NCBI RefSeq assembly: GCF_009498275.1
Contig: NZ_CP045643.1
Span: forward strand, 1,116,001-1,180,000
DNA: 64,000 nucleotides
From: Streptomyces fagopyri
GTDB lineage: Bacteria; Actinomycetota; Actinomycetes; Streptomycetales; Streptomycetaceae
Direction: 5' to 3'
Below are positions 1-64,000 of this stretch, in pieces. The notes beneath the pieces are model-generated. The model saw only the letters and a program-made list of their open reading frames with translations, did not search any database and had not been told where the DNA came from. The position numbers and the translations under genes were made by a program. Numbering within the stretch: position 1 is the first letter of the stretch; each line of letters begins with the position of its first letter.

Positions 1-155
1 CCTTCCTGGCCACCCAGGGCGACGTGTGGGACACCCAGTGGGACATGTTCTGCGCGCTGATCGGGGCCACGCTCTCCGTCGTGCTGCTCAGCCGGGCGCA
101 CGACCGGCAGCTCGACGCGCTCCGCGGCGGGGGACCCGGTCGGGACGCCCACTGA
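1..155 (+). CDS. C-terminal end of a DUF2238/YjdF-type membrane protein (partial)
   Basis: The window opens inside this gene; the reading frame starts at base 3 and ends with TGA at 153-155. The 50 visible residues contain the conserved GDVWDTQWDMF stretch followed by a short hydrophobic helix (ALIGATLSVVLLS) and a charged tail. The GDxWDxQWDM motif before a last membrane helix is typical of the DUF2238 (YjdF) inner-membrane family, whose function is unknown. The start and most membrane segments lie outside the window, so the family call rests on the tail alone. Confidence 0.65.
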   Translation, partial: FLATQGDVWDTQWDMFCALIGATLSVVLLSRAHDRQLDALRGGGPGRDAH

Positions 156-266
156 CGGGCTTCCTGCCGTACGCATCGCGCCCGTTCCCGGACACGCCGG
201 ACGCCGACCGCCGCCCTCGTTGCGCGAGGTGACGATCGGCGTCCCGGTCGGGGCTGTGGCCGCCCG

Positions 267-1250
267 CTACCAGCGGCCCTCCACCTGCTCCTTGATCCGG
301 CGGTCGTAGAGCTCGTCGATCGCGTCCAGCGTCTCCCGCGACACCGGCGGGAGCTTCGCGGCTTCCGCGTTGGCGTGCGCCTGTTCGGGTGAACGCGCTC
401 CCGGGATCACCGTGGTGACGCCGGGCTGCTGGATGATCCAGCGCAGCGCCAGCTGGGCCGGGGTGCAGCCTTCCGGAGCGAGGGCGGAGAACTCGGCCGC
501 CGCCTCCACACCGGTCACGAAGTCGACGCCGGAGAACGTCTCGCCCTGGTCGAAGGCCTCACCGTGGCGGTTGTACGTACGGTGGTCGTCAGCCGCGAAC
601 ACCGTGTCCTTGGTGTACTTGCCGGAGAGCAGACCGGAGGCCAGCGGAACCCGGACGATGATGCCGACGCCCGCTTCCCGGGCCGCGGGAAGAACCTGCC
701 GCAGGGGCTTCATGCGGAACGGGTTGAGGATGATCTGGACGCTCGCCACGTTCGGACGGGCGATCGCCGTCAGTGCCTCGTCGCAGGTCTCGACGCTCAC
801 CCCGTACGCGGCGATCCGGTCCTCCTCGACCAGGGTGTCCAGCGCGTCGAACACCTCGTCCGACGAGTAGACGGGGGTCGGCGGACAGTGCAGCTGCACC
901 AGGTCGACGCGGTCCACGCCGAGATTGCGCCGGGAGCGGTCGTTCCACGCGCGGAAGTTGTCGAGGACGTAGTTCTGCGGGATCTGCTCGACCCGGCGGC
1001 CCATCTTCGTCGCGACCATCACATGCAGATCGGGACGGCCGCTCACGAAGGACGCGATCGTCTGCTCGCTGCGTCCGTCGCCGTACACGTCCGCGGTGTC
1101 GAAGAAGGTCACCCCGGACTCCGCCGCCGTCTCCAGCACCGCCCTGGCGTCCGCCTCGCTCACATCGCCCCAGTCGGCGCCGAGCTGCCACGTGCCGAGA
1201 CCGATGACCGACGCCTTCTGACCTGACCTGCCGAATTCACGCTCGTCCAT
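267..1250 (-). CDS. Aldo/keto reductase
   Basis: A 327-residue cytosolic NADPH-dependent oxidoreductase of the aldo/keto reductase superfamily, expected to reduce aldehydes or ketones; the substrate cannot be read from sequence. The family tetrad is visible: Asp51 and Tyr56 in FFDTADVYGDG, Lys82 in VATKMG and His121 in LVQLHCPP. A late RVPLASGLLSGKY segment and a C-terminal VIPGARSPEQAHAN cofactor loop are also typical. The length is normal. The ATG at 1250 is the first in-frame start and gives a complete N-terminal beta-hairpin (REFGRSG). The gene stands alone, with a decayed hydrolase gene upstream on the same strand. Confidence 0.92.
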   Translation of the reverse strand: MDEREFGRSGQKASVIGLGTWQLGADWGDVSEADARAVLETAAESGVTFFDTADVYGDGRSEQTIASFVSGRPDLHVMVATKMGRRVEQIPQNYVLDNFRAWNDRSRRNLGVDRVDLVQLHCPPTPVYSSDEVFDALDTLVEEDRIAAYGVSVETCDEALTAIARPNVASVQIILNPFRMKPLRQVLPAAREAGVGIIVRVPLASGLLSGKYTKDTVFAADDHRTYNRHGEAFDQGETFSGVDFVTGVEAAAEFSALAPEGCTPAQLALRWIIQQPGVTTVIPGARSPEQAHANAEAAKLPPVSRETLDAIDELYDRRIKEQVEGRW

Positions 1251-1394
1251 GTGATCAGTCTGTCATCCCCCGGGGACAGCGGCGGCACCCCGGCCCCTCG
1301 ACGGCCCTCGCCGACGCGCCGGGTCGTCGCCGGTGCGCCCGCCGGTCCCGGACGCGCCGCCCCGGGGTGCCGCCCCGGGGCGGTGCGCCCGCGG

Positions 1395-1754
1395 TCAGCC
1401 CGTGGTGAGCCGGGCCAGTTCGGTGCCCGCCAGCAGGAAGGCGCGTGCCGCTCTCCGCCCAGGACCGGGCGTACGCGAGGTGGCGCGTCGCCGGCCCTGC
1501 GGTGGAGGGCGGGCGGTCAGCCGAAGAAGGTGGCGTTGGCCCAGCCGTTGTCGCCGGGGTCCGGGTGCGCGGCGATCCAGAGGTCGGCCACGCGCCCCAG
1601 GACCGCGATGGCCTCGCTCCTCGAAGGCAGCGGCGGCGCGTCCCCGAGCCTCGGCGGTACCGCAGCGGGAGCGGCCTGCGCGGGCGTCGTCGGGGCGGAG
1701 CGAGGCGGCAGCCGCGAGCGCGGCACCGCCGGCCGGCAGGCGTCGTCTACGCAT
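1395..1754 (-). pseudogene. Remnant of a secreted GH105-type unsaturated glycosyl hydrolase
   Basis: Pieces of one protein are found in different frames. A start with a signal-peptide-like segment (MRRRRLPAGGAALAAAASL) opens at 1754. The other frame, in the same 250 bases, then reads AIAVLGRVADLWIAAHPDPG and GWANATFFG, which resembles the N-terminal helix and GW-x-TFF motif of GH105 unsaturated rhamnogalacturonyl hydrolases. The first frame ends with AARAFLLAGTELARL, resembling the family C-terminus. An intact member has about 350 residues; here only about 120 codons remain, so a large internal deletion and frameshifts are implied. The family assignment is from motif memory and is moderately certain; that the gene is broken is more certain. 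Confidence 0.5.
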
Positions 1755-2052
1755 GTGAACAACTCCTACGGACGGGGATTCCCATCCTCAACTCCTCCGT
1801 CGCGCGGCGTCCATGGCCGATCGTCAACTTCGCGCGACCCAGGCCGAGTTCACGGCCACGTACGATCCCCGTGTGGCGAGGCCGCCGCGGCGGTCCGCGA
1901 TCCCCGGCCGGACGGTACCGACCGCCCGGTTCGTGAACCGTGCCGCGCCTCTCCCCGCGTGCGGTGAGCTACTGCGCGTGGTCATCCCCGCCCGGGCGAG
2001 CACGGTCCGTGAGCTATGTTGAGTTCTCGTGGGACACGAAGGAGGCACATCG

Positions 2053-2976
2053 GTGCCATCGCCGCAGCAGGCGCGCGCGCAGGCGTCCGCGATCACGTCG
2101 GGAAAATCGGCTCCGGAGGCGGGCGCGGCGCCCACGTCCCAGCTCCGGGAACTGTTCGACGGGCCTCGCCTCTCGCCCGGGCAGCGCCGCATCGCCCAGT
2201 ACCTGATCGAGCACATCACCGAGGCCGCCTTCCTGTCGATCACCGATCTCGCGGAGCGCGTCGGGGTGAGCCAGCCGTCCGTGACCCGCTTCGCCGCGGC
2301 GGTCGGTTTCAGCGGTTACCCCGCGTTGCGCGAGAAGCTCCAGGCCATCGCGCTCAAGACACTGGGCAGCACCCCGAGCGCGCCCGCCGAGGACCGCGGC
2401 AACGAGCTGCAGGCGGCGGTGGACGTGGAGATGGAGAACCTGGAGAACCTGCGGCGCGACTTCGCCGACCCGGACCAGGTCATCGAACTCGGCCGCGCGC
2501 TCTCGCAGTCGACACCGCTGACGGTTCTCGGACTGCGCATCTCGGTGTCGCTGGCCGAGTACTTCGCCTACGCGGCGCGTCGCATCCACCCCGACGTACG
2601 GGTGGTGACCCGCGGCGGCAGCGTCGCGTACGACGCACTGCTCCAGTCGCGCGAGGCGGGCGGCACCTGGCTGCTGGCGTTCGGTATGCCTCGGCACGCG
2701 CAGGAGACGCTCACCGCCGTGCGGGTCGCGCGCAGCGCCGGGCTGAAGGTGGCCCTGATCACCGACCTGGCGCTCGGACCGCTGGCCGACGAGGCCGACG
2801 TCACCTTCACCGTCGGCACCGGTTCCCGGCTCGTCTTCGACTCCTACGCCGCGCCCGTGGTGATGTCGGCCGCGCTGCTCCAGGCCATGACCGACGCCGA
2901 TCCGGAGCGGACACAGGCCCGCCTGGAGGAGTACGAGCAGATCGCCGAACAGCACCAGTTCTTCCTGAAGGACTGA
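2053..2976 (+). CDS. MurR/RpiR family transcriptional regulator
   Basis: A 307-residue DNA-binding regulator that senses phosphosugars. The N-terminal RpiR helix-turn-helix spans roughly residues 30-105 (LSITDLAERVGVSQPSVTRF, then GFSGYPALREKLQ). A SIS phosphosugar-binding domain follows at about 130-260, where VVTRGGSVAYDALLQ and GMPRHAQETL are visible. I chose GTG 2053 because GAAGGAGG lies 7-10 bases upstream; an in-frame ATG at 2029 lacks such a site. No sugar gene is directly linked now, but a wrecked sugar hydrolase lies upstream. A strong palindrome 200 bases downstream is a candidate operator. Confidence 0.9.
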   Translation: MPSPQQARAQASAITSGKSAPEAGAAPTSQLRELFDGPRLSPGQRRIAQYLIEHITEAAFLSITDLAERVGVSQPSVTRFAAAVGFSGYPALREKLQAIALKTLGSTPSAPAEDRGNELQAAVDVEMENLENLRRDFADPDQVIELGRALSQSTPLTVLGLRISVSLAEYFAYAARRIHPDVRVVTRGGSVAYDALLQSREAGGTWLLAFGMPRHAQETLTAVRVARSAGLKVALITDLALGPLADEADVTFTVGTGSRLVFDSYAAPVVMSAALLQAMTDADPERTQARLEEYEQIAEQHQFFLKD

Positions 2977-3421
2977 CGCGGAACAGCGCCCGTTCCTCCC
3001 GGAGGACCGACCGCGAACAGCACCCGCTCCCCCCGAAGGACCGGCCGCGGGCACCGCGACCCCCGCGGTCGGCCCGAGCCCGTCCGTCCCCGTCCCCACA
3101 CCTCCCCGGACGCCGGCACCTCCCCCGTACCACCCCTCACCGCGGCATCACGGGATCTATCGCACCATATCGCGCATGAATTTTTTCATGTCCTTGCGTA
3201 ACTGCCGGTATATATAAATACTGCTCGCGGATCGCGACCAGGAGGCCTCCGGGTCGCGTCCCACGACCATCCGGGGCCGTCCGCTCCTACCCGCAACGGG
3301 CTCCGGGTGATCGGACGGGCTCCGTGCGAACGGGGTCCGCGGTGGCGGCCCCGGCCTTCCCCTGGACCGGGGCCGCCCCAGAACCGTTGACCACCCTTGC
3401 CGCCGACGTAACCCGGAAGCG
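2977..3421. other. 445-base intergenic region with AT-rich core
   Basis: I see no gene here. The first part repeats GGACCG/GAACAGC words. The centre (about 3160-3222) is strikingly AT-rich for this genome, with a CATGAA/TTCATG palindrome followed by TTGCGTAA and TATATAAATA, which looks like a promoter/operator rather than coding sequence. The remainder up to 3421 is ordinary GC-rich leader. Confidence 0.6.
3175..3190. promoter_or_regulatory. CATGAA-TTTT-TTCATG palindrome, candidate RpiR-type operator
   Basis: A perfect six-base inverted repeat with a TTTT spacer. TGAA-(A/T run)-TTCA sites are the usual form of operators recognised by many RpiR/MurR regulators, and an RpiR gene ends 200 bases upstream. 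AT-rich promoter-like sequence follows immediately on the plus strand. The link to the regulator at 2053 is inference. Confidence 0.45.
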
Positions 3422-3805
3422 ATGAACATGGCCCTGACGTATTCACCGATCACCTCGGACTGGCCGTGCCAGGTCAAGACCCCCGGCAGCTTCGACTGGG
3501 AGCGGTCGGCCATCAAGTGGCTGCGCGATCTGGTGCCGGCCCGCTACGCGAGCTATCCGACCCTGATGAAGCACCCCGTCCTGCTCGCCCGCCACGCGCA
3601 GATCCAGGTGCAGCACGAGATACGCGTCGCCCGTACGGCCCTGCAGACCGCCCGCTCCGAGCTGCCCGCCCTCGGCCTGCACGAGTCGGTGATCGAGCAC
3701 ACCATCAAGATGTACGCTGCCGAAGTTCTGCAGCTCAGTCATATCGCCCGCAGCGTCCGAGCCGTCACCCAGGCGCTCACGGACAGCGGCGCCACGCGGA
3801 ACTGA
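3422..3805 (+). CDS. Conserved hypothetical protein
   Basis: A 127-residue soluble, mostly helical protein without signal peptide or membrane segment. It carries several Trp/His/Arg-rich helices (WERSAIKWLRDL, RHAQIQVQHEIRVARTALQ). I do not recognise a named domain. The reading frame has clear Streptomyces third-position GC bias and starts with ATG 3422 after a weak GGAAG. It sits downstream of the AT-rich palindrome region and 50 bases before a metallo-hydrolase gene, so co-transcription is likely. Confidence 0.6.
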   Translation: MNMALTYSPITSDWPCQVKTPGSFDWERSAIKWLRDLVPARYASYPTLMKHPVLLARHAQIQVQHEIRVARTALQTARSELPALGLHESVIEHTIKMYAAEVLQLSHIARSVRAVTQALTDSGATRN

Positions 3806-3855
3806 GACCCCGGGTCCGGGCGACGGCACCGGGGCGACGACCACCGGGAGACGTC

Positions 3856-4773
3856 GTGGACGCACAGAGGCCCAGGGCCGTGGAGACCGGCGCGGCAAGA
3901 CGGACCGCCGCGGCACCGGCTCTCGATGTCCGGTGGATCCACGGATCGCCGTCGGCCAAGCACAACACGGACCCGGACCTCCAGGTGCACGCCTACGACG
4001 CGGACACGGTGATCCTGCGGCAGAACATGGCCGTCGACCACGAGGCGCCCTTCCTGCTCCTGCTGTTCGGCGAGGCGCGGGCCGTGCTCATCGACACGGG
4101 TGCCACGGCCTCGCCCGCGCACTCTCCCCTGCGGCGGGTGGTGGACGCGCTGATGCGGGACCGGTCGGCCACGCGTGCTCCCCGGGACGACTACGAACTG
4201 CTGGTGCTGCACACCCACCCGCACGGCGACCACGTCGCGGGGGACGGGCAGTTCGATGACCGCCCCGGCACCCGGGTGGTGGGCGCGGCCCTCGACGAGG
4301 CGTGGGCGTTCTTCGGGTTCGACCGGGACCCGGACGGCGTCGCCCGCGTCGACCTCGGCGGCCGGGTCCTGGAGTGTCTGGCCACCCCCGGGCACCACGC
4401 GGCCTCGGTGACGTACTTCGACCCCTGGACCGGTTTCCTCCTCACCGGCGACACCGTCTACCCCGGCCGGCTCTACATCGAGGACTGGGCGGCCTTCACC
4501 CGCACCGTCGACCGCCTGATCGGTTTCTGCGCCGACCGGCCGGTCACCCATGTGCTGGGCTGTCACATCGAGATGACCCGGCGACCGGGCCAGGACTATC
4601 CCGTGCGTACCACCTACCAGCCCGACGAACCGCCCCTGCAGATGACGACGGATCAACTGCGCGACATCCGCGCCGCCATCCGCAGCGTCGGCGACCGGCC
4701 GGGCCGGCATGCCTTCGACGACTTCGTCCTCTGCCGCCTTGACCTGCCCGGGAGCGCACCGGACGGCGCGTAG
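3856..4773 (+). CDS. MBL-fold metallo-hydrolase
   Basis: A 305-residue metallo-beta-lactamase-fold enzyme. The metal motif HTHPHGDH falls at 119-126 (His121, His123, Asp125, His126). A further ligand histidine lies in LATPGHHAASV, the bridging Asp in LLTGDTVYPG, and the last histidine in LGCHIEM. This arrangement binds two metals and hydrolyses esters or related bonds; the substrate is unknown. GTG 3856 is chosen because GGGAG precedes it by 5 bases and the conserved region starts only 25 residues later. The protein is cytosolic as far as can be seen. Confidence 0.88.
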   Translation: MDAQRPRAVETGAARRTAAAPALDVRWIHGSPSAKHNTDPDLQVHAYDADTVILRQNMAVDHEAPFLLLLFGEARAVLIDTGATASPAHSPLRRVVDALMRDRSATRAPRDDYELLVLHTHPHGDHVAGDGQFDDRPGTRVVGAALDEAWAFFGFDRDPDGVARVDLGGRVLECLATPGHHAASVTYFDPWTGFLLTGDTVYPGRLYIEDWAAFTRTVDRLIGFCADRPVTHVLGCHIEMTRRPGQDYPVRTTYQPDEPPLQMTTDQLRDIRAAIRSVGDRPGRHAFDDFVLCRLDLPGSAPDGA

Positions 4774-4878
4774 AGGCAGCCGACCCGCACATGGCGGAAC
4801 CGGGGGCGGTACGAACGCCGTGGACGGGAAGACGACAGGGAGAAACGGAACTTCCCGCCGAGACCTCTGGACGGACCC

Positions 4879-5190
4879 ATGGATTCCACGGCATGGACAG
4901 TGATCGTCGTCGTCGCGGTCCTGGGTGCCGTCGCGCTCGCGGTGGCGATCGTGCTCCTGACCCGGCTCGTACGGGCGCGACGCGATCTGCGGCGTGCCGG
5001 ACTCCCCACCGGCTCCCGCTGGGTCTTCTGGGGCGCCGTCGCCTATCTGCTGCTGCCGACCGACCTGCTGCCCGACCCGATCTACCTGGACGACATCGGC
5101 GTACTCCTGCTGGCCCTGCGCTCGTTGCGCCGCCCGGAGCTGCTCGACGCCGACGAATCCGGGAACCCTCCCGCGCGCACCGGACGTTGA
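4879..5190 (+). CDS. DUF1232 (YkvA-like) small membrane protein
   Basis: A 103-residue protein with one N-terminal membrane helix (about residues 5-30), a basic connecting loop, and a second hydrophobic segment holding the DUF1232 signature YLLLPTDLLPDP at 56-67 followed by LDDIGVL. The family is widespread and of unknown function. The ATG at 4879 is the first in frame. It lies 105 bases after the MBL gene and 74 bases before the TerD-CAP gene, all on the plus strand. Confidence 0.8.
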   Translation: MDSTAWTVIVVVAVLGAVALAVAIVLLTRLVRARRDLRRAGLPTGSRWVFWGAVAYLLLPTDLLPDPIYLDDIGVLLLALRSLRRPELLDADESGNPPARTGR

Positions 5191-5263
5191 CGGGACGGGC
5201 GGCCCGAGGGCGTGGACGCCCGCGCCGGAGGTCCGCGGCGATCGCCACGTCGACGGGGGCACG

Positions 5264-6544
5264 ATGAGCGAACTGGTTCCCGGGGGCAACGTGCCCCTGC
5301 CGGCCGGCACCCTGACGATCCGGGTGCCGGGTCCCTTCGACGTGTCGGCGCTCATCACCGACGACACCGGCAAGGTGCGCGGCGACGCCGACTTCGTCTT
5401 CTACAACCAGCTCGCGGTGCCCGGCGCCCGGCTCACCGGTGAGAGCCTCACGGTCGACCCGCCGGGCCTGCGTTCCGGAGCGAGCCGGGTCACCGTGCTC
5501 GTCACTCCCGCCGACCCCGGCACACCACTGGGCCGGCTGCCCGCTCCCACCCTGCTCGTCACCGGCCCCGGCGGGCGCGCCCTGGCCCGCTTCACTCCCC
5601 CCCGCCCGCGGCGGGAGACCGTACTGCTGCTCGCCGAGATCTACCGGCGCGGCACGGAGTGGAAGCTGCGGGCCCTGGGCCAGGGATACGCGGAGGGCCT
5701 GGCCGGCATCGCCCGGGACTTCGGCGTCGACGTCACCGAGGACGACGCCCCCGCGGTCGCGGCACCCGACCCGGACGGCTTCCTGGAGCTGGTGAACTCC
5801 GTGCGCGCCGCGGCCGGTTCACCGCCCGTGTCGCTCGACGCGCGGCTCGCGGCCGCGGCGCGGGCGCACGCCTCCGACATGGCGGCCCGCGGGCTCCTCG
5901 CTTCCCGGAGCGCGGACGGGACCTCGGTCCACCAGCGCGTCACGGCCGCGGGATACGCGTATCTCACCGTGGGCGAGCACCTCGTCTCCGGCCCGCGCAC
6001 ACCCGGCGAGTTCGTCGAGTACTGCCTCACCGGCGAGCGCTCCCGCGCCACCCTGTACGACGGCGCGTACACGCAGACGGGCCTCGCGTACGTCGCCGAC
6101 CCCCGTTCCGGAGACCTGTACTGGACGGCTCTGTGGGCGCGGCCGTTCAGCACCGAGGGTCTGGCGCGGACGTCGCGCGAGGTGATCGCCCTGACCAACG
6201 CCGAGCGGGCCGGCGAGGGCCTGCCGCCGCTCCTCCCCGACACGCCGCTCACCGGCGCGGCCCAGGCGCACAGCGACGACATGGTGGCCCGCGCCTTCTA
6301 CTCCCACACCTCTCCCGAGGGCGGCCGGCCCTGGGACCGGGCCGCCGCGGCGGGCTCCACGCGCCGGACGATCGGCGAGAACATCGCCTGCGGCCAGCGT
6401 TCCCCGGCCGAGGTCGTCCGAGGATGGATGGACAGCCCCGGGCACCGGGCCAACATCCTCGGGCCCGGCTTCACCCACATAGGCGTCGGCTTCGCGGGCG
6501 GCGGCGACGCGGGCACGTACTGGACCCAGCTCTTCGGCGCCTGA
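5264..6544 (+). CDS. TerD domain fused to two CAP/SCP domains
   Basis: A 426-residue protein with an unusual order. Residues 1-157 are a TerD domain: VPGGNVPLPAG start, Asp-rich DVSALITDDTGKVRGD, DFVFYNQ, and LLLAEIYRRGTEWKLRALGQG. TerD proteins bind calcium and act in tellurite/stress and differentiation systems. Residues about 172-294 form one CAP (PR-1/SCP) domain with weakened motifs (HASDMAARGLL, VGEHLV). Residues about 300-426 form a second, well-conserved CAP domain (HSDDMVARAFYSH, IGENIACG, WMDSPGHRANIL). CAP proteins are normally secreted, but no signal peptide is visible. ATG 5264 follows GACGGGGGC and begins exactly at the TerD motif. Function is unknown. Confidence 0.9.
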   Translation: MSELVPGGNVPLPAGTLTIRVPGPFDVSALITDDTGKVRGDADFVFYNQLAVPGARLTGESLTVDPPGLRSGASRVTVLVTPADPGTPLGRLPAPTLLVTGPGGRALARFTPPRPRRETVLLLAEIYRRGTEWKLRALGQGYAEGLAGIARDFGVDVTEDDAPAVAAPDPDGFLELVNSVRAAAGSPPVSLDARLAAAARAHASDMAARGLLASRSADGTSVHQRVTAAGYAYLTVGEHLVSGPRTPGEFVEYCLTGERSRATLYDGAYTQTGLAYVADPRSGDLYWTALWARPFSTEGLARTSREVIALTNAERAGEGLPPLLPDTPLTGAAQAHSDDMVARAFYSHTSPEGGRPWDRAAAAGSTRRTIGENIACGQRSPAEVVRGWMDSPGHRANILGPGFTHIGVGFAGGGDAGTYWTQLFGA

Positions 6545-6559
6545 CCGCCCTCTTTCTGA

Positions 6560-7957
<1,398 letters not shown>

Positions 7958-7964
7958 CGTGCCG

Positions 7965-7998
7965 GGGTGCGGCCGGCCGGCTCCGGCCGGCCGCACCC
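7965..7998 (+). terminator. Strong GC hairpin terminator
   Basis: Sixteen-base perfect inverted repeat (7965-7980 with 7983-7998) only 8 bases after the stop codon of the serine hydrolase. There is no U-tract, as is common for Streptomyces terminators. Confidence 0.75.
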
Positions 7999-8091
7999 GT
8001 CGCCCGGGTTGCCCCGGTTCGGCACGGTTCGTCCCAGGTCCGGCAGAAGCAGGATCGGCCGGTTCCCGTGTCCGCGCCCGATACTGGAGGC

Positions 8092-8409
8092 ATGGGATTC
8101 GCCGTCTTCATGACCTTGCCGGGACTCGTCCTTGTCCTGACCCTCGCGGCCTTCGCCGACCAGGCGCTGCTGCGGGCCGGACGGGCCGGCCTGCTGCCCT
8201 GGCGCAACAGCGCGCGGCAGGGGCAGATATCCGCCACCGGCTTCGAGCAACTGCACGCGAGTCTTTCCCCGGGCAAACAGCACGAGCTCAAGGAACGACG
8301 GTCGGCCCTGGTGATACGGGACGACGAGGAGGACGGGGCGCCCGCGCACCGTACGACCGTCGATCTCGACGCCGGTAAGGCGATCGTGCGCCCCGGGGGC
8401 CGCTCATGA
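8092..8409 (+). CDS. Small membrane protein, DUF6191-like
   Basis: A 105-residue protein with one N-terminal membrane helix (VFMTLPGLVLVLTLAAFA) and a cytosolic tail. The tail reads TGFEQLHASLSPGKQHEL and later RDDEEDGAP and VDLDAGKAIV, a pattern I associate with the actinobacterial DUF6191 family of unknown function. ATG 8092 has CTGGAGG six bases upstream. The stop codon overlaps the ATG of the kinase gene (ATGA), so the two are translationally coupled. Confidence 0.75.
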   Translation: MGFAVFMTLPGLVLVLTLAAFADQALLRAGRAGLLPWRNSARQGQISATGFEQLHASLSPGKQHELKERRSALVIRDDEEDGAPAHRTTVDLDAGKAIVRPGGRS

Positions 8410-9107
8410 CCTTCGACGACCTTCTGGAGCGGGCCGCGTCCCTCGTCCGGCCGGGCCGGCGGGCGGTCCTCGGCATCGCCGGAAGTCCCGGAGCGGGCAA
8501 GACGACGCTGGCCGAGCGGCTGGTCCGGGAGCTGAACGGCGGCGGTTCCGGCTGGGCCGCGCACGTGCCGATGGACGGGTTCCATCTCGCGGACGCCGAG
8601 TTGGAACGGCTGGGCCGCCGGGACCGCAAGGGCGCTCCCGACACCTTCGACGCGGCGGGGTACGCGGCGCTGTTGCGCCGGCTGCGCGACGAGGAGGAGA
8701 GCGACGACATCGTCTACGCGCCGGCCTTCGAACGGACCCTGGAGCAGCCGGTCGCGGGCGCCGTCCCGGTCCCCCGCACCGCCCGCCTGATCATCACCGA
8801 GGGCAACTACCTCCTCCTGCGCGACCCGGTGTGGGAGCGCGTACGGTCGCGGCTGGACGAGGTCTGGTTCTGCGAACTCGACGAGACCGAACGCGTACGC
8901 CGTCTCGTCGCCCGCCACGAGGAGTTCGGCAAGGACCACGACGCGGCGGTGGCCTGGGTGCTGGGCACGGACCAGCGCAACGCCGACCTGGTCGCCGCCG
9001 TGCGGGCCCGTGCCGATCTGGTCGTGGGCGCCGGGGTCACCGCCTCCGGATCCGTGTCTCGGGCACCCCTCGCGCATCGCCCGCCGGATTCCCGATCAGT
9101 GCGGTGA
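8406..9107 (+). CDS. P-loop nucleoside/nucleotide kinase family protein
   Basis: A 233-residue kinase of the uridine-kinase/pantothenate-kinase-like group. The Walker A loop GSPGAGKTT lies at 26-34, a VPMDGFHL motif near 55-62 holds the catalytic Asp, and IITEGNYLLL and DEVWFCELDE are typical core strands. The substrate is unknown; related proteins are called nucleoside/nucleotide kinases. The last 25 or so residues after ARADLVVGAG look unlike the family and run 71 bases into the 3' end of the convergent broken gene, so the natural C-terminus may have been altered by a rearrangement. Confidence 0.82.
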   Translation: MTFDDLLERAASLVRPGRRAVLGIAGSPGAGKTTLAERLVRELNGGGSGWAAHVPMDGFHLADAELERLGRRDRKGAPDTFDAAGYAALLRRLRDEEESDDIVYAPAFERTLEQPVAGAVPVPRTARLIITEGNYLLLRDPVWERVRSRLDEVWFCELDETERVRRLVARHEEFGKDHDAAVAWVLGTDQRNADLVAAVRARADLVVGAGVTASGSVSRAPLAHRPPDSRSVR

Positions 9108-10868
9108 ACGCCTCGGTGCGGATCGTCAGCCCTTCGGGCGCGCGCTCCACGACGGGAGCGAAGGGGCCCGGGGATCCGTAGCGCACGGCGAAGACATGCA
9201 GGTCCTCCGGGGCGCCGGGAACCGGACCGGCCTCGAACGCCGTGGAGGCGACCAGGTGGTGCCAGCCCTCGTCGGGGTTGCCGTAGCCCCGGGGGTCGGC
9301 GGCCAGGGCGAAGGCCGTCTCCTCCTGGGTGGTCCGGGCGCGGGCGTCGAAGCGGTCGGCTCCCCCGGTACGCGGGTGCGTCAGCCGAAGGGTGCCGGCG
9401 GACGCCACCTCCGCCGACGCGACCCTGCGGACCCGGTCGCCGTCGTCGGCGGCGTACGGCATTCCGGCGAGCAGATACGGGTCCCCGTCCAGGCGTTCGA
9501 CGGCCACCGTGGTCCACAGGCCGGCGCCGTCCGTGACGTACAGGGATCTGACGTGGCGCAGGACGTGGTCGCGGGTGACGACGGGCTTGCTGACGAGCTT
9601 GGCCGTCAGCCCGTCGCTCTCCAGGTCGCGCACCCGCACCTCGCCCATCGGGCGGCTCAGCAGGAAACCGTCGAGGACCGGCCCGAAGCCGTGCCGGCGG
9701 TTCACGGCGGCGGGCAGCAGATAGGTGCCCGCCGCTTCGACCAGGGACGGCGTCATCCGGTCGTCGAACGCCACCGAGACGGTGCCCGTGCGCAGTTGAC
9801 GGCGTACCGGTGCCGTCCTGGGCGTGCGGTGCCAGCGGGCCGTGTCCTGGATCTGCCAGACCAGCATGAGGCGAAGTGCCCGTCCACGGCGCCGTCCGGG
9901 CCGGTCGCGTGCCGTCCCCAGCGGGTGTCGCCCCAGTAGCGGCCGAGGTCGGCGCCGATCCGGCCGCCGAAGCGGCGCAGGCCGAGAACGGCCTCGAAAC
10001 CGCAGTGCTGTTCGCTGTAGCGCGGACCGCCGAGGTCGAACCCGCCCGTCGTCAGCCGTGCGTCGAGGTAGCGGGCGAGCGCGTCACCGTCCTCGGCGAA
10101 GACCGGCTCTCCGCTGACCCGGTGGGCCTGGGCGAGGAAGGACAGGGAGATCGGTCCGTAGTTGTTGTCGTAGGCTCCGCCGTGCTCCGGGGGCAGCAGG
10201 GCTCCCCGGTCGCGGACGCGCCGGGCGCGGATCTCGTCGCTGTAGAGACGCATCGCGTGCGACCGGACCGACTCCCCTTCCGCCAGCGGGAGATGACGGG
10301 CGAGCATCAGGCCGCCGACGACGCAGCCGATGGCCTGGTTGCCGGCCTCCTGCGGGTTGAAGAAGGTCGCCTCGGTCAGCCGGCGCCAGTACCCGTGGGC
10401 CACGTCCCGCAGTTCGCCGCGGGGTACGTCGTCGACGAGTCCTTCGGCCAGATCCAGCACGTTGACCGCCTGGAGCAGCGCCCACACGGTACTCGGCCAG
10501 TCGCCCACGGGGTGGGCGCCCTCCTCCAGCACGTAACGGGCGTACGGCAGCCCGGAGTCACGGATCCTCAGGTTGGGGTATCCGGGATTGTCGCGGGTGA
10601 AGACGCGCTCGCGGAGATGGAAGGCGAGACCGCGCCGGACGGCCTCCGGCAGGCGCGGGTCCCCGGTGCGCTGCCAGGCGAGCGCCAGCAGCGAGGTGAC
10701 GCCGAGCGACGTGTCGCCGATGTCGGTGACGGCCGTGGGGTGTTCGAGGTTGCCGTCCGGGGTGAGGCGGGCCGGCGCCTCCTCGGTGACGGCGGCGAGA
10801 ACGGTGTCGTACGCGGCGGGATCGTCCGGGAGATCGTGCAACCGGCCGCGCTGGTAGGGGAGATGCAT
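9037..10868 (-). pseudogene. Frameshifted two-domain polysaccharide-lyase-like gene
   Basis: Two overlapping frames make one protein of about 610 residues. The upstream frame (from ATG 10868) is an alpha-helical toroid-like domain with repeated Gly/Trp-rich helices (GDWPSTVWALLQAV, NPQEAGNQAIG, HGGAYDNNYG) that reads GAVDGHFA near 9875. It then runs into low-quality basic sequence until 9753. The continuation is in the next frame from MLVWQIQDTARWH (9867) and forms a beta-rich domain ending at 9037. One missing base near 9869-9874 would join them. A toroid plus beta-sandwich layout suggests a heparinase- or alginate-lyase-like enzyme, but I cannot name the family. A sequencing error is the alternative to true decay. 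Confidence 0.7.
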
Positions 10869-11315
10869 GCGATCGACCCTTCGTTCCGGAGGTCTCCGGT
10901 CCCTGCGTCAAGTCTCTTCCGGAAGGTGCGGAAACGGATGAGCGGGGACCGCGGGAACGGTGTCGGCCCGGCGAACATCGCGCCGGGGGACGAGGACGCC
11001 GGCGGATGCCGCCCCTCCGGAGGGCGCGGGAGATGACGGCAGCCCGCGGCTGAGGGCTGTCCCGTCATCCCGGTGGATCGGCGCGCGGCGTCGGACGCGG
11101 TGCGTCGCGAGGCGGAGGGGCGTCCTCGTACCGGGTGTGTCCGGGCGAATCCGACGACGCGGCGGGGTGCCGTGGCCGTCGTCGTGCGCCCGCCGGGGAT
11201 CACGGGACGGCCCTTAGGTGTCCGAATCCCGCCGGACGTCGTGCGCGGAACACGGCAACATGGCAGGTGAAGCGGTGCTCGCACCGCTTGGACCACGCGT
11301 GAAAGGACATCTCCG
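10869..11315. other. 447-base intergenic region with a leader hairpin
   Basis: Divergent promoters must lie here between the lyase-like gene and the alkyltransferase gene, but no convincing -10/-35 pair stands out. An eight-base perfect stem with a CTCG loop (AAGCGGTG 11270-11277, CACCGCTT 11282-11289) sits 27 bases before the downstream ATG and could influence its expression. Confidence 0.4.
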
Positions 11316-11825
11316 ATGACGGTCTGGACGACCATCGACAGCCCCTTGGGCGAGCTGCTTCTCGTGGGCGAGGAGTCGGCGACCGCCCGGGGCGGCACGG
11401 CGCTCGTGTCGCTCTCCATGCCCGGCCAGAAGTCCGGCGCCGTCGTACGGGACGGCTGGACACGGGACGACGGCGCGTTCGCGGACATCGCCGCACAGCT
11501 GAACTCCTACTTCGAGGGCGGGCTGACCGACTTCGCCGTCGAGTACGCCGGCGGGGCGGGCACCGATTTCCAGCGGCGGGTGTGGAAGGCCGTCGACAGC
11601 GTCCCGTACGGCACGACGGTCAGCTACGGCGAGATCGCCTCACGGATCGGGGCGTCACGCGCGGCCGTGCGCGCCGTGGGCACCGCCATCGGCGCGAACC
11701 CCGTGCTCGTCGTGCGCCCCTGCCATCGCGTGATCGGCGCCGGCGGCGCGCTCGCCGGGTACGCCGCGGGTCTGGAGCGCAAGCGGCGGCTCCTGGACCT
11801 GGAGGACGCCCGGCCGTCCGGATGA
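11316..11825 (+). CDS. ogt: Methylated-DNA--protein-cysteine S-methyltransferase
   Basis: A 169-residue suicidal DNA-repair protein that takes alkyl groups from O6-alkylguanine. The acceptor is Cys136 in the invariant PCHRVIG motif. The helix-turn-helix DNA-binding part is visible just before it (VSYGEIASRIGASRAAVRAVGTAIGANP). The N-terminal ribonuclease-H-like domain begins at residue 1. The length is standard for the Ogt/Ada-C type. ATG 11316 follows GAAAGGACA. The next gene is separated by 215 bases. Confidence 0.93.
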   Translation: MTVWTTIDSPLGELLLVGEESATARGGTALVSLSMPGQKSGAVVRDGWTRDDGAFADIAAQLNSYFEGGLTDFAVEYAGGAGTDFQRRVWKAVDSVPYGTTVSYGEIASRIGASRAAVRAVGTAIGANPVLVVRPCHRVIGAGGALAGYAAGLERKRRLLDLEDARPSG

Positions 11826-12040
11826 CGCCCACGCCGCTCGTCCCACCTGCTGCGAGCGGCCGGCGGCACCGGAGCGTTCGAAGGCCGCGGCGACAGCCCG
11901 GTTTTGCCGGACCGGCAACAGGACTGGGCCGGGTCCTGCCACTCGCCGCACGATCACTCATGGCGGCGACACGGGGAGAGCGGGTCTCCCGCGGGCCCGC
12001 TCGTCGCCTTCACCGCAGCCGTAGTGTCCTGGGAGGATCC

Positions 12041-13024
12041 GTGCCGAAGTCGTCCGCAGCAGACCGCACCCACCGTCTGGTGTCCTCGCCGGCCGGCCGG
12101 ACCCATCTGGTGGAGCAGGGAACCGGTCCGTTGGTCCTGCTGGTGCACGGGTTTCCAGAGTCCTGGTACTCCTGGCGGCACCAGCTGACGGCGCTCGCCG
12201 CGGCCGGATACCGGGCGGTCGCCCTCGACGTCCGCGGTTACGGCCGCTCCTCCGGGCCGGACGGCGTGGCCGCGTACCGGATCCTGGAGCTGGTGGAGGA
12301 CTGCGCCGCCGTGGTGCACGCCCTCGGTGAGCGGTCCGCGACCGTCGTCGGGCACGACTGGGGATCGACCGTCGCCGCCACCTCCGCGCTGGTCCGGCCC
12401 GACGTGTTCCGCGCGGTCGGGCTGCTCAGCGTGCCCTACACCCCGCGCGGCGGCCCGCGCCCCAGTGACGTCTTCGCCCGGATGGGCGGCCCCGACGAGT
12501 TCTACGTCTCCTACTTCCAGCGGCCCGGCCGGGCCGAGGCCGAGATCGAGCCCGACGTCCGCGGCTGGCTCGGGGGCTTCTACGCGGCGCTGTCCGGCGA
12601 CACCATGCCCTCCGCCGGCGCACCGGACCCGCACTTCGTCAGCCCCGGCAAAACCCTGCGCGAACGGTTTCCCACCGGACCTCTCCCCCACTGGCTCGAC
12701 GCGTCCACCCTCGACGTCTACGCGCAGGAGTTCGAGCGGACCGGGACGAGCGGCGCGCTCAACCGCTACCGGAACATGGACCGCGACTGGGAGGATCTGG
12801 CCGGCCATGACGGCGCGCCCGTCACGCAGCCCTCGCTGTTCATCGGTGGCGCCCTCGACGCGTCCACGACCTGGCTGGCCGACGCGATCGCGGCGTTCCC
12901 CATGACCCTGCCCGGCCTGGTCTCGTCCCACATCCTGGAGGACTGCGGCCACTGGATCCAGCAGGAGCGGCCCGAAGACGTCAACCGCATCCTGATCGAC
13001 TGGCTCGCCGCGCTGCCCGCCTGA
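12041..13024 (+). CDS. Alpha/beta-hydrolase, epoxide hydrolase type
   Basis: A 327-residue cytosolic hydrolase. The oxyanion motif HGFPESW is at 36-42, and the nucleophile elbow GHDWGS carries Asp106 rather than Ser, which marks epoxide hydrolases and dehalogenases. The cap region contains lid tyrosines (EFYVSYFQ, LNRYRNMDRDW). The catalytic His is in EDCGHWIQQERP. It would open epoxides to diols; the natural substrate is unknown. GTG 12041 is supported by GGGAGG at 12031-12036; longer in-frame extensions run back through the alkyltransferase gene and are not credible. Confidence 0.92.
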   Translation: MPKSSAADRTHRLVSSPAGRTHLVEQGTGPLVLLVHGFPESWYSWRHQLTALAAAGYRAVALDVRGYGRSSGPDGVAAYRILELVEDCAAVVHALGERSATVVGHDWGSTVAATSALVRPDVFRAVGLLSVPYTPRGGPRPSDVFARMGGPDEFYVSYFQRPGRAEAEIEPDVRGWLGGFYAALSGDTMPSAGAPDPHFVSPGKTLRERFPTGPLPHWLDASTLDVYAQEFERTGTSGALNRYRNMDRDWEDLAGHDGAPVTQPSLFIGGALDASTTWLADAIAAFPMTLPGLVSSHILEDCGHWIQQERPEDVNRILIDWLAALPA

Positions 13025-13047
13025 CGCGGAACCCCGAAGGCCGTCCG

Positions 13048-13078
13048 CCGCCCGGGACGCGACGCGCGCCCCGGGCGG
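13048..13078. terminator. Weak hairpin between convergent genes
   Basis: A nine-base stem (13048-13056 with 13070-13078) built on CGCCCGGG/CCCGGGCG lies between the ends of the epoxide hydrolase and the peptidoglycan-binding protein genes, and could serve both. Confidence 0.4.
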
Positions 13079-13111
13079 GCCATCGCGGAGTCCACGTGGC
13101 GCTGCGGCGGT

Positions 13112-14002
13112 CTACGGAGTCGTACGCGATTCCAGGGCGGCGCGCGTGTCGTCGCCGTAGACGCCGGTCTCGTCACCCCGGACGCCGTACCAGAGCTGGA
13201 AGCGGGCGACGGCCGCGGTGAGCGTGGCGTCGTAGCCGCCGTCGGTGGAGCCGCCCGCGTACACGTCCGGGACGCGCAGCAGCCGTCGTTGCAGTGCGGT
13301 CACTTCCGGGCCGCTGTCCCCCTCGCGGAGGGTGCCCGCGCCGTCCGGGTCGGCGGGTCCCGGCGGCGCCGGGGCGGCGGCTGTCACGGCGGGGCCGGTT
13401 CCGGGCTGTCCGGCCCGTGCGCGGCCGTCCTGGTCGCCTGGCACCAGGAGGGCGAGGGCGAAACCGGCCAGGGCCGCCGCGATCACGCCGAGCGCGATGG
13501 CGGCCCGGCGCCGGCCGGCACCGTCGGCGTGGCCGCGTCCGGGTGCGTGGTCCTGTCCGTGCGTGGGCCGCCGTCCCGGCCCGGTCGGCCCTCTCCACGG
13601 GGACCTGGCCCCGCTCCCGCGTAAGAGGACGGGTGCGCGGCCGTTCCGACGAGCGCGGCCGTTCCGACGAGCGGGCCCGGACGCGGCGCCCGCGGGTCCT
13701 GGGGCGACGCCCGCGGGTCCGGCGTCGCGGGTGTAGTCCTCGCCTCCCGGTACGGAGGGCTCGCCCCCCGGTACGGGCGGCAGTTCCTCCGTCTCCTCCC
13801 CGGCGGCCGGCGAAAGGGCCTTCGCCGAGGTGGCGGGCACGGCGACCGTCTCGTAGTCGCCGTCCGGATCGGATCCGTACTGCTGCCGGCGCACCTCCTC
13901 GATGAGCTCCGCCAGTGCCTCGGTCCGGCGGCGCCGCTGCACATGGGTGGGCTCGATGGCCCGTCGCCCCGCTGGCTGCCCCGGTTCGGGCGGTGTCGAC
14001 AC
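13112..14002 (-). CDS. Membrane-anchored peptidoglycan-binding domain protein
   Basis: A 296-residue protein. The N-terminal half is cytosolic, with a conserved RRTEALAELIEEVRRQQY helix and a long Gly/Pro/Arg/Ala-rich low-complexity linker. A single membrane helix (AAIALGVIAAALAGFALALLV) follows, and then an outside C-terminal peptidoglycan-binding type 1 domain with LREGDSGPEVTALQRRLL, VYAGGSTDGGYDATLTAAV and FQLWYGVRGDETGVYGDDT. GTG 14002 is chosen because CGGAGGGAG lies about 8 bases upstream on the minus strand. The design suggests a link between a cytosolic partner and the cell wall. The role is unknown. Confidence 0.82.
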   Translation of the reverse strand: MSTPPEPGQPAGRRAIEPTHVQRRRRTEALAELIEEVRRQQYGSDPDGDYETVAVPATSAKALSPAAGEETEELPPVPGGEPSVPGGEDYTRDAGPAGVAPGPAGAASGPARRNGRARRNGRAPVLLRGSGARSPWRGPTGPGRRPTHGQDHAPGRGHADGAGRRRAAIALGVIAAALAGFALALLVPGDQDGRARAGQPGTGPAVTAAAPAPPGPADPDGAGTLREGDSGPEVTALQRRLLRVPDVYAGGSTDGGYDATLTAAVARFQLWYGVRGDETGVYGDDTRAALESRTTP

Positions 14003-14229
14003 TCTGCTCTCCCTCCGTACGCGCGAGCTCACGCCATCCCCGTGGAGTGATACGCGACGGCCGCCCCGGAGGTTCAGCCGTGGGCGCCTCCGCCGGACCA
14101 CCGGCGGTCTCCCGGTGACCGCCCCCCGGAGGGTGCTGCCGCCGGGGCGGTCGCCGTGGCCCGGTCGGACAACGTGAAGAATGGGTACATACGGGGTAGG
14201 ACCACCTTCGGGGAGCGGAGAGGGTCACC

Positions 14230-16692
14230 GTGACTGTGAGCGAGGAACGAGAGGCGTCGACCCGTCGGCGCTTCGACGTGGCGGACGCCGCGCCACTTCT
14301 GCTCGACGCCCATTTGACCGTGACCGGCTGGACGGCGGACGCCGAGCGGCTGCTGGGACACCGGGCCGCCGAGGTGGTGGGCCATCACGTCGTGGACCTG
14401 TTGCTCCCGGACGACGCGGCCAGGGTCACGGAGCGCGCCGAGCGGTGCCGCGGCGTCGGCGGCTGGGCCGGGCTGCTGTCCGTGCGGCACCGGGACGGCC
14501 ACGCGGTCCGGATGATGGTGCGGGCCGTCCCGGTGCGCGAGGACGGCACGCCGACGCGCTGGGTGGTACTGCTCTCCGACCTCGGCGACGGCCCCGGCTG
14601 GGACATGAGCCGGTCCGTGCTGGAGCGCATGAACGCGGGATCGCCGGTGGGCATCGCGATCGTGGACACCGAGCTGCGGTTCGTGTGGTCGAACACCGCC
14701 CTGGAGCAGTTCGGGGGCGGTCCGCCGCAGCGACGGCTCGGGCGCAGACTCGCCGATGTGCAGCCTGGGCTCGACGCCGAGGTCCTGGAGGCGAGGATGC
14801 GCCAGGTGCTGCGGAGCGGTGAGCCGGTGGTCGGGTTCGAGCACGTGGGCCGCGTACGGTCCGCGCCCCATCGCGAGACCGCGCACTCCTTGTCCTTCGT
14901 CCGGCTCGACGACGACCACGGCCATCCGATCGGCGTGTACTACACGGTCGTCGACGTCACCGAGCGCTACCGTGCCCGTCGGCGGCTGGCGCTGCTGGAC
15001 CGGGCCGGGGAGCACATCGGCCGCAGTCTCGACGTCCTGCGGACCGCTCAGGAACTGGCCGACGTGGCCGTGCCGGGCCTGGCCGACTTCGCCACCGTGG
15101 ACCTGCTGGATTCCGTGCTCAAGGGAGCCGAACCGGCCGCCGGCCCGCCGGACGACACCGACGCCGTACCGCTGCGGCGCGCGGGCCAGCAGTCGACCCG
15201 GGCCGGGGTGCCCGAAACCACCGTGCCCGTCGGCGCGGTCGCCACGTACCAGACGGGCTCTCCCCCGATCAGGTGCCTGGCGGAGGGACGGTCGTGGCGC
15301 GAGCAGCGGCTCGATCCGACCGCCGAGGAGTGGGCCACCGCCGGCGAGGGGAGACAGGCCGCCCACTTCTTCGATCTCGGGCTGAGCAGCGTCATGATCG
15401 TGCCCATCCGGGCACGGGGCGTCACGCTGGGCATCACCACGTTCTTCCGGCGCCGGCGCCATGATCCCTTCGACGAGGAGGACCTGACGCTGGCGGAGGA
15501 GTTCGTGGGCCGGGCCGCCCTGTGCGTCGACAACGCCCGCCGCTACACCCGCGAACGCGACGCCGCACTCGTCCTGCAGCGCAATCTGCTGCCGCACCGC
15601 TTCCCCGAGCAGAACGCCGTGGAGGTCTCCGCCTGCTACCGGCCCGCGGACGAGCTGACGGGGCTGGCCGGTGACTGGTTCGACGTGATTCCGCTGTCCG
15701 GGGCCCGGGTGGCCCTGGTCGTGGGCGAGGTGACCGGTCACGGCATCGACGGTGCCGCCGCCATGGGACGGCTGCGGGCCGCCGTACAGACGCTCGCCGA
15801 TCTGGACCTGCCGCCCGAGGAGGTGCTCGCGCATCTGGACGACCTGGTCAGCCGGGCCGCCCGGGAGGAGGGCAGCGGGGCGGACACGCTCACCAGCGGT
15901 ATGCAGGCCGTCGGCGCCAGCTGTCTCTACGCCGTGTACGACCCGGTGAGCGGGCGGTGCACCATGGCGGGCGCGGGACATCCGGCACCCGCGATCGTCA
16001 CCCCCGACGGCACGGTCTCGTTCGCCGACCTGCCTCGCGGTCCCGCGCTGGGTGTGGGCGGACTGCCTTTCGAATCAGCCGAGTTCACCCTGGCGGAGGG
16101 CAGCCTGCTCGGTCTTCACACGGACGGGCTCATCGCCACGCCCCGCACCGGCCGGGACCCGGAAGCGGGCCGGGAGCGTCTGCGGCGCGCGCTGGAGGGA
16201 TACCGGGGATCGCTCGACACGCTGTGCCGGACCATCGTGGACGATCTTGTGCCGACCCGCCCCTACGACGACGTGGCGCTGCTGATGGCGCGCACCCGCC
16301 GGCTGGGGACCGAGCAGGTCGCGACCTGGGACCTGCCCGGCGATCCGGCGATGGTCGCCGAGGCCCGCAGGGCCTCCACCGAGCAGCTCAGGGTGTGGGG
16401 TCTGGAGTCGCTGGCCTTCACCACCGAGCTGGTGGTGAGCGAGCTCGTCACCAACGCCATCCGGCACGCTCCGGGTCCGGTCCGGCTGCGTCTGATCTCC
16501 GAGGACGCCCTGATCTGCGAGGTCTCCGACGCGGGTGCCACCGCTCCGCATCTGCGCCATCCGAAGACGACCGACGAGGGCGGCCGCGGACTGTTCCTGA
16601 TCTCCCAGTTCACCCAGCGGTGGGGCACGCGCTACACCCCCGACGGCAAGATCATCTGGGCCGAGCAGTCCCTGACGGAGCCACCGGTGTGA
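14230..16692 (+). CDS. PAS-PAS-GAF-SpoIIE phosphatase with HATPase (RsbU/RsbW-type regulator)
   Basis: An 820-residue soluble multidomain regulator. PAS-like domains span about 20-115 and 135-255, a GAF domain about 265-440, and a SpoIIE/PP2C phosphatase about 460-680 (LTGLAGDWFDV, VVGEVTGHGIDGAAAMG, AGAGHPAPAIV, HTDGLIATP, YDDVALLMAR). A HATPase_c anti-sigma-kinase-like domain spans about 695-815 (ELVVSELVTNAIRHAPGP, DEGGRGLFLISQF). Such proteins switch anti-anti-sigma factors and sigma factors in response to small-molecule or redox cues. No membrane segments are seen. The GTG start at 14230 follows GAGAGGG. The gene stands alone. Confidence 0.9.
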   Translation: MTVSEEREASTRRRFDVADAAPLLLDAHLTVTGWTADAERLLGHRAAEVVGHHVVDLLLPDDAARVTERAERCRGVGGWAGLLSVRHRDGHAVRMMVRAVPVREDGTPTRWVVLLSDLGDGPGWDMSRSVLERMNAGSPVGIAIVDTELRFVWSNTALEQFGGGPPQRRLGRRLADVQPGLDAEVLEARMRQVLRSGEPVVGFEHVGRVRSAPHRETAHSLSFVRLDDDHGHPIGVYYTVVDVTERYRARRRLALLDRAGEHIGRSLDVLRTAQELADVAVPGLADFATVDLLDSVLKGAEPAAGPPDDTDAVPLRRAGQQSTRAGVPETTVPVGAVATYQTGSPPIRCLAEGRSWREQRLDPTAEEWATAGEGRQAAHFFDLGLSSVMIVPIRARGVTLGITTFFRRRRHDPFDEEDLTLAEEFVGRAALCVDNARRYTRERDAALVLQRNLLPHRFPEQNAVEVSACYRPADELTGLAGDWFDVIPLSGARVALVVGEVTGHGIDGAAAMGRLRAAVQTLADLDLPPEEVLAHLDDLVSRAAREEGSGADTLTSGMQAVGASCLYAVYDPVSGRCTMAGAGHPAPAIVTPDGTVSFADLPRGPALGVGGLPFESAEFTLAEGSLLGLHTDGLIATPRTGRDPEAGRERLRRALEGYRGSLDTLCRTIVDDLVPTRPYDDVALLMARTRRLGTEQVATWDLPGDPAMVAEARRASTEQLRVWGLESLAFTTELVVSELVTNAIRHAPGPVRLRLISEDALICEVSDAGATAPHLRHPKTTDEGGRGLFLISQFTQRWGTRYTPDGKIIWAEQSLTEPPV

Positions 16693-16773
16693 CGCGGGCG
16701 CCGCCGCCCCTCTCGCCGGAGCCGCCCGACACCCCTGCGACCAAGGGAAGTTGACAGATTGTTGACCAATTCC

Positions 16774-16803
16774 TTGGCGAGTGGTGACCGGCGCCGACAC
16801 TAT
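16774..16803 (+). promoter_or_regulatory. Candidate promoter of the DUF6445 gene
   Basis: TTGGCG (16774-16779) and CACTAT (16798-16803) are 18 bases apart, and the ATG lies only 11 bases after the -10 box. The transcript would have almost no leader. Two more TTGAC words at 16751 and 16762 lie upstream. Confidence 0.5.
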
Positions 16804-16813
16804 GGTCTGCCGC

Positions 16814-17494
16814 ATGTCCCCACACCCCCCACGGACTCCCGCCCTCCCTGTTCTCCCTTATCGGAAACCGACCCGCGACCGGGACTACTGGGTCCTCGAC
16901 GACGTCCTCCCCGACGTGGAAGCCGTCCGCGCCCGCTGCCTCGCCAAGGACGACTGGGTCAAGGGTCACCCGTACACCTCGGAGAGCTGGCCGGGTCTGC
17001 GGACGATGCCCGGACTCGAACCGGACGAACTCGCCCGTGTGGAGAGGCTGGTGAAGAAGGCCACCGGAGCGCGGGAGCTGTGGCAGCAGGCGACGGCCTC
17101 CGGGGCCACCCTCAACCACAACTGCGTCCAGGTGGTCGGCAAGGACGAGGGCGAGCCGCGCCCGCACACCGACTCCCGGGCCCTGTGCCGGTACGCCGCG
17201 GTGCTGTATCTCAACCCGGCGGTGCCCAAGGACTGCGGGACGAGTTTCTACCGGCAGAACCTGCCCGGCGGCCGTCTCGGCGGCAACGTGGTGGCGGCGC
17301 CGCACAACAACCTCGTCGAGGCGCTGGGGACGCGCTTCGTACCGCCGGACTCGTTCGTCGAGGACGTCCGGGTGCCGCATCGCCACAACCGGCTGCTGCT
17401 CTACAACGCCAACCTGATGCACAGCGCCACCGGTTACGCGGGCACCACCATCGAGGACAAGCGGATGACCGCGGTGTTCTTCTGGATGGCGTGA
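16814..17494 (+). CDS. DUF6445 family protein, probable 2-oxoglutarate/Fe(II) oxygenase fold
   Basis: A 226-residue soluble protein. A possible iron facial triad is visible: His and Asp in RPHTDSRALC and His in NANLMHSATGY. Between them YAAVLYLNP and CGTSFYR are typical double-stranded beta-helix strands. I associate the whole pattern with the actinobacterial DUF6445 family; oxygenase activity is inference from fold. ATG 16814 is chosen over an in-frame GTG at 16781 because a -10 box overlaps the intervening sequence. The substrate is unknown. The gene is single. Confidence 0.72.
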   Translation: MSPHPPRTPALPVLPYRKPTRDRDYWVLDDVLPDVEAVRARCLAKDDWVKGHPYTSESWPGLRTMPGLEPDELARVERLVKKATGARELWQQATASGATLNHNCVQVVGKDEGEPRPHTDSRALCRYAAVLYLNPAVPKDCGTSFYRQNLPGGRLGGNVVAAPHNNLVEALGTRFVPPDSFVEDVRVPHRHNRLLLYNANLMHSATGYAGTTIEDKRMTAVFFWMA

Positions 17495-17671
17495 CACTCC
17501 ACCTCCGGTGAACCCGACCGTTCCTTCGGCGGACCCGGGGGACACTCCTCCCGTCAGCCCCGACCACCCCAGGCACTCTGCCCCGATATGCCCCGTTACG
17601 CGCGAACCACGACTCAGTTACGGCGCTCCCAAGTCCTGGTGGCCGGACGGTGAGCTGGTCATGATGGGGGC

Positions 17672-18067
17672 ATGACGTTGGCCTTGCGTGCCATGACGCA
17701 ACTGGCGGCCTGGCCGGACCTCTCGGAGGCCCGGCCCAGCTGCGGCACGGGGCGGGCACTGCGCTCGGCCCGGGACGAGATCGTGCACTTCCACTCCGAT
17801 CACGAGGCCGATCTGCATCTGACGGCCCGGGCCATCCGCCGCTACGAGGATCACCTCAGGGGCGCCACGGCGGTCCGGATGGTCCCCGGTTCACGCTGGG
17901 TGACCATACGGCTCGATGTCGACGCCGACATCCATCTGCTCCTGACCCTGGTGAGCGTCGCGCTCCAGTCCCACCAGGCGTGGCCCGCCGCCGGTGACAC
18001 GGCACCGGCCGAGTGCAACGAACACCGCGGCGCGTCGCTGCCGCGCACGATCCTCAGCGGCAGCTGA
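17672..18067 (+). CDS. Luciferase-domain (DUF5519) protein
   Basis: A 131-residue protein whose core matches DUF5519, often labelled luciferase family: EIVHFHSDHEADLHLTARAI, an acidic/His-rich strand, then GSRWVTIRLDVDADIHLLLTLVSVALQ. It has no membrane or export signal. The molecular function of the family is not established; it is not a flavin luciferase by sequence. ATG 17672 follows ATGGGGGC. It is flanked by unrelated single genes. Confidence 0.75.
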   Translation: MTLALRAMTQLAAWPDLSEARPSCGTGRALRSARDEIVHFHSDHEADLHLTARAIRRYEDHLRGATAVRMVPGSRWVTIRLDVDADIHLLLTLVSVALQSHQAWPAAGDTAPAECNEHRGASLPRTILSGS

Positions 18068-18290
18068 GGAAAAGGACCCCGCCCGGCGGGCCGTGGTGGC
18101 GCGTACCCGTCACGGGGGCCTCCGGCATGCCGCCGGGCCGGTCCGATCGGGCGCGGCCAGGCCAGGCGAAGTGAAGCGAAGAGGATCGTGCAAGCACCCG
18201 CGCGGATCGGCCTACTCCGGACCCCGCCGCTCGCGTTTCGATGGTGACGAGCGGTTACGCATCCCTCGCGACACCCACAGGAGCACCGTC

Positions 18291-19373
18291 ATGCCACTCG
18301 ACCACTACGTCACCCTCGGCCGGTCCGGGCTGCGGGTCAGCCCGTTCGCCCTCGGCGCGATGACCTTCGGAGAGGATCCCGGGGGCGCCGGATGCGGCGT
18401 CGAGGAGTCCGAGAGGATCCTCGCGGCCTATCTCGACCGCGGCGGGAACTTCATCGACACGGCGAACTTCTACACCAACGGCCACTCGGAGAAGATCCTC
18501 GGCGACTTCCTCGCCGCGCGCCCCGGACAGCGCGAGCGCGTCGTGCTGGCGTCGAAGTTCTTCACCAACCTCTTCCCCGGCGATCCCAACGGGGGCGGCG
18601 CGGGCCGCGGGTCGATCATCGCCCAGCTCGACGAGAGCCTTCGCCGGCTGCGCACCGACCATCTCGACCTGTACTGGCTGCACAACTGGGACCGGCACAC
18701 CCCGATCGAGGAGACGCTGCGCACCCTCGACGACCTGGTGACCGCCGGCAAGATCCGCTACATCGGCTTCTCCAACACCCCTGCCTGGGTCACCGCCCAG
18801 GCCCAGACGACGGCGCTGCTGAAGGGCTGGAGCCCGCTGATCGCCTTGCAGGTCGAGTACTCGCTGCTGGCCCGCACCGTCGAGGGTGAACTGGCGCCGC
18901 TCGCACTCGACCAGGGCATGGCGCTGGTGCCGTGGAGCCCGCTCAAGAACGGCTTCCTGTCCGGCAAGTACCGGCGGGACACCCAGGTCACCGACTCCGC
19001 GCGCACGGCCTTCGTCGGCGGCCCCGGCGAGGACGAGTACCTCGTCATCGACGCGGTGGCCGCGGTCGCCGACGAGCTCGGCACCACTTCGGCGGCGGTG
19101 TCGCTGGCCTGGCTGCGGGCCCGCGAGGGCACCGTCGTACCCATTCTGGGCGCCCGGCGTGTCGAGCATCTGGAGAACAACCTCGCCGGCCTGGAGGTGA
19201 CCCTCACCCCCGAACAGCTCCGCCGGCTGGACGAGGTGTCGGCTCCCGACCTGGACTATCCGGCACCGATGCACGGCGCCCTGCGGTCGATGCTTCAGTT
19301 CGCGGGCACCACCGTCGACGGTCACACCTCCACCGTGTACCCGCCGCTCGTCCAGAGCGACGTCCGCTACTGA
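18291..19373 (+). CDS. Aldo/keto reductase
   Basis: A 360-residue NADPH-dependent oxidoreductase of the YajO/AKR type. Catalytic residues are visible: Asp and Tyr in FIDTANFYTNGHSE, Lys in LASKFF, and His in YWLHNWD. A C-terminal VPILGARRVEHLENN cofactor loop follows. It is unrelated in detail to the shorter reductase at 267-1250, with different loop lengths. ATG 18291 has AGGAGC nine bases upstream; longer in-frame extensions run into the DUF5519 gene. A very strong terminator follows. Confidence 0.92.
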   Translation: MPLDHYVTLGRSGLRVSPFALGAMTFGEDPGGAGCGVEESERILAAYLDRGGNFIDTANFYTNGHSEKILGDFLAARPGQRERVVLASKFFTNLFPGDPNGGGAGRGSIIAQLDESLRRLRTDHLDLYWLHNWDRHTPIEETLRTLDDLVTAGKIRYIGFSNTPAWVTAQAQTTALLKGWSPLIALQVEYSLLARTVEGELAPLALDQGMALVPWSPLKNGFLSGKYRRDTQVTDSARTAFVGGPGEDEYLVIDAVAAVADELGTTSAAVSLAWLRAREGTVVPILGARRVEHLENNLAGLEVTLTPEQLRRLDEVSAPDLDYPAPMHGALRSMLQFAGTTVDGHTSTVYPPLVQSDVRY

Positions 19374-19494
19374 ACCTCAGCGCTCCCGCACCGGGTCACG
19401 GTGACGTCGGCCCACCGGGGGCCGGCGGCGAACGACTCCGCGCGGGAGGGCGTCCGCGCGGCGGACAGGTGACGGTTCACGCGCCCGTCCGTCA

Positions 19495-19556
19495 CCGGTG
19501 ACACGGCCACCGCCCCGTGCGTCCACCGACGCACGGGGCGGTGGCCGTGTCACCGG
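19495..19556 (+). terminator. 29-base perfect hairpin terminator
   Basis: Arms 19495-19523 and 19528-19556 are perfectly complementary around a CACC loop, 120 bases after the aldo/keto reductase stop codon. It is the strongest hairpin in the window and also separates the gene from the insertion sequence. Confidence 0.75.
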
Positions 19557-19655
19557 CACATGGGGATCCGACGCGCGACCGGCCGGCGGGGCGGGTCGAG
19601 CGCGACGCCACTCGGGCACGCCCGGTCCACTCCCGGCTCTTGAGTACGCCACTAG

Positions 19656-20723
19656 GGCCTGTGTGATGTCGTGATCATGTGGTCTTGATCAGGTCATCGA
19701 TCCAGATCATTGCGGCGCGGAGGTGGAGGCCGGCGAGGTAGCTGTCCGGGGTCTTGTCGTAGCGGGTGGCGATGCCGCGCCAGGCCTTCAGCTTGTTGAT
19801 CAGGCGTTCGACGGTGTTGCGTTCCTTGTAGAGGTCGGCGTCGTGGCTGACGGGCCGACCGCCTCGTGTGCCCTTCTTCTTGCGGTTGGCGGCCTGGTCC
19901 CGTTTTTCCGGGATGACTGCCTTGATTCCACGTTTGCGCAGGTAGGCGCGGTTGCCATGCGACGAGTAGGCCTTGTCCGCGGCGACCGCGCCGGGCTTGG
20001 TGCGGGGACGGCCGGCGGGCAGACGGATTCTCACCTTCGCGAGGACGGGGACGAACTGCGGACTGTCCCCGGCCTGTCCGACGGTCAGGACCAGTGCGAG
20101 CGGACGGCACCTGCGATCCGCGGCAAGGTGAATCTTGCTGGTCAGGCCGCCCCGGGATCTGCCGAGCAAGGCTTCCCTCAGGCGGAGCTTGTGTCTGCGT
20201 CGGACGCGCCGGCGCTCTGTGTGTCCGTCCTGTTCCTCCGGGCCACCCCTTTTTGCCGGGCTGCCTCTTGCTCCTGCGCGGCTTCTTCCAGAGCCTCCAT
20301 GAGGTGCTTGCTGACGCGCAGCCCTGCGGCATCGTGGTGGGCGCGGACCGTGGTGGAATCCACGCTGACCAGCGACAAGTCCGTTCTTCCCATACGCGCA
20401 CCCTCGGCGATCAGGCCTTCCAGCAGGTCGGTGAACACAGCGGCGTCCCGCCAGACACGGAAGCGTCCGTAGACGGTCGCCCACGGCCCGAACTCGGCAG
20501 GCATCTCCCGCCACTGACCACTGGACCGAAACCGCCAGATCACACCCTCGAACTGCTCCCGCAACCGCTCCGGGTACGGGCCGTACCTACCGATCGGCAG
20601 GTACGGCTCGATGAACTTCCACTGGGCATTGGTGAGTTGCCTACGTGTCACGACCACTGTCCTATCGGATTCCACCCCTCGAACAGGACAAAACCCAAGA
20701 ATGATCACGACATCACACAGGCC
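19656..20723 (-). mobile_element. Complete IS5-family insertion sequence (1068 bp)
   Basis: The ends are 23-base perfect inverted repeats beginning GGCCTGTGTGATGTCG at both termini (19656-19678 and 20701-20723). They are bordered by the direct repeat CTAG (19652-19655 and 20724-20727), the YTAR-type target duplication of this family; a 2-base TA duplication with a one-base longer repeat is an equivalent reading. It encodes one transposase in two frames. Both ends and the coding region look intact, so it may be active. It inserted between two chromosomal genes without breaking either. Confidence 0.93.
19675..20657 (-). CDS. IS5-family DDE transposase, two frames joined by programmed -1 frameshift
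   Basis: The first frame, from GTG 20657 to 20178, carries the DUF4096-like N-terminus (RRQLTNAQWKFIEPYLP, FRSSGQWREMP) and the first catalytic Asp in LVSVDSTTVRAHHD. The second frame, ending at 19675, carries GRSRGGLTSKIHLAAD, the second Asp in VAADKAYSSHGNRAYL and the Glu in YKERNTVERLINKLK. The frames meet at an A5G4 tract (T5 at 20250-20254 on the plus strand), where a -1 slip on AAA joins them. This is the usual expression mode of the group. The start codon is uncertain; ATG 20708 lies inside the terminal repeat. Confidence 0.88.
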
Positions 20724-20935
20724 CTAGCACGCGACTGTACAAAAAACGGTGTAACTCCCCACCGGAGAAACGCGGTGGCGCGAGGTGACGGACGGACTCG
20801 GCCACCGCGCGACGACACGCACGACCCGACCGGCCGAGCCCCTCCACCGTGCGCCGCACAGACCCGGTCCCCTCCCCCTCGCGCGGGACCGGACACCGCA
20901 GGACTCCCCGAGAACGGCCCGACAACGGAGATCCC

Positions 20936-22114
20936 ATGGCCACTGATCAAGTTCTGACCGGCCCCGCGCCGGCCGGTGAGAGCGGCGCGGCCGCCGAGCC
21001 GAGACGCCCCCGCCCCGCACGTCTGCCGTCCCTCACCGGCCTGCGGTTCCCCGCCGCGCTCGCCGTGTTCGCCCACCACGCCTTCCTTCCGATACCCCCA
21101 CTGCGGCTGCTGGCCGACGACCGCACCGAGTACCGTCTGGCCGACTGGTTCGGGCAGTCCGGCGGCCTCGGAGTGGCGTTCTTCTTCGTGCTCAGCGGGT
21201 TCGTACTGACCTGGTCGGCGCGGGACAGTGACACCACGACGGCGTTCTGGCGGCGCCGGTTCGTCAAGATCTACCCGATCTACGTGGTCGCCTGGGCCCT
21301 CGCCATGCTGCTGTTCGCCGGTTCCTACACCTCCACCCGCGTCGCCGTCGCCAACCTCTTCATGGTGCAGGTGTGGGTGCCCAGCTACTTCACCAACTTC
21401 AGCGTGGACTCGCCGAGTTGGTCGCTGGCGGTGGAAGCCGTCTTCTATCTGTGCTTCCCGCTGCTGCTGCACGTGTTCCGGCGTATCGACCCCCGTCGCC
21501 TCAAGTACTGGATCGCCGGGGCGATCGCCGCGGTGGTGGCCACCCCCGCGCTGGCGTACGCCCTGTTCCCGAAGACCCCGCCGGTGCCCAGCGGCCAGGT
21601 CCTCTCGGTCTCGCAGTACTGGTTCGCCTACGTGCTGCCCCCGGTCCGGATGGCCGACTTCGCCCTCGGCATCCTGGTGGCGCTCGCGGTGCGGCACGGG
21701 CGCTGGCGCAACATCGGCATGGTCTGGTCGAGCCTGCTGCTGGCCGGCGGATACTGGCTGACCTTCCACGTGCCCTACCTCTACGGACAGCGCGCCACGA
21801 TGATCCTGCCGATCGTGCTGCTGATCGCGGCCACGGCGACCGCGGACATCGAGGGGCGCTTCACCCTGTTCCGCAATCGCGCGATGGTCCGGCTCGGCGA
21901 GATCTCCTTCGCCTTCTACCTGTTGCACTACACGGCGCTGTCCACGCTGCGCAAGACGCTCGGCACGCAGCACATGTACTCCAGCACGGCGGGCTTCGCC
22001 ATGCTGTTCGGCACCGCCGCCGTCACGGTGCTGCTGTCGTGGGTGCTCTACTCCACGGTCGAGGCTCCGCTCATGCGCCGGTTCAGCCGGTCGCGCCGCT
22101 CGAAGGCCGGCTGA
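20936..22114 (+). CDS. Acyltransferase family 3 membrane protein (OafA-like)
   Basis: A 392-residue integral membrane O-acyltransferase with about ten hydrophobic helices. The family start LTGLRFPAALAVFAHH contains the catalytic His pair region. GGLGVAFFFVLSGFVL and WSLAVEAVFYLCFPLLL are the other signature segments, and LGEISFAFYLLHY closes the core. It would transfer acetyl or acyl groups to a sugar, lipid or antibiotic; the acceptor is unknown. ATG 20936 follows GGAG at 20927. The insertion sequence ends 213 bases upstream and may have displaced its promoter region. Confidence 0.88.
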   Translation: MATDQVLTGPAPAGESGAAAEPRRPRPARLPSLTGLRFPAALAVFAHHAFLPIPPLRLLADDRTEYRLADWFGQSGGLGVAFFFVLSGFVLTWSARDSDTTTAFWRRRFVKIYPIYVVAWALAMLLFAGSYTSTRVAVANLFMVQVWVPSYFTNFSVDSPSWSLAVEAVFYLCFPLLLHVFRRIDPRRLKYWIAGAIAAVVATPALAYALFPKTPPVPSGQVLSVSQYWFAYVLPPVRMADFALGILVALAVRHGRWRNIGMVWSSLLLAGGYWLTFHVPYLYGQRATMILPIVLLIAATATADIEGRFTLFRNRAMVRLGEISFAFYLLHYTALSTLRKTLGTQHMYSSTAGFAMLFGTAAVTVLLSWVLYSTVEAPLMRRFSRSRRSKAG

Positions 22115-22202
22115 GCGACGCCGGGTCCGCGGAACGCGTCCGAGCGCGAGTTCCTCGCCGAAAGCGGCCGGGGTCCGTGGCGTCCGCGTCCGTCGGGCAG
22201 CC

Positions 22203-22248
22203 GACCGCCGTCGGGGCACCGGTCCGCGCCGGTGTCCCGACGGCGGTC
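22203..22248 (+). terminator. 20-base hairpin terminator
   Basis: Arms 22203-22222 and 22229-22248 pair fully apart from one G-U wobble, 88 bases after the acyltransferase stop. It lies between two convergent genes and can serve both. Confidence 0.65.
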
Positions 22249-22371
22249 GCGGCGTCCGTACGTCCCGGAAGGCGGGGCCGGGCGTCCGACGACCGCCGTC
22301 GAGCGGATCCCGGCAGGGACGCCGGCCGGCAGCCGTGGCCGCACCGGCCGCGCCCGGTGCGGTGACGGCGG

Positions 22372-24159
22372 TCAATGGCCTGGGACACGCGGGCGGCCGT
22401 CGGGTGGGGGCGGGGCGGGCGCCGGCAACGGCGGTGGCGACGGCGACGCGGTGGGGATGTCGATGTTCATGAACTCCGCCCAGGCGGCGCCGGATTCGGT
22501 GGACCACAGCAGGTCGAGATCGGGATCGTGGGCGATCCAGTCTCCCGTCAGCGTGCTGTCGGGCGTCCGCAGGCTGCGGTCGAGCTGGTTGAGGGCGGAC
22601 CGGTTGCAGTCCTGCTGCCAGTGGACGCGCGAGTACCCCGCCGGTAGGCACTCGTCGGGCAGCGTCATCGCGAGCGCGAGGAAACAGGCCGCGTTGTAGT
22701 GGGTCATCCAGCCGGTCGACCCCTTGCGGACCGGCCCCCAGTGCTGCGAGGTCGCCCGGGGATGGGTGATGGTGCTGTGGGTGTGGGCGTCGTGGGCGGA
22801 GCCCGTCGTGGTGTGGTCGTGGAAGAGCAGACGGCGGACACCGGTGCCACGCGCCGGGACCCGGGTGCCGACGAGCACTTCCCGGGCCACGCGGTCGAAC
22901 GCCAGGGCCACCAAGCCCTGTTGCCGGTCGGCCGCCACACTCGTACGGCCGTGCCGGCCGTTGAGATGCAGCTGGGTGAGATCGTGCGCGGCCAGGGCGA
23001 TACGGATCGCGCCCAGGAACGTACGACGCTGGGACCGCCGCGCGGGAAGGGGCAGGGGCATCAGCCACGAGCCCCAGTAGCGGCGCTCACCGCTGTTGGA
23101 CCGGCCGCCGGGAACACAGTTGCGCAGCCAGCGGCGCAGCAGGGAACGCAGGCGCAGTCGCGCGCAGATGTCGGCGAGGTGTTCCCGCGCCAGGCGGGCC
23201 ATTCCCTCGAGTTGTGTCATCCGCTCGGGCGGGAGGTCGCGGGCGCGCAAGAGGGGCCGGGCCGCGCGGGAGTACGCGATGGCCATGCGGTACGCGGTCT
23301 CTATGTGTTCCGGCCACAGCTCGGTACACCGCTGGTAAGTGGCGATCGCCCGTTGGTAGTTGCCCGGATGGTGGGCGTGCATCAGCTCGATGAGCGCCGC
23401 CTCACCGTGCCGGATGAGCAGATTTCCCGGCGCGAACTTGACGGCCTGACTGTAGGACAGCAGCGCGGTGCCGTAGTCGACGCCCGCACTCGCGTCGTCG
23501 GCTCGCGCCTGCGCGTGCACACGCTGCTCGTGAACGCCCTTGCGGTAGTGGGTGAAGGCCCGTTCGTCCTCCCCCCAGCGCTCCCAGCGCGGAATCCTGC
23601 GCAGCATCTCCGGCTGGTTGCGGACCTGCACGATGCAGTAGACGGCGACCTTCTCGACGAGGCTCTCCTCGTCCTCCTCGGCGACGACGCGGGCGGCGAC
23701 GATGCGGTTCTTCGGCACCCGCAGGATGCGCACGGACACGCGGCGGACGGCACCGTGGGGTTCCAGTTCATGGAGGTGGACGGCGTACCCGGGGGGACTG
23801 GCGAGGGCGACACGGATCAGGGACTCGACCCAGCCCTGCGCGGGCGTGGAGGTCTGGGGCCGGCTGACGGCCGTGGCGGCGGACGGGCTACCGGGAGCGA
23901 GGATGCTGTCCCTCTGGTGCTCGGTCAGGTGGGCGGCGAGATGGGCGGTCAGGTGCGCGCTCGGCGCCGCGGTTTCGCCTTCCTCGACGGGGTGCTCGGG
24001 CAGCAGGATGAGCGGCAGGACCCGGCCCCGGGCACGCACGCGATGCACGAGCGCCGACACATTGCGTACGACCCCGAGCGCGATCAGGGCGGCGAAGGCC
24101 AGGAGGAACCAGTTCGCCACCGTGCCGAGCGCTCGTACCACCGCGTCGTCCACATCCAT
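22372..24159 (-). CDS. Membrane-anchored TPR-containing hypothetical protein
   Basis: A 595-residue protein I cannot assign to a named family. One membrane helix near residues 15-35 (VANWFLLAFAALIALGVV) anchors it, and a conserved middle region with EDEESLVEKVAVYCIVQVRNQP follows. TPR-like helices at about 225-320 include YGTALLSYSQAVKFAPGN and YQRAIATYQRCTELWPEHIE. The C-terminal domain contains TGWMTHYNAACFLALAM and DCNRSALNQLDRSL, which resembles another TPR-like pair with a Cys. A Pro-rich tail ends it. A role as a scaffold is inference. ATG 24159 opens the membrane helix directly. Confidence 0.7.
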   Translation of the reverse strand: MDVDDAVVRALGTVANWFLLAFAALIALGVVRNVSALVHRVRARGRVLPLILLPEHPVEEGETAAPSAHLTAHLAAHLTEHQRDSILAPGSPSAATAVSRPQTSTPAQGWVESLIRVALASPPGYAVHLHELEPHGAVRRVSVRILRVPKNRIVAARVVAEEDEESLVEKVAVYCIVQVRNQPEMLRRIPRWERWGEDERAFTHYRKGVHEQRVHAQARADDASAGVDYGTALLSYSQAVKFAPGNLLIRHGEAALIELMHAHHPGNYQRAIATYQRCTELWPEHIETAYRMAIAYSRAARPLLRARDLPPERMTQLEGMARLAREHLADICARLRLRSLLRRWLRNCVPGGRSNSGERRYWGSWLMPLPLPARRSQRRTFLGAIRIALAAHDLTQLHLNGRHGRTSVAADRQQGLVALAFDRVAREVLVGTRVPARGTGVRRLLFHDHTTTGSAHDAHTHSTITHPRATSQHWGPVRKGSTGWMTHYNAACFLALAMTLPDECLPAGYSRVHWQQDCNRSALNQLDRSLRTPDSTLTGDWIAHDPDLDLLWSTESGAAWAEFMNIDIPTASPSPPPLPAPAPPPPDGRPRVPGH

Positions 24160-24308
24160 GTCCGCCCCCCCGCGGTGTTCACCGACCCTCGCGTGCCGAT
24201 GTCATATCCACGTATGCACGGAATAGGCCATTCATCGGAGGGCGAGATGCTTTTGTCATCACATGGCCGCCGTCGGGTGCGGTGACTCCCGACGGGTCCG
24301 GCACGGCG

Positions 24309-24495
24309 TCAGGGGCGGGGCCAGGGCCGGCCGCCCAGCCGTTCGATGTCGGTGTTGAAACGTCGTAGGCAGGCGGCGAACCCGGCGATGTCGTCGTCCG
24401 ACCACGCGGCCATCACTCGGTCCAGACCCTCGACGTGGGCCTGCCCATGCGGCCGCCGCCTTCCTGTCCCATCGGTCCCCCTCGCCGGCTCGCAT
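24309..24495 (-). pseudogene. MarR-family regulator remnant with internal deletion
   Basis: The C-terminal 40 residues of a MarR regulator remain in frame (GLDRVMAAWSDDDIAGF, LRRFNTDIERLGGRPWPRP) and end at 24309. A start codon with GGGAG at 24495 opens a MarR-like N-terminus (RWDRKAAAAWA) in another frame. About 100 codons holding the winged helix are missing between them. The position, divergent from the MFS transporter gene, is the classic arrangement for its repressor. Confidence 0.7.
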
Positions 24496-24574
24496 CGACT
24501 CCCGGCGGCCCTCACCCTCGCCCGGCGTGCCGAACTCTCGCCGCGCCCACCCCCGGCGAGATATGCAGCTTACA

Positions 24575-24607
24575 TTCAATGTGTGCAATACACGCTCCGT
24601 GTACGAT
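24575..24607. promoter_or_regulatory. Candidate operator/promoter of the MFS transporter gene
   Basis: This AT-rich stretch between the dead MarR gene and the transporter contains two overlapping inverted repeats, GTGT-GCAAT-ACAC (24581-24593) and ACACG-CTC-CGTGT (24590-24602). A TACGAT -10-like box (24602-24607) follows. It probably was the MarR binding site. Exact promoter positions are uncertain. Confidence 0.45.
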
Positions 24608-24660
24608 GCATATCGTCCCTCCGCATACAGGTACCGCAGACAAGTACGAGGAGCCCCTCT

Positions 24661-26121
24661 ATGGATGCCACCCAGGCATCGAGCCGCTCGGGCGGCGTGG
24701 TCGCCACGCTGGCCTTCGCAGGCATCACGGCAGCGATCATGCAGACCCTGGTGACGCCGCTGATCGCGGAGTTGCCGCAGCTCTTGGACACCACCTCGTC
24801 GAACGCGGCCTGGGTGATCACCGCGACCCTCCTGGTGGCCGCCGTCTTCGTCCCGGTCTCCGGGCGCCTGGGCGACCTCCTGGGCAAGCGCAGGATGCTC
24901 CTCGCCTGCTCGGTACCGCTGATCGTCGGCTCGGTGGTGTGCGCGCTGTCCTCCTCGGTGGTCCCCATGATCGTCGGGCGGGGTCTCCAGGGCATGGGCA
25001 TGGGCATGGTCCCGCTCGGCATCGCCCTGCTGCGTGACGTGGTCCCCACGGAGAAGCTGAGCTCCTCCATCGCGCTGGTCAGCGCCTCCATGGGCATCGG
25101 CGGCGGCCTCGGACTTCCCATCGCCGCGGCTGTCGCCCAGTACGCGAACTGGCGGGTGCTCTTCTGGGGTGCCGCCGTCATGGCCGCGGTGGTGGCGACA
25201 CTCGTCTGGTTCCTGATCCCCGACATCCCCGCCGGCGCCAAGGGCCAGCGCTTCGACCTGCCCGGCGCGCTCGGCCTCGGCGCCGGACTCGTCTGCCTGC
25301 TGCTCGCGGTCTCCAAGGGGGCCGACTGGGGCTGGGGTTCGGCCACCACCATCGGACTGTTCACCAGCGCCGTCGTCGTTCTGCTCGGCTGGGGAGCCTG
25401 GGAGCTGCGCACCCGCGACCCCCTGGTCGACCTGCGCACCACCGCACGACCGCGGGTGCTGCTCACCAACATCGCCTCGGTCTTCGTCGGCTGCGCGATG
25501 TACGCCAGCATGCTGGTCCTGCCGCAGTTGCTGCAGTTCCCCGAGGCCACCGGCTACGGCCTGGGGCAGTCGATGCTCGCGGCCGGTCTGTGGATGGCGC
25601 CCGGCGGCATCATGATGATGTTCGTGTCCCCGCTCGGCGGAAAGCTCACCGACGCCCGCGGACCGAAGTTCACACTGATCTCCGGCGTACTGGTCATCGC
25701 CGCCGGCTACGGCCTGGCCCTGACCCTGATGGGTACCGCCTGGGGCCTGATGCTCGTCGGCATCGTGGTCAACAGCGGTGTGGGCCTCGCCTACGGAGCG
25801 ATGCCCGCCCTGATCATGAGCTCGGTGCCGCTCTCCGAGACCGCCGCCGCCAACGGCTTCAACACCCTCATGCGCTCCCTCGGCACGTCCGTCGGCGCGG
25901 CCGTGATCGGAGTCGTCCTCGCCCAGATGACCACCACGCTGGGCGGTCACACCTTCGCCTCCGACGACGGCTTCCGCACCAGCCTGATCATCGGCGGCGG
26001 AGTCGCGGTGGTCGCGGCGGTGATCGCCGCCGCCATCCCGGCCGTCCGCGCCGCCGCGGGCGGCGGCGACAAGGCGGCCACGGCCGACGCCCCCGACCGG
26101 CACATGGCGGTGGAGGCCTGA
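24661..26121 (+). CDS. MFS drug-efflux transporter, DHA2/EmrB type
   Basis: A 486-residue inner-membrane proton-driven exporter with about 14 hydrophobic helices. The DHA2 motifs are visible: TLVTPLIAELPQLL in helix 1, SGRLGDLLGKRRMLLAC after helix 2 (motif A), RGLQGMGMGMVPLG in helix 4, and motif C-like SMGIGGGLGLPIAAA. Such pumps export antibiotics and dyes. ATG 24661 is preceded by GAGGAG. The divergent MarR regulator is broken, so the pump may be constitutively expressed. A long terminator follows. Confidence 0.92.
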   Translation: MDATQASSRSGGVVATLAFAGITAAIMQTLVTPLIAELPQLLDTTSSNAAWVITATLLVAAVFVPVSGRLGDLLGKRRMLLACSVPLIVGSVVCALSSSVVPMIVGRGLQGMGMGMVPLGIALLRDVVPTEKLSSSIALVSASMGIGGGLGLPIAAAVAQYANWRVLFWGAAVMAAVVATLVWFLIPDIPAGAKGQRFDLPGALGLGAGLVCLLLAVSKGADWGWGSATTIGLFTSAVVVLLGWGAWELRTRDPLVDLRTTARPRVLLTNIASVFVGCAMYASMLVLPQLLQFPEATGYGLGQSMLAAGLWMAPGGIMMMFVSPLGGKLTDARGPKFTLISGVLVIAAGYGLALTLMGTAWGLMLVGIVVNSGVGLAYGAMPALIMSSVPLSETAAANGFNTLMRSLGTSVGAAVIGVVLAQMTTTLGGHTFASDDGFRTSLIIGGGVAVVAAVIAAAIPAVRAAAGGGDKAATADAPDRHMAVEA

Positions 26122-26160
26122 GCCACGCGGGCGCGGGTGCCGGGCGCGCGACACCCGGAC

Positions 26161-26219
26161 ACAGGACGACGGGCCCCGCTCCTCACGTACTCGGTGAGGA
26201 GCGGGGCCCGTCGTCCTGT
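26161..26219 (+). terminator. 26-base hairpin terminator
   Basis: Perfect arms 26161-26186 and 26194-26219 with a seven-base loop, 40 bases after the MFS stop. It is placed between convergent genes. Confidence 0.75.
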
Positions 26220-26328
26220 CAACGCGACGCGATGACACGGGGCGTCGCGATGCGGTCCGCGCCCCGCGCCCGAACCGGAACGCGGTGCGCGCCCCGGGCC
26301 AGGGTGCGGTGCGCACCCTGCGCGCGGG

Positions 26329-27279
26329 TCAGGACGTCGTGCGCGCCGAGCGCCGACGACGGGTGACCACGGTGATCGCTCCGCCGGCCGCGAGGAGAGC
26401 GGCGGCGCCGGCGGCGATCGGCAGCGTGTTGCCGCCACCGGTCTCCGCGAGATCCCCGGGCGGGGTGGACCCGCCGCCGTTCGGCGTGGGACCCGGCGGC
26501 GTGGTCGACTCGGACGCCGACGGCGTGCCCGGCGTCTGCGGCGGGGTCGACTCCGCGGGCGTCGACGGGGTCGGGCTGCCGGGGGTCTCCGCAGGCGGCG
26601 TCGAGGCGGGCGGGGTCGAGGCGGGCCGCGTGGTGGCCGGAGGCGTCGTCCCGGGCGTGCTCGGCGGCTGCGCGGTGCAGTCCTTGCCGCCACCGTTCCA
26701 CGCCATGATCAGCTTGTCCTTGATGACCGCGCGGTCCGGCCCCTTGGGCAGGTCGCCGTGTTCGAAGCCGTCGACGGCGTCGAACTTGCCGTCGAACTTC
26801 ACGGCACCGCGGTACAGGTCGATCTGCGCGAAGCAGCCGAGGTCCGGCACCGCGATGTCCAGGGAGTCGGTCTCACCCGGCTTGACCCGCACGGAGTCGA
26901 AGTCGTGGAAGACCTGCTCGCCGGAGGTCCTGAAGGTGGCACCGTGCGTGCGGTACGCGGCGAGGGACGCGGTGCACGAACCGGCACCGCCCGCCGCGCG
27001 GACCTTGATGTGCACCTTGCCGTCGTCGGTGGGCTTCAGGTTCTGGTCGTCGACGCGGACCCAGTCGTGGAAGCTCGTCCCGTCGAGGGAGAACTCGCAG
27101 CGATCGGCCTCGGTCACCGTACCGGCGCCCTGTCCGGGCTTGTAGCCGCCGCCGTTGTCCCAGCCGTCGCCGCCGGGGGTTCCGGAGGCCCAGGCGCCGG
27201 GCGCGGCCCCCGTGAGGGCGAGGACCGCCGCGCCCGTCCCCAGCAGGCAGCGGAGGGTGACACGTCTCGCTATGGACAT
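26329..27279 (-). CDS. LAETG-anchored cell-surface protein
   Basis: A 316-residue secreted protein. A signal peptide (about residues 1-31, ending GAWASG) is followed by a folded region of about 165 residues with paired cysteines (DRCEFSL, AGSCTASL, PDLGCFAQ, GKDCTAQ). A Pro/Thr/Ser-rich wall-spanning stalk of about 80 residues comes next, then LAETG, a hydrophobic helix and a basic tail (TRRRRSARTTS). LAETG is the motif used by class E sortases of Streptomyces. No sortase gene is nearby. ATG 27279 gives the best signal peptide; ATG 27303 would add eight residues. Confidence 0.85.
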   Translation of the reverse strand: MSIARRVTLRCLLGTGAAVLALTGAAPGAWASGTPGGDGWDNGGGYKPGQGAGTVTEADRCEFSLDGTSFHDWVRVDDQNLKPTDDGKVHIKVRAAGGAGSCTASLAAYRTHGATFRTSGEQVFHDFDSVRVKPGETDSLDIAVPDLGCFAQIDLYRGAVKFDGKFDAVDGFEHGDLPKGPDRAVIKDKLIMAWNGGGKDCTAQPPSTPGTTPPATTRPASTPPASTPPAETPGSPTPSTPAESTPPQTPGTPSASESTTPPGPTPNGGGSTPPGDLAETGGGNTLPIAAGAAALLAAGGAITVVTRRRRSARTTS

Positions 27280-27696
27280 GCAGATCCCATCTCGGTGATC
27301 CATGCCCCGGTCGTCGGCGCGGGGCGGCACACGGCAGCCGGGGGCCGCACCGGGGATGAGTGGTCGAAGAATCACTGGACCCATTGGTCACATGGGTCAC
27401 AGCTCGACCACATAGTCGATCACCCCATGGGGCCTGTCAACTTCGTTGACAGCACGGCGACTTCACATGCGATCACATTTCGTCCGCATCAGGAATAAGT
27501 CATTCCCGCGCACCGCTGACGCGCCGGCACCCTCCACCCAGGCCCGTACCCGGGCGCGCCGACGACGGGCGTGCCACGGGTGTGCCCTCAAGTCCGGAGC
27601 ACGCACGTCCTCCTTCCTCCACGACTGACGGCACTCGGTTCCCTCAACCGTGCGCACCGAGTGCCATCCCCTCCGCGCGATGCTAGGTTCCCGTTC
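27280..27696. other. 417-base divergent regulatory region
   Basis: It separates the surface-protein gene and the TetR gene. It holds repeated GGTCACA words near 27385-27400 and a perfect CTGTCAAC-TTC-GTTGACAG inverted repeat (27434-27452). An AT-rich segment near 27465-27500 and the TetR operator described separately complete it. I see no gene. Confidence 0.5.
27630..27665. promoter_or_regulatory. Putative TetR operator, own promoter
   Basis: GGCACTCGGT (27630-27639) and its exact complement ACCGAGTGCC (27656-27665) stand 32 bases before the TetR start codon. The same half-site recurs twice before the DUF35 gene at 28757, which supports autoregulation plus control of that gene. Confidence 0.65.
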
Positions 27697-28434
27697 ATGA
27701 GCGAGGGACCCCGGCGCAGCGACACCGCCGACACGACGCCGGCGAAGCCCCCCATGCGGGACGCGCTGGTCGCGGCGGCTTTCCGGCTGTTCCCCGAACG
27801 CGGCTACGAGCAGACCACCGTCGACGACATCGTGGCCCTCGCCGGGGTCGGCCGGCGGTCCTTCTTCCGTTACTTCCCGTCGAAGGAGGACGTGGTCTTC
27901 CCGGACCACGAGCGCTGCCTGGCCGACATGACCGCCTTCCTCGCCGACGGCACCGCCGAGGACGAGCCGGTGCGACGGGTCTGCGACGCGGCCCGGCTCG
28001 TGCTGCGCATGTACGCAGAGAACCCGACCTTCTCCGTACAGCGCTACCGTCTCACCAAGAAGGTGCCCGGCCTGCGCGCCTACGAGCTGTCGGTGGTCTG
28101 GCGCTACGAACGTGCCCTCGCGGAGTATCTGCGCGGACGCTTCGGAGGCCGCCCCGACGGCAGCCTGCGGGCCGATGTGATCGCCGCCGCCGTGGTCGCC
28201 GCGCACAACAACGCCCTGCGCTCGTGGCTGCGTTCGGCCGGGCAGGGCGACGCGGACACCGCCGTCGACCACGCCCTCGGCTTCGTCCAGGCGATGTTCG
28301 GTGACGCTCCCCCCGGCGCTCCGGCCGCTGCGGCCGAGGAGCGGGAGGAGGACGTGGTCGTCGTCATCTCCCGGCGCGGGACCCCCATGTGGCGCGTGGT
28401 GCGGGAGATCGAGTCCACGCTCGGGCACGACTGA
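27697..28434 (+). CDS. TetR family transcriptional regulator
   Basis: A 245-residue DNA-binding regulator. The TetR helix-turn-helix covers about residues 22-72, with LVAAAFRLFPERGYEQTTV followed by DDIVALAGVGRRSFFRYFPS and KEDVVF. The ligand-binding part is helical (YELSVVWRYERALAEYLRG, AAAVVAAHNNALRSWLR), and an acidic EEREEDVVVV tail ends the protein. The ligand is unknown; control of a DUF35 protein linked to acyl-CoA metabolism suggests a fatty-acyl-type effector, which is inference. ATG 27697 lies just after the operator. Confidence 0.88.
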   Translation: MSEGPRRSDTADTTPAKPPMRDALVAAAFRLFPERGYEQTTVDDIVALAGVGRRSFFRYFPSKEDVVFPDHERCLADMTAFLADGTAEDEPVRRVCDAARLVLRMYAENPTFSVQRYRLTKKVPGLRAYELSVVWRYERALAEYLRGRFGGRPDGSLRADVIAAAVVAAHNNALRSWLRSAGQGDADTAVDHALGFVQAMFGDAPPGAPAAAAEEREEDVVVVISRRGTPMWRVVREIESTLGHD

Positions 28435-28653
28435 CCGAGCCGCACGGGACGGCCCGGACCGGACCGGACCGGATCCGCCGAACAGAGCGCCCGGACCGGG
28501 ACCGCCCGGGCGGAACGGGCCCGGGCGGAACGGCCCCTACAAGACCGCCCGTACGGTCCCGATCGACCGGGACCGGTCGGCCGCGGCCGACCGGGTCGGG
28601 CGCGGGCCGACCAGGCGCGGGCGCAACCGGGAAGCACCGCTCGGCCACCCGAG

Positions 28654-28688
28654 GGTACCGAGTGCCTTTACGAGTGGCACTGAGTGCC
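28654..28688 (+). promoter_or_regulatory. Two tandem TetR-operator-like sites upstream of the DUF35 gene
   Basis: GGTACCGAGTGCC (28654-28666) and the perfect palindrome GGCACT-G-AGTGCC (28676-28688) repeat the motif found upstream of the TetR gene. They overlap a probable promoter (CATACCCT just downstream) and lie 69 bases before the GTG start. Confidence 0.65.
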
Positions 28689-28756
28689 ATACCCTGTGGC
28701 TCGTGCGCGGCGATCCGGGCACCTTCGACTCCGGCCGAGCGCAGGGAGATGACATC

Positions 28757-29224
28757 GTGCACCACCCAGGAATCGCCCTTCATCCGGGTCCCCGACCCTC
28801 GACGGACGTGCTCGGCACGGAACCCGATCGCGGCGACCCGGACGCCGTGGACCTCGCCACCGACCTCGTGGTGAACGCGAATCCGGCCTCGGACGCCCTT
28901 CTGTTCCAGCGCTGCCGCTGGTGCGGCAGCGCGATGTACCAGCGCCTCCTGTGTCCCGTCTGCGCGGGCAGCGACCTGCGGACGGAGGCGAGCACCGGAA
29001 CCGGTGTCGTCCGTCACGCGACCGTCATCCACCGCAACACCCCGGCCGCACGGAACGTCTCCCTCGTCGAGATGGCCGAGGGCTTCACCGTCCGGGGCAG
29101 GGTCACGGGACTGGCCACCGACGTGCACAGCGGAGACCGGGTCCAACTCACCACCGCGCAGGACCCGGTACGCAGCCAGCCCGTGTTCCAGCTCGTCGAC
29201 GGGCCGTACCGGAGCCGGAACTGA
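28757..29224 (+). CDS. Zinc-ribbon OB-fold (DUF35) protein
   Basis: A 155-residue protein. A rubredoxin-like zinc ribbon at about 54-75 shows CRWCGSAMYQ then LCPVCAGSDL (two CxxC pairs). An OB-fold follows (GTGVVRHATVIHRN, GFTVRGRVTGLATDVHSGD). DUF35 proteins usually work with thiolase-fold enzymes on CoA esters, but none is adjacent here. The N-terminal extension of about 50 residues is longer than typical. GTG 28757 has GCAGGGAG eight bases upstream. Expression is probably controlled by the TetR protein at 27697. Confidence 0.85.
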   Translation: MHHPGIALHPGPRPSTDVLGTEPDRGDPDAVDLATDLVVNANPASDALLFQRCRWCGSAMYQRLLCPVCAGSDLRTEASTGTGVVRHATVIHRNTPAARNVSLVEMAEGFTVRGRVTGLATDVHSGDRVQLTTAQDPVRSQPVFQLVDGPYRSRN

Positions 29225-29293
29225 CACTCCGTGCCCCGGGCGGCCGAACGCACCGTCGTGCGGAACCGGTCCGTCCGGCCCCCCGTTCCGGTC

Positions 29294-29818
29294 AGCCGTC
29301 ACGTCCACGTCACCGACGACGACCGTGCGCGTGTACTGCGTGGAGCAGTTGCCGCAACTGCGCACCAGCTTGCCGGAGTTCGACACCTGAAAGCCCGTCA
29401 CGGTCAGCTCCCCCGCGCCGTTGAACTGCAACACCTTGTCCGAGGCCGCCTTCGCGCCGCCACCGGTCACGGTGTACGTGGCGGAGGACGACGTGCCCTT
29501 GAAGGTGGCCGCGTCCTCACCGACGTCCTCCCACCACATGTTCCGCAGTGTGCAACTGCCCGCGCAGTGGATGCCGTCGGCGGCCGGGGCCCCGATGACG
29601 ACGTTCTTGAGAACGGCACCGTCCGCGAGGTCGAAGATCGGGTCCTGGTCCTCGGACTGGCCTCCGCCCCCGAGGTCGCCGCTGCCGTGGAACCGCTGGA
29701 GCCTGCCGTCGTAGGTGCCCGCGCCGGACGTCACCGAGGCGACGACGGTCGAGGCGGGCTCGGCGGTGTAGCCGTCGGGGACCCCGGACCCGTCGCCGCG
29801 CCGTAATCGGCGGCGCAC
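29294..29818 (-). pseudogene. PL3-family pectate lyase remnant
   Basis: The central part of a polysaccharide lyase family 3 enzyme is preserved in one frame: GSGDLGGGGQSEDQDPIF, LADGAVLKNVVIGAPAADG, IHCAGSCTLRNMWWEDVGED, AATFKG and SCGNCSTQYTRTVVVGDVD. The signal peptide and start codon are missing upstream. Homology stops after GDVDVTA, so the C-terminal part (roughly 50-60 residues in homologues, from memory) is replaced by unrelated sequence. It is truncated at both ends, next to the DUF35 gene stop. Conserved Cys and active-site acidic residues remain in the preserved part. Confidence 0.8.
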
Positions 29819-29830
29819 CGGCTCGGGGGC

Positions 29831-29870
29831 GTCGGACGGGGGTCCGGCCGGTGCCGGGCCCCCGTCCGAC
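29831..29870 (-). terminator. Hairpin terminator of the PPOX gene
   Basis: Twelve-base perfect arms (29831-29842, 29859-29870), with further pairing inside the loop, directly follow the stop codon of the minus-strand gene at 29873. Confidence 0.7.
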
Positions 29871-29872
29871 CC

Positions 29873-30259
29873 TCACGGGGTCAGCGAGATGCGTAGTCCC
29901 ACCGTGCCCTCCCGGCCGCGGCGCAGCCGGCTGCCGAAGAGGGTGAGACGGCCGAGGACGCCGTACTTGCGCGCGATCAGACCGCGGTAGCGCGCCGTCG
30001 CGGTCTGGTCGAGGATCTCCGCCGTGGCGGGAACCTGGTCACCGGTCGGGTTGCCGCGTACGTCGCAGGGACCCACGAGAACGTCCGGCCGGTTGCGGAT
30101 CCGTTTCACCTTCCAGGAGTCCGCGACGGTCCAGGCGCCGAGCGCGTCACCGTCCCGGACCACCCACACGGGCGTCGGGACGCCCGTGCCGTTCTTCCGG
30201 TAGCTCGTGATGAGAAGGAACTTGCCCGAACGGAGCGTGTCGAGCCTTGTCTCGTCCAT
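29873..30259 (-). CDS. PPOX-class F420-dependent oxidoreductase
   Basis: A 128-residue split-barrel flavin/deazaflavin-binding protein. Typical segments are LRSGKFLLITSYRKNGTGVPTPVWVV, where the N-terminal strand pair is followed by DGDALGAWTVADSWKVKRIRNRPDV and VLVGPCDVRGNPTG. The family uses reduced F420 to reduce enones, dyes or biliverdin-like compounds; the substrate is unknown. ATG 30259 is the natural start. The gene shares orientation with the acid phosphatase gene 24 bases upstream, so both may form an operon. Confidence 0.85.
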   Translation of the reverse strand: MDETRLDTLRSGKFLLITSYRKNGTGVPTPVWVVRDGDALGAWTVADSWKVKRIRNRPDVLVGPCDVRGNPTGDQVPATAEILDQTATARYRGLIARKYGVLGRLTLFGSRLRRGREGTVGLRISLTP

Positions 30260-30283
30260 GCCGGGAGTCTAGGCAATCCGAGC

Positions 30284-30919
30284 TCAGGACAGCTGTCCGT
30301 CGTAGTCGGGCAGCTTGAAGGTGCGCTCGGCGTGCCCCCCGACGAGGTCCGAGTCGTTGTTGCCGACATTGGCGATGATGGTGTAGCCGAGGGACTCGAT
30401 CTGGGCCCGCTTGCCCGTCTTGTAGGCGCTGACCTCGTCGAACAGGTCGGGCAGGTCACGCGTGTAGAGGCCGGAGACCGGATAGCCGACGGACGTCAGG
30501 TTCCACTTCGTCTCGGCGGCGATGATGCCCGGACGCGCGCTGATGAAGAAGACGTCGACACCGCGGGAGCGCGCGTAGCGGGCGAGGTCGAGCGACGGCG
30601 CGACGGCCGGCGTGGGCAGCTGGTACCAGGGGTGGAAGTCCGTCTCCAGCGCGGTGTTGTCGATGTCGAGGACGAGGGCCAGCTTCTGCCCGGACGCGTT
30701 CGCGGTGCGCTGCTGGACGTAGGGCACCGCCTGGTCGAGCACGGCCCGGACGTCCTGCTGCCAGGTGGCGTAGTCGACGTCGGCCACCCGCGTCGCGGCC
30801 ACCGCCGTCCGGGCCGGAGCCGCGGCGGCGGTCCCCGCGACGGTGACGGTCCCTCCGATGCCCAGCGCGACGACCGCCGAGAGCGCGCCGATCCGGCGGC
30901 CCACACCATGTCCAGTCAT
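30284..30919 (-). CDS. Secreted HAD-family acid phosphatase (class III/B type)
   Basis: A 211-residue exported phosphatase. A signal peptide spans about 1-34 (ending AGTAAAAPA). The HAD motif I is LVLDIDNTALE with Asp85 and Asp87, motif II is DVFFISAR, a Lys lies in YKTGKRAQIE, and motif IV is IIANVGNNDSDLVGG. It removes phosphate from organic monoesters outside the cell. ATG 30919 is preceded by GGGGACGAG. The upstream neighbour on the other strand is an NADH dehydrogenase-like gene. Confidence 0.88.
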   Translation of the reverse strand: MTGHGVGRRIGALSAVVALGIGGTVTVAGTAAAAPARTAVAATRVADVDYATWQQDVRAVLDQAVPYVQQRTANASGQKLALVLDIDNTALETDFHPWYQLPTPAVAPSLDLARYARSRGVDVFFISARPGIIAAETKWNLTSVGYPVSGLYTRDLPDLFDEVSAYKTGKRAQIESLGYTIIANVGNNDSDLVGGHAERTFKLPDYDGQLS

Positions 30920-31146
30920 ACTCGTCCCCTTTTCACGTCGGAGCGGTGAGCGTGCCTCGGTCATCACCGCGCGACCGATGATCGTGCCTAAGGATGGACG
31001 AAAGGGGAAGACGAAATTACTGATCGGTAGAGAATTCCGTGGTCGACGTCCTCGCCACCGCCCTGCGGTGGCAGGCCGGGACAACCCGTGTGAGCCTTGG
31101 CTCGCGGGCGGACCACGGTGTCGGCACACGGAGAGAGGCATCACGG

Positions 31147-32493
31147 ATGGACGCACCGAACATCGTGATCGTCGGCGGCGGCTTCGCCGGAGTCGAGTGC
31201 GCCCGGGGCCTGGAGCGCGCGCTCGCACCCGGCGCCGCCCGGATCACCCTGGTCAGCCCCACCGACTACCAGCTCTACCTGCCGCTGCTGCCACAGGTCG
31301 CCTCAGGGGTCGTCACCCCGCAGTCCGTGGCACCCTCGCTGCGCCGGATCCTGCGCCGCACGGAGCTGGTGCCCGGGACGGTGGCCGGCGTGGATCCCGG
31401 GTCCAAGGTGTGCGTCGTCCGTAAGATCACCGGCGAACTCGCCGACTTGTCCTACGACTACCTGGTCCTGACGCCGGGCAGTGTGACCCGCACGTTCGAC
31501 ATCCCCGGCCTGCTCGACGAGGCGCGCGGCATGAAGACGCTCGCCCAGGCCGTGTACCTGCGCGACCACGTGATCGCCCAACTCGACCTGGCGGCGGCCA
31601 CGTCGGACGAGGCCGAGCGGGCGGCGCGGCTCCAGTTCGTGGTGGTGGGCGGCGGGTACGCGGGCACCGAGACCGCGGCCTGCCTGCAGCGCCTGACGAC
31701 CGCCGCGTCCAAGCGCTACCACCCGCGACTCGATCCCGGCCTCATCCAGTGGCATCTGCTCGACGTGGCCCCCAAGTTGCTGCCGGAGCTCGGCGACAGG
31801 CTCGGGGCCAGCGCGCTGCGCATGCTCACCGAGCGCGGGGTGCGGATCTCGCTGAAGACGTCCGTGGCCTCGGTCACCGAGGACGAGGTCACCCTGACGG
31901 ACGGCCGGGTGCTGCCGTCGCGGACGCTGGTGTGGACGGCCGGTGTCGCCGCGTGCCCGCTGGTCGACTCGCTGGGCGCCGAGACCGTACGCGGCCGGAT
32001 CCTGGCCGCGCCGGACTTCAAGGTGCCGGGCATGGACGGGGTGTTCGCGCTGGGCGACGCGGCCGCGGTGCCCGACCTCGCCAGGGGCGACGGCTCGTAC
32101 TGTGTCCCCACCGCGCAGCACGCCGCACGTCAGGGACGGCACGCGGCGAAGAACCTGGCGGCCCTGCTGCACGGACGGCCGACCACGTCCTACCGGCACA
32201 AGGATCTCGGCCTGGTGGTCGATCTCGGTGGACACGACGCGGTGTCGAAGCCTCTCGGTATCGACCTCAAGGGCGTGCCCGCGCAGGTCGTGGCCCGTGG
32301 GTACCACCTGTACGCGCTGCGCACGGGTGTGGCCAGGTTCCGTACGAGCGCCAACTGGTTCCTGAACGCGGTCGCGGGCGACGACTTCGTCCGCACGGGC
32401 TTCCTCGCCGGGCGCAAGGGAACTCTGCGGGACTTCGAGCACACCGACACCTATCTGACCCCTGAGGCGGTGGCCGCCCGCACGGGCGTGTAG
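31147..32493 (+). CDS. Type II NADH dehydrogenase-like FAD oxidoreductase
   Basis: A 448-residue pyridine-nucleotide-disulphide oxidoreductase of the NDH-2 type. The FAD-binding loop is IVIVGGGFAGVE at 6-17, the NAD(P) loop is FVVVGGGYAGTE near 165-176, and the second FAD motif is VFALGDAAAVPD. It would pass electrons from NADH to menaquinone at the inner face of the membrane, attached peripherally through its C-terminus (FRTSANWFLNAVAGDDFVRTGFL). ATG 31147 follows GAGAGAGG. It is a single gene and probably an accessory respiratory entry point. Confidence 0.88.
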   Translation: MDAPNIVIVGGGFAGVECARGLERALAPGAARITLVSPTDYQLYLPLLPQVASGVVTPQSVAPSLRRILRRTELVPGTVAGVDPGSKVCVVRKITGELADLSYDYLVLTPGSVTRTFDIPGLLDEARGMKTLAQAVYLRDHVIAQLDLAAATSDEAERAARLQFVVVGGGYAGTETAACLQRLTTAASKRYHPRLDPGLIQWHLLDVAPKLLPELGDRLGASALRMLTERGVRISLKTSVASVTEDEVTLTDGRVLPSRTLVWTAGVAACPLVDSLGAETVRGRILAAPDFKVPGMDGVFALGDAAAVPDLARGDGSYCVPTAQHAARQGRHAAKNLAALLHGRPTTSYRHKDLGLVVDLGGHDAVSKPLGIDLKGVPAQVVARGYHLYALRTGVARFRTSANWFLNAVAGDDFVRTGFLAGRKGTLRDFEHTDTYLTPEAVAARTGV

Positions 32494-32604
32494 TCCGCGT
32501 CCCACCGTGCCGCCGGCGGTGTGGGCGCGTCCGGTGCGCTCCCCGCCGGGCTCCCCGGCGTGTGCGGCGCGCGCCCGGCGGTGATCACGGGGTGTGCGGC
32601 AGTG

Positions 32605-33357
32605 TCAGGTGGCGCTGTCCAGGAGGGCGAGGTAGCGGCGGCCGAACAGGTAGGCGTCGCCCGGCCACCGGGCCGAGATGTAGGGACCGTCCTCGACGAC
32701 GAACGCGTGGCTGTCGTCGGTGGCGGTGCCACGGCGGGTGAGGGTGCGGGGGCCGCGGGAGAACTGGGCACCGGGGTCGGCGAGGGCCGCCTTGACCTCG
32801 TCCTCGACGTAGGCGGGATAGGTGCGGTAGTAGCGGCCGAGACGCCAGGCGGTGGTGAAGTAGGCGGTGCGTTCCATGTACTTGGGCAGGCACGTCGTAC
32901 GCCGGCCGGCCAGGACGCTGCGGCCCGTGTCCAGGTCGCGGGCGCGGGCGAGCACGAGGACTCCGTGGCAGATCGCTCCGACGGGCCGCCCCAGGGCCCA
33001 GAAGCGGGCGACCTGTCGCTGGAGCGCGGCGGAGCCGAGGTACTGCCGCATGCCGGGCGCGTGTCCGCCGGGCAGGAGCAGACCGTCGAAGTCCTCGACG
33101 GTCACGTCCTCCCAGGACACGGTCGATGTGAACTCCGGTGCCTCGGTGAGCTGTCGGTAGAAGCTCCGGGGCTCCTCCGCGGCGCCCAGCTGTCCGAGGA
33201 GGACCCCCATGAGCAGCCGCGGGTCGGCCGCCGGCCTGGTGGACGCCCGCTCGGTGGCGAACACGACCTCGTGCCCGGCCTCGGTGAGGATCCGCCAGGG
33301 TACGGCCACTTCGGTGACGTCGGCGTCATGGTCGGGGACCGGCATCAGCACGCGCAT
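32605..33357 (-). CDS. DJ-1/PfpI family protein
   Basis: A 250-residue glutamine-amidotransferase-like protein. The strand MRVLMPVPDHDADVTEVAVP opens the fold, FDGLLLPGGHAPGMRQYL is the glycine-rich oxyanion loop, and the nucleophile elbow VGAICHG carries Cys130. An inserted Tyr-rich segment (YFTTAWRLGRYYRTY) makes it longer than simple PfpI proteases. Related proteins act as protein deglycases, chaperones or hydrolases; the activity here is open. ATG 33357 opens the first beta strand. It converges on the NDH-2-like gene. Confidence 0.85.
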   Translation of the reverse strand: MRVLMPVPDHDADVTEVAVPWRILTEAGHEVVFATERASTRPAADPRLLMGVLLGQLGAAEEPRSFYRQLTEAPEFTSTVSWEDVTVEDFDGLLLPGGHAPGMRQYLGSAALQRQVARFWALGRPVGAICHGVLVLARARDLDTGRSVLAGRRTTCLPKYMERTAYFTTAWRLGRYYRTYPAYVEDEVKAALADPGAQFSRGPRTLTRRGTATDDSHAFVVEDGPYISARWPGDAYLFGRRYLALLDSAT

Positions 33358-33621
33358 GGGCCCATGATGACAGGTGGTGGGCAGGCTCCCCCGGGGCGGT
33401 GGTGACCGTTGGACTCCCGCCGCGCAGAGGCCATGACGAGGTGTCCGGGACGGTCGGCGAACTGCCGGGGTCGCCATGGTGGACGGTGCGGGACACACGA
33501 CCTGAACCGGAGACCGGGCCGCCGGTGAACGCGGCGGCGCGCACGCACGTATGGGAGGAGGGCCCACGACCGGGGACCCGGCGGTGGTGACACCGCGCCG
33601 AACGGCTTCGGGAGCCCATGG

Positions 33622-35004
33622 ATGAGGCACGCACGACGACGGATCGTCCGACGGGGGGCGCGATGTGCGGCCGTCGGCGGGCTCCTCTGCGGTGGGCTGA
33701 TGGTGACGCACGCCATGGCGAGTGAGCCGTCCGCCTCGTCGCGTGCACCGGAGAGTGCCGCGCGGCTCGCCGCGGACAAGGGCGCCGGCCTGGTGTCACG
33801 TCTCGGCACCTCGCGTACGGCGGGCAGTTGGATCGCCGCCGACGGGCGTCCTGTGGTCGCGGTGACGGACTCGGCCACGGCGGCGGAGGTGGAGAGAGCC
33901 GGTGCCCGTCCCAAGGTCGTGCGGCACAGCATGCAGGAGCTGAAGTCGGTGGCGCAGGCGCTCAAGTCGGCGCCACGGGTGTCCGGCACCGCCTGGGCGA
34001 TGGACTACGTCAACAACGAGGTGGTGGTGCAGGCCGACAGCACGGTCTCCGCCCCCGACTGGTCCCGGATGACGAAACTCGGCCAGAGCATGGGGAGTTC
34101 GGTCCGCATGGAGCGCACCCAGGGCACCTTCACCACGCGGCTGAACGCAGCGCAGCCGATGTTCTCGACCGGCGGGCGCTGCTCGGCGGGCTTCAACGTG
34201 ACCAACGGGAAGAACGAGTTCATCCTGACGGCGGGACACTGCGGGCCCGCCGGTTCCGTCTGGTTCGCGGACAACCAGGGCACCAAGCAGCTGGGACAGA
34301 CGATCACCACGGCTTTCCCGGGCAACGACTTCTCGCTCATCCAGTACAACAACGGCGAGAACGACACCGGCAACAACGTCGTCGCGATCGGGGGCGGCAA
34401 AGGGGTTCAGATCCTCGGGGCCGCGGACGCGGCCGTCGGGCAGCGTGTCTTTCGCAGCGGCAGCACGAGTGGGCTCCACGACGGGCGGGTGAAGGGTCTC
34501 GACGCGACGGTCAACTACCCCGAGGGCACGGTGACCGGTCTGATCGAGACCGATGTGTGCGCCGAACCGGGCGACAGCGGTGGGCCGTTGTTCTCCGAGG
34601 GCATCGCGCTGGGCGTGACGTCGGGCGGCAACGGGGACTGCACCACGGGCGGTACGACGTTCTTCCAGCCGATCACCAAGGCGATGACGGCGCTCGCCGT
34701 GAAACTGACCGGACCGGGCACCCAGGGGCAGGGAGCGTCCGGTTCCGCCGCTCAGAACCCTCCCGCGCCGGCTGCCTCGCGGGGAACCGCGGTCGCCCCG
34801 GGGTCCGCCGCTCCGGGCTCGGTCCAGGCGGTGGGTTCCGGCGACTCCGTGAGGCTCCTCGACCGGCTGACCGACCCCGCGAACATCGGCCCCGGGCTCC
34901 TGGTCATCGCGGGAAGCATCATCGCGCTGGTCGCCACGCGGTACATCCGTACGGAACAGGACCGCAATCGCTATCGGCGTCAGTACTCGCAGAGTTGGGG
35001 CTGA
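33622..35004 (+). CDS. Streptogrisin-like serine protease with C-terminal membrane anchor
   Basis: A 460-residue exported protease. After a signal segment (about 1-33) and a propeptide (about 34-180, with an alpha-lytic-protease-type pro-fold, YVNNEVVVQADS), the S1 catalytic domain shows His206 in LTAGHCG, Asp236 in GNDFSLI and Ser319 in PGDSGGPL. A Pro/Ala/Ser-rich linker follows and then a hydrophobic helix (GLLVIAGSIIALVATRYI) with a charged tail, so the enzyme should stay attached to the membrane. Classical streptogrisins are released. ATG 33622 is near GGGAGCCC; the exact start is uncertain by a few codons. Confidence 0.88.
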   Translation: MRHARRRIVRRGARCAAVGGLLCGGLMVTHAMASEPSASSRAPESAARLAADKGAGLVSRLGTSRTAGSWIAADGRPVVAVTDSATAAEVERAGARPKVVRHSMQELKSVAQALKSAPRVSGTAWAMDYVNNEVVVQADSTVSAPDWSRMTKLGQSMGSSVRMERTQGTFTTRLNAAQPMFSTGGRCSAGFNVTNGKNEFILTAGHCGPAGSVWFADNQGTKQLGQTITTAFPGNDFSLIQYNNGENDTGNNVVAIGGGKGVQILGAADAAVGQRVFRSGSTSGLHDGRVKGLDATVNYPEGTVTGLIETDVCAEPGDSGGPLFSEGIALGVTSGGNGDCTTGGTTFFQPITKAMTALAVKLTGPGTQGQGASGSAAQNPPAPAASRGTAVAPGSAAPGSVQAVGSGDSVRLLDRLTDPANIGPGLLVIAGSIIALVATRYIRTEQDRNRYRRQYSQSWG

Positions 35005-35014
35005 GCGGGAGTGG

Positions 35015-35042
35015 CGGGGGGCCCGGGACCCGGGTCCCCCCG
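35015..35042. terminator. Hairpin between convergent genes
   Basis: CGGGGGG-CCCGGG pairs with CCCGGGTCCCCCCG with a single bulge, between the protease stop and the small gene stop at 35076. Confidence 0.6.
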
Positions 35043-35075
35043 TTCGTCACCGGTGCGCGGGGTGGCCGAGCGGGT

Positions 35076-35252
35076 TCACGCCACCCGTGTGGGCGACGGA
35101 GGGGCGGCCTCCGCCCACTCCAGGACGAGCCGCTGGTACTCCCGCCGCTCCTCCCCGCTGAGCGTCCCACCGGCACGGAACCAAAGGGCCCGGATCTCCT
35201 CGTTGACATCGGTGGCAGAGCGCACGGAGTCGCTTTCAGGAGTGGTGGACAT
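35076..35252 (-). CDS. Small conserved hypothetical protein
   Basis: A 58-residue soluble, acidic protein with a helical core (DVNEEIRALWFRAGGTLS followed by GEERREYQRLVLEWAEAA). The codon bias is normal. I recall similar short proteins in Streptomyces but no assigned function. ATG 35252 is chosen because the core follows directly; an upstream in-frame ATG at 35264 adds four residues. No ribosome-binding site is obvious, so the start may be used from a short leader. Confidence 0.6.
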   Translation of the reverse strand: MSTTPESDSVRSATDVNEEIRALWFRAGGTLSGEERREYQRLVLEWAEAAPPSPTRVA

Positions 35253-35335
35253 GCTGTGAAGCATACGGGGCCCGTAGTGAAGGCGATGTGAGTAAAGGTG
35301 CACCTCGCGACATTACGGACCGTGAACCTGATCAC

Positions 35336-36177
35336 TCATGCGTCGGCCGACCCGAGCACGAGCACCTGGATCGCCGACACGGCCGCTCCGCGCGCCCAGT
35401 CGTGGAAGTCGGACACCTTCGTCTCCAGGTCGACGGAACCGGCCAGCGGATGCCGGTGGGCGAGGACGGTCTCCCCGACGACCCGGCCCGCCACGTCGAC
35501 CAGGCCGACCCCCTCCCCGGCGAGCAGGATCTTCTGGGGCATGGCGAAGTCGGCGATCTGTGCGACGAGGACGCCGAGCGCGCGGGCCGCCTCGTCGACG
35601 ACGCGGGCCGACACGGGGTCGCCGGCGGCGGCGCGGGCCAGGATCTCCTCGTACGTCGCGTCCTGCCCGGTGGCCGCCCTGACCTGGTAACGGATGCTGG
35701 GGATGGTGAGCAGCGACACGGCGCTGCCGCGCTCCCCCTCGGGGGTGAGCGGGCCCTGCGGGTTCACCATCCAGCGGCGGCCGACACCTCGGTCATCTGC
35801 CGCGGGACAGCGGCGACTTCGGCCGGATCATGGGTGGTGAGCGGGCGGTCGTGACGCGCCACGATGTCACCGCGCGGGGTCGTGACGACACCGTGGACCC
35901 TGTCCTCGGTGATCTTGAATCCGATGAACGCACGGGATTCGGCGACGATGTCCAGGGGCTGCGAGGGACGCCCCTGGCGCACCTCGGCACTCTCCCCCGC
36001 CTCGGTGGCCTCGACCAGCAGGCCCGACTCGATCAGGGGTTTGGTCAGCCGGGTGAGGCTGCCCGCCGAGAGGTTCGGCCGGCGCGCGATCTCGCCGCGC
36101 GACAGCGGTCCGTGCGCGAGGACCTCGATGGCCACCGCCCGTTCACCACCCTTGACGAACGGATTCTTCCGCCTCAA
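35336..36177 (-). pseudogene. ROK-family repressor with internal deletion
   Basis: The N-terminal part (36177 down to 35764) has the ROK winged helix (HGPLSRGEIARRPNLSAGSL then TRLTKPLIESGLLVEA) and the first ROK strand. The C-terminal part (35770 down to 35336) reads NPQGPLTPEGERG and LTIPSIRYQV before a helical end. Between them about 100-120 residues are gone, including the sugar-binding and zinc motifs, and the two halves are in different frames. The gene is divergent from the Gfo/Idh/MocA gene it presumably controlled. Confidence 0.78.
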
Positions 36178-36359
36178 AAGTAAGTGATCGAAGAACGAAC
36201 CACAGCCGAGGGAGTGTCCTGATGACCGTCGCCTTCAGCCTCCCGTCGTGTCCGCCGCCGGGCGCGGCTGCCGGGGCACGGTCCACGCGCCCATGAGCGG
36301 GCCGGGCAGGACCGACGGCCGGATCGACCCGACTCTCGACCAGTGAAGGACACGCATCC

Positions 36360-37562
36360 ATGACGTTCTCCCTCGGCATCGTCGGCGCCGGGCAGTTCTC
36401 CCGCCGGTTCGCCACATTGTTCCTCGCCCACCCGGGCGTCCACGAGGTCCATGTCACCGATCTCCTGCCCGAGCGGGCCGAGCGGCTGGCCGCCGCCGAA
36501 GGACTGTCCGGCACCTTCCCCTCCTACGAGGCGATGCTGGAGTCGCGGGCCGTGGACGCGGTCGCGGTCTTCACCCAGCGCTGGACGCACGGCCCGCTGG
36601 TCCTGCGGGCGCTGAACGCCGGCAAGCACGTGTACTCGGCGGTGCCGATGGCGGTCACCACGCAGGAGATCGCGGCGATCATCGACGCCGTACGGGCCAC
36701 CGGGCTGACGTACATGATGGGCGAGACCAGCCAGTACAACCCGGCGACCGTGCACGCCCGCAACCAGATCGCCGAGGGTGCCTTCGGACGGCTGTTCTAC
36801 GCGGAGGGCGACTACGTCCACGACATGGACCTCGGGTTCTACGACGCGTACCGGTACAGCGGTGGCGAGAACTGGAAGGCGACCGCCAGCTATCCCCCGC
36901 TCCTCTACCCGACGCACTCGGTGGGCGGGGTGCTCGGCGCCTGGCGGACGCACGCGGTGAGCGTGTCCGCCATCGGGGTGCGCGACGAGCGCGGCGACGG
37001 TGTCTTCGACAAGGAGGTCAGCCAGTTCGGCAACGACTTCTCCAACGCGACCGCGTTGTTCGAGGTGGCGGGCGGCGGCTCGTTCCGTACGAACGAGTTC
37101 CGGCGGGTCGGTTATCCCTCACACATCCGGGAGTCTCGTTTCCGGTTCTTCGGCACCGACGCCAGCATGGAGCAGCTCGCCACGGTGAGCTTCTGGCAGG
37201 ACAAGAAGGGCGTGACGGACATCACCGAACTGCTGGAGCCGAAGCCGACACTGGCGCCCGACGATCCGTCGCTCCAGCACATCGCGCCGGCGTTGCGGGC
37301 CGCGTTCACGTCCGGATCGGCGCCCGTCCACGACCGGGCGCGGCTGCCCCGTGCCTTCGACCGGCTCCACAACGGCCACGAGGGCAGCCATCATTTCCTG
37401 GCGGACGACTTCGTCACCGCGGTCAACACACGGACGCTGCCGTCGGTGAACGCGTGGGTCGCCGCCCGCTACACCCTGCCGGGCATCGTCGCGCACGAGT
37501 CCGCGCGGCAGGGCGGCGTCCGGATGGACATCCCGGACTTCGGCGACGCGCCCGGGGCGTGA
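36360..37562 (+). CDS. Gfo/Idh/MocA family oxidoreductase
   Basis: A 400-residue NAD(P)-dependent sugar or polyol dehydrogenase. The Rossmann loop GIVGAGQFSRR is at 6-16. VDAVAVFTQRWTHGPLVLRALNAGKHVY is the second family block, where AGKHVY replaces the more common EKP with a VPMA context. The C-terminal half (WKATASYPPLLYPTHSVGG, His-rich end SHHFLADDF) forms the substrate side. The substrate is unknown. ATG 36360 is the first strand start. The adjacent ROK repressor is deleted, so control may have been lost. Confidence 0.88.
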   Translation: MTFSLGIVGAGQFSRRFATLFLAHPGVHEVHVTDLLPERAERLAAAEGLSGTFPSYEAMLESRAVDAVAVFTQRWTHGPLVLRALNAGKHVYSAVPMAVTTQEIAAIIDAVRATGLTYMMGETSQYNPATVHARNQIAEGAFGRLFYAEGDYVHDMDLGFYDAYRYSGGENWKATASYPPLLYPTHSVGGVLGAWRTHAVSVSAIGVRDERGDGVFDKEVSQFGNDFSNATALFEVAGGGSFRTNEFRRVGYPSHIRESRFRFFGTDASMEQLATVSFWQDKKGVTDITELLEPKPTLAPDDPSLQHIAPALRAAFTSGSAPVHDRARLPRAFDRLHNGHEGSHHFLADDFVTAVNTRTLPSVNAWVAARYTLPGIVAHESARQGGVRMDIPDFGDAPGA

Positions 37563-37579
37563 GGTCCGGTCCCCGGCGG

Positions 37580-37603
37580 GCCGGGCACGGCCGCGTGCCC
37601 GGC
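37580..37603. terminator. Bidirectional hairpin terminator
   Basis: Ten-base perfect arms GCCGGGCACG and CGTGCCCGGC with a four-base loop, placed between the convergent oxidoreductase and L,D-transpeptidase stop codons. Confidence 0.7.
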
Positions 37604-37614
37604 TCGCGGTCCGG

Positions 37615-38310
37615 TCAGGTGCCCGGCTTGCGGCCGTACACGTAGACGTCGTCGCCGTTCTTCAGGAGCGACCAGTACTTCTTGGCGGCGGTCGAGGTCA
37701 TGTTGACGCAGCCGTGCGAGCCGGGCGGGTTCCACATGGACAGGCCGACCGAGTGGAAGGCCTGGCCGCCGTCGAAGAACTGGCTGTACGGCATCGACAC
37801 GTTGTAGATGCTCGACACGTGGTCGATGTCACGCCAGTAGATCTTCTTCAGACCGGTGCGGGTCTCGTAGCCGTCGCGCCCCGTGCGGACCGGCACCGGG
37901 CCGTAGACGAGCCTGCTGCCGTCCTGGATCCAGCTGAGCTGGAGAGTGAGGTTGACGCAGGCGATGCGGCCCTTGTTGACCGGGCACTTGCCGTCCTTGT
38001 TCGGCTTGGTGCCGACGGCCTTCTGCTTGTTCATGAGGTCCATCACGCCCCAGGTGACGGATCCCGCGTACCCCGCGTTCGGGGTGATGCCGTGCTTCGT
38101 CTGGAAGGCCTGGGTCGCCTTGCAGTCGGCGGCGGACTGCCTGCCGTCGACCGGGCGGCCGAGAAACTTCTCGACCTGCTTCTGGTACGGCCCGGTCTGT
38201 GTCGTGCAGCTCGCGGCCTGCGCGGGCGCCGTGCCCAGCGCGAGCGCCAGCGGTGCGACAAGTCCGGTGATCCCCAGCGCGACGGCGCCCCGTCTGCGTA
38301 CGTCCCCCAT
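37615..38310 (-). CDS. L,D-transpeptidase with peptidoglycan-binding domain
   Basis: A 231-residue exported enzyme that forms 3-3 crosslinks or attaches proteins in peptidoglycan. The signal peptide covers about 1-33 (ending APAQAA). A peptidoglycan-binding-like part (CKATQAFQTKHGITPNAG) precedes the YkuD domain with His186 in AFHSVGL and the catalytic SHGCVNM (His199, Cys201). Cysteine pairs around residues 109 and 118 probably form disulphides. ATG 38310 is preceded by AGAGGGAAGGG; ATG 38331 upstream is also possible and adds seven residues. Confidence 0.9.
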   Translation of the reverse strand: MGDVRRRGAVALGITGLVAPLALALGTAPAQAASCTTQTGPYQKQVEKFLGRPVDGRQSAADCKATQAFQTKHGITPNAGYAGSVTWGVMDLMNKQKAVGTKPNKDGKCPVNKGRIACVNLTLQLSWIQDGSRLVYGPVPVRTGRDGYETRTGLKKIYWRDIDHVSSIYNVSMPYSQFFDGGQAFHSVGLSMWNPPGSHGCVNMTSTAAKKYWSLLKNGDDVYVYGRKPGT

Positions 38311-38631
38311 GGCGGGCCCTTCCCTCTGCATGCTTTTCCTGGTGATTCCTTCGGTTTCCGTCTGCTAGACACGCGTCGGCGCACTTGAGTTGCGCGGCGG
38401 ATCGGGCTGCGACGAAACGGTGACATTGACCGTCGGAATCGACTGCCCCTCCCGGTGCGGCGATGAACCTGGGGGCCACAGGAGCGGACCCGCTCCAGTC
38501 GTCGATGAAGTATGCCTCGGTCCGCCGGGCCGAGGCGAACCCGGTTTCCGCCGCACCCCACGACCGACATGGATCAAGAGTCGCAATTGCCCGATTGCAT
38601 GTGTTTCATTGATGTTCAGGGAACGCAAAAG
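38311..38631. other. 321-base intergenic region
   Basis: It contains the upstream region of the L,D-transpeptidase gene, with an AT-richer stretch near 38330-38360, and sequence before the terminator at 38632. I see no reading frame with convincing bias and no clear operator. Confidence 0.4.
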
Positions 38632-38666
38632 GGGCGTGCCACCGACCGATGGTCGGTGGCACGCCC
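38632..38666 (-). terminator. 16-base hairpin terminator of the lamin-tail gene
   Basis: Perfect arms 38632-38647 and 38651-38666 with a three-base loop, 50 bases beyond the stop of the minus-strand gene. An AAAA run lies on the plus-strand side (TTTT after the stem on the transcript), a classic intrinsic form. Confidence 0.8.
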
Positions 38667-38715
38667 TCAGGAAGCGGGCGGACGGGCCGGCTACCGCGCC
38701 CGCCGGCCGGTGATG

Positions 38716-39576
38716 TCAGCCACGGCCCAGGCCGCGACCGCCGTTGCCCTCGTGGCCGCCGAGCAGCCCGTTGCCACGACCGAGGTGACCGCCGGGCAGC
38801 CCGTCACCGCGGCCGACGTGACCGATGGGCAGGTCGTTACCGCGGCCCACGTGGCCGATGGGCAGGTCGTTACCGCGGCCCACGTGGCCGATGGGCAGGT
38901 CGTTGCCGCGACCGATGTGACCGATCGGCAGGTCGTTGCCGCGACCGATGTGACCGATGGGCAGCTCGTGACCGCGACCGATGTGACCGATCGGCAGGTC
39001 GTGACCGCGACCGTGGTGGCGGCCCGGGAGCACGTGCCCACGGCCGTTGTGGACACCGGGGTACACGTGGCCGCGGCCGTGGTGACGGCCCGGGAGCACG
39101 TGGCCGCGACCGATGGGCAGGCGGCCCCACGTCACCGTGTCGATCACACGGAGACGGTCGTTGCGGAGCGTCGCGGTGTCGGCGCGGTTGTCCCACGCGT
39201 AGTAGCGGCGGTCCTGGTAGACGTCCCGGCCGGCGTCAAGCCCGACTCCCGTGTGCACCCGCACCGTCGCACCGCCACCCAGACGCAGGTGGAACTCGTA
39301 CGCACGGCCGTCACGACCCGACAGCGTCCACCCGTCCAGGTTCACGCCCGAACGGCCCGTGTTCGTCACCTCCACCCACTCCTTGTTCAGCGAGGCGTTG
39401 CTCCCCGAGTCCCAGCCCGGAGAGTCGTACTGCACCCGGCTGATCTCCACCTGCGCGCGAAACGGGAACCGCCCCTGGTCCGCCGACGCCGGCAGCGCCG
39501 CGACACCCACCACCACACCGGCAGCCACCGCGGCCGCAGCAGCACGACGAACCATCACAGACTGCGAAACAGACAC
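38716..39576 (-). CDS. Secreted lamin-tail-domain protein with 11-residue repeat tail
   Basis: A 286-residue exported protein. The signal peptide spans about 1-32 (ending LPASA). A lamin tail domain covers about 42-150: VEISRVQYDSPGWDSGSN, EWVEVTNTGRSGVNLDGWTL, ATVRVHTGVG, DTATLRNDRLRVIDTVTWG. The rest is 11 tandem copies of an 11-residue unit of the form GRGNDLPIGHV, rich in Gly, His and Arg. Lamin-tail domains in bacteria occur on surface and nuclease-linked proteins. The His-rich tail might bind metal or wall polymers, which is inference. Confidence 0.85.
   Translation of the reverse strand: MSVSQSVMVRRAAAAAVAAGVVVGVAALPASADQGRFPFRAQVEISRVQYDSPGWDSGSNASLNKEWVEVTNTGRSGVNLDGWTLSGRDGRAYEFHLRLGGGATVRVHTGVGLDAGRDVYQDRRYYAWDNRADTATLRNDRLRVIDTVTWGRLPIGRGHVLPGRHHGRGHVYPGVHNGRGHVLPGRHHGRGHDLPIGHIGRGHELPIGHIGRGNDLPIGHIGRGNDLPIGHVGRGNDLPIGHVGRGNDLPIGHVGRGDGLPGGHLGRGNGLLGGHEGNGGRGLGRG
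38749..39111 (-). repeat. Eleven 33-bp tandem repeats inside the lamin-tail gene
   Basis: Each 33-base unit encodes GRGxxLPxGHx. Central units (about 38830-38960) are nearly identical in DNA; outer units have drifted (GRGHVLPGRHH at the start, GRGNGLLGGHE at the end). The gradient suggests expansion from the centre. Confidence 0.9.
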
Positions 39577-40112
39577 GAACGCCCCCTAGAGGGAACAGGC
39601 GGACCGCACAGGAGGATCCGCGAGTTTGGGCCCCGGCCCGCTGGCCGAGAACCACACTCTCCCGCCCGACCACGCCACCCGGGCCCGCCACCCGCACGGC
39701 ATTACCGAGCGACAACACGACCATGACCCTCGACTGTAATGTGCATGTATCTCCCGATATCGGCACAGTGGTCTCAAATAAGCCTAAAACAGGGGGAATT
39801 GCCTTGAGCGCCACCCCTCGCGCCACCCCATCCATCACCCGAAAGTGAGTAACAACCGTCACTCCACCCACACGGCCAACTCAGTGACATCCCGAACACC
39901 CGTCCACCACCCGCCCCGAACCCGGCGGGACACCCGCCCGGCGGCGGGACCTGCGCGGACTCACGGACCGGGCCCGCGCCCTCGGTCACACGGACCGGAC
40001 CACGGCGGGGTGCCCACACGCGCGGGCCGGTCGGCACCACCGCCTCGACTGCGAGACGACTGCGGTGGCAGACGATCAGCGGACGTAACGCCGCCGGACA
40101 GATTCGGCCGTT
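39577..40112. other. 536-base intergenic region
   Basis: It lies between the divergent lamin-tail and PAS/SpoIIE genes. A notably AT-rich stretch at about 39735-39805 includes a CCGATATCGG palindrome and is the probable promoter zone for one or both genes. The remainder is C-rich and shows no supported gene. Confidence 0.45.
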
Positions 40113-42917
40113 GTGAAACCAGTAACCGACATGGCGGCGTGGAGTACCACCCATTCCGCTGAGATGGCCCGATTCAGAGCGAACAGGACACCTGGGGCGG
40201 ACATGGGCGACTTCGTCGGATCGCATTCAACTCGACCCGCCGGCGCAGCGTTCGAGGAACCGTGCCGGTGCGGGACCTTACTCGGCAAAACAGAGCCCAC
40301 GGATGCCGAAGAACGGTTCCGAGCACTGCTGGAAGCCGCACCCGACGCCATGGTCATCGTCGACGACACCGGCACCATCAGACTCGTCAACGCACAAACC
40401 GAATCCCTCTTCGGCTACCGACGCGAAGAACTCCTCGGACACCCCGTCGAAATCCTCGTCCCCGCCCGCTTCCACACCCACCACACCCAACACCGCGACA
40501 ACTACGCCAACAACCGCCAAGTACGCCCCATGGGCGCCGGACTCGAACTCAACGGCCTCCGCAAAGACGGCACAGAATTCCCCGTCGAAATCAGCCTCTC
40601 CCCCCTCGAAACCACCGACGGACTCCTCCTCTCCGCCGCCGTCCGCGACGTCAGCGACCGAAAAGCCGCCGAAGAACGATTCCGAGCACTCCTGGAAGCC
40701 GCACCCGACGCCATGGTCATCGTCGACGACACCGGCACCATCAGACTCGTCAACGCACAAACCGAATCCCTCTTCGGCTACCGACGCGAAGAACTCCTCG
40801 GACACCCCGTCGAAATCCTCGTCCCCGCCCGCTTCCACACCCACCACACCCAACACCGCGACAACTACGCCAACAACCGCCAAGTACGCCCCATGGGCGC
40901 CGGACTCGAACTCAACGGCCTCCGCAAAGACGGCACAGAATTCCCCGTCGAAATCAGCCTCTCCCCCCTCGAAACCACCGACGGACTCCTCCTCTCCGCC
41001 GCCGTCCGCGACGTCAGCGACCGAAAAGCCGCCGAAGAACGATTCCGAGCACTCCTGGAAGCCGCACCCGACGCCATGGTCATCGTCGACGACACCGGCA
41101 CCATCAGACTCGTCAACGCACAAACCGAATCCCTCTTCGGCTACCGACGCGAAGAACTCCTCGGACACCCCGTCGAAATCCTCGTCCCCGCCCGCTTCCA
41201 CACCCACCACACCCAACACCGCGACAACTACGCCAACAACCGCCAAGTACGCCCCATGGGCGCCGGACTCGAACTCAACGGCCTCCGCAAAGACGGCACA
41301 GAATTCCCCGTCGAAATCAGCCTCTCCCCCCTCGAAACCACCGACGGACTCCTCCTCTCCGCCGCCGTCCGCGACGTCAGCGACCGAAAAGCCGCCGAAG
41401 AACGCATCAATGAGCTGGCCGGGCTCGTGGAGTCCTCCCAGGACGCGATCCTCGCCAAGACCCTCGACGGCGAGATCACGTACTGGAACGCCGCCGCGCA
41501 ACGGCTGTACGGCTACGTCCCGGCGGAGGTGATGGGCCGGCACGTGTCCGTGCTCGCTCCGTCCGAGCACCGGGACGAGATCGACGCCCTGATGGACCGG
41601 CTCAGCAGCGGGGAGAAGGTCGAGCACTTCGAGACGCTGAGGCTCACCCGCTCCGGTGAGCTGCTGGACGTCGACATCACCCTGTGGCCGACCCGGACGG
41701 CGGACGGCACGGTCGTCGGCGCGTGCGCGATCGTCCGGGACATCAGCGACCGCAAGCGTGCCGAGGCCGAGCTGACCGCCCTCTACGAGCAGCAGCGGCA
41801 CATCGCGCTGACCCTGCAGCGCAGCCTGATGGGCACCCCGCCGGCGATTCCCGGCCTCTCCACCGCCAGCCGCTACCGGCCCGCGACCCAGGGGGCGGGC
41901 GTGGGCGGTGACTGGTTCGACCTCGTCCCCCTGGGGGCCGGCCGGGTCGGGGTCCTGATCGGCGACGTGATGGGACGCGGGCTGGAAGCGGCGGCCGTCA
42001 TGGGGCAGTTGCGCTCCGCCGCCCACGCCCTGGCCAAGACCGGTATGCAGCCACGTCAGCTCATGCAGGCCCTCGACGCCTGTGTCACCGACCTGGACGT
42101 CCCGGACCAGCTCGTCACCTGCTGCTATCTGGTGATCGCCTCGGACGCGGGCGAGGTGACGATCTGCTCGGCCGGTCACCTGCCCACCCTCGTCGCCACC
42201 CCCGGCGACGGCGCCCGCGCGCTCCCGGTGCCCGTGAACGCGCCGCTCGGGGTCGGAGGTGTCCTCTACCAGCAGTCCAGCGTGGTCATCCCACCCGGCG
42301 CGACGCTCGTGCTCTACACCGACGGGCTGATCGAAACCCCCGGCAGTGACATCGAGGACCAGCTCACGAAGCTCACCGCCACGTTGAGCCGGCTGTTCAC
42401 CACCACCCCCGACCTGGAGCAGGCGGCCGATCACGTCCTGACCGCTCTCCTGCCGGACCCCGAGAGCCACAACGACGACGTCACCCTGCTGCTGGCCCGG
42501 CTCCCCGACGCACCCCTGGCAGCTGTCACTACCGGCTTGCCCGCCCTCCCCGAGTCCGTGCCCGAGGGCCGGGCCTTCCTCAGCAAGGCCCTCACCTCCT
42601 GGGACTGCACCGGCCCGGCGGACGACGCCCGGCTGCTGCTCTCCGAGGTGCTGACGAACGCGGTGCAGCACGCCCAGGGCCCCATCCGCCTGCACGTGTG
42701 CCGGAGCGCGACCGATCTCACCGTCGAGGTCAGCGACCACAACCCGCATCTTCCCCAGCCGCGCCTGGCGGCCGAGGACGCGGAGTCGGGCCGGGGCCTG
42801 ATCCTGGTACGCGCCCTCGCCGACGACTGGGGCGTACGGCCCACCGACGAGGGCAAGACGACGTGGTTCACCCTCGCTCTCCGAGGAAACGACTCTCCGG
42901 GCCCGGGTGTCGGCTGA
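40113..42917 (+). CDS. Four-PAS SpoIIE phosphatase / HATPase regulator with triplicated PAS domain
   Basis: A 934-residue soluble regulator. After a 65-residue N-terminus come three PAS copies of 121 residues each (about 66-428), identical apart from the first few residues, each with APDAMVIVDDTGTIRLVNAQ and FGYRREELLGHPVE. A fourth, different PAS (about 432-552), a SpoIIE/PP2C domain (about 575-795; GGDWFDLVPL, IGDVMGRGLEAAAVMG, SAGHLPTLV, YTDGLIETPG, NDDVTLLLARL) and a HATPase_c domain (LLLSEVLTNAVQHAQGP, GRGLILVRALADDWG) follow. A TTA leucine codon lies at 40278. Codons inside the triplicated block end mainly in C or A, unlike the rest. The GTG start at 40113 is uncertain; ATG 40203 is an alternative. 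Confidence 0.88.
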   Translation: MKPVTDMAAWSTTHSAEMARFRANRTPGADMGDFVGSHSTRPAGAAFEEPCRCGTLLGKTEPTDAEERFRALLEAAPDAMVIVDDTGTIRLVNAQTESLFGYRREELLGHPVEILVPARFHTHHTQHRDNYANNRQVRPMGAGLELNGLRKDGTEFPVEISLSPLETTDGLLLSAAVRDVSDRKAAEERFRALLEAAPDAMVIVDDTGTIRLVNAQTESLFGYRREELLGHPVEILVPARFHTHHTQHRDNYANNRQVRPMGAGLELNGLRKDGTEFPVEISLSPLETTDGLLLSAAVRDVSDRKAAEERFRALLEAAPDAMVIVDDTGTIRLVNAQTESLFGYRREELLGHPVEILVPARFHTHHTQHRDNYANNRQVRPMGAGLELNGLRKDGTEFPVEISLSPLETTDGLLLSAAVRDVSDRKAAEERINELAGLVESSQDAILAKTLDGEITYWNAAAQRLYGYVPAEVMGRHVSVLAPSEHRDEIDALMDRLSSGEKVEHFETLRLTRSGELLDVDITLWPTRTADGTVVGACAIVRDISDRKRAEAELTALYEQQRHIALTLQRSLMGTPPAIPGLSTASRYRPATQGAGVGGDWFDLVPLGAGRVGVLIGDVMGRGLEAAAVMGQLRSAAHALAKTGMQPRQLMQALDACVTDLDVPDQLVTCCYLVIASDAGEVTICSAGHLPTLVATPGDGARALPVPVNAPLGVGGVLYQQSSVVIPPGATLVLYTDGLIETPGSDIEDQLTKLTATLSRLFTTTPDLEQAADHVLTALLPDPESHNDDVTLLLARLPDAPLAAVTTGLPALPESVPEGRAFLSKALTSWDCTGPADDARLLLSEVLTNAVQHAQGPIRLHVCRSATDLTVEVSDHNPHLPQPRLAAEDAESGRGLILVRALADDWGVRPTDEGKTTWFTLALRGNDSPGPGVG
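40329..41404 (+). repeat. Three identical 363-bp tandem repeats encoding PAS domains
   Basis: Period 363 bases exactly (121 codons): matching positions such as the ATG at 40350, 40713 and 41076. From 40329 the copies are identical base for base as far as 41404, where homology ends. The first copy differs only at its extreme start (two bases before 40329). Confidence 0.95.
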
Positions 42918-42947
42918 CAGGTGTCGGCTGACAGGTGTCGGCTGACG
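42906..42947 (+). repeat. Three 14-bp tandem repeats at the end of the PAS gene
   Basis: GGTGTCGGCTGACA is repeated three times (last copy ends in G); the first copy contains the stop codon of the regulator gene. It is a simple slippage repeat. Confidence 0.85.
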
Positions 42948-42948
42948 G

Positions 42949-43149
42949 CTAACGGCCAGGGCTCGCCGTGCGCGGGCCGTCGCGATCCTGTCGTGGCGGT
43001 CCCGTCGTCTCCGTCCTCGAAACGGACCGAGGCGCGTCGGCGCGGGGCATGTGCCGGCCGTGGTAGTGCGGTGGCGAGTCCAGCCAGTAGGCGCCGAGGA
43101 GAGCGGCGAGGACCAGCTGCTGCGGACTGGAGTCATGGCGTACGGTCAC
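42949..43149 (-). CDS. Candidate small protein, unknown
   Basis: A 66-residue reading frame from GTG 43149 with RHDSSPQQLVLAALLGAYWL, a short hydrophobic helix, then DSPPHYHGRHMPRAD and a basic/acidic tail. A well-formed promoter-like pair (43163-43192) lies immediately upstream and would give a very short leader, which is the main reason for listing it. No ribosome-binding site is visible and I do not recognise the protein. Confidence 0.4.
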   Translation of the reverse strand: MTVRHDSSPQQLVLAALLGAYWLDSPPHYHGRHMPRADAPRSVSRTETTGPPRQDRDGPRTASPGR

Positions 43150-43162
43150 ACGGATACAACGA

Positions 43163-43192
43163 TATCTACACACGAAAGTCACATATTGTCAG
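43163..43192 (-). promoter_or_regulatory. Candidate sigma-70-type promoter
   Basis: On the minus strand CTGACA (43192-43187) and TAGATA (43168-43163) are 18 bases apart in an AT-rich stretch. The -35 box overlaps the stop codon of the BrkB-type gene. It points at the small frame ending at 42949. Confidence 0.5.
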
Positions 43193-44103
43193 CGGGCGCT
43201 CTCTGGGGCCGCCTTGGCGAGTTCGGCGGTGAACTGCGCCCCGGCGAGCAGGGAGAGGTTGGACAGCCACAGCCACACGAGGAAGACCACGGCTCCGGCC
43301 AGTGACCCGTACAGCCTGCTGTAGTTGCTCAGCGCCGAGGCGTACAGGGCGAAGCCCGCGGAGACCGTGAGCCACAGAGCGGCGGCCAGGACTCCCCCGG
43401 GCAGGCTGAGGGCGCGGCGGCGGGCGGGAGCGGGGCCCGCGTGGAAGACGACGACCACCAGGAGCACGACGAGACACAGCAGCATCGGCCAGCGCAGCAG
43501 GTTCCACGCCAGGGCCGCGGTGGTGTCGAGTCCGAACGCGTGCCCGAGCGCCTCGGCGACGGGTCCGGTCAGCAGGAGGAGGAGAGCGCTGACCACCAGC
43601 AGGCCGAGCAGTGTGAGGGCGGTCAGCACGATGCGGTGCGCCGTACGCCAGGCGGAACGCGAGTCCTTCACCCGGTGCATGCGGTGCAGGGCACGGCGGA
43701 ACACGGCGAGATAACTGATGGCCGACCACAGCGCGCTCGCGAAGCCCGTGACCAGCAGGGTCCAGGCGGCCGACCGTTCGCGCAGGGTCCCGGCCAGGAC
43801 ACCGTGCAGTTCGGCCCCGGACTGCGCGGGCGCGTGGGAGGTGACGTGCTCGGTGAACTGCTCGGCGGTGTCCGGGCTGATGAGACCGAACGCGATCACC
43901 ATGACCAGCAGGGCGGGCAGCACGGTCAGGATCGCGTAGTAGGTGAGCGCCGCCGCCCAGTCGGACACGTCGTCGTTCCACATCGACAGCGGCGTGCGGC
44001 GCAGCGCAGGCCACCAGGCGGCGGGCGGACGCAGCGCGGCCGGGCGCGGCGCCCGGAGGGGCCCGGCGTCGGCGAGGCCGTCCGTACGGGGGTCAACGGA
44101 CAT
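43189..44103 (-). CDS. YihY/BrkB-family membrane protein
   Basis: A 304-residue inner-membrane protein with six hydrophobic helices. The family motifs are WAAALTYYAILTVLPALLVM near the first helix, LWSAISYLAVFRRALHRMH, and the C-terminal SNYSRLYGSLAGAVVFLVWLWLS. The family was once thought to be RNase BN but is now regarded as transporters or of unknown role. Its start overlaps the end of the AmaP-like gene by 11 bases, so it is the last gene of the Asp23 operon running from 46481 downwards. Confidence 0.88.
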   Translation of the reverse strand: MSVDPRTDGLADAGPLRAPRPAALRPPAAWWPALRRTPLSMWNDDVSDWAAALTYYAILTVLPALLVMVIAFGLISPDTAEQFTEHVTSHAPAQSGAELHGVLAGTLRERSAAWTLLVTGFASALWSAISYLAVFRRALHRMHRVKDSRSAWRTAHRIVLTALTLLGLLVVSALLLLLTGPVAEALGHAFGLDTTAALAWNLLRWPMLLCLVVLLVVVVFHAGPAPARRRALSLPGGVLAAALWLTVSAGFALYASALSNYSRLYGSLAGAVVFLVWLWLSNLSLLAGAQFTAELAKAAPESAR

Positions 44104-44677
44104 GAGGGCTCCGGTGCGCGTGGGCGCTGAAGTGCACCCGGGTGACGAGACGGTACGGGGTCACGGCCGCCTCGGCCTCCGCCATCAGGGCGTCGACGGC
44201 GGTCAGTACGGTGGCCGGGGTGGCGTCCGGCCGCAGCCGGACGCGCAGCCGGACGTGGAGTTGTCCGCGGCGGGCCGACCGCACCCGGGTGTGGGAGCGG
44301 GCGATGCCTGAGACCGCGGCCGTCCGGCTGTTCAGGACGTCCGCGAGTGCCCGGGTGCGCAGCGCGCCGTCCGGCACGGGCAGGGGCAGCCGGGCGCGGG
44401 TGCCGTCACGGAACTGGCTGACGCACCAGAGCGCGAGCAGACAACTCGCGGCGGCCGAGCCGGTCATGACACCGACGCTCCACCACGTCGGCGCACGCGG
44501 GCCGGACAGGGCGGCCCGGTCGAGCAGCGCCCCGTCGGGCCGTACCGCGGGCCACCACGTGGGCAGGTGGGCGGCGACCGATCCGTCGGTCGCGACGAGC
44601 AGGACGCCGGCGAGCAGGGTGCTCACGCCGACGGCCGCCAGCGCGATCCGGTTGACCGCCGAGCGGGGCCGTTCCAT
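44093..44677 (-). CDS. amaP: AmaP-like alkaline-shock membrane-anchor protein
   Basis: A 194-residue protein with two membrane helices, near 10-32 (AVGVSTLLAGVLLVATD) and 65-85 (MTGSAAASCLLALW). A cytosolic part follows, with SGIARSHTRVRSARRGQLHV and RLRVRLRPDATPATVLTAVD, which matches the shape of AmaP, the membrane anchor for Asp23 proteins in Gram-positive bacteria. The start overlaps the preceding stop (TGATG). The gene symbol is by family similarity and context, not by proven function. Confidence 0.75.
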   Translation of the reverse strand: MERPRSAVNRIALAAVGVSTLLAGVLLVATDGSVAAHLPTWWPAVRPDGALLDRAALSGPRAPTWWSVGVMTGSAAASCLLALWCVSQFRDGTRARLPLPVPDGALRTRALADVLNSRTAAVSGIARSHTRVRSARRGQLHVRLRVRLRPDATPATVLTAVDALMAEAEAAVTPYRLVTRVHFSAHAHRSPHVR

Positions 44678-45723
44678 CAGCCTTCGTCCTCCTCTCCGAG
44701 GGTGTATGCCGTCGCCACCGGGTCGGGCCGCGGCGGCTCCTCGGTCTTCGGCAGCGTCGGCTGCCACACCGGCTCCGTGCGCACCATGATCCTCACCCGT
44801 GGGGCGCGGCGCGGCCGCCAGCCCGCGAGAACCCGGCGGGTCGCGGCGGTGACGTCGGCGTGCGCGGTGGCCCGGTCGCCGAACGCGAGTCCGGCCCGTA
44901 CGACCACACGGCGACGCCGCACGCGTACGCGCGCCGGACCGACGCCGGCGACTTCGGCGACCGCGTCGCGGACCGAGGCCGCGACGGCCGAGCGGTCCGC
45001 GGCCGCGTCCAGTCCTGTCCCGGGCGAGGAGAGCGTGAGCAGCCGGCGCCGACCGGGGGTGACGGTGAGCACGGTCAGCCACAGGCCGAACAGGGCCAGG
45101 CCGGCACCGACGAGGACGACGGGGGTGTCGCCCGGGCCGTGCCCGGACAGCCAGTCCAGCGTCGCGGTGCGCCATGCGGCGGCCGGGCGGTGCGCGGCGC
45201 GGGCCTTGATCATGTCGAAGGCCACCGCGCCGCAGGTCACGGCGCCCGCGAGCGTGACGGCGGCCGTCGGGGCACGGCGCTGCGACCAGCGACGGTGCGG
45301 GACCCGGCGGGCGTGGCCCTCGGAGAGCGGCACCGTCCGGGACACGGCTCCGGCCCGCGCCTGCGCGCCGGGCGGGCCGGGCGCGCCGGGCGCGCCAGGT
45401 GGGCCAGGTGGGCCGGGCGGGCCGGGCGGGCCGGTCAGGGTGTCGACGCTGATCCGCCGGAGGGACACGTCGAGGCCGGTCAGCTCCCGCGTGCGCTCAG
45501 CCACGTGTCGCCGGACCCGTCGGGCGGTCTCGGCCACGGGCAGTGGATAGGGCAGGGCCACCCCGAGCGACACGTCCGCCCGCCGTCCGTGGACGGCCGC
45601 CGAGACATGCGGGGCGGCCGCGGGCCGGCCGGGCAGCGCCTCGCTCGCGGCGCGCTCCGCGATCCTGCGCACGGCCTTGTCCGAGACGGTGGTCGTACCC
45701 CGACGCGCGGAGGGGACGGTCAT
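44677..45723 (-). CDS. Asp23-like / DUF6286 membrane protein with collagen-like linker
   Basis: A 348-residue protein. The N-terminal 105 residues resemble an Asp23 domain (VSDKAVRRIAERAASEALPG, HVSAAVHGRRADVSLGVALP YPLPVAETARRVRRHV in sequence). A stretch of eight Gly-x-x triplets follows (GPPGPPGPPGPPGAPGAPG), then two membrane helices (VTLAGAVTCGAVAFDMI, VVLVGAGLALFGLWLTVLT) and a DUF6286-like domain (ADRSAVAASVRDAVAEVAG, RVRVRRRRVVVRAGLAFGD). It overlaps both neighbours by one to four bases. The Gly-Pro-Pro linker is unusual in a cytoplasm-facing bacterial protein. Confidence 0.78.
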   Translation of the reverse strand: MTVPSARRGTTTVSDKAVRRIAERAASEALPGRPAAAPHVSAAVHGRRADVSLGVALPYPLPVAETARRVRRHVAERTRELTGLDVSLRRISVDTLTGPPGPPGPPGPPGAPGAPGPPGAQARAGAVSRTVPLSEGHARRVPHRRWSQRRAPTAAVTLAGAVTCGAVAFDMIKARAAHRPAAAWRTATLDWLSGHGPGDTPVVLVGAGLALFGLWLTVLTVTPGRRRLLTLSSPGTGLDAAADRSAVAASVRDAVAEVAGVGPARVRVRRRRVVVRAGLAFGDRATAHADVTAATRRVLAGWRPRRAPRVRIMVRTEPVWQPTLPKTEEPPRPDPVATAYTLGEEDEG

Positions 45724-45905
45724 CGACGGCCCCGGCCGTACAGGTCCCGGAGATCCTGGGCCCGGCCGCCACCCTCGATCCAGCGGCCTACGGCGTAGCC
45801 GACCGCGCCCAGGGCGGCCACCAGCAGGAACGCCCCGAAGCCGCCGAAGTAGCCGGCGAACGCCAGGGCCATGCCCGCGATCATTCCCGCGAACGCTGCA
45901 CTCAT
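45720..45905 (-). CDS. Small DUF2273-like membrane protein
   Basis: A 61-residue protein, almost entirely hydrophobic up to residue 42 (GMIAGMALAFAGYFGGFGA, then FLLVAALGAVGYAVG), with a short charged tail. Small proteins of this kind (DUF2273) accompany Asp23 and AmaP proteins in Gram-positive bacteria. The stop overlaps the next start (ATGA). Confidence 0.75.
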   Translation of the reverse strand: MSAAFAGMIAGMALAFAGYFGGFGAFLLVAALGAVGYAVGRWIEGGGRAQDLRDLYGRGRR

Positions 45906-45965
45906 CCTTCTCCACCTCTCACCCGGCCGTCCGCCGGTACGCGCCCACTCGCCCCGTACGGCCGG

Positions 45966-46481
45966 TCACTCCACCCGGGAGCCGGCGGGCACGTCCTCGG
46001 TGTCGTCGTCGGGCAGGTGCACGTCGTTGACGGTCACGTTGACCTCGACCACTTCCAGGCCGGTGACTCGCTCCACCGCGGAGATGACGTTCTCCCGTAC
46101 GTCGCGGGCCACATCGGTGATGGGTACCCCGTATTCGACGACCAGGTCCAGGTCGATCGCGGTCTGCCGCTCCCCCACCTCGACCTTGACCCCGCGGCCC
46201 ACGTTCGGGCGTCCGCCGGGCACCCGGTCGCGGACCGCGCCGATGGTGCGCGACAGCCCGCCGCCCATGTCGTACACGCCGGGGATCTCCCGTGCGGCCC
46301 TGCCCGCGATCTTGACCACGACCACGTCGGCGATCGAGGTGCGTCCCCGGGTGGCGGCCGGCTCGCCGGCACCCGTGGCGCCGCCCGCGAGCGCGGTCGT
46401 GCCCTGCGGCGGCTTCGTACCGAACCGGCCGGTCACGGTCTCGGTGGCGGGCCTGGCCTCCGTAGCGGGGTGCGTGGTCAT
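45966..46481 (-). CDS. Asp23/Gls24 family envelope stress protein
   Basis: A 171-residue cytosolic protein. The Asp23 domain spans about 48-155: TSIADVVVVKIAGRAAREIP, GVYDMGGG, GVKVEVGERQTAIDLDLVVE YGVPITDVARDVRENVISAVE in sequence, then VEVNVTVNDVHLPDD. Asp23 proteins coat the inner face of the membrane and are induced by cell-envelope stress. It is the first gene of a four- or five-gene operon with DUF2273-like, DUF6286, AmaP-like and BrkB genes, and it is divergent from the ECF sigma gene 255 bases away. Confidence 0.9.
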   Translation of the reverse strand: MTTHPATEARPATETVTGRFGTKPPQGTTALAGGATGAGEPAATRGRTSIADVVVVKIAGRAAREIPGVYDMGGGLSRTIGAVRDRVPGGRPNVGRGVKVEVGERQTAIDLDLVVEYGVPITDVARDVRENVISAVERVTGLEVVEVNVTVNDVHLPDDDTEDVPAGSRVE

Positions 46482-46736
46482 GGGAAGTCCTCTCTTCGGG
46501 CCTCGTTTCCGGGGCCCCGTGAACGGGTCTCGCTTCGTCAGACCCCCTCTCCCCGGATCCGTGACGCGGATTCACGATCTTTTTCCTTGCTTTGTCCGTA
46601 CGACCGCCTCGTGTCTCTTCTCCGTGTGCCCGCGAAACCCGGGAAGCGATCACCGCATCCGCCGTTCCCTCTACCGCGTAACAAGACACAGGCCGCCGGT
46701 GTCCAACGGGCGGAACCGAAGGAAGGGAGCCACCGA

Positions 46737-47432
46737 GTGCCGGGGTCTCGCAGACCGACCGCGCCGGAGGCGGCACAGGACGAACTCGCCGCCGGCCGGC
46801 GCGACACCGATGCCGGACACGACGGCGATGCCGTACGCGGGATCGATGCCGTACGCGGTGTCGATGACGGGCGCGGCGTCGATGCCGTACGCGGTGTCGA
46901 TGACGGCCTGCTCGCCGTGCGGGCGGCCGAGGGGGACGAGGAGGCGTTCGCCGCGCTCGTCGTCCGTCACGCCCCGGCACTGGTCCGGGTCGCCACCGGA
47001 CTGCTGGGCAGCCGGCCGGAGGCCGAGGACGCGGTGCAGGAGGCGTTCATCAGCGCCTGGCGCAAACTGCCCGAGTTCCACGGGAGGTCCGCCTTCGGCA
47101 CCTGGATCTACCGCATCGTCACCAACCGGTGCCTGAACGTGCTGCGGGCCCGCAGACCGCTCGCGCCCCTGGACGCGGTCGGGGAGACTCCCGCGCCGGA
47201 ACACACCGTCTCGCCCGCCAGGATCGCCGAGTCCCGCGCGGCGGTACGGGATCTGCGGGCGGCCCTGTCCACGCTCTCGGCCGAACAGCGTGCCTGCTGG
47301 GTGCTGAGGGAATGGGACGGACGGTCGTACGAGTTCATCGCGGAGACGGTAGGCATCAGCCAGGAAGCCGTCCGCGCCCGCGTCTTCCGCGCACGACGCC
47401 GTCTCACCCAAGTCATGGAGGCCTGGCGATGA
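46737..47432 (+). CDS. ECF-type RNA polymerase sigma factor
   Basis: A 231-residue sigma factor. The first 50 residues are low complexity with repeated DAVRGVDDG units. Region 2 begins near 60 (AEGDEEAFAALVVRHAPALV, SRPEAEDAVQEAFISAWRKL, FGTWIYRIVTNRCLN). Region 4 covers about 170-225 (LSAEQRACWVLREWDGRSYE, FIAETVGISQEAVRARVFRA). GTG 46737 follows GGAAGGGAG. The stop overlaps the next ATG (ATGA), coupling it to the zinc-finger/Asp23 protein, a likely anti-sigma partner. Confidence 0.9.
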   Translation: MPGSRRPTAPEAAQDELAAGRRDTDAGHDGDAVRGIDAVRGVDDGRGVDAVRGVDDGLLAVRAAEGDEEAFAALVVRHAPALVRVATGLLGSRPEAEDAVQEAFISAWRKLPEFHGRSAFGTWIYRIVTNRCLNVLRARRPLAPLDAVGETPAPEHTVSPARIAESRAAVRDLRAALSTLSAEQRACWVLREWDGRSYEFIAETVGISQEAVRARVFRARRRLTQVMEAWR

Positions 47433-48295
47433 CCACGCACACCGACCCGCCCGACCTCCCGCGGCCCTCCGACCCGGACGACGAACCGCTGCCCTGCGGC
47501 CGGTTCCTGTCCCAGGTCTGGGAGACCTGGGAGAGCGCCGGAGCGACCGACCCGCACCTGCGGGAGTGCCGGTACTGCCGTCCGGCCGTACAGGAACTGG
47601 AGGACCTGGAATCGGCGGTGCGCCGGCTGCGTGAGGAGTCGCCCGGCGCCGAGTCCTACGACGCCGCCCCGCTGGCCCGGCGGGTCATGGACGTCGTCCG
47701 CCTCGAACTGCGCCCCGGACGCCCGCTGCCGCTCGGCGAGCCCGCCGAGAACCTGTGGATCATGGAGGCGGTCGCGGCCCGGACGCTCCGGACGGCCGCC
47801 GAGACCGTCGCGGGCGTCCGCGCCGGCTCCTGCCGGATCGCCCCGGCCCCGACGGTCACGGACCCGCGGGGACAACAGAACGGAGCGGGGCACCCGGGAG
47901 AGCAGGACCCGCCCCGGTCTCCCGGATCTGACGGATCCCTCCGATCTCCCCGACCTGACCGATCTCCCGCATCCGGCGCCGGGACAACCGGACGGAGCGC
48001 AACAGCCGGACCTGCGGGATCTCCCCGATCTCATCCGACCGGTCCGACCGATCTCACGGAACCGGCAGATCCGCTGAACCCGATGAATCCGATGAACCCG
48101 CCGGGACAGGTCGACGTACATCTCGAAATCCACGCCCCGCTCACGGCCGGGCTGCCGGAGCTGGCCGAGGAGGTCCGGTGCCGGGTGCGGGAGGCCGCGT
48201 CCGGACGGCTCGGGCTCGACACGGCGCGCATCGACATCCGCGTCACCGACCTGACCGACGCGCCCGCCGACACAGAGGAAGGCCGTGCCCGATGA
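47429..48295 (+). CDS. Zinc-finger (anti-sigma-like) protein fused to an Asp23-like domain
   Basis: A 288-residue soluble protein. Residues about 20-65 contain HLRECRYC (His43, Cys47, Cys50), the Hx3Cx2C pattern of zinc anti-sigma domains. A helical segment follows (ENLWIMEAVAARTLRTAAET VAG). Residues about 145-225 are low complexity, rich in Pro, Ser, Gly and Asp with repeated NPMNP units. The last 65 residues (GQVDVHLEIHAPLTAGLPEL, AEEVRCRVREAASGRLGL) look like an Asp23 strand-helix pair. The coupling to the sigma gene and the finger suggest an anti-sigma factor. No membrane segment is visible. Confidence 0.75.
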   Translation: MTTHTDPPDLPRPSDPDDEPLPCGRFLSQVWETWESAGATDPHLRECRYCRPAVQELEDLESAVRRLREESPGAESYDAAPLARRVMDVVRLELRPGRPLPLGEPAENLWIMEAVAARTLRTAAETVAGVRAGSCRIAPAPTVTDPRGQQNGAGHPGEQDPPRSPGSDGSLRSPRPDRSPASGAGTTGRSATAGPAGSPRSHPTGPTDLTEPADPLNPMNPMNPPGQVDVHLEIHAPLTAGLPELAEEVRCRVREAASGRLGLDTARIDIRVTDLTDAPADTEEGRAR

Positions 48296-48642
48296 CGCAG
48301 CACGCCGCGCACACGGCACTCACGGCACTCACGGCGCTCACCGAGGACGTCGCGAAGGCGGTGGAGGACGTCGCCGGGGTGGCCTACCTGCGACCCGGGG
48401 TGGCCCAGCTGCTCCGCGGCGCCGTCGCCCCGGCCGGGCGGCCCGCCGGGGTGCGGATCACCCGGGGCGGCGACGGCGCGGACCTCTGGAACGTCGAGGT
48501 GCGGATCGTCGCCCTGAGCCACACCCGTGCGCTCGACGTGGCCAGGGCCACCCGGGCGGCCGTCGAGGCGTGTCTGACCTCGGCGCTGCCCCGGGACGCG
48601 AAGCCCGCGCGAGTCAGCGTCACCGTCACCGGACTCGTCTGA
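48292..48642 (+). CDS. Asp23/Gls24-like protein
   Basis: A 116-residue soluble protein. A helix-rich start with ALTEDVAKAVEDVAGVAYLRP, then GVRITRGGDGADLWNVEVRI, VALSHTRALDVARATRAAVE and a closing VSVTVTGLV match the Asp23 alpha/beta pattern. It overlaps the preceding stop by four bases, so it belongs to the sigma operon. With the N-terminal MTQHAAHTALTALTALTE it carries a short direct repeat. Confidence 0.75.
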   Translation: MTQHAAHTALTALTALTEDVAKAVEDVAGVAYLRPGVAQLLRGAVAPAGRPAGVRITRGGDGADLWNVEVRIVALSHTRALDVARATRAAVEACLTSALPRDAKPARVSVTVTGLV

Positions 48643-48896
48643 CCGCCCGCTGCGGCTCGCGGCCGGGACCGGCGCGGCACTCCCACGGGTCGGCCGGTCC
48701 GGCGGCCTGCGTTGCCCCGCGCCCCGAAGGCATACCGGCCCGGTGCCCGACGGAGACGTCACGGCAGGGGCGGGTGAGGGCGGAGTCAGGCCGTGCGCAG
48801 GACGGAGCCGGCCGGGCGTCCGGCTAGGCTCCCTGGTCGGAGCAACACCCGCCGCCCGGTCGAGGGCCGCGGCAGGGCAGGACGGAGAGACACACG

Positions 48897-49682
48897 GTGA
48901 CGGACGCCGCGGCCGGGACCGGGAAACGCGCGACGAAGGACCAGGCGCTGTACCGGAAGGTGGCGGCGGACCTGGGCCGGGAGATCGGTGAGGGCCGATA
49001 CGGCTCCGGCGGGCGGCTGCCCGCCGAGGGCGAACTCGCCGAACGGTACGGCGTCTCCCGGGGTACGGTCCGCCAGGCGATGGCCCTGCTGCGCGCCGAG
49101 GGCCTGGTCGCCTCGCGGCGCGGGACCCGGCGGGTCGTGATCGGGACGCCCCGGCCGCAGAGCTTCGGCGAACTGCTCAGTTTCACCCGCTGGGCACGCT
49201 CGATGGGCGAGGAACCCGGCGGCCTGATGATCGCCTCGGCGACCCGGCCGGCCGACGCGACCGAGTGCGTACAACTGCGCCTGCCCGAAGGTGCCGAGGT
49301 CCACCACGTACGGCGGCTTCGTACGCTGTCGGGTCGGCCCGCGATGGTGGAGCGCACCGTCTTCCCGCCGGCCGTCGGTGACCTGGTCGCCGGACTGCCG
49401 CCGGACACCGTGTCGTACACCGTGGCCCTGGAGGAGCGGGGCGTGCTGTTCGCGGACGCCCAGCACACCATCGACCTGTGCCCGGCCGACGCGGAGGACG
49501 CCCGGCTGCTCGGCTGCCGGCCGGGCGACCCCCTGCTGCGCGAGCGGCGGTGCAGCACGGATCCGGCGGGCACTCCGATCGAATGGTCCGATGACCGGTA
49601 CCTGCCGGACACCGTGGCCTTCACCGTCCACAGTTCGGCAGCCTCCGGCTCACTGGCCCGCCGCCCGGCCGGCGACACCTGA
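48897..49682 (+). CDS. GntR family regulator, HutC/UTRA type
   Basis: A 261-residue repressor. The winged helix covers about 15-85 (YRKVAADLGREIGEGRYGSG, GRLPAEGELAERYGVSRGTV, RQAMALLRAEGLV). The UTRA effector domain covers about 95-245 (RSMGEEPGGLMIAS, EVHHVRRLRTLSGRPAMVER, DAEDARLLGCRPGDPLLRER). UTRA regulators of this class control sugar, histidine or phosphonate genes (for example PhnF). GTG 48897 follows GGACGGAGAG. It converges on the dioxygenase-HD gene and very likely binds the operator at 51422. Confidence 0.9.
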   Translation: MTDAAAGTGKRATKDQALYRKVAADLGREIGEGRYGSGGRLPAEGELAERYGVSRGTVRQAMALLRAEGLVASRRGTRRVVIGTPRPQSFGELLSFTRWARSMGEEPGGLMIASATRPADATECVQLRLPEGAEVHHVRRLRTLSGRPAMVERTVFPPAVGDLVAGLPPDTVSYTVALEERGVLFADAQHTIDLCPADAEDARLLGCRPGDPLLRERRCSTDPAGTPIEWSDDRYLPDTVAFTVHSSAASGSLARRPAGDT

Positions 49683-49713
49683 CCGCGCACCCGCCGGGCC
49701 GGCACCCTCCGCC

Positions 49714-49739
49714 GCGGACTGCCTGATCAGGCGGTCCGC
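49714..49739 (-). terminator. Hairpin at the dioxygenase-HD gene stop
   Basis: Ten-base arms (one G-U pair) around TGATCA overlap the stop codon at 49727-49729 and lie between two convergent genes. Confidence 0.5.
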
Positions 49740-51409
49740 AGCAGTGCCGCGAGCAGCGGCCGGAAGTGCGCGAAGTCGGGCGCCGACGCCTCGGGGTCCT
49801 TGCCCTCGTCGTCCCAGCGGCGCACCGCGACCCCGTCCGCCGCGTACGGATTCGCCTCGTAGTCGGCGACCTCGGGTGCGGACATCGGACCACCCTGTAC
49901 CTGAAGCGTGTACACGGAGGCCTCGGTGAGCAGGTCGAAGTACTCGGGCTCGACCGCGCACAGGTACCGCTTCGCGGCCACGTGCAACCGGATCGGCTCG
50001 GTGACCTCGGGGCCGAACCAGTCGGCCAGCCGGTCCGCCCCGGTGTGGCTGTGCCGGTTGTCGGTGCCGGCCATCAGATCCTCGCCGGTGACCGGGCCGT
50101 GGAAGTGGCCGACGTCGTGCAGCAACGCGGCCGCCACCAGGGCGTCGGGCGCCCCCGCCTCCTGGGCCCGCGCCGCGGCCTGCAGCATGTGCTGCGCCAT
50201 CGTCACCGGCTCGCCCAGGTAGGCGCCCGCGCCCTCGCCCGCGAAGAGTTCGGACAGTCCGTCGAGGAACTCCGCGCCCGCCACGTCCCGTTCGCGGCGC
50301 AGTACGGCCAGGGTGCCGGCCAGCGCGTCGATGTCGGCGTAGGCGCCTTGCAGGTGGCGGGCGCCGCTCTCCTCGAAGGCCGTACGGGCGTGCAGCAGCC
50401 GGACATTGTCGAAGATCAGGCAGTCGCCGGGCGCGAGCCGGAAGTCCAGCTGGAGCTCGGGGCGCAGGGTGATCCCGGCGAATTTCCGGTAGGCCCGGTA
50501 GAACGCCTCCAGTTCGTCGGCGGGCAGCCGCAGCGTGGACATCGAGCGGTTGTTGAAGCGCACCTCGCGGATCCGGCCGCGGCCGTCCACGTCGATCAGC
50601 GGCCGTTCGGCCTCCAGTACGGTGCGGGCGTCGGCGAAGCGGAACGGCACCGGTGTGCGGGTCAGCACCGCGAAGGCCTCCGGGTCCTCGGCGCGCAGCA
50701 GCGCGGCGGCCTGGAATCCGTCCACCAGACCGGAGTCACCGCCGCTCGCCGAGTTGGCCAGGCAGTGCAGCAGTTGGAGGGTGGGCACCGGGTCGCGGTA
50801 GGGGTTGTCGGTGTGCGGGGTGATGCGCGCGCCGGTGAAGGCCAGGTTGTTGGGGTCCGGTTCGACCCGAACGTCGAACAGCCGCCCGTAGTTGGTCTCG
50901 CGGACGTAGCCGAAGGTCTGCGCCACGTCGAGCACCTGGCCCGGACGGCACGGGACGTCGCGCAGCAGGGCGAAGCCGAGTCCGAGGACCGAGTCCAGTA
51001 CGCGCGCCTTGACGACCGGGTCGCCCAGGTAGTCCGTCCAGTCCGCCTCGGGCAGCCGGCCGTCCAGGTCGGCGGCGGTCCACAGTGTCTTGCCCGTCTC
51101 GCCGCGCCGGTCCCCGGGCCCGCCGTCGGCGTCGGTGCCCCTACCGGGCCGGTTGGCCGTGAGCCACCGCGTGGAGTACTCCGACCGGTGACCGTCGGGT
51201 GCCCAGTCGACCTCGACCCCGTCGGCGGTCCGGCGGACCGCGCCGAGCGCGAGGCCGGCGGGCAGCTCGGTGATCTGGAACAGCTTCTGCCCGTTGCGCG
51301 GGTCCCGGCACCGGGCGCAGGCGCAGTTGTCCCGCAGCCACATGAGCGGCATGTCCTCCACGGACGGTTCCCCGGCGGACGTTCCCTTGACGGACGGTGA
51401 CGTGGTCAT
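49727..51409 (-). CDS. TauD/GBBH-type dioxygenase fused to an HD-domain oxygenase, phosphonate type
   Basis: A 560-residue cytosolic protein with two enzymes in one chain. Residues 1-85 form the gamma-butyrobetaine-hydroxylase-type N-domain with zinc ligands C29-x-C31-x2-C34 and probably His74. Residues about 110-370 are an Fe(II)/2-oxoglutarate dioxygenase: His199 and Asp201 in TPHTDNPYRD, His340 in VRLLHARTAF. Residues about 385-555 are an HD domain: LLHDVGH (His431, Asp432, His435) and NRHSHTGADRLADW. This pairs the activities of TmpA and TmpB (or PhnY and PhnZ), which hydroxylate a phosphonate and then cleave its C-P bond. ATG 51409 follows AGGGAGAG. The substrate is inferred only. Confidence 0.85.
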   Translation of the reverse strand: MTTSPSVKGTSAGEPSVEDMPLMWLRDNCACARCRDPRNGQKLFQITELPAGLALGAVRRTADGVEVDWAPDGHRSEYSTRWLTANRPGRGTDADGGPGDRRGETGKTLWTAADLDGRLPEADWTDYLGDPVVKARVLDSVLGLGFALLRDVPCRPGQVLDVAQTFGYVRETNYGRLFDVRVEPDPNNLAFTGARITPHTDNPYRDPVPTLQLLHCLANSASGGDSGLVDGFQAAALLRAEDPEAFAVLTRTPVPFRFADARTVLEAERPLIDVDGRGRIREVRFNNRSMSTLRLPADELEAFYRAYRKFAGITLRPELQLDFRLAPGDCLIFDNVRLLHARTAFEESGARHLQGAYADIDALAGTLAVLRRERDVAGAEFLDGLSELFAGEGAGAYLGEPVTMAQHMLQAAARAQEAGAPDALVAAALLHDVGHFHGPVTGEDLMAGTDNRHSHTGADRLADWFGPEVTEPIRLHVAAKRYLCAVEPEYFDLLTEASVYTLQVQGGPMSAPEVADYEANPYAADGVAVRRWDDEGKDPEASAPDFAHFRPLLAALLRTA

Positions 51410-51421
51410 CACGCTCTCCCT

Positions 51422-51439
51422 AAGTTGTATAGCCAACTT
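51422..51439. promoter_or_regulatory. Operator AAGTTG-TATAGC-CAACTT in the phosphonate cassette
   Basis: A perfect six-base inverted repeat with a TATAGC centre, the form bound by HutC/PhnF-type GntR regulators. It overlaps the -10 region (CTATAC on the minus strand) of the fusion gene, 13 bases before its ATG, and lies in the divergent interval with the lyase-family gene at 51713. Confidence 0.7.
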
Positions 51440-51712
51440 TGTCGATGCCGTGAACCTCTCAGCCGCAGTTGAGCGAGGGGTGACGCACGGCTTGCGCGCG
51501 GATGAATGGGACGCGGGCGGGCCCGGAGGCCCGGACGGGGGGACGCGTGACGTTTCTCCGGTGAACCGTTTGCGCCATAGGGGTGAGCAAAGCCCGCCCA
51601 AGGGGAGAGTTCCGTATCGACATAGAGATCCTTTTGTCTTGGCAAAGGGCTGTCGTGTCGCCACGGCCGCCCTTCCGCCCGCCCTGTCGAGCCCCGAGGA
51701 AGGAACCGGACG

Positions 51713-52576
51713 TTGACCTACGGGAAGAAGCTGAGGGAACAGATCGCCGGCCCGGAGACCACTCCGCTGATCGGTGTGTACGACATGTACTCGGCGTCGA
51801 TCGCGGCCGAGCACTACGACGGGATGTTCGTCTCCGGCTTCGGCTTCGCGGCCTCGTACTACGGGCTGCCGGACATCGGATTCATCGCCTGGCCGGACAT
51901 GGTGGCGTTCGTCCAGCGACTGCGGGGCGCGTTCCCGCGGCACCACCTGCTGGTGGACATCGACGACGGGTACGTCGATCCCGAGGTCGCCTGTCATGTG
52001 GTGGAGGGGCTGGAGCGGATCGGGGCGTCGGGGGTGATCCTGGAGGACCAGAAGCGGCCGCGCCGGTGCGGGCACGCCGACGGCAAGCAGGTGCTGCCGC
52101 TGTCCGAGTACCTCGCCAAGCTGGAGATGGTGCTGGCGACCCGGCAGGACATGGTCGTGGTGGCCCGTACGGACGCGACCGACGAGAACGACATCCTGCA
52201 CCGGGCCGAGACGCTCGCCGCGACCGGCGCGGACGTGGTGCTCGTCGACGGGGTGCGCAGCGTGGAATGGATCCGGCGGATCCGCGAGGTGGTCGGTGAC
52301 AAGCCCCTGCTGTTCAACCAGATCGCGGGCGGCAAGTCGCCCCGGCTCTCCCTGGGCGAGCTGTCCGAACTCGGCGTGGACGTCGCCATCTACAGCACGC
52401 CGTGCCTGTTCGCGGCCCACCAGGCGATGCACTCCGCACTCGCCGACCTCAGGGCGGCGGACGGCCGGCTCCCGGTGGTGGACACGACGAACGGTGTCGG
52501 TGTCGCGACCGCCACCCGGCTGCTGGAGCGCAACATCGCCCGTCTGCGGCCGGAGCCCCAGGGCGTGCGCGCGTGA
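51713..52576 (+). CDS. Isocitrate lyase / PEP mutase superfamily enzyme
   Basis: A 287-residue TIM-barrel enzyme. Metal ligands are visible in HLLVDIDDGYVDP (Asp84, Asp85 region) and ILEDQ (Glu111, Asp112). The loop PRRCGHADGKQVLP carries the Cys119-Gly-His of the lyase branch (isocitrate and methylisocitrate lyases), not the EDK-x-x-x-x-NS loop of PEP mutase. It should cleave or form a C-C bond of a 2-hydroxy- or oxo-dicarboxylate, or a phosphonate analogue. The TTG start at 51713 is supported by GAGGAAGG eight bases upstream. It is divergent from the dioxygenase-HD fusion and shares its operator region. Confidence 0.82.
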   Translation: MTYGKKLREQIAGPETTPLIGVYDMYSASIAAEHYDGMFVSGFGFAASYYGLPDIGFIAWPDMVAFVQRLRGAFPRHHLLVDIDDGYVDPEVACHVVEGLERIGASGVILEDQKRPRRCGHADGKQVLPLSEYLAKLEMVLATRQDMVVVARTDATDENDILHRAETLAATGADVVLVDGVRSVEWIRRIREVVGDKPLLFNQIAGGKSPRLSLGELSELGVDVAIYSTPCLFAAHQAMHSALADLRAADGRLPVVDTTNGVGVATATRLLERNIARLRPEPQGVRA

Positions 52577-52857
52577 CACCGCGGCCGGCGCCGTCGCCGC
52601 GTCTGCGCACGGCCGCCGTACTGACGCTTGCCCTGCTGGGTGCCGGGGCGGCACCGGCGGTCGCGGGCGACAGCCTCATCACCGTGCTGGACAACTCGCA
52701 CGCCGACTCGATCCTCGAGGTGGACCGGGCCGCCAACGTCCAGCAGGGCAGCGGAACGGCCGGCAGCGACCACGAGGGCAGCGCCGTCGACATGGTGGAG
52801 GCCCTCGTCGCGGCACACCCGCACGAGGAGGGCGCCGGGACGCGGGACGACGACTGA
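52573..52857 (+). CDS. Small secreted protein, unknown
   Basis: A 94-residue protein with a clear signal peptide (LRTAAVLTLALLGAGAAPAVAG, about residues 11-32) and a mature part of about 60 residues (SLITVLDNSHADSILEVDRA, EGSAVDMVEALVAAHP). The GTG at 52573 overlaps the stop of the lyase-family gene (GTGA), so the two are coupled. I recognise no domain. The coupling to the cassette suggests a related role outside the cell, but this is inference. Confidence 0.65.
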   Translation: MTPRPAPSPRLRTAAVLTLALLGAGAAPAVAGDSLITVLDNSHADSILEVDRAANVQQGSGTAGSDHEGSAVDMVEALVAAHPHEEGAGTRDDD

Positions 52858-53373
52858 CCTCCGGGACCGCCGGGGCACCCCCGCCGGTCCGCCCCTCCGA
52901 CCGGCCGGCGCTCCGGCCGTCCCGGGCGGGAATCTTCGGCGGACGGACGGTCCCGTCGCTGCTCACGAGGGGTCGGCCAGGTCACGGGGCGGCCGGCGGG
53001 GCCGATCGGCCCTGGCGGTTCCGTGCCGCACGTGCTGTCCTGGAGTGGACGGGAAGGACCCGGGAAGGACGCGGAGAAGCGGCCTGCGGCCGTGCACCGC
53101 ACAATCAGGACCCGCGAGAAGCGGGTGGGGCCCTTCCCGCCCAGGCGCCTCGGCCCTGACATCCCTTCACCGGCCCCTCGCGCCCGCGCTGCGCACGGGC
53201 CGATCGGTCCCCGTTCCCGGACGGGCGGGCCCTACGCAGCCCCTCCCGGCCAGGACGGAACGGCCCCCGCGTGCGAACGAGGGCCGGACGGTCCCGTGAT
53301 CCGTCCGGTCGGCCCCGCCGCCCCTCGTTCACCGGGCGCCACCTGGCCGTAGGCACGACGAGGAGGTGCGGCG
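52858..53373. other. 516-base intergenic region
   Basis: GC-rich sequence with the word GGACGGTCCCGT repeated at about 52944 and 53285 and several CGG/CCG runs. I see no credible gene, hairpin or promoter except the GAGGAGGTG ribosome-binding site for the next gene near 53360. Confidence 0.4.
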
Positions 53374-53958
53374 ATGCACAGGACACGGCGTACGAAGCGG
53401 TGGTGCTGGCGGTGGCGGAGCAATCCGCTGCGCCGGCACGACGATGTCGTGGAGGCCTGGATCGTACTGGTCGTCTGGACGGTCATCCTGGTGGGAGGCG
53501 CCCTCGTCGGTCTGGTGGCGGCCCACACCGCCGACGCGTCCTTCGCCCGGCTGCGGCACGAACGCCATCCGGTCCCGGCCGTCCTCGTCGACAACACGGC
53601 CCGGACACTGCCGACCGGGGACGGCCCGGTCTACGACGGTGTTCGCGCGACGGTCCGCTGGACGGGGCCGGACGGCGCCCGCCACACGGGCCGGACCCTG
53701 GTGAACTCCGGGCACCCGGCCGGGTCGAAGATCGTGGTCTGGCTCGACCAGAAGGGGCGGCTCACCACCCGGCCTCCCGATCCGGGCACGGCGTCCGCCG
53801 AGGCGGGAGCCCTCGGTACGGGCGCAGCGATCGCCTTCGGCAGCCTGGTGTTCGCCGCCGGCCGCCTCGCCCGGTGGCGGCTCGACCGGCGCCGCTACGA
53901 CGAGTGGGCCCGCGCGTGGGAGCAGGTGGGCCCGCGCTGGGGGCACAAGACCCCTTGA
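53374..53958 (+). CDS. Rv1733c-family membrane protein
   Basis: A 194-residue protein with two membrane helices (about 28-50, VEAWIVLVVWTVILVGGALV; about 145-165, TGAAIAFGSLVFAAG) around an extracytoplasmic domain of about 90 residues. That domain has VPAVLVDNTA, VRATVRWTGPDGARHTGRTL and GSKIVVWLDQKGRLTTRPP, the pattern of the Rv1733c family of unknown function. ATG 53374 is preceded by GAGGAGGTG. It is a single gene. Confidence 0.85.
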   Translation: MHRTRRTKRWCWRWRSNPLRRHDDVVEAWIVLVVWTVILVGGALVGLVAAHTADASFARLRHERHPVPAVLVDNTARTLPTGDGPVYDGVRATVRWTGPDGARHTGRTLVNSGHPAGSKIVVWLDQKGRLTTRPPDPGTASAEAGALGTGAAIAFGSLVFAAGRLARWRLDRRRYDEWARAWEQVGPRWGHKTP

Positions 53959-54033
53959 CCACCCGGGACACTCGGGATGGACGCGGCGCGACCGGCGGTC
54001 GAGAGCGACGTGCGGTCACCCGGGACGCCCGAC

Positions 54034-54076
54034 GCACCAGCCGCACCAGCCGCACCAGCCGCACCAGCCGCACCAG
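54034..54076. repeat. Nine-base tandem repeat
   Basis: GCACCAGCC is repeated four full times plus a partial fifth in the gap between two convergent genes. It is a simple sequence repeat. Confidence 0.85.
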
Positions 54077-54105
54077 ATGGTCACCGCTTCCACGCGGTCC
54101 GGCCG

Positions 54106-54918
54106 CTACTCGCGCCCCTCCTCACCGCGCCGTACCGCGGCACGGAAACCGGAGTTGACCGCCAGCAGCCCGCCGTCCACGCACAGCGTGGTCCCGGTGA
54201 TCCAGGACGCGTCACGGGAAGCGAGGAAGGCTACGGCGGCCGCGATGTCGTCCGGTTCTCCGACCCGCCCCAGCGGGTAGAGCTCCGTGGCCATGGCGAG
54301 GTCGTCCTCCCGCCCTTCCCACGCCGTGGTGCGGACCGTGCCCGGCGCGACCAGGTTGACACGCACCCCCCGGGGCGCGGCGTGACCGGCGAGCGTACGG
54401 GTCAGGGAGATGAGACCCGCCTTGGCGGCGCTGTAGGCGTGGTTGCCGAAGTCCTGGATGCCGTTCACGGAGCCGATGTGGACGATCGCGCCACGGCCGG
54501 AGGCCACCAGGTGCGGCAGCGCCGCGCGGGAGCACCGGTACGCGCCGGTCAGCGTGAGGTCGAGGTCGTGGGCCCACACCTCATCCGGCTCGTCCTCGAA
54601 GAGCGGCTCGTCGGGGGTGCATCCGTAGGCGTTGTTGACCAGGACGTCCAGCGAGCCCAGAGCGTGGACCGCATGCTCGACGGCCCGGTCGACCGACGCG
54701 CGGTCCCCCACGTCGCAGACGTACGCCTCGGCCCGCCCGCCGAGTTCACGGATCGACGCGGCCGTCTTCTCCGCCTCGGGCAGGTCCACGTCGGTGAGCA
54801 GCACGTGGGCGCCCTCGTCGGCGAACCGGCGGGCGGTGGCCGCCCCGATGCCGCGGGCCGCACCCGTGATCACAACCCCGTGTCCTTCGAAGCGCCTCGT
54901 GGCGGTCGTCGCAGTCAT
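54106..54918 (-). CDS. Short-chain dehydrogenase/reductase
   Basis: A 270-residue NAD(P)-dependent enzyme of the classical SDR family. The cofactor motif GAARGIGAATARRF is near 19-32, VLVNNAYG is the NNAG-like motif, Ser of IVHIGSVNG and the YSAAKAG motif give the catalytic Ser-Tyr-Lys, and ASWITGTTLCVDGG is the typical end. The substrate is unknown. ATG 54918 gives a standard N-terminus. The neighbour upstream is another SDR on the same strand, 137 bases away. Confidence 0.9.
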   Translation of the reverse strand: MTATTATRRFEGHGVVITGAARGIGAATARRFADEGAHVLLTDVDLPEAEKTAASIRELGGRAEAYVCDVGDRASVDRAVEHAVHALGSLDVLVNNAYGCTPDEPLFEDEPDEVWAHDLDLTLTGAYRCSRAALPHLVASGRGAIVHIGSVNGIQDFGNHAYSAAKAGLISLTRTLAGHAAPRGVRVNLVAPGTVRTTAWEGREDDLAMATELYPLGRVGEPDDIAAAVAFLASRDASWITGTTLCVDGGLLAVNSGFRAAVRRGEEGRE

Positions 54919-55055
54919 GGCAGCGAAGGTACTGCCGTGATCGACACGGGGACAGACAGCGTGCGCCCAAGTCCGCGTTCCTGCGACACCTTGTCGGGCG
55001 TACGGCTGTCGGGCGTACGGCGCGCGGAGCGGCCCGGCCGGCCGAGGCGGGAGTG

Positions 55056-56027
55056 TCAGCGATAGGTCTCGATGACCGCCTGGGCGTCGGGTCCGCCGCC
55101 GTCGCCGCCCGCGTCCGTCCCGTCCGTGCCGCCCGCCGGTCCGTCCGCGTCCTGGACCTCGGTCATGTAGCGCCAGGCGTCCGGGCGGCTGCCGTCGTGG
55201 TCGGTGAATCCGTACACCCGCGCCAGCTGGCCGCTGGAGAGGGACTGCCCGTTCCAGCGCGCGACGTCCGGGTCGGCGGCCAGCGCGGCCACGGCGCGGC
55301 CGACGTAGCCGGGGGTCTCGGAGATCCCGAAGCGCGGCACACGCTCCGTAGCGTCGCGCCAGTTCTCCTCGGTGACCCCGAAGGCCTCCAGCATGATCTC
55401 GGAGCGCAGCCATCCCGGGGTGAGCGCGACCGCGGTGGCTCCGCGCGGGCCCAGTTCGTGTCCCAGCGCGAACGCCATGCGCAGGACCGACGCCTTGGCG
55501 AGGTCGTAGAAGAAGGAGACGCGGTAGGTGTCCTGGTTGTACTCCGCGGTGCCGTCGGTCATCTCGACGACGAGGCCGCCGGGGTGGCGCAGCAGCAGGG
55601 GAAGCGCGTGGTGGCTGGTGACGGCGTGCGTCTCGACGGCGAGCCGGAGCAGCCGCAGTCCGTTGTCGAGGTCGTGCTCCCAGACCGGGGCGTCCCACTC
55701 GAAGAGTTTCTCGCCGCCCCAGATGTCGTTGACCAGGACATCGAGCCGGCCCTGTTCGTCGTCGACGCGTGCGACCAGCGCCTCGACCTGAGCGGGGTCG
55801 AGGTGGTCGGTGGGCACGGCGACACCGACGCCGCCCGCCGCGTCCACCAGTTCCGCGGTGTCCTCGATCGTCTCGGGGCGGTCGTACTCCGAGCGCCGTC
55901 CGCGGGTGCTGCGCCCGGTCACGTAGACGGTGGCACCGGCCGCGCCGAGTTCCGCGGCGATCCCCCGTCCCGCTCCCCGGGTGGCCCCCGCGACCAGTGC
56001 GACCTTGCCCTTCAGCGGTCCTGACAT
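55056..56027 (-). CDS. Extended-loop SDR family oxidoreductase
   Basis: A 323-residue SDR variant. The cofactor loop GATRGAGRGIAAEL is at 15-28, VLVNDIWGG replaces NNAG, VEMTDGTAEYN carries the active-site strand with Thr-Asp instead of Ser, and YDLAKASVLRMAFAL has Tyr and Lys in the usual spacing. The C-terminal part is longer than usual and ends in a Gly/Asp-rich linker. This subgroup is annotated as SDR oxidoreductases of unknown substrate. ATG 56027 is preceded by GGAGGT. Confidence 0.88.
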   Translation of the reverse strand: MSGPLKGKVALVAGATRGAGRGIAAELGAAGATVYVTGRSTRGRRSEYDRPETIEDTAELVDAAGGVGVAVPTDHLDPAQVEALVARVDDEQGRLDVLVNDIWGGEKLFEWDAPVWEHDLDNGLRLLRLAVETHAVTSHHALPLLLRHPGGLVVEMTDGTAEYNQDTYRVSFFYDLAKASVLRMAFALGHELGPRGATAVALTPGWLRSEIMLEAFGVTEENWRDATERVPRFGISETPGYVGRAVAALAADPDVARWNGQSLSSGQLARVYGFTDHDGSRPDAWRYMTEVQDADGPAGGTDGTDAGGDGGGPDAQAVIETYR

Positions 56028-56044
56028 GTCCGACCTCCATGTTC

Positions 56045-56073
56045 CGTACGTTCTCGCGTTCGTACGTTCTCGC
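56045..56073. promoter_or_regulatory. Direct repeat CGTACGTTCTCGC upstream of the SDR gene
   Basis: Two copies (56045-56057 and 56061-56073), each holding the CGTACG palindrome, lie 18-46 bases before the SDR start codon, where an operator would sit. The regulator is unknown. Confidence 0.4.
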
Positions 56074-56219
56074 AGTGCCCCTGTGGTGTCCTCATCGAGG
56101 GGTCGCTACGAGCGTGACGTGGAAGCCGGACATCTTCTGTCAGGTATCCGGGGTGTCAGGTCACGTTTCCCGGATGCCGGGTCACGGGTGCCTGTTCCGC
56201 CCCGTCCCGGCGCGCCGGC

Positions 56220-56849
56220 TCAGTGGCCGCGCGCGATCCACTCCTCCAGGTGCGGCGCCTCGGCGCCGATCGTGGTCGGGTCGCCGTGCCCGGTGCGCAC
56301 GACGGTGTCGTCCGGCAGACCGAGCAGACGCTCGCGGATCGACGCGACGATCGTCGGGAAGTGCGAGTAGGAGCGACCGGTGGCTCCCGGACCGCCCTGG
56401 AAGAGGGTGTCCCCGGTGAACACGGTGCCCAGCCCCGCGTCGTAGAGGCAGACCGCGCCCGGGGCGTGGCCGGGCGTGTGCAGGACGGTCAGATCGGCGC
56501 CGGCCGCCTCGATCACCTGTCCGTCCTGCAGCCAGGCGTCGGGCAGCCGGTCGGGATGGGTCTGCTTCCACAGCGGCAGATCGTCGGGGTGGAGCCAGAT
56601 CGTGGCGCCGGTGCGCTCGGCGAGGGCGGGCGCGGCGTCGATGTGGTCGTTGTGGGCGTGGGTGCACACGATGGCGAGCAGCCGCCGGTCGCCCACCGCC
56701 TCGGCGATCGCGTCGGCGTCGTGCGCGGCGTCGATGACGATCGCCTCGTGGTCGTCCCCGACGATCCACACGTTGTTGTCGACGTCCCAGGTTCCGCCGT
56801 CGAGCGAGAAGGTCCCCGAGGTGACGAGGTGTTCGATGCGCGCGGTCAT
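56220..56849 (-). CDS. MBL-fold hydrolase, partner of mycothiol dehydrogenase
   Basis: A 209-residue metallo-beta-lactamase-fold enzyme. The metal motif is CTHAHNDHID (His64, His66, Asp68, His69), with LHTPGHAPG, FTGDTLF and VRTGHGDP completing the ligands. Its start overlaps the stop of the mycothiol dehydrogenase gene (TGATG), an arrangement common in Actinobacteria, where the hydrolase is thought to release the acid from the mycothiol thioester. Function is by context. Confidence 0.88.
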   Translation of the reverse strand: MTARIEHLVTSGTFSLDGGTWDVDNNVWIVGDDHEAIVIDAAHDADAIAEAVGDRRLLAIVCTHAHNDHIDAAPALAERTGATIWLHPDDLPLWKQTHPDRLPDAWLQDGQVIEAAGADLTVLHTPGHAPGAVCLYDAGLGTVFTGDTLFQGGPGATGRSYSHFPTIVASIRERLLGLPDDTVVRTGHGDPTTIGAEAPHLEEWIARGH

Positions 56850-57934
56850 CAGAACATCACCACCGAGCGCAGTACGTCACCGTGGTGCATCCGCTCGAAG
56901 GCGGGCTCGATCTCGTCCAGGGCGATCGTCTCGCTCACGAACGCCCCCAGGTCCAGTCGTCCCTGGAGGTGCAGGTCGATCAGCATCGGGAAGTCGCGGG
57001 ACGGCAGGCAGTCGCCGTACCAGGACGACTTGAGGGCTCCGCCGCGTCCGAAGACGTCGAGGAGCGGCAGCTCCAGCTTCATCTCCGGGGTCGGGACGCC
57101 GACCAGGACCACCGTGCCCGCGAGGTCGCGGGCGTAGAACGCCTGCTGGTACGTCTCCGGGCGCCCGACCGCGTCGATGACGACGTCGGCGCCGAAGCCT
57201 CCGGTCAGCTCCTGGATCGCGGCGACGGGGTCGGTCGAGGTGGAGTTGACGGTGTGCGTCGCGCCGAGCTTCGAGGCGGTGGCCAGCTTCCGGTCGTCGA
57301 TGTCGACGGCGATGATCTTCGCGGCGCCGGCCAGCCGGGCGCCCGCGATCGCCGCGTCGCCGACGCCTCCGCAGCCGATGACGGCCACGGAGTCGCCCCG
57401 GCCGACGTTGCCGGTGTTGATGGCGGCGCCGATCCCCGCCATCACACCGCAGCCGAGGAGCCCGGCGACCGCCGGGGAGACGGCCGGGTCGACCTTGGTG
57501 CACTGTCCGGCGGCGACCAGGGTCTTCTCGGCGAAGGCGCCGATGCCCAGGGCCGGGGACAGCTCGGTGCCGTCCGTGAGCGTCATCTTCTGCTTCGCGT
57601 TGTGGGTGTTGAAGCAGTACCAGGGCCGCCCGCGCAGACACGCCCGGCACTGCCCGCACACGGCCCGCCAGTTGAGGATGACGAAGTCGCCCGGGGCGAC
57701 GTCCGTGACCCCGTCGCCGACCGACTCCACGACGCCCGCGGCCTCGTGGCCGAGCAGGAACGGGAAGTCGTCGTTGATGCCGCCCTGCTTGTAGTGCAGG
57801 TCGGTGTGGCAGACCCCGCACGCCTGGATCTTGACCACGGCCTCTCCCGGCCCCGGGTCAGGCACGACGATGGTCTCCACGCGCACCGGTTCGTTCTTGC
57901 CCGGGGCGATCACGCCACGTACTTCCTGCGCCAT
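56849..57934 (-). CDS. mscR: S-(hydroxymethyl)mycothiol dehydrogenase
   Basis: A 361-residue zinc-dependent class III-type alcohol dehydrogenase that oxidises the formaldehyde-mycothiol adduct with NAD. Catalytic zinc ligands are in [11 protein letters not shown] and LLGHEAAG. The structural zinc site is [15 protein letters not shown]. The Rossmann loop is [12 protein letters not shown]. The sequence closely follows the mycothiol-dependent formaldehyde dehydrogenase group. ATG 57934 is clear. It forms an operon with the MBL hydrolase for formaldehyde (and nitrosomycothiol) detoxification. Confidence 0.9.
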
Positions 57935-58277
57935 GGTGGTGAACCCTTTCGTAGATCGACGTTCGTCGACCGACCCTACGGTGTGACCGGCCGGTAGCAG
58001 GTCGGCTGGTCCTCGGTCACCTCGGCCGCCGGGTGCCGGGCCGCCGGCCCCCGCTCCACGGGAAGCGTCACGAGGGACGCCGGACAGGGCCCGGCGGACG
58101 CCCTGTTCCGGCTGCCCGACGGCTGCCCGCCCGCCGGGCCGAGGCTCCCTCCGGCCCGGCGTCGATGCGTGGCCGATCCACCTTGTACAGGCGGGCGACC
58201 GGTGCCCGTACGGTGCCGGCGCCGACGTAGCCTGAGGCATCCTCACCCCTTCCCGATCCCTTCCCGCAAGGAGCGCC
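57935..58277. other. 343-base divergent promoter region
   Basis: It separates the mycothiol dehydrogenase and ABC transporter genes. A TCGACG-TT-CGTCGA inverted repeat near 57957-57970 sits close to the dehydrogenase start and could be its operator. The rest is GC-rich with no supported gene. Confidence 0.4.
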
Positions 58278-60032
58278 GTGACCATCGCAGGGACGCAAGC
58301 CGAACCACCCGCCTGGCGGCTGCTCCTCGGATACGTACGCCCGCATCGGTGGGCGCTGTTCGCGGGTGCCCTGCTGGCCCTGACGACCGGTGGGACGGGT
58401 CTGCTGCTGCCGCTGGTGGCGCGCGGGCTCATCGACGACCTGTCGCACGACCGGCCCATCGGGCGGGCGTTGCTCGGCATGGCGGCGCTCGTGGTGACCA
58501 ACGCGGCGGTCGGCGCTCTGGGTTCGTACGTGCTGCGGCGCACCGCCGAGTCGGTGGTGCTCGGCGCCCGGCGTGCCCTGTCGTCCTATCTGCTGCGGCT
58601 GCGCATACCGGCCGTGGACCGCAGTGAGCCGGGCGACCTGATGGCCCGCATCACCTCCGACACGACCCTGCTGCGCGAGGTCACCACCGACTCGCTCGTC
58701 GGCATCGGCACCGGCGGTCTCACGCTCGTCGCGACGGTGGTGATGATGGGGCTCGTCGACGTGGTGCTGCTCGGTGTCACCCTCGGGGTGATCCTGTGCG
58801 CGGGAACGGTGCTCGGCCTGATCGTGCCGCGCATCAACCGGGCCAGCAAGCAGGCGCAGGACGCCGTCGGCGTGATGGGCGCCGCGCTGGAGCGGATCCT
58901 CGGGGCGCTGCGCACGATCAAGGCGTCCGGGGCCGAGCACCGCGAGGAGCGGACCATCCACGCGGCGGCGGAGGAGTCCTGGCGGCAGAGCGTGCGGGCC
59001 GCCAAGTGGTCGGCGGCGGCGGGGAACACGGCGGGGCTCGCGATGCAGATCGCCTTCATCACGGTGCTCGCGGTGGGCGGCGCGCGGGTGGCGACCGGCG
59101 CCATCGGTGTCGGCACCCTGGTCGCCTTCCTTCTGTACGTCTTCTACCTCATGTCGCCGATCCAGCAGGTCGTCGGCGCGATCACGCAGTACCAGACCGG
59201 TGCCGCGGCGCTCGCCCGGATCCAGGAGGCGCTGCGGCTGCCCGCGGAGCCGGCCGCGCTCCCCGCACCGCTGCCGACGCCCGGCTCGGCGCCCGCCTCC
59301 CTCGCCTTCGACGACGTCCGCTTCCGGTACGCCGACGATCTGCAGTACGTCCATCACGGCGTGACGTTCACCGTACCGGCGCGCGGCATGACGGCCTTCG
59401 TCGGCCCGTCCGGCGCGGGCAAGACCACCGTGTTCTCCCTCATCGAGCGGTTCTACGACCCCGAGGCCGGCGTGATCACGGTGGACGGCCGTCCGCTGGA
59501 GGACTGGAACCTGGCGCAGCTCAGGTCCGCCATCGGCTACGTGGAGCAGGACGCTCCGGTCCTGTCGGGTTCCCTGCGGGACAATCTGCTGCTGGGCAAC
59601 CCGGAGGCCGACGAGGCGGAGCTGGCCCGGGTGGTGAGGACGACACGCCTGGACGGGCTGGTGGCCCGGCTGCCGCGGGGTCTCGACACGCTGGTGGGGC
59701 ATCGCGGCACCAAGCTGTCGGGCGGTGAACGCCAGCGGGTCGCGATCGGCCGCGCCCTGCTGCGCCGCCCGCGTCTGCTGCTCCTCGACGAGGCGACCTC
59801 CCAGCTCGACGCCGTGAACGAGGCCGCGCTGCGGGACACGGTCACCGATGTCGCGCGGACGACGACGGTCCTCGTCGTCGCGCACCGGCTGTCCACCGTC
59901 ACGACGGCCGACCGCATCGTCGTCATGGACGCGGGCCGGGTGCGCGCGGTGGGAACCCACCGGGAGCTGGTGGCGGGAGATCCGCTCTACGCCGAGCTGG
60001 CCGCCACGCAGTTCCTCGCCACGGCGGGCTGA
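58278..60032 (+). CDS. ABC transporter, fused permease and ATPase (exporter half)
   Basis: A 584-residue half-transporter expected to work as a homodimer. The N-terminal 300 residues hold six membrane helices ([20 protein letters not shown] first; [20 protein letters not shown] last). The ATPase domain shows Walker [11 protein letters not shown]-loop [10 protein letters not shown], signature LSGGERQR, Walker [10 protein letters not shown] and the H-loop VVAHRLS. Such exporters move lipids, peptides or drugs. The translation start is GTG 58278, preceded by AAGGAG. No regulator or partner half is adjacent. Confidence 0.92.
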
Positions 60033-60178
60033 GGTTCCGCGCCGTCGCGGCCGGGGCGCCCGCGGGGCGCAGGCCTCTTCACCGGGCGAACCGCGGCGGG
60101 CGGGGCGGGCGGCGCGGACACGAACCTGCCCCTGGCACGTGTGCCGGGGGCAGGGGGGTACGGGGCTCGGCGGGAGGT

Positions 60179-60475
60179 TCAGGCCTCGATGCCCGGGAGC
60201 AACCCGGTGACGGGGGCGGCCATGTCGGTGAGCTGGTGCAGCTGGCCCAGGTCGTTGAGGTGGTTGAGCCCGGCCAGCTGGTTGGAGATCCGCGGGATGT
60301 CCTCGCGGTGCTCGGCAGGGAGGCCGCTCGTCGCGAGCGAGTCGAGCTGGGTGATCGGGTTCAGCCGTCCCGCGTCCGGGGCCTCGGGGGCGGCCGCGGA
60401 GGCCATCGGCGCGGCCAGGCCCGTGACACCGACGGCGAGACCGACGGCGGCGACCATACGTCGTGTTGAGATCAT
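60179..60475 (-). CDS. Small secreted protein
   Basis: A 98-residue exported protein. A signal peptide (about 1-28, ending APMASAA) precedes a helical mature part with LNPITQLDSLATSGLPAEH and a closing LNHLNDLGQLHQLTDMAAP. I recognise it as the kind of small secreted protein found in Streptomyces, without known function. ATG 60475 follows sequence without a strong ribosome-binding site. Confidence 0.7.
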   Translation of the reverse strand: MISTRRMVAAVGLAVGVTGLAAPMASAAAPEAPDAGRLNPITQLDSLATSGLPAEHREDIPRISNQLAGLNHLNDLGQLHQLTDMAAPVTGLLPGIEA

Positions 60476-60648
60476 GCCTTCAGCAACGGCGCCGGACCCC
60501 GCCCGGTCACGGCCGGACCGCGCCGCTCACCCGAGAGGCTCATCGTGAGGGCTGGGCTTGCCGTGGGCTGTGCGGCGGAGGAGTCTCGGAGGAGAGGCCC
60601 CTCGCGGCCCGCTCCTCACCGGGCCGCGGCCTTCCGAGGAGGTCATAT

Positions 60649-61014
60649 ATGGGCACCATGGCAGGCCCCGCCTTCGACACCGAAGCGCTGCGCCGCGGAA
60701 TCGAAGGACACGACGCGGCGGACATGCTGGCGCTGTACGCGGACGACGCGGAGATACGGATCGTCGACCGCAACACGCAGCCGAGTCACCCGATGGTGAA
60801 ACACGGTCGTGGCGAGATCGCCGACATGCTGAACGACGTCTACAGCCGGGACATGATCCACAAGCTCGAACAGTGTGTCGTCCAGGGCGACCACGTCGCC
60901 TTCACCGAGTCCTGCCTCTACCCGGACGGCGTGCGGGTACTGGCCAGCTCGATGATGTCCCTGCGGGACGGCAAGATCGTCGAGCACACGCTGCTGCAGG
61001 CATGGGACGAGTAG
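60649..61014 (+). CDS. SnoaL/NTF2-like protein
   Basis: A 121-residue NTF2-fold protein. LRRGIEGHDAADMLALYADD is the first helix-strand pair, AEIRIVDRNTQPSHP and LEQCVVQGDHVAFTESCLYP are core strands, and MSLRDGKIVEHTLLQAWDE ends the cone. Such proteins bind or isomerise small hydrophobic molecules; this group is often annotated nuclear transport factor 2 family. ATG 60649 has GAGGAGGT seven bases upstream; ATG 60658 is a weaker alternative. Confidence 0.85.
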   Translation: MGTMAGPAFDTEALRRGIEGHDAADMLALYADDAEIRIVDRNTQPSHPMVKHGRGEIADMLNDVYSRDMIHKLEQCVVQGDHVAFTESCLYPDGVRVLASSMMSLRDGKIVEHTLLQAWDE

Positions 61015-61030
61015 GGAGGAACTGGCCGAA

Positions 61031-61061
61031 GGTCCAGGTGTCCTCCCGTCTGACCTGGACC
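61031..61061. terminator. Short hairpin between convergent genes
   Basis: Nine-base perfect arms GGTCCAGGT and ACCTGGACC with a 13-base loop between the NTF2-like gene and the broken MarR gene. Confidence 0.5.
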
Positions 61062-61077
61062 TTCTCGGCCAAGGTGG

Positions 61078-61480
61078 CTATGGGACGGTCGCGCCGGACT
61101 CCGCGGCCACGACCAGTTTCCGCAGCAGGTCTGCGAGTGTCCGCTTCTCTGCTGCGGTCAGCACTGCGAGCAGCGCGTTCTCACCCGCTTCCTCCGGCAC
61201 CGCGTGCTGTTCGCACGCGGCGTATCCGGCCTCGGTGAGCCGTACCTCCATCCGCCGGCGGTCGGCCGTCTCGTGCGTACGGTTGATCAGTCCCGCGTCC
61301 TCCAGCGGGGCGAGCCGCGCCGACGACGCCGCGGGTCAGACCGAGCAGGTCGGCGAGGTGTGACGGGCTCGCCGCGTGCGGCGGGCCCGACCTGCGCAGC
61401 ATCAGGAGCACCTTGAACCGCCAGTGCCGCAGTCCGTCCGAGTCGAGGGTCTCCCGGTGGGCCTGTGCGGCGGGACCGAC
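61078..61480 (-). pseudogene. Frameshifted MarR-family regulator
   Basis: The upstream frame encodes HRETLDSDGLRHWRFKVLLM and SPSHLADLLGLTRG, the MarR recognition region. The remainder is one frame over: RLAPLEDAGLINRTHETADR and RRMEVRLTEAGYAACEQHAV, ending at the stop at 61078. A single-base indel near 61325 separates them. The N-terminal 20 or so residues are also not recognisable in any frame, so the gene looks truncated as well as shifted. A sequencing error could explain the indel but not the missing start. Confidence 0.7.
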
Positions 61481-61669
61481 CCGACGGCGGCGCCCACGAC
61501 GGGCGAGCGGAGCGGCTGATCGCACCCGCCGACGGCGGCGCCGGCCCGACGACGCTCGCGGTGCCACCGGAGCGGACCGCCGCCGGAGCCGGCTGCCACC
61601 GGCGAGGACCGCCGCCCGAGCGGGCTGCCACCGGCGCCGCACGCCGACCGGGTGTCGGAGGTGAGGCGC

Positions 61670-62641
61670 TCAGCGCATCCACGCGCTGTACGACATCACG
61701 TCCCCGGCCCGGACGCCGACCTCGGCGGCGCCCCTCGTGACGGTGTCCTCCAGGCCGAGTACGGCGCCGGTCGCCGGGTCCAGGATCAGCATCCGGCGCA
61801 GGCCGTGCGCGGTGTCGTCGTACACGTACGCCTGTCCCGGGCGGCGCAGACGGTCGGTGACCGCGCCGGCCGGCCGCAGGCCCTTGGCCTCGGCCAGGAG
61901 GCGGACCAGCGTGGCGTTCTCGCGTGAACCGAGCGTCCAGTTGCCCAGCAGCTCGCTGACGGCGTCGAGGAGTTCGGGCGTGCCCAGCGGTTCGGTCCGG
62001 TTGAGTTCGTCGAGGTAGGCGCGCAGCCGCCCGATGTCGTGCGGCGGGGTGGCCCGGGGCGGGGCATCGCTCCAGCTGGGCGGGTAGGTCCGCCTGCTGA
62101 GGACGTGGCCGTCCTCGACGATGCGCGGGACGGGGTCGGCGTCGGTGATGACGGGTCCCCCCGGGTGGCGCGGGTCGGTGGCCACGACGAGTTCCGTGGC
62201 GCTGCCGTCCGCGTGCCACCGCATCACCCGTTCCTCGGGCAGCGTCACCGCCCGCCGGGCGCCGGTGCCGGCCGTCATGGCCAGGCTCCAGGTCTGGACG
62301 TGGGTGCCCTGGCGCAGCCGCAGGGAACCGTCGGCCGCCGCCCGTTCGGCGATCCGGTCCAGCGGCACGGGAGCGGAGCCGGACTCGATCATCAGGGGGC
62401 GGGGCGCGGCCACCGCGGGGGTGGCGGCCGGCCCCGACAGCAGGAGCGTCAGGGCGACCACGCCGGCGGCGGCAGCGGTCCCGACACTCAGGACCCAGCG
62501 GCGCAGCCGGCGCGGGCGTCCGCTGTGCAGCAGCTGGTTGAGGCGGCGCTCGGCGTGCTGGTCGAGCGGCCGGTCGTGGAAGCGGCCGTCGCCGGGCGGT
62601 ACCGGGTTGGCGCGGCGCAGGAGGTCGAGCTCGTCAGCCAT
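61670..62641 (-). CDS. CU044_5270 family protein (sigma-factor partner)
   Basis: A 323-residue single-pass membrane protein. A short cytosolic part (LDLLRRANPVPPGDGR, HAERRLNQLL) is followed by a membrane helix near 50-70 (VLSVGTAAAAGVVALTLLL) and an outside beta-rich domain with DRIAERAA, THVQTWSLAM and RRMLILDPATGAVLGLEDTV. This matches the actinobacterial CU044_5270 family, whose members are encoded next to ECF sigma factors and probably modulate them. Its start overlaps the sigma gene stop by eight bases. Confidence 0.88.
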   Translation of the reverse strand: MADELDLLRRANPVPPGDGRFHDRPLDQHAERRLNQLLHSGRPRRLRRWVLSVGTAAAAGVVALTLLLSGPAATPAVAAPRPLMIESGSAPVPLDRIAERAAADGSLRLRQGTHVQTWSLAMTAGTGARRAVTLPEERVMRWHADGSATELVVATDPRHPGGPVITDADPVPRIVEDGHVLSRRTYPPSWSDAPPRATPPHDIGRLRAYLDELNRTEPLGTPELLDAVSELLGNWTLGSRENATLVRLLAEAKGLRPAGAVTDRLRRPGQAYVYDDTAHGLRRMLILDPATGAVLGLEDTVTRGAAEVGVRAGDVMSYSAWMR

Positions 62642-63197
62642 GGCCGTGCTCCTTCGGGATGTCGTGGCGGGGCGTCGCGGTGGCGGGGACCGCGGTGAGG
62701 TGCGGACGGTCGATCTCGGCTCTGAGTCGGCGGCGGGCGCGGTGCAGGCGCATCGCCGCGGCGCGGGTGCCGCAGCCGAGGGCGACGGCGACCTCGTCGA
62801 CGCCGAGTTCCTCCCAGGCCGTGAGGCGCAGTATTTCCTGGTCCGCCGGTGAGAGCCGGACCAGTGCCTCGTGCACCCAGTCGCCCGGCGACCCTGAGTC
62901 GGGGCTCTCGACCACCTGTCTGCCGTGCGCGCTCTCGTCGTTGCCGAGCCGGTCGAGGAGTCTGCGGCGCCGCCCGTAGCCGCGTACGGCGTTGGCCAGA
63001 CAGTGGCGTGCCACCCCGTACAGCCAGGGGAGCGGGAAGGGCGGAAGGTCGGACCGGCGCCGCCAGGCGACGGTGAAGACCTCCGCCACCACCTCCTCCA
63101 CATCACCGCTCCGGCCGTCCAGTCGCCTCGCCACGTAGCGGCTGACCGCCCAGTAGTGCTCGCGATAGGCAGCGGCGAAGGTCTCGTCGTTGCTCAT
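62634..63197 (-). CDS. ECF RNA polymerase sigma factor
   Basis: A 187-residue sigma factor. Region 2: [59 protein letters not shown]. Region 4: [43 protein letters not shown] 63197 gives the standard short N-terminus. The overlap with the CU044_5270 gene implies coupled expression of sigma factor and modulator. It is divergent from the cytochrome oxidase gene 105 bases away. Confidence 0.92.
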
Positions 63198-63302
63198 GTT
63201 CCGTATCTGTCCGGCAGTCCTGCGAACGTCACCACCTCCGGTGTGACGCTCGTCGCTTGCCTCCAGTGTGACGCCGGCGCCGGCGCCGGACACAGGCGGG
63301 GC

Positions 63303-64000
63303 ATGGAGAGCACTACTGTCACGCCGCCGCCCGCAGCCGTTCCCGGGCCGGCGCCTCGTCCCGGAGCGGCCGCGGTGAAGTGGCTGACCACCACGGACCA
63401 CAAGACGATCGGCACGCTGTATCTGGTCACGGCGTTCGGCTTCTTCTGCGTCGGCGGCGTCATGGCGCTGCTGATGCGCGCCGAGCTGGCCCGGCCGGGA
63501 CTGCAGATCATGTCGAACGAGGAGTTCAACCAGGCGTTCACGATGCACGGCACGGTCATGCTGCTGATGTTCGCGACGCCGCTGTTCGCCGGCTTCGCGA
63601 ACTGGATCATGCCGCTGCAGATCGGCGCGCCGGACGTGGCGTTCCCGCGGCTGAACATGTTCGCGTACTGGCTGTACCTCTTCGGCTCGCTGATCGCCGT
63701 GGGCGGCTTCCTGACCCCGCAGGGTGCGGCCGACTTCGGCTGGTTCGCCTACGCGCCGCTCTCGGACGCGGTCCATTCGCCGGGCGCGGGCGCCGACATG
63801 TGGATCATGGGTCTGGCCTTCTCCGGCTTCGGCACGATCCTCGGCGCGGTCAACTTCATCACCACCATCATCTGCATGCGCGCACCCGGCATGACGATGT
63901 TCCGGATGCCCATCTTCGTCTGGAACGTGCTGCTCACCGGTGTCCTGGTGCTGCTCGCCTTCCCCGTCCTGGCGGCGGCCCTGTTCGCCCTGGAGGCGGA
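63303..64000 (+). CDS. ctaD: Cytochrome c oxidase subunit I (partial, runs off the window)
   Basis: The first 232 codons of the main catalytic subunit of aa3-type cytochrome oxidase, which reduces oxygen to water and pumps protons. [13 protein letters not shown] is the conserved start, [20 protein letters not shown] carries a heme-a ligand His, and [15 protein letters not shown] and [19 protein letters not shown] are the next helices. The catalytic Cu-B histidines lie beyond the window. ATG 63303 follows AGGCGGGG. Its placement away from visible ctaC/ctaE genes suggests a paralogue. Confidence 0.9.

What the first reader, a model, noticed from the sequence alone, without database searches (positions are those of the whole stretch)
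49727..52576. Single-chain TmpA/TmpB-like dioxygenase-HD fusion in a compact regulated cassette
Residues show a GBBH-type zinc N-domain (C29, C31, C34, His74), a 2-oxoglutarate dioxygenase triad (His199, Asp201, His340) and an HD domain (LLHDVGH) in one 560-aa protein. TmpA/TmpB and PhnY/PhnZ are established as separate enzymes that hydroxylate and then oxidatively cleave phosphonates. A fusion would channel the hydroxyphosphonate directly. The divergent isocitrate-lyase-family enzyme and coupled secreted protein are not part of known Tmp or Phn pathways, so the substrate or product handling may be new.
Basis: partly seen in the sequence, partly recalled or inferred. Interest (0 to 1): 0.82.

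Follow-up and report, generated by a model that had tools for sequence, protein, structure and literature searches.

The report
Fused phosphonate-cutting enzyme with its regulon
A Streptomyces gene joins two known enzymes into one protein that probably frees phosphate from a choline-like phosphonate, and a shared DNA switch ties it to lipid-cutting enzymes, pointing to a way soil bacteria may mine phosphorus from lipids.

Summary
The gene is real: window 49727-51409 (-), 560 aa, a TmpA-like Fe/2-oxoglutarate oxygenase and a TmpB-like HD diiron oxygenase in one chain. The TmpA half passes NCBI's TmpA cut-off; the HD half misses both curated cut-offs but keeps its diiron ligands. A confident model matches TmpA and TmpB crystal structures. 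The fusion is common in actinomycetes, beside unfused pairs, and a PhnY-PhnZ fusion (fungal PhoF) is in print. The isocitrate-lyase-family gene and its small partner do not belong: they occur together without the fusion elsewhere. What belongs is a convergent GntR gene and a sharply conserved operator (AGTTGnnTAnnCAACT) 13 nt before the ATG, with PHO-box-like repeats upstream. In relatives the same operator precedes an ABC transporter and a two-gene unit, an EEP-fold protein plus phosphocholine-specific phospholipase C. That unit has a one-mismatch site in this genome too and co-occurs with TmpA in the family (58 of 69 genomes). Best reading, inferred: a phosphate-starvation regulon that frees phosphonocholine from lipids and turns it into glycine betaine and phosphate. 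Nothing has been tested biochemically. New variant of a known kind.

The parts
49727..51409 (-). Fusion gene, 560 aa: TmpA-like Fe/2OG oxygenase (N) plus TmpB-like HD oxygenase (C)
51161..51355 (-). GBBH-like N-terminal domain, residues 19-83 (C29, C31, C34, H74)
   Evidence: Pfam PF06155; conservation
50339..51046 (-). TauD domain, residues 122-357 (H199, D201, H340, R351; phosphonate-site N188, N287, R288)
   Evidence: Pfam PF02668
49730..50290 (-). HD oxygenase half, residues 374-560 (H407, H431, D432, H453, H476, D533; Y397xxE400)
   Evidence: Structure match to TmpB 6npa over 374-560; alignment
48897..49682 (+). GntR/UTRA regulator gene, convergent with the fusion; homologue present in 61 of 80 loci
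51423..51438 (.). Predicted GntR/HutC operator AGTTGTATAGCCAACT (near-palindrome), 13 nt before the fusion ATG; only exact match in the genome
51464..51507 (-). PHO-box-like units in 11-nt register (ATTCATC, CGTCACC, GCTCAAC; 6, 5 and 5 of 7 to GTTCAYY)
   Evidence: positions -98, -76, -65 from the ATG; family-wide enrichment
51556..51588 (-). PHO-box-like units 22 nt apart (GCTCACC 6/7, GTTCACC 7/7)
   Evidence: positions -179, -157 from the ATG

Best explanation
One polypeptide carries both steps of the TmpA/TmpB pathway. The N-terminal Fe/2OG half would hydroxylate 2-(trimethylammonio)ethylphosphonate (phosphonocholine), and the C-terminal diiron HD half would cut the C-P bond, giving glycine betaine and phosphate. 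Its promoter carries a GntR/HutC-type operator, presumably bound by the convergent GntR and released by substrate, and PHO-box-like repeats for phosphate starvation. In relatives the same operator precedes an ABC transporter related to aminoethylphosphonate transporters and an EEP-fold protein plus phosphocholine-specific phospholipase C, so the regulon would free choline-type headgroups from phosphonolipids, import them and mine them for phosphate. Shown here: fusion, ligands, fold, conserved operator, operator shared with the lipase unit, co-occurrence. Inferred: substrate, catalysis, regulator-operator binding, induction, order of steps.
Against: HD half misses the TmpB cut-off (199/300) and narrowly Phn-HD (202.6/214.6). 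In this genome fusion, lipase unit and transporter lie far apart, and no operator within 2 mismatches is near the transporter. One-mismatch operator sites in this genome are as frequent as in the reversed-pattern control, so the lipase site rests on comparison. 11 of 61 loci with the GntR lack the operator, including close relative L036. 11 of 69 genomes with the EEP gene lack TmpA, and 45 of 103 with TmpA lack the EEP gene. Phospholipase C also frees ordinary phosphocholine. Statistics are not corrected for relatedness. No activity or binding was measured.
Confidence: 0.65

Rival explanations
1. The fusion acts on another aminophosphonate (2-aminoethylphosphonate, partly N-methylated forms, 3-aminopropylphosphonate), like fungal PhoF, and the choline link is incidental.
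For: The HD half misses the TmpB cut-off; PhoF takes 2-amino- and 3-aminopropylphosphonate (review passage); the nearby transporter is nearest to 2-aminoethylphosphonate transporters.
Against: The first half passes the TmpA cut-off and keeps aromatic residues at Y174, F178, F191 (47 of 48; cage role recalled); the operator is shared with a phosphocholine-specific phospholipase C.
Confidence: 0.2
2. The regulon handles ordinary choline lipids: it is induced by phosphocholine and the fusion meets phosphonocholine only as a minor by-product.
For: Phosphocholine-specific phospholipase C (717 bits, cut-off 580.25) and the EEP gene share the operator.
Against: A C-P cleaving pair would not be needed for phosphocholine; TmpA occurs in 45 of 394 genomes without the EEP gene.
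Confidence: 0.12
3. A carnitine/betaine-type hydroxylase joined to an HD phosphohydrolase, unrelated to phosphonates.
For: GBBH-like N-domain and 30% identity to human GBBH; [quoted passage not shown]
Against: GBBH cut-off not met; R288 of the phosphonate site in 48 of 48 fused rows; the HD half has the oxygenase YxxE and H..HD..H..H..D set.
Confidence: 0.03
4. One reading: the isocitrate-lyase-family enzyme and the small protein process the product of the fusion.
For: They lie divergently next to the fusion in this genome.
Against: Not beside the fusion in relatives; found without it in other Streptomyces; the operator lies 13 nt from the fusion ATG and is not seen at the gene's relatives.
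Confidence: 0.03

Closest known systems
TmpA/TmpB of Leisingera caerulea (6npb, 6npa)
   Same: Both folds, metal ligands, TmpA phosphonate ligands, order of the two steps
   Different: One chain instead of two; HD half 42-43% identical and under the TmpB cut-off; GntR operator and lipase unit around it
PhoF of Fonsecaea multimorphosa
   Same: 2OG oxygenase and HD oxygenase fused in one chain that degrades phosphonates (review passage)
   Different: Fungal; described as a PhnY-PhnZ fusion with 2-amino- and 3-aminopropylphosphonate as substrates; paper not held, sequences not compared
PhnY/PhnZ and G. maris PhnY/PhnZ
   Same: HD half resembles PhnZ (34-35% identity)
   Different: TmpB is nearer than PhnZ by sequence score; hydroxymethylphosphonate dioxygenase model only 138.7/300
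PhnF and other GntR/HutC regulators
   Same: GntR + UTRA domains; operator core GTATAGCC fits the HutC consensus GTMTAKAC at 7 of 8 (PMC4494728 passage)
   Different: Below the PhnF cut-off; convergent with its target; own operator sequence

Membership tests
TmpA (2-trimethylaminoethylphosphonate dioxygenase) | Score over the curated NCBIfam cut-off NF049936 | tested here: met
   427.9 bits, cut-off 400
TmpA (2-trimethylaminoethylphosphonate dioxygenase) | Fe ligands H..D..H and the 2OG arginine | tested here: met
   H199, D201, H340, R351 in 48 of 48 fused rows
TmpA (2-trimethylaminoethylphosphonate dioxygenase) | Phosphonate ligands N187, N287, R288 (PMC9296572 passage) | tested here: met
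   N188 and N287 in 47, R288 in 48 of 48 fused rows
TmpA (2-trimethylaminoethylphosphonate dioxygenase) | Hydroxylation of 2-(trimethylammonio)ethylphosphonate | not testable with these tools
   Needs an assay
TmpB / Phn-HD oxygenases | Score over NF049941 (TmpB) | tested here: not met
   199 bits, cut-off 300; four unfused TmpB-like relatives also miss it, 178.7-211.5
TmpB / Phn-HD oxygenases | Score over TIGR03276 (Phn-HD) | tested here: not met
   202.6 whole, 206.6 for the half alone, cut-off 214.6; fused relative L026 passes with 221.9
TmpB / Phn-HD oxygenases | H..HD..H..H..D diiron set and YxxE loop | tested here: met
   48 of 48 fused rows
TmpB / Phn-HD oxygenases | TmpB fold | tested here: met
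PhoF-type fused phosphonate oxygenase | 2OG oxygenase and HD oxygenase in one chain | tested here: met
PhoF-type fused phosphonate oxygenase | Common descent with PhoF | not tested
   PhoF sequence and paper not held
Gamma-butyrobetaine dioxygenase | Score over TIGR02409 | tested here: not met
   357 bits, cut-off 414.75
PhnF regulator (window 48897-49682) | Score over TIGR02325 | tested here: not met
   108.2 bits, cut-off 156.8
Phosphocholine-specific phospholipase C (regulon partner, L118:1026-2996) | Score over TIGR03396 | tested here: met
   717 bits, cut-off 580.25
Methylisocitrate lyase (neighbour 51713-52576) | Score over TIGR02317 | tested here: not met
   140.5 bits, cut-off 354.4

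The most novel reading that the evidence does not exclude
Actinomycetes run a GntR- and phosphate-starvation-controlled regulon for phosphonolipids: a phosphocholine-type phospholipase C and an EEP-fold phosphodiesterase release phosphonocholine, a transporter imports it, and a single-chain TmpA-TmpB enzyme turns it into glycine betaine and phosphate, a route independent of C-P lyase in a genus where phosphonate use is hardly explained.
Probability: 0.45. Interest if true: 0.78.

Novelty: new variant of a known kind. Interest (0 to 1): 0.6.

Why it matters
A 2021 review (PMC7866108; passages and section 20) says C-P lyase genes are very rare in Streptomyces and that the breakdown of aminoethylphosphonate by a Streptomyces isolate has had no molecular analysis; the parts I saw do not mention an oxidative route. 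Here is a candidate route, widespread in the family (103 of 394 genomes; 85 matched over both halves in one stretch), with a short operator that predicts the rest of the regulon, including where the phosphonate may come from. Fused and unfused forms alternate within one lineage, a natural set for testing what fusion buys.

Tried and rejected
Isocitrate-lyase gene and small protein as partners: rejected. A first structure model with 20 close homologues was poor, pLDDT 68.6; redone with 98 rows. GTnTAnAC as operator: 3 of 90 regions, about what shuffles give, mean 2.4; the motif used later came from reading the upstream sequence and the palindromes that one search listed, and was then scored. 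Sigma-70 scan of 51380-51740: none. PEP mutase in this genome: none over the cut-off; PhnJ: none. EEP protein against solved structures: no hit; its Pfam hit is weak, E 2.6e-6. Distance between the two metal sites, hence channelling: not computed, the model files were not in the script box. The original TmpA/TmpB and PhoF papers are not held, so both are known here from review passages and recall. In print: the listings of searches showed no paper that I recognised as treating a bacterial TmpA-TmpB fusion or this operator; of the papers listed I opened 12 in passages (one of them, PMC7866108, also one whole section), the rest I saw as listings only, and most subscription papers are missing from the library.

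Dropped rows: the tree used 83 of 90 rows (left out: L005 and L048 for broken frames; L010, L070, L072 and L086 because no TmpB was found; one extracted stretch under 300 aa). PHO-unit counts used 74 of 81 upstream regions after removing near-copies. The search for the EEP gene in genomes of fetched loci used 50 of 80 loci. The aromatic-cage positions and the idea that substrate releases the GntR rest on recall and inference. The operator, transporter and EEP-PLC counts are not corrected for relatedness. Close EEP loci partly come from the same genomes as the 80 loci, so these are not independent samples; L016 and L137, for instance, come from the same locus.

Full report
THE GENE. The minus-strand frame 49727-51409 codes for 560 aa. 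NCBIfam gives TmpA 427.9 bits (cut-off 400), gamma-butyrobetaine dioxygenase 357 (414.75), Phn-HD 202.6 (214.6), TmpB 199 (300) and hydroxymethylphosphonate dioxygenase 138.7 (300). So the first half is a TmpA by the curated rule; the second half is closest to Phn-HD/TmpB but passes neither cut-off. Four unfused HD relatives scanned also miss the TmpB cut-off; two of the four, and fused L026, pass Phn-HD. Two of three unfused TmpA pieces scanned there (L075, L085) miss the TmpA cut-off. The best solved relatives are TmpA 6npb (1.2e-86) for the first half and TmpB 6npa (8.4e-47), then PhnZ, for the second.

SPREAD. 3397 homologues scored under 1e-3 among the 7995 scored; of the 120 listed, 119 are 524-581 aa, and NCBI names many of them as the dioxygenase or the HD oxygenase. 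In 295 Streptomyces, 14 have a hit: 5 fused, 8 an unfused neighbouring pair, 1 a remote 37% protein. In 394 Streptomycetaceae 103 have a hit; 85 are matched over both halves in one stretch, 12 of those stretches holding a stop codon, mostly where they reach the last residues. Of the 80 genome loci, 44 are fused, 33 separate and 3 without a found TmpB; L048, counted as separate, may be a fused gene with a broken frame. A tree of 83 of 90 TmpA halves needs 6 changes between fused and separate, at least 2 forced by strongly supported branches. A fused design is not new in itself: the review PMC10574752 (passages) describes fungal PhoF.

WHAT DOES NOT BELONG. The isocitrate-lyase-family gene (51713-52576) and the small gene (52573-52857) are not linked to the fusion elsewhere. 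Relatives of the isocitrate-lyase gene are in 40 of 121 Streptomyces, this genome included; of six fetched with about 9 kb of flank (less in L119), none has the fusion or GntR beside it, and four keep the small protein.

REGULATOR AND OPERATOR. A GntR homologue lies within the fetched flank in 61 of 80 loci and 41 of 44 fused ones, in those 41 always on the opposite strand. Upstream of tmpA the pattern AGTTGnnTAnnCAACT matches 12 of 12 fixed bases in 34 of 90 regions and 11 of 12 in 21; single-base shuffles give about 0.1 at 11 and none at 12. Within 1 mismatch it is upstream of tmpA in 50 of 61 loci with the GntR and 2 of 19 without (Fisher 2.5e-8, not corrected for relatedness). The 11 loci with GntR but no site include the close relative L036, L044 (one more mismatch) and mostly remote GntRs; the 2 with a site but no GntR found are L033 and L058. 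In this genome the only exact match is at 51423-51438, 13 nt before the ATG. Sites with one mismatch are as frequent as in the reversed-pattern control. The core GTATAGCC fits the HutC consensus GTMTAKAC (PMC4494728 passage) at 7 of 8. That this GntR binds this site is inferred.

PHOSPHATE CONTROL. PMC4415409 and PMC6784220 (passages) give the Streptomyces PHO unit as GTTCACC and GTTCACCCGCC in 11-nt direct repeats. Full GTTCAYY units are in 33 of 74 upstream regions on the coding strand, 7 of 74 on the other strand, and a mean of 5.3 (max 12) of 73 random stretches of the same loci; pairs in 11-nt register are in 14, 0, and a mean of 1.05 (max 5). The window has two such groups of weak to moderate quality, the better one with one full unit.

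THE REST OF THE REGULON. An ABC transporter (binding protein, two permeases, ATPase nearest PhnT2, 391.8 with cut-off 457.7) and a HAD protein lie near tmpA in about half of the loci; the binding protein is in 40 of 80. None of the transporter proteins scanned passes a curated cut-off for an aminoethylphosphonate transporter. Of 27 further operator sites in the 80 loci, 23 are 109-299 nt from the GntR start, one (L056) lies upstream of the transporter binding protein, and three (L016, L034, L039) lie upstream of an EEP-fold gene. That gene (PF03372, 27.8 bits, cut-off 24.5, a weak hit) is followed by phosphocholine-specific phospholipase C (717 bits, cut-off 580.25), whose N-terminus reads like a Tat signal (my reading). 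In this genome the pair sits at about 2.28 Mb with a one-mismatch site. Of 29 EEP loci fetched, the 24 close ones (56-100% identity) are all followed by the phospholipase C gene, and 23 carry a site within 2 mismatches at the start of the gene (22 within 1; the exception L142 has little sequence upstream of its match); the 5 remote ones (34-47%) have neither. In L020 a phospholipase C of this family (703.8 bits) lies between GntR and the fusion. Of 394 family genomes 69 have the EEP gene, 103 have TmpA and 58 have both (odds ratio 33, p 7e-30, not corrected for relatedness). By genus code both/EEP is 43/45 in g27, 10/15 in g20, 3/5 in Streptomyces, 1/3 in g18, 1/1 in g24. From the positions, 36 of the 58 have both genes on one contig: 27 within 30 kb, 9 more than 1 Mb apart, this genome and G297 among the nine (34 of the 36 computed, these two read from the listings). 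In 50 genomes behind fetched TmpA loci 25 have an EEP match under 1e-60, 22 of them close; in the 295 Streptomyces 2 do under 1e-100, both with TmpA.

READING. Taken together this points to phosphonocholine released from lipids as the substrate, with glycine betaine and phosphate as products (products of TmpA/TmpB from the review passage). PMC9311074 (passage) notes that soil protists make abundant phosphonolipids. The main weakness is that phospholipase C also frees ordinary phosphocholine, and nothing here shows binding or turnover. This genome has no PhnJ match, so the oxidative route would not merely back up C-P lyase.

Noticed in passing
window 51713-52857: Isocitrate-lyase-superfamily gene with an RRCGH motif (catalytic Cys recalled) and a small overlapping gene; the pair recurs in other Streptomyces without the fusion (4 of 6 fetched keep the small gene). 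Function unknown.
   Followed up: partly
L117 8874-15335 (G000:C1 about 7.567 Mb): Aminoethylphosphonate-type ABC transporter genes plus HAD gene with their own PhnF-like GntR (49% identical to the window's); no operator within 2 mismatches there.
   Followed up: partly
L118 1026-4862 (G000:C1 about 2.28 Mb): EEP-fold gene and phosphocholine-specific phospholipase C behind a one-mismatch copy of the operator.
   Followed up: yes
G551, G651, G372, G397, G398, G427, G429, G446, G451, G458, G467: Eleven genomes with the EEP gene but no TmpA match under 1e-100; whether they carry the operator was not looked at.
   Followed up: no
L135 12689-13987: A second phospholipase C-like frame (533 bits to TIGR03396 over the piece held) near the EEP-PLC pair of G297.
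   Followed up: no
L005, L048: Fusion or tmpA frames that are broken in these assemblies; real change or sequencing error not decided.
   Followed up: no
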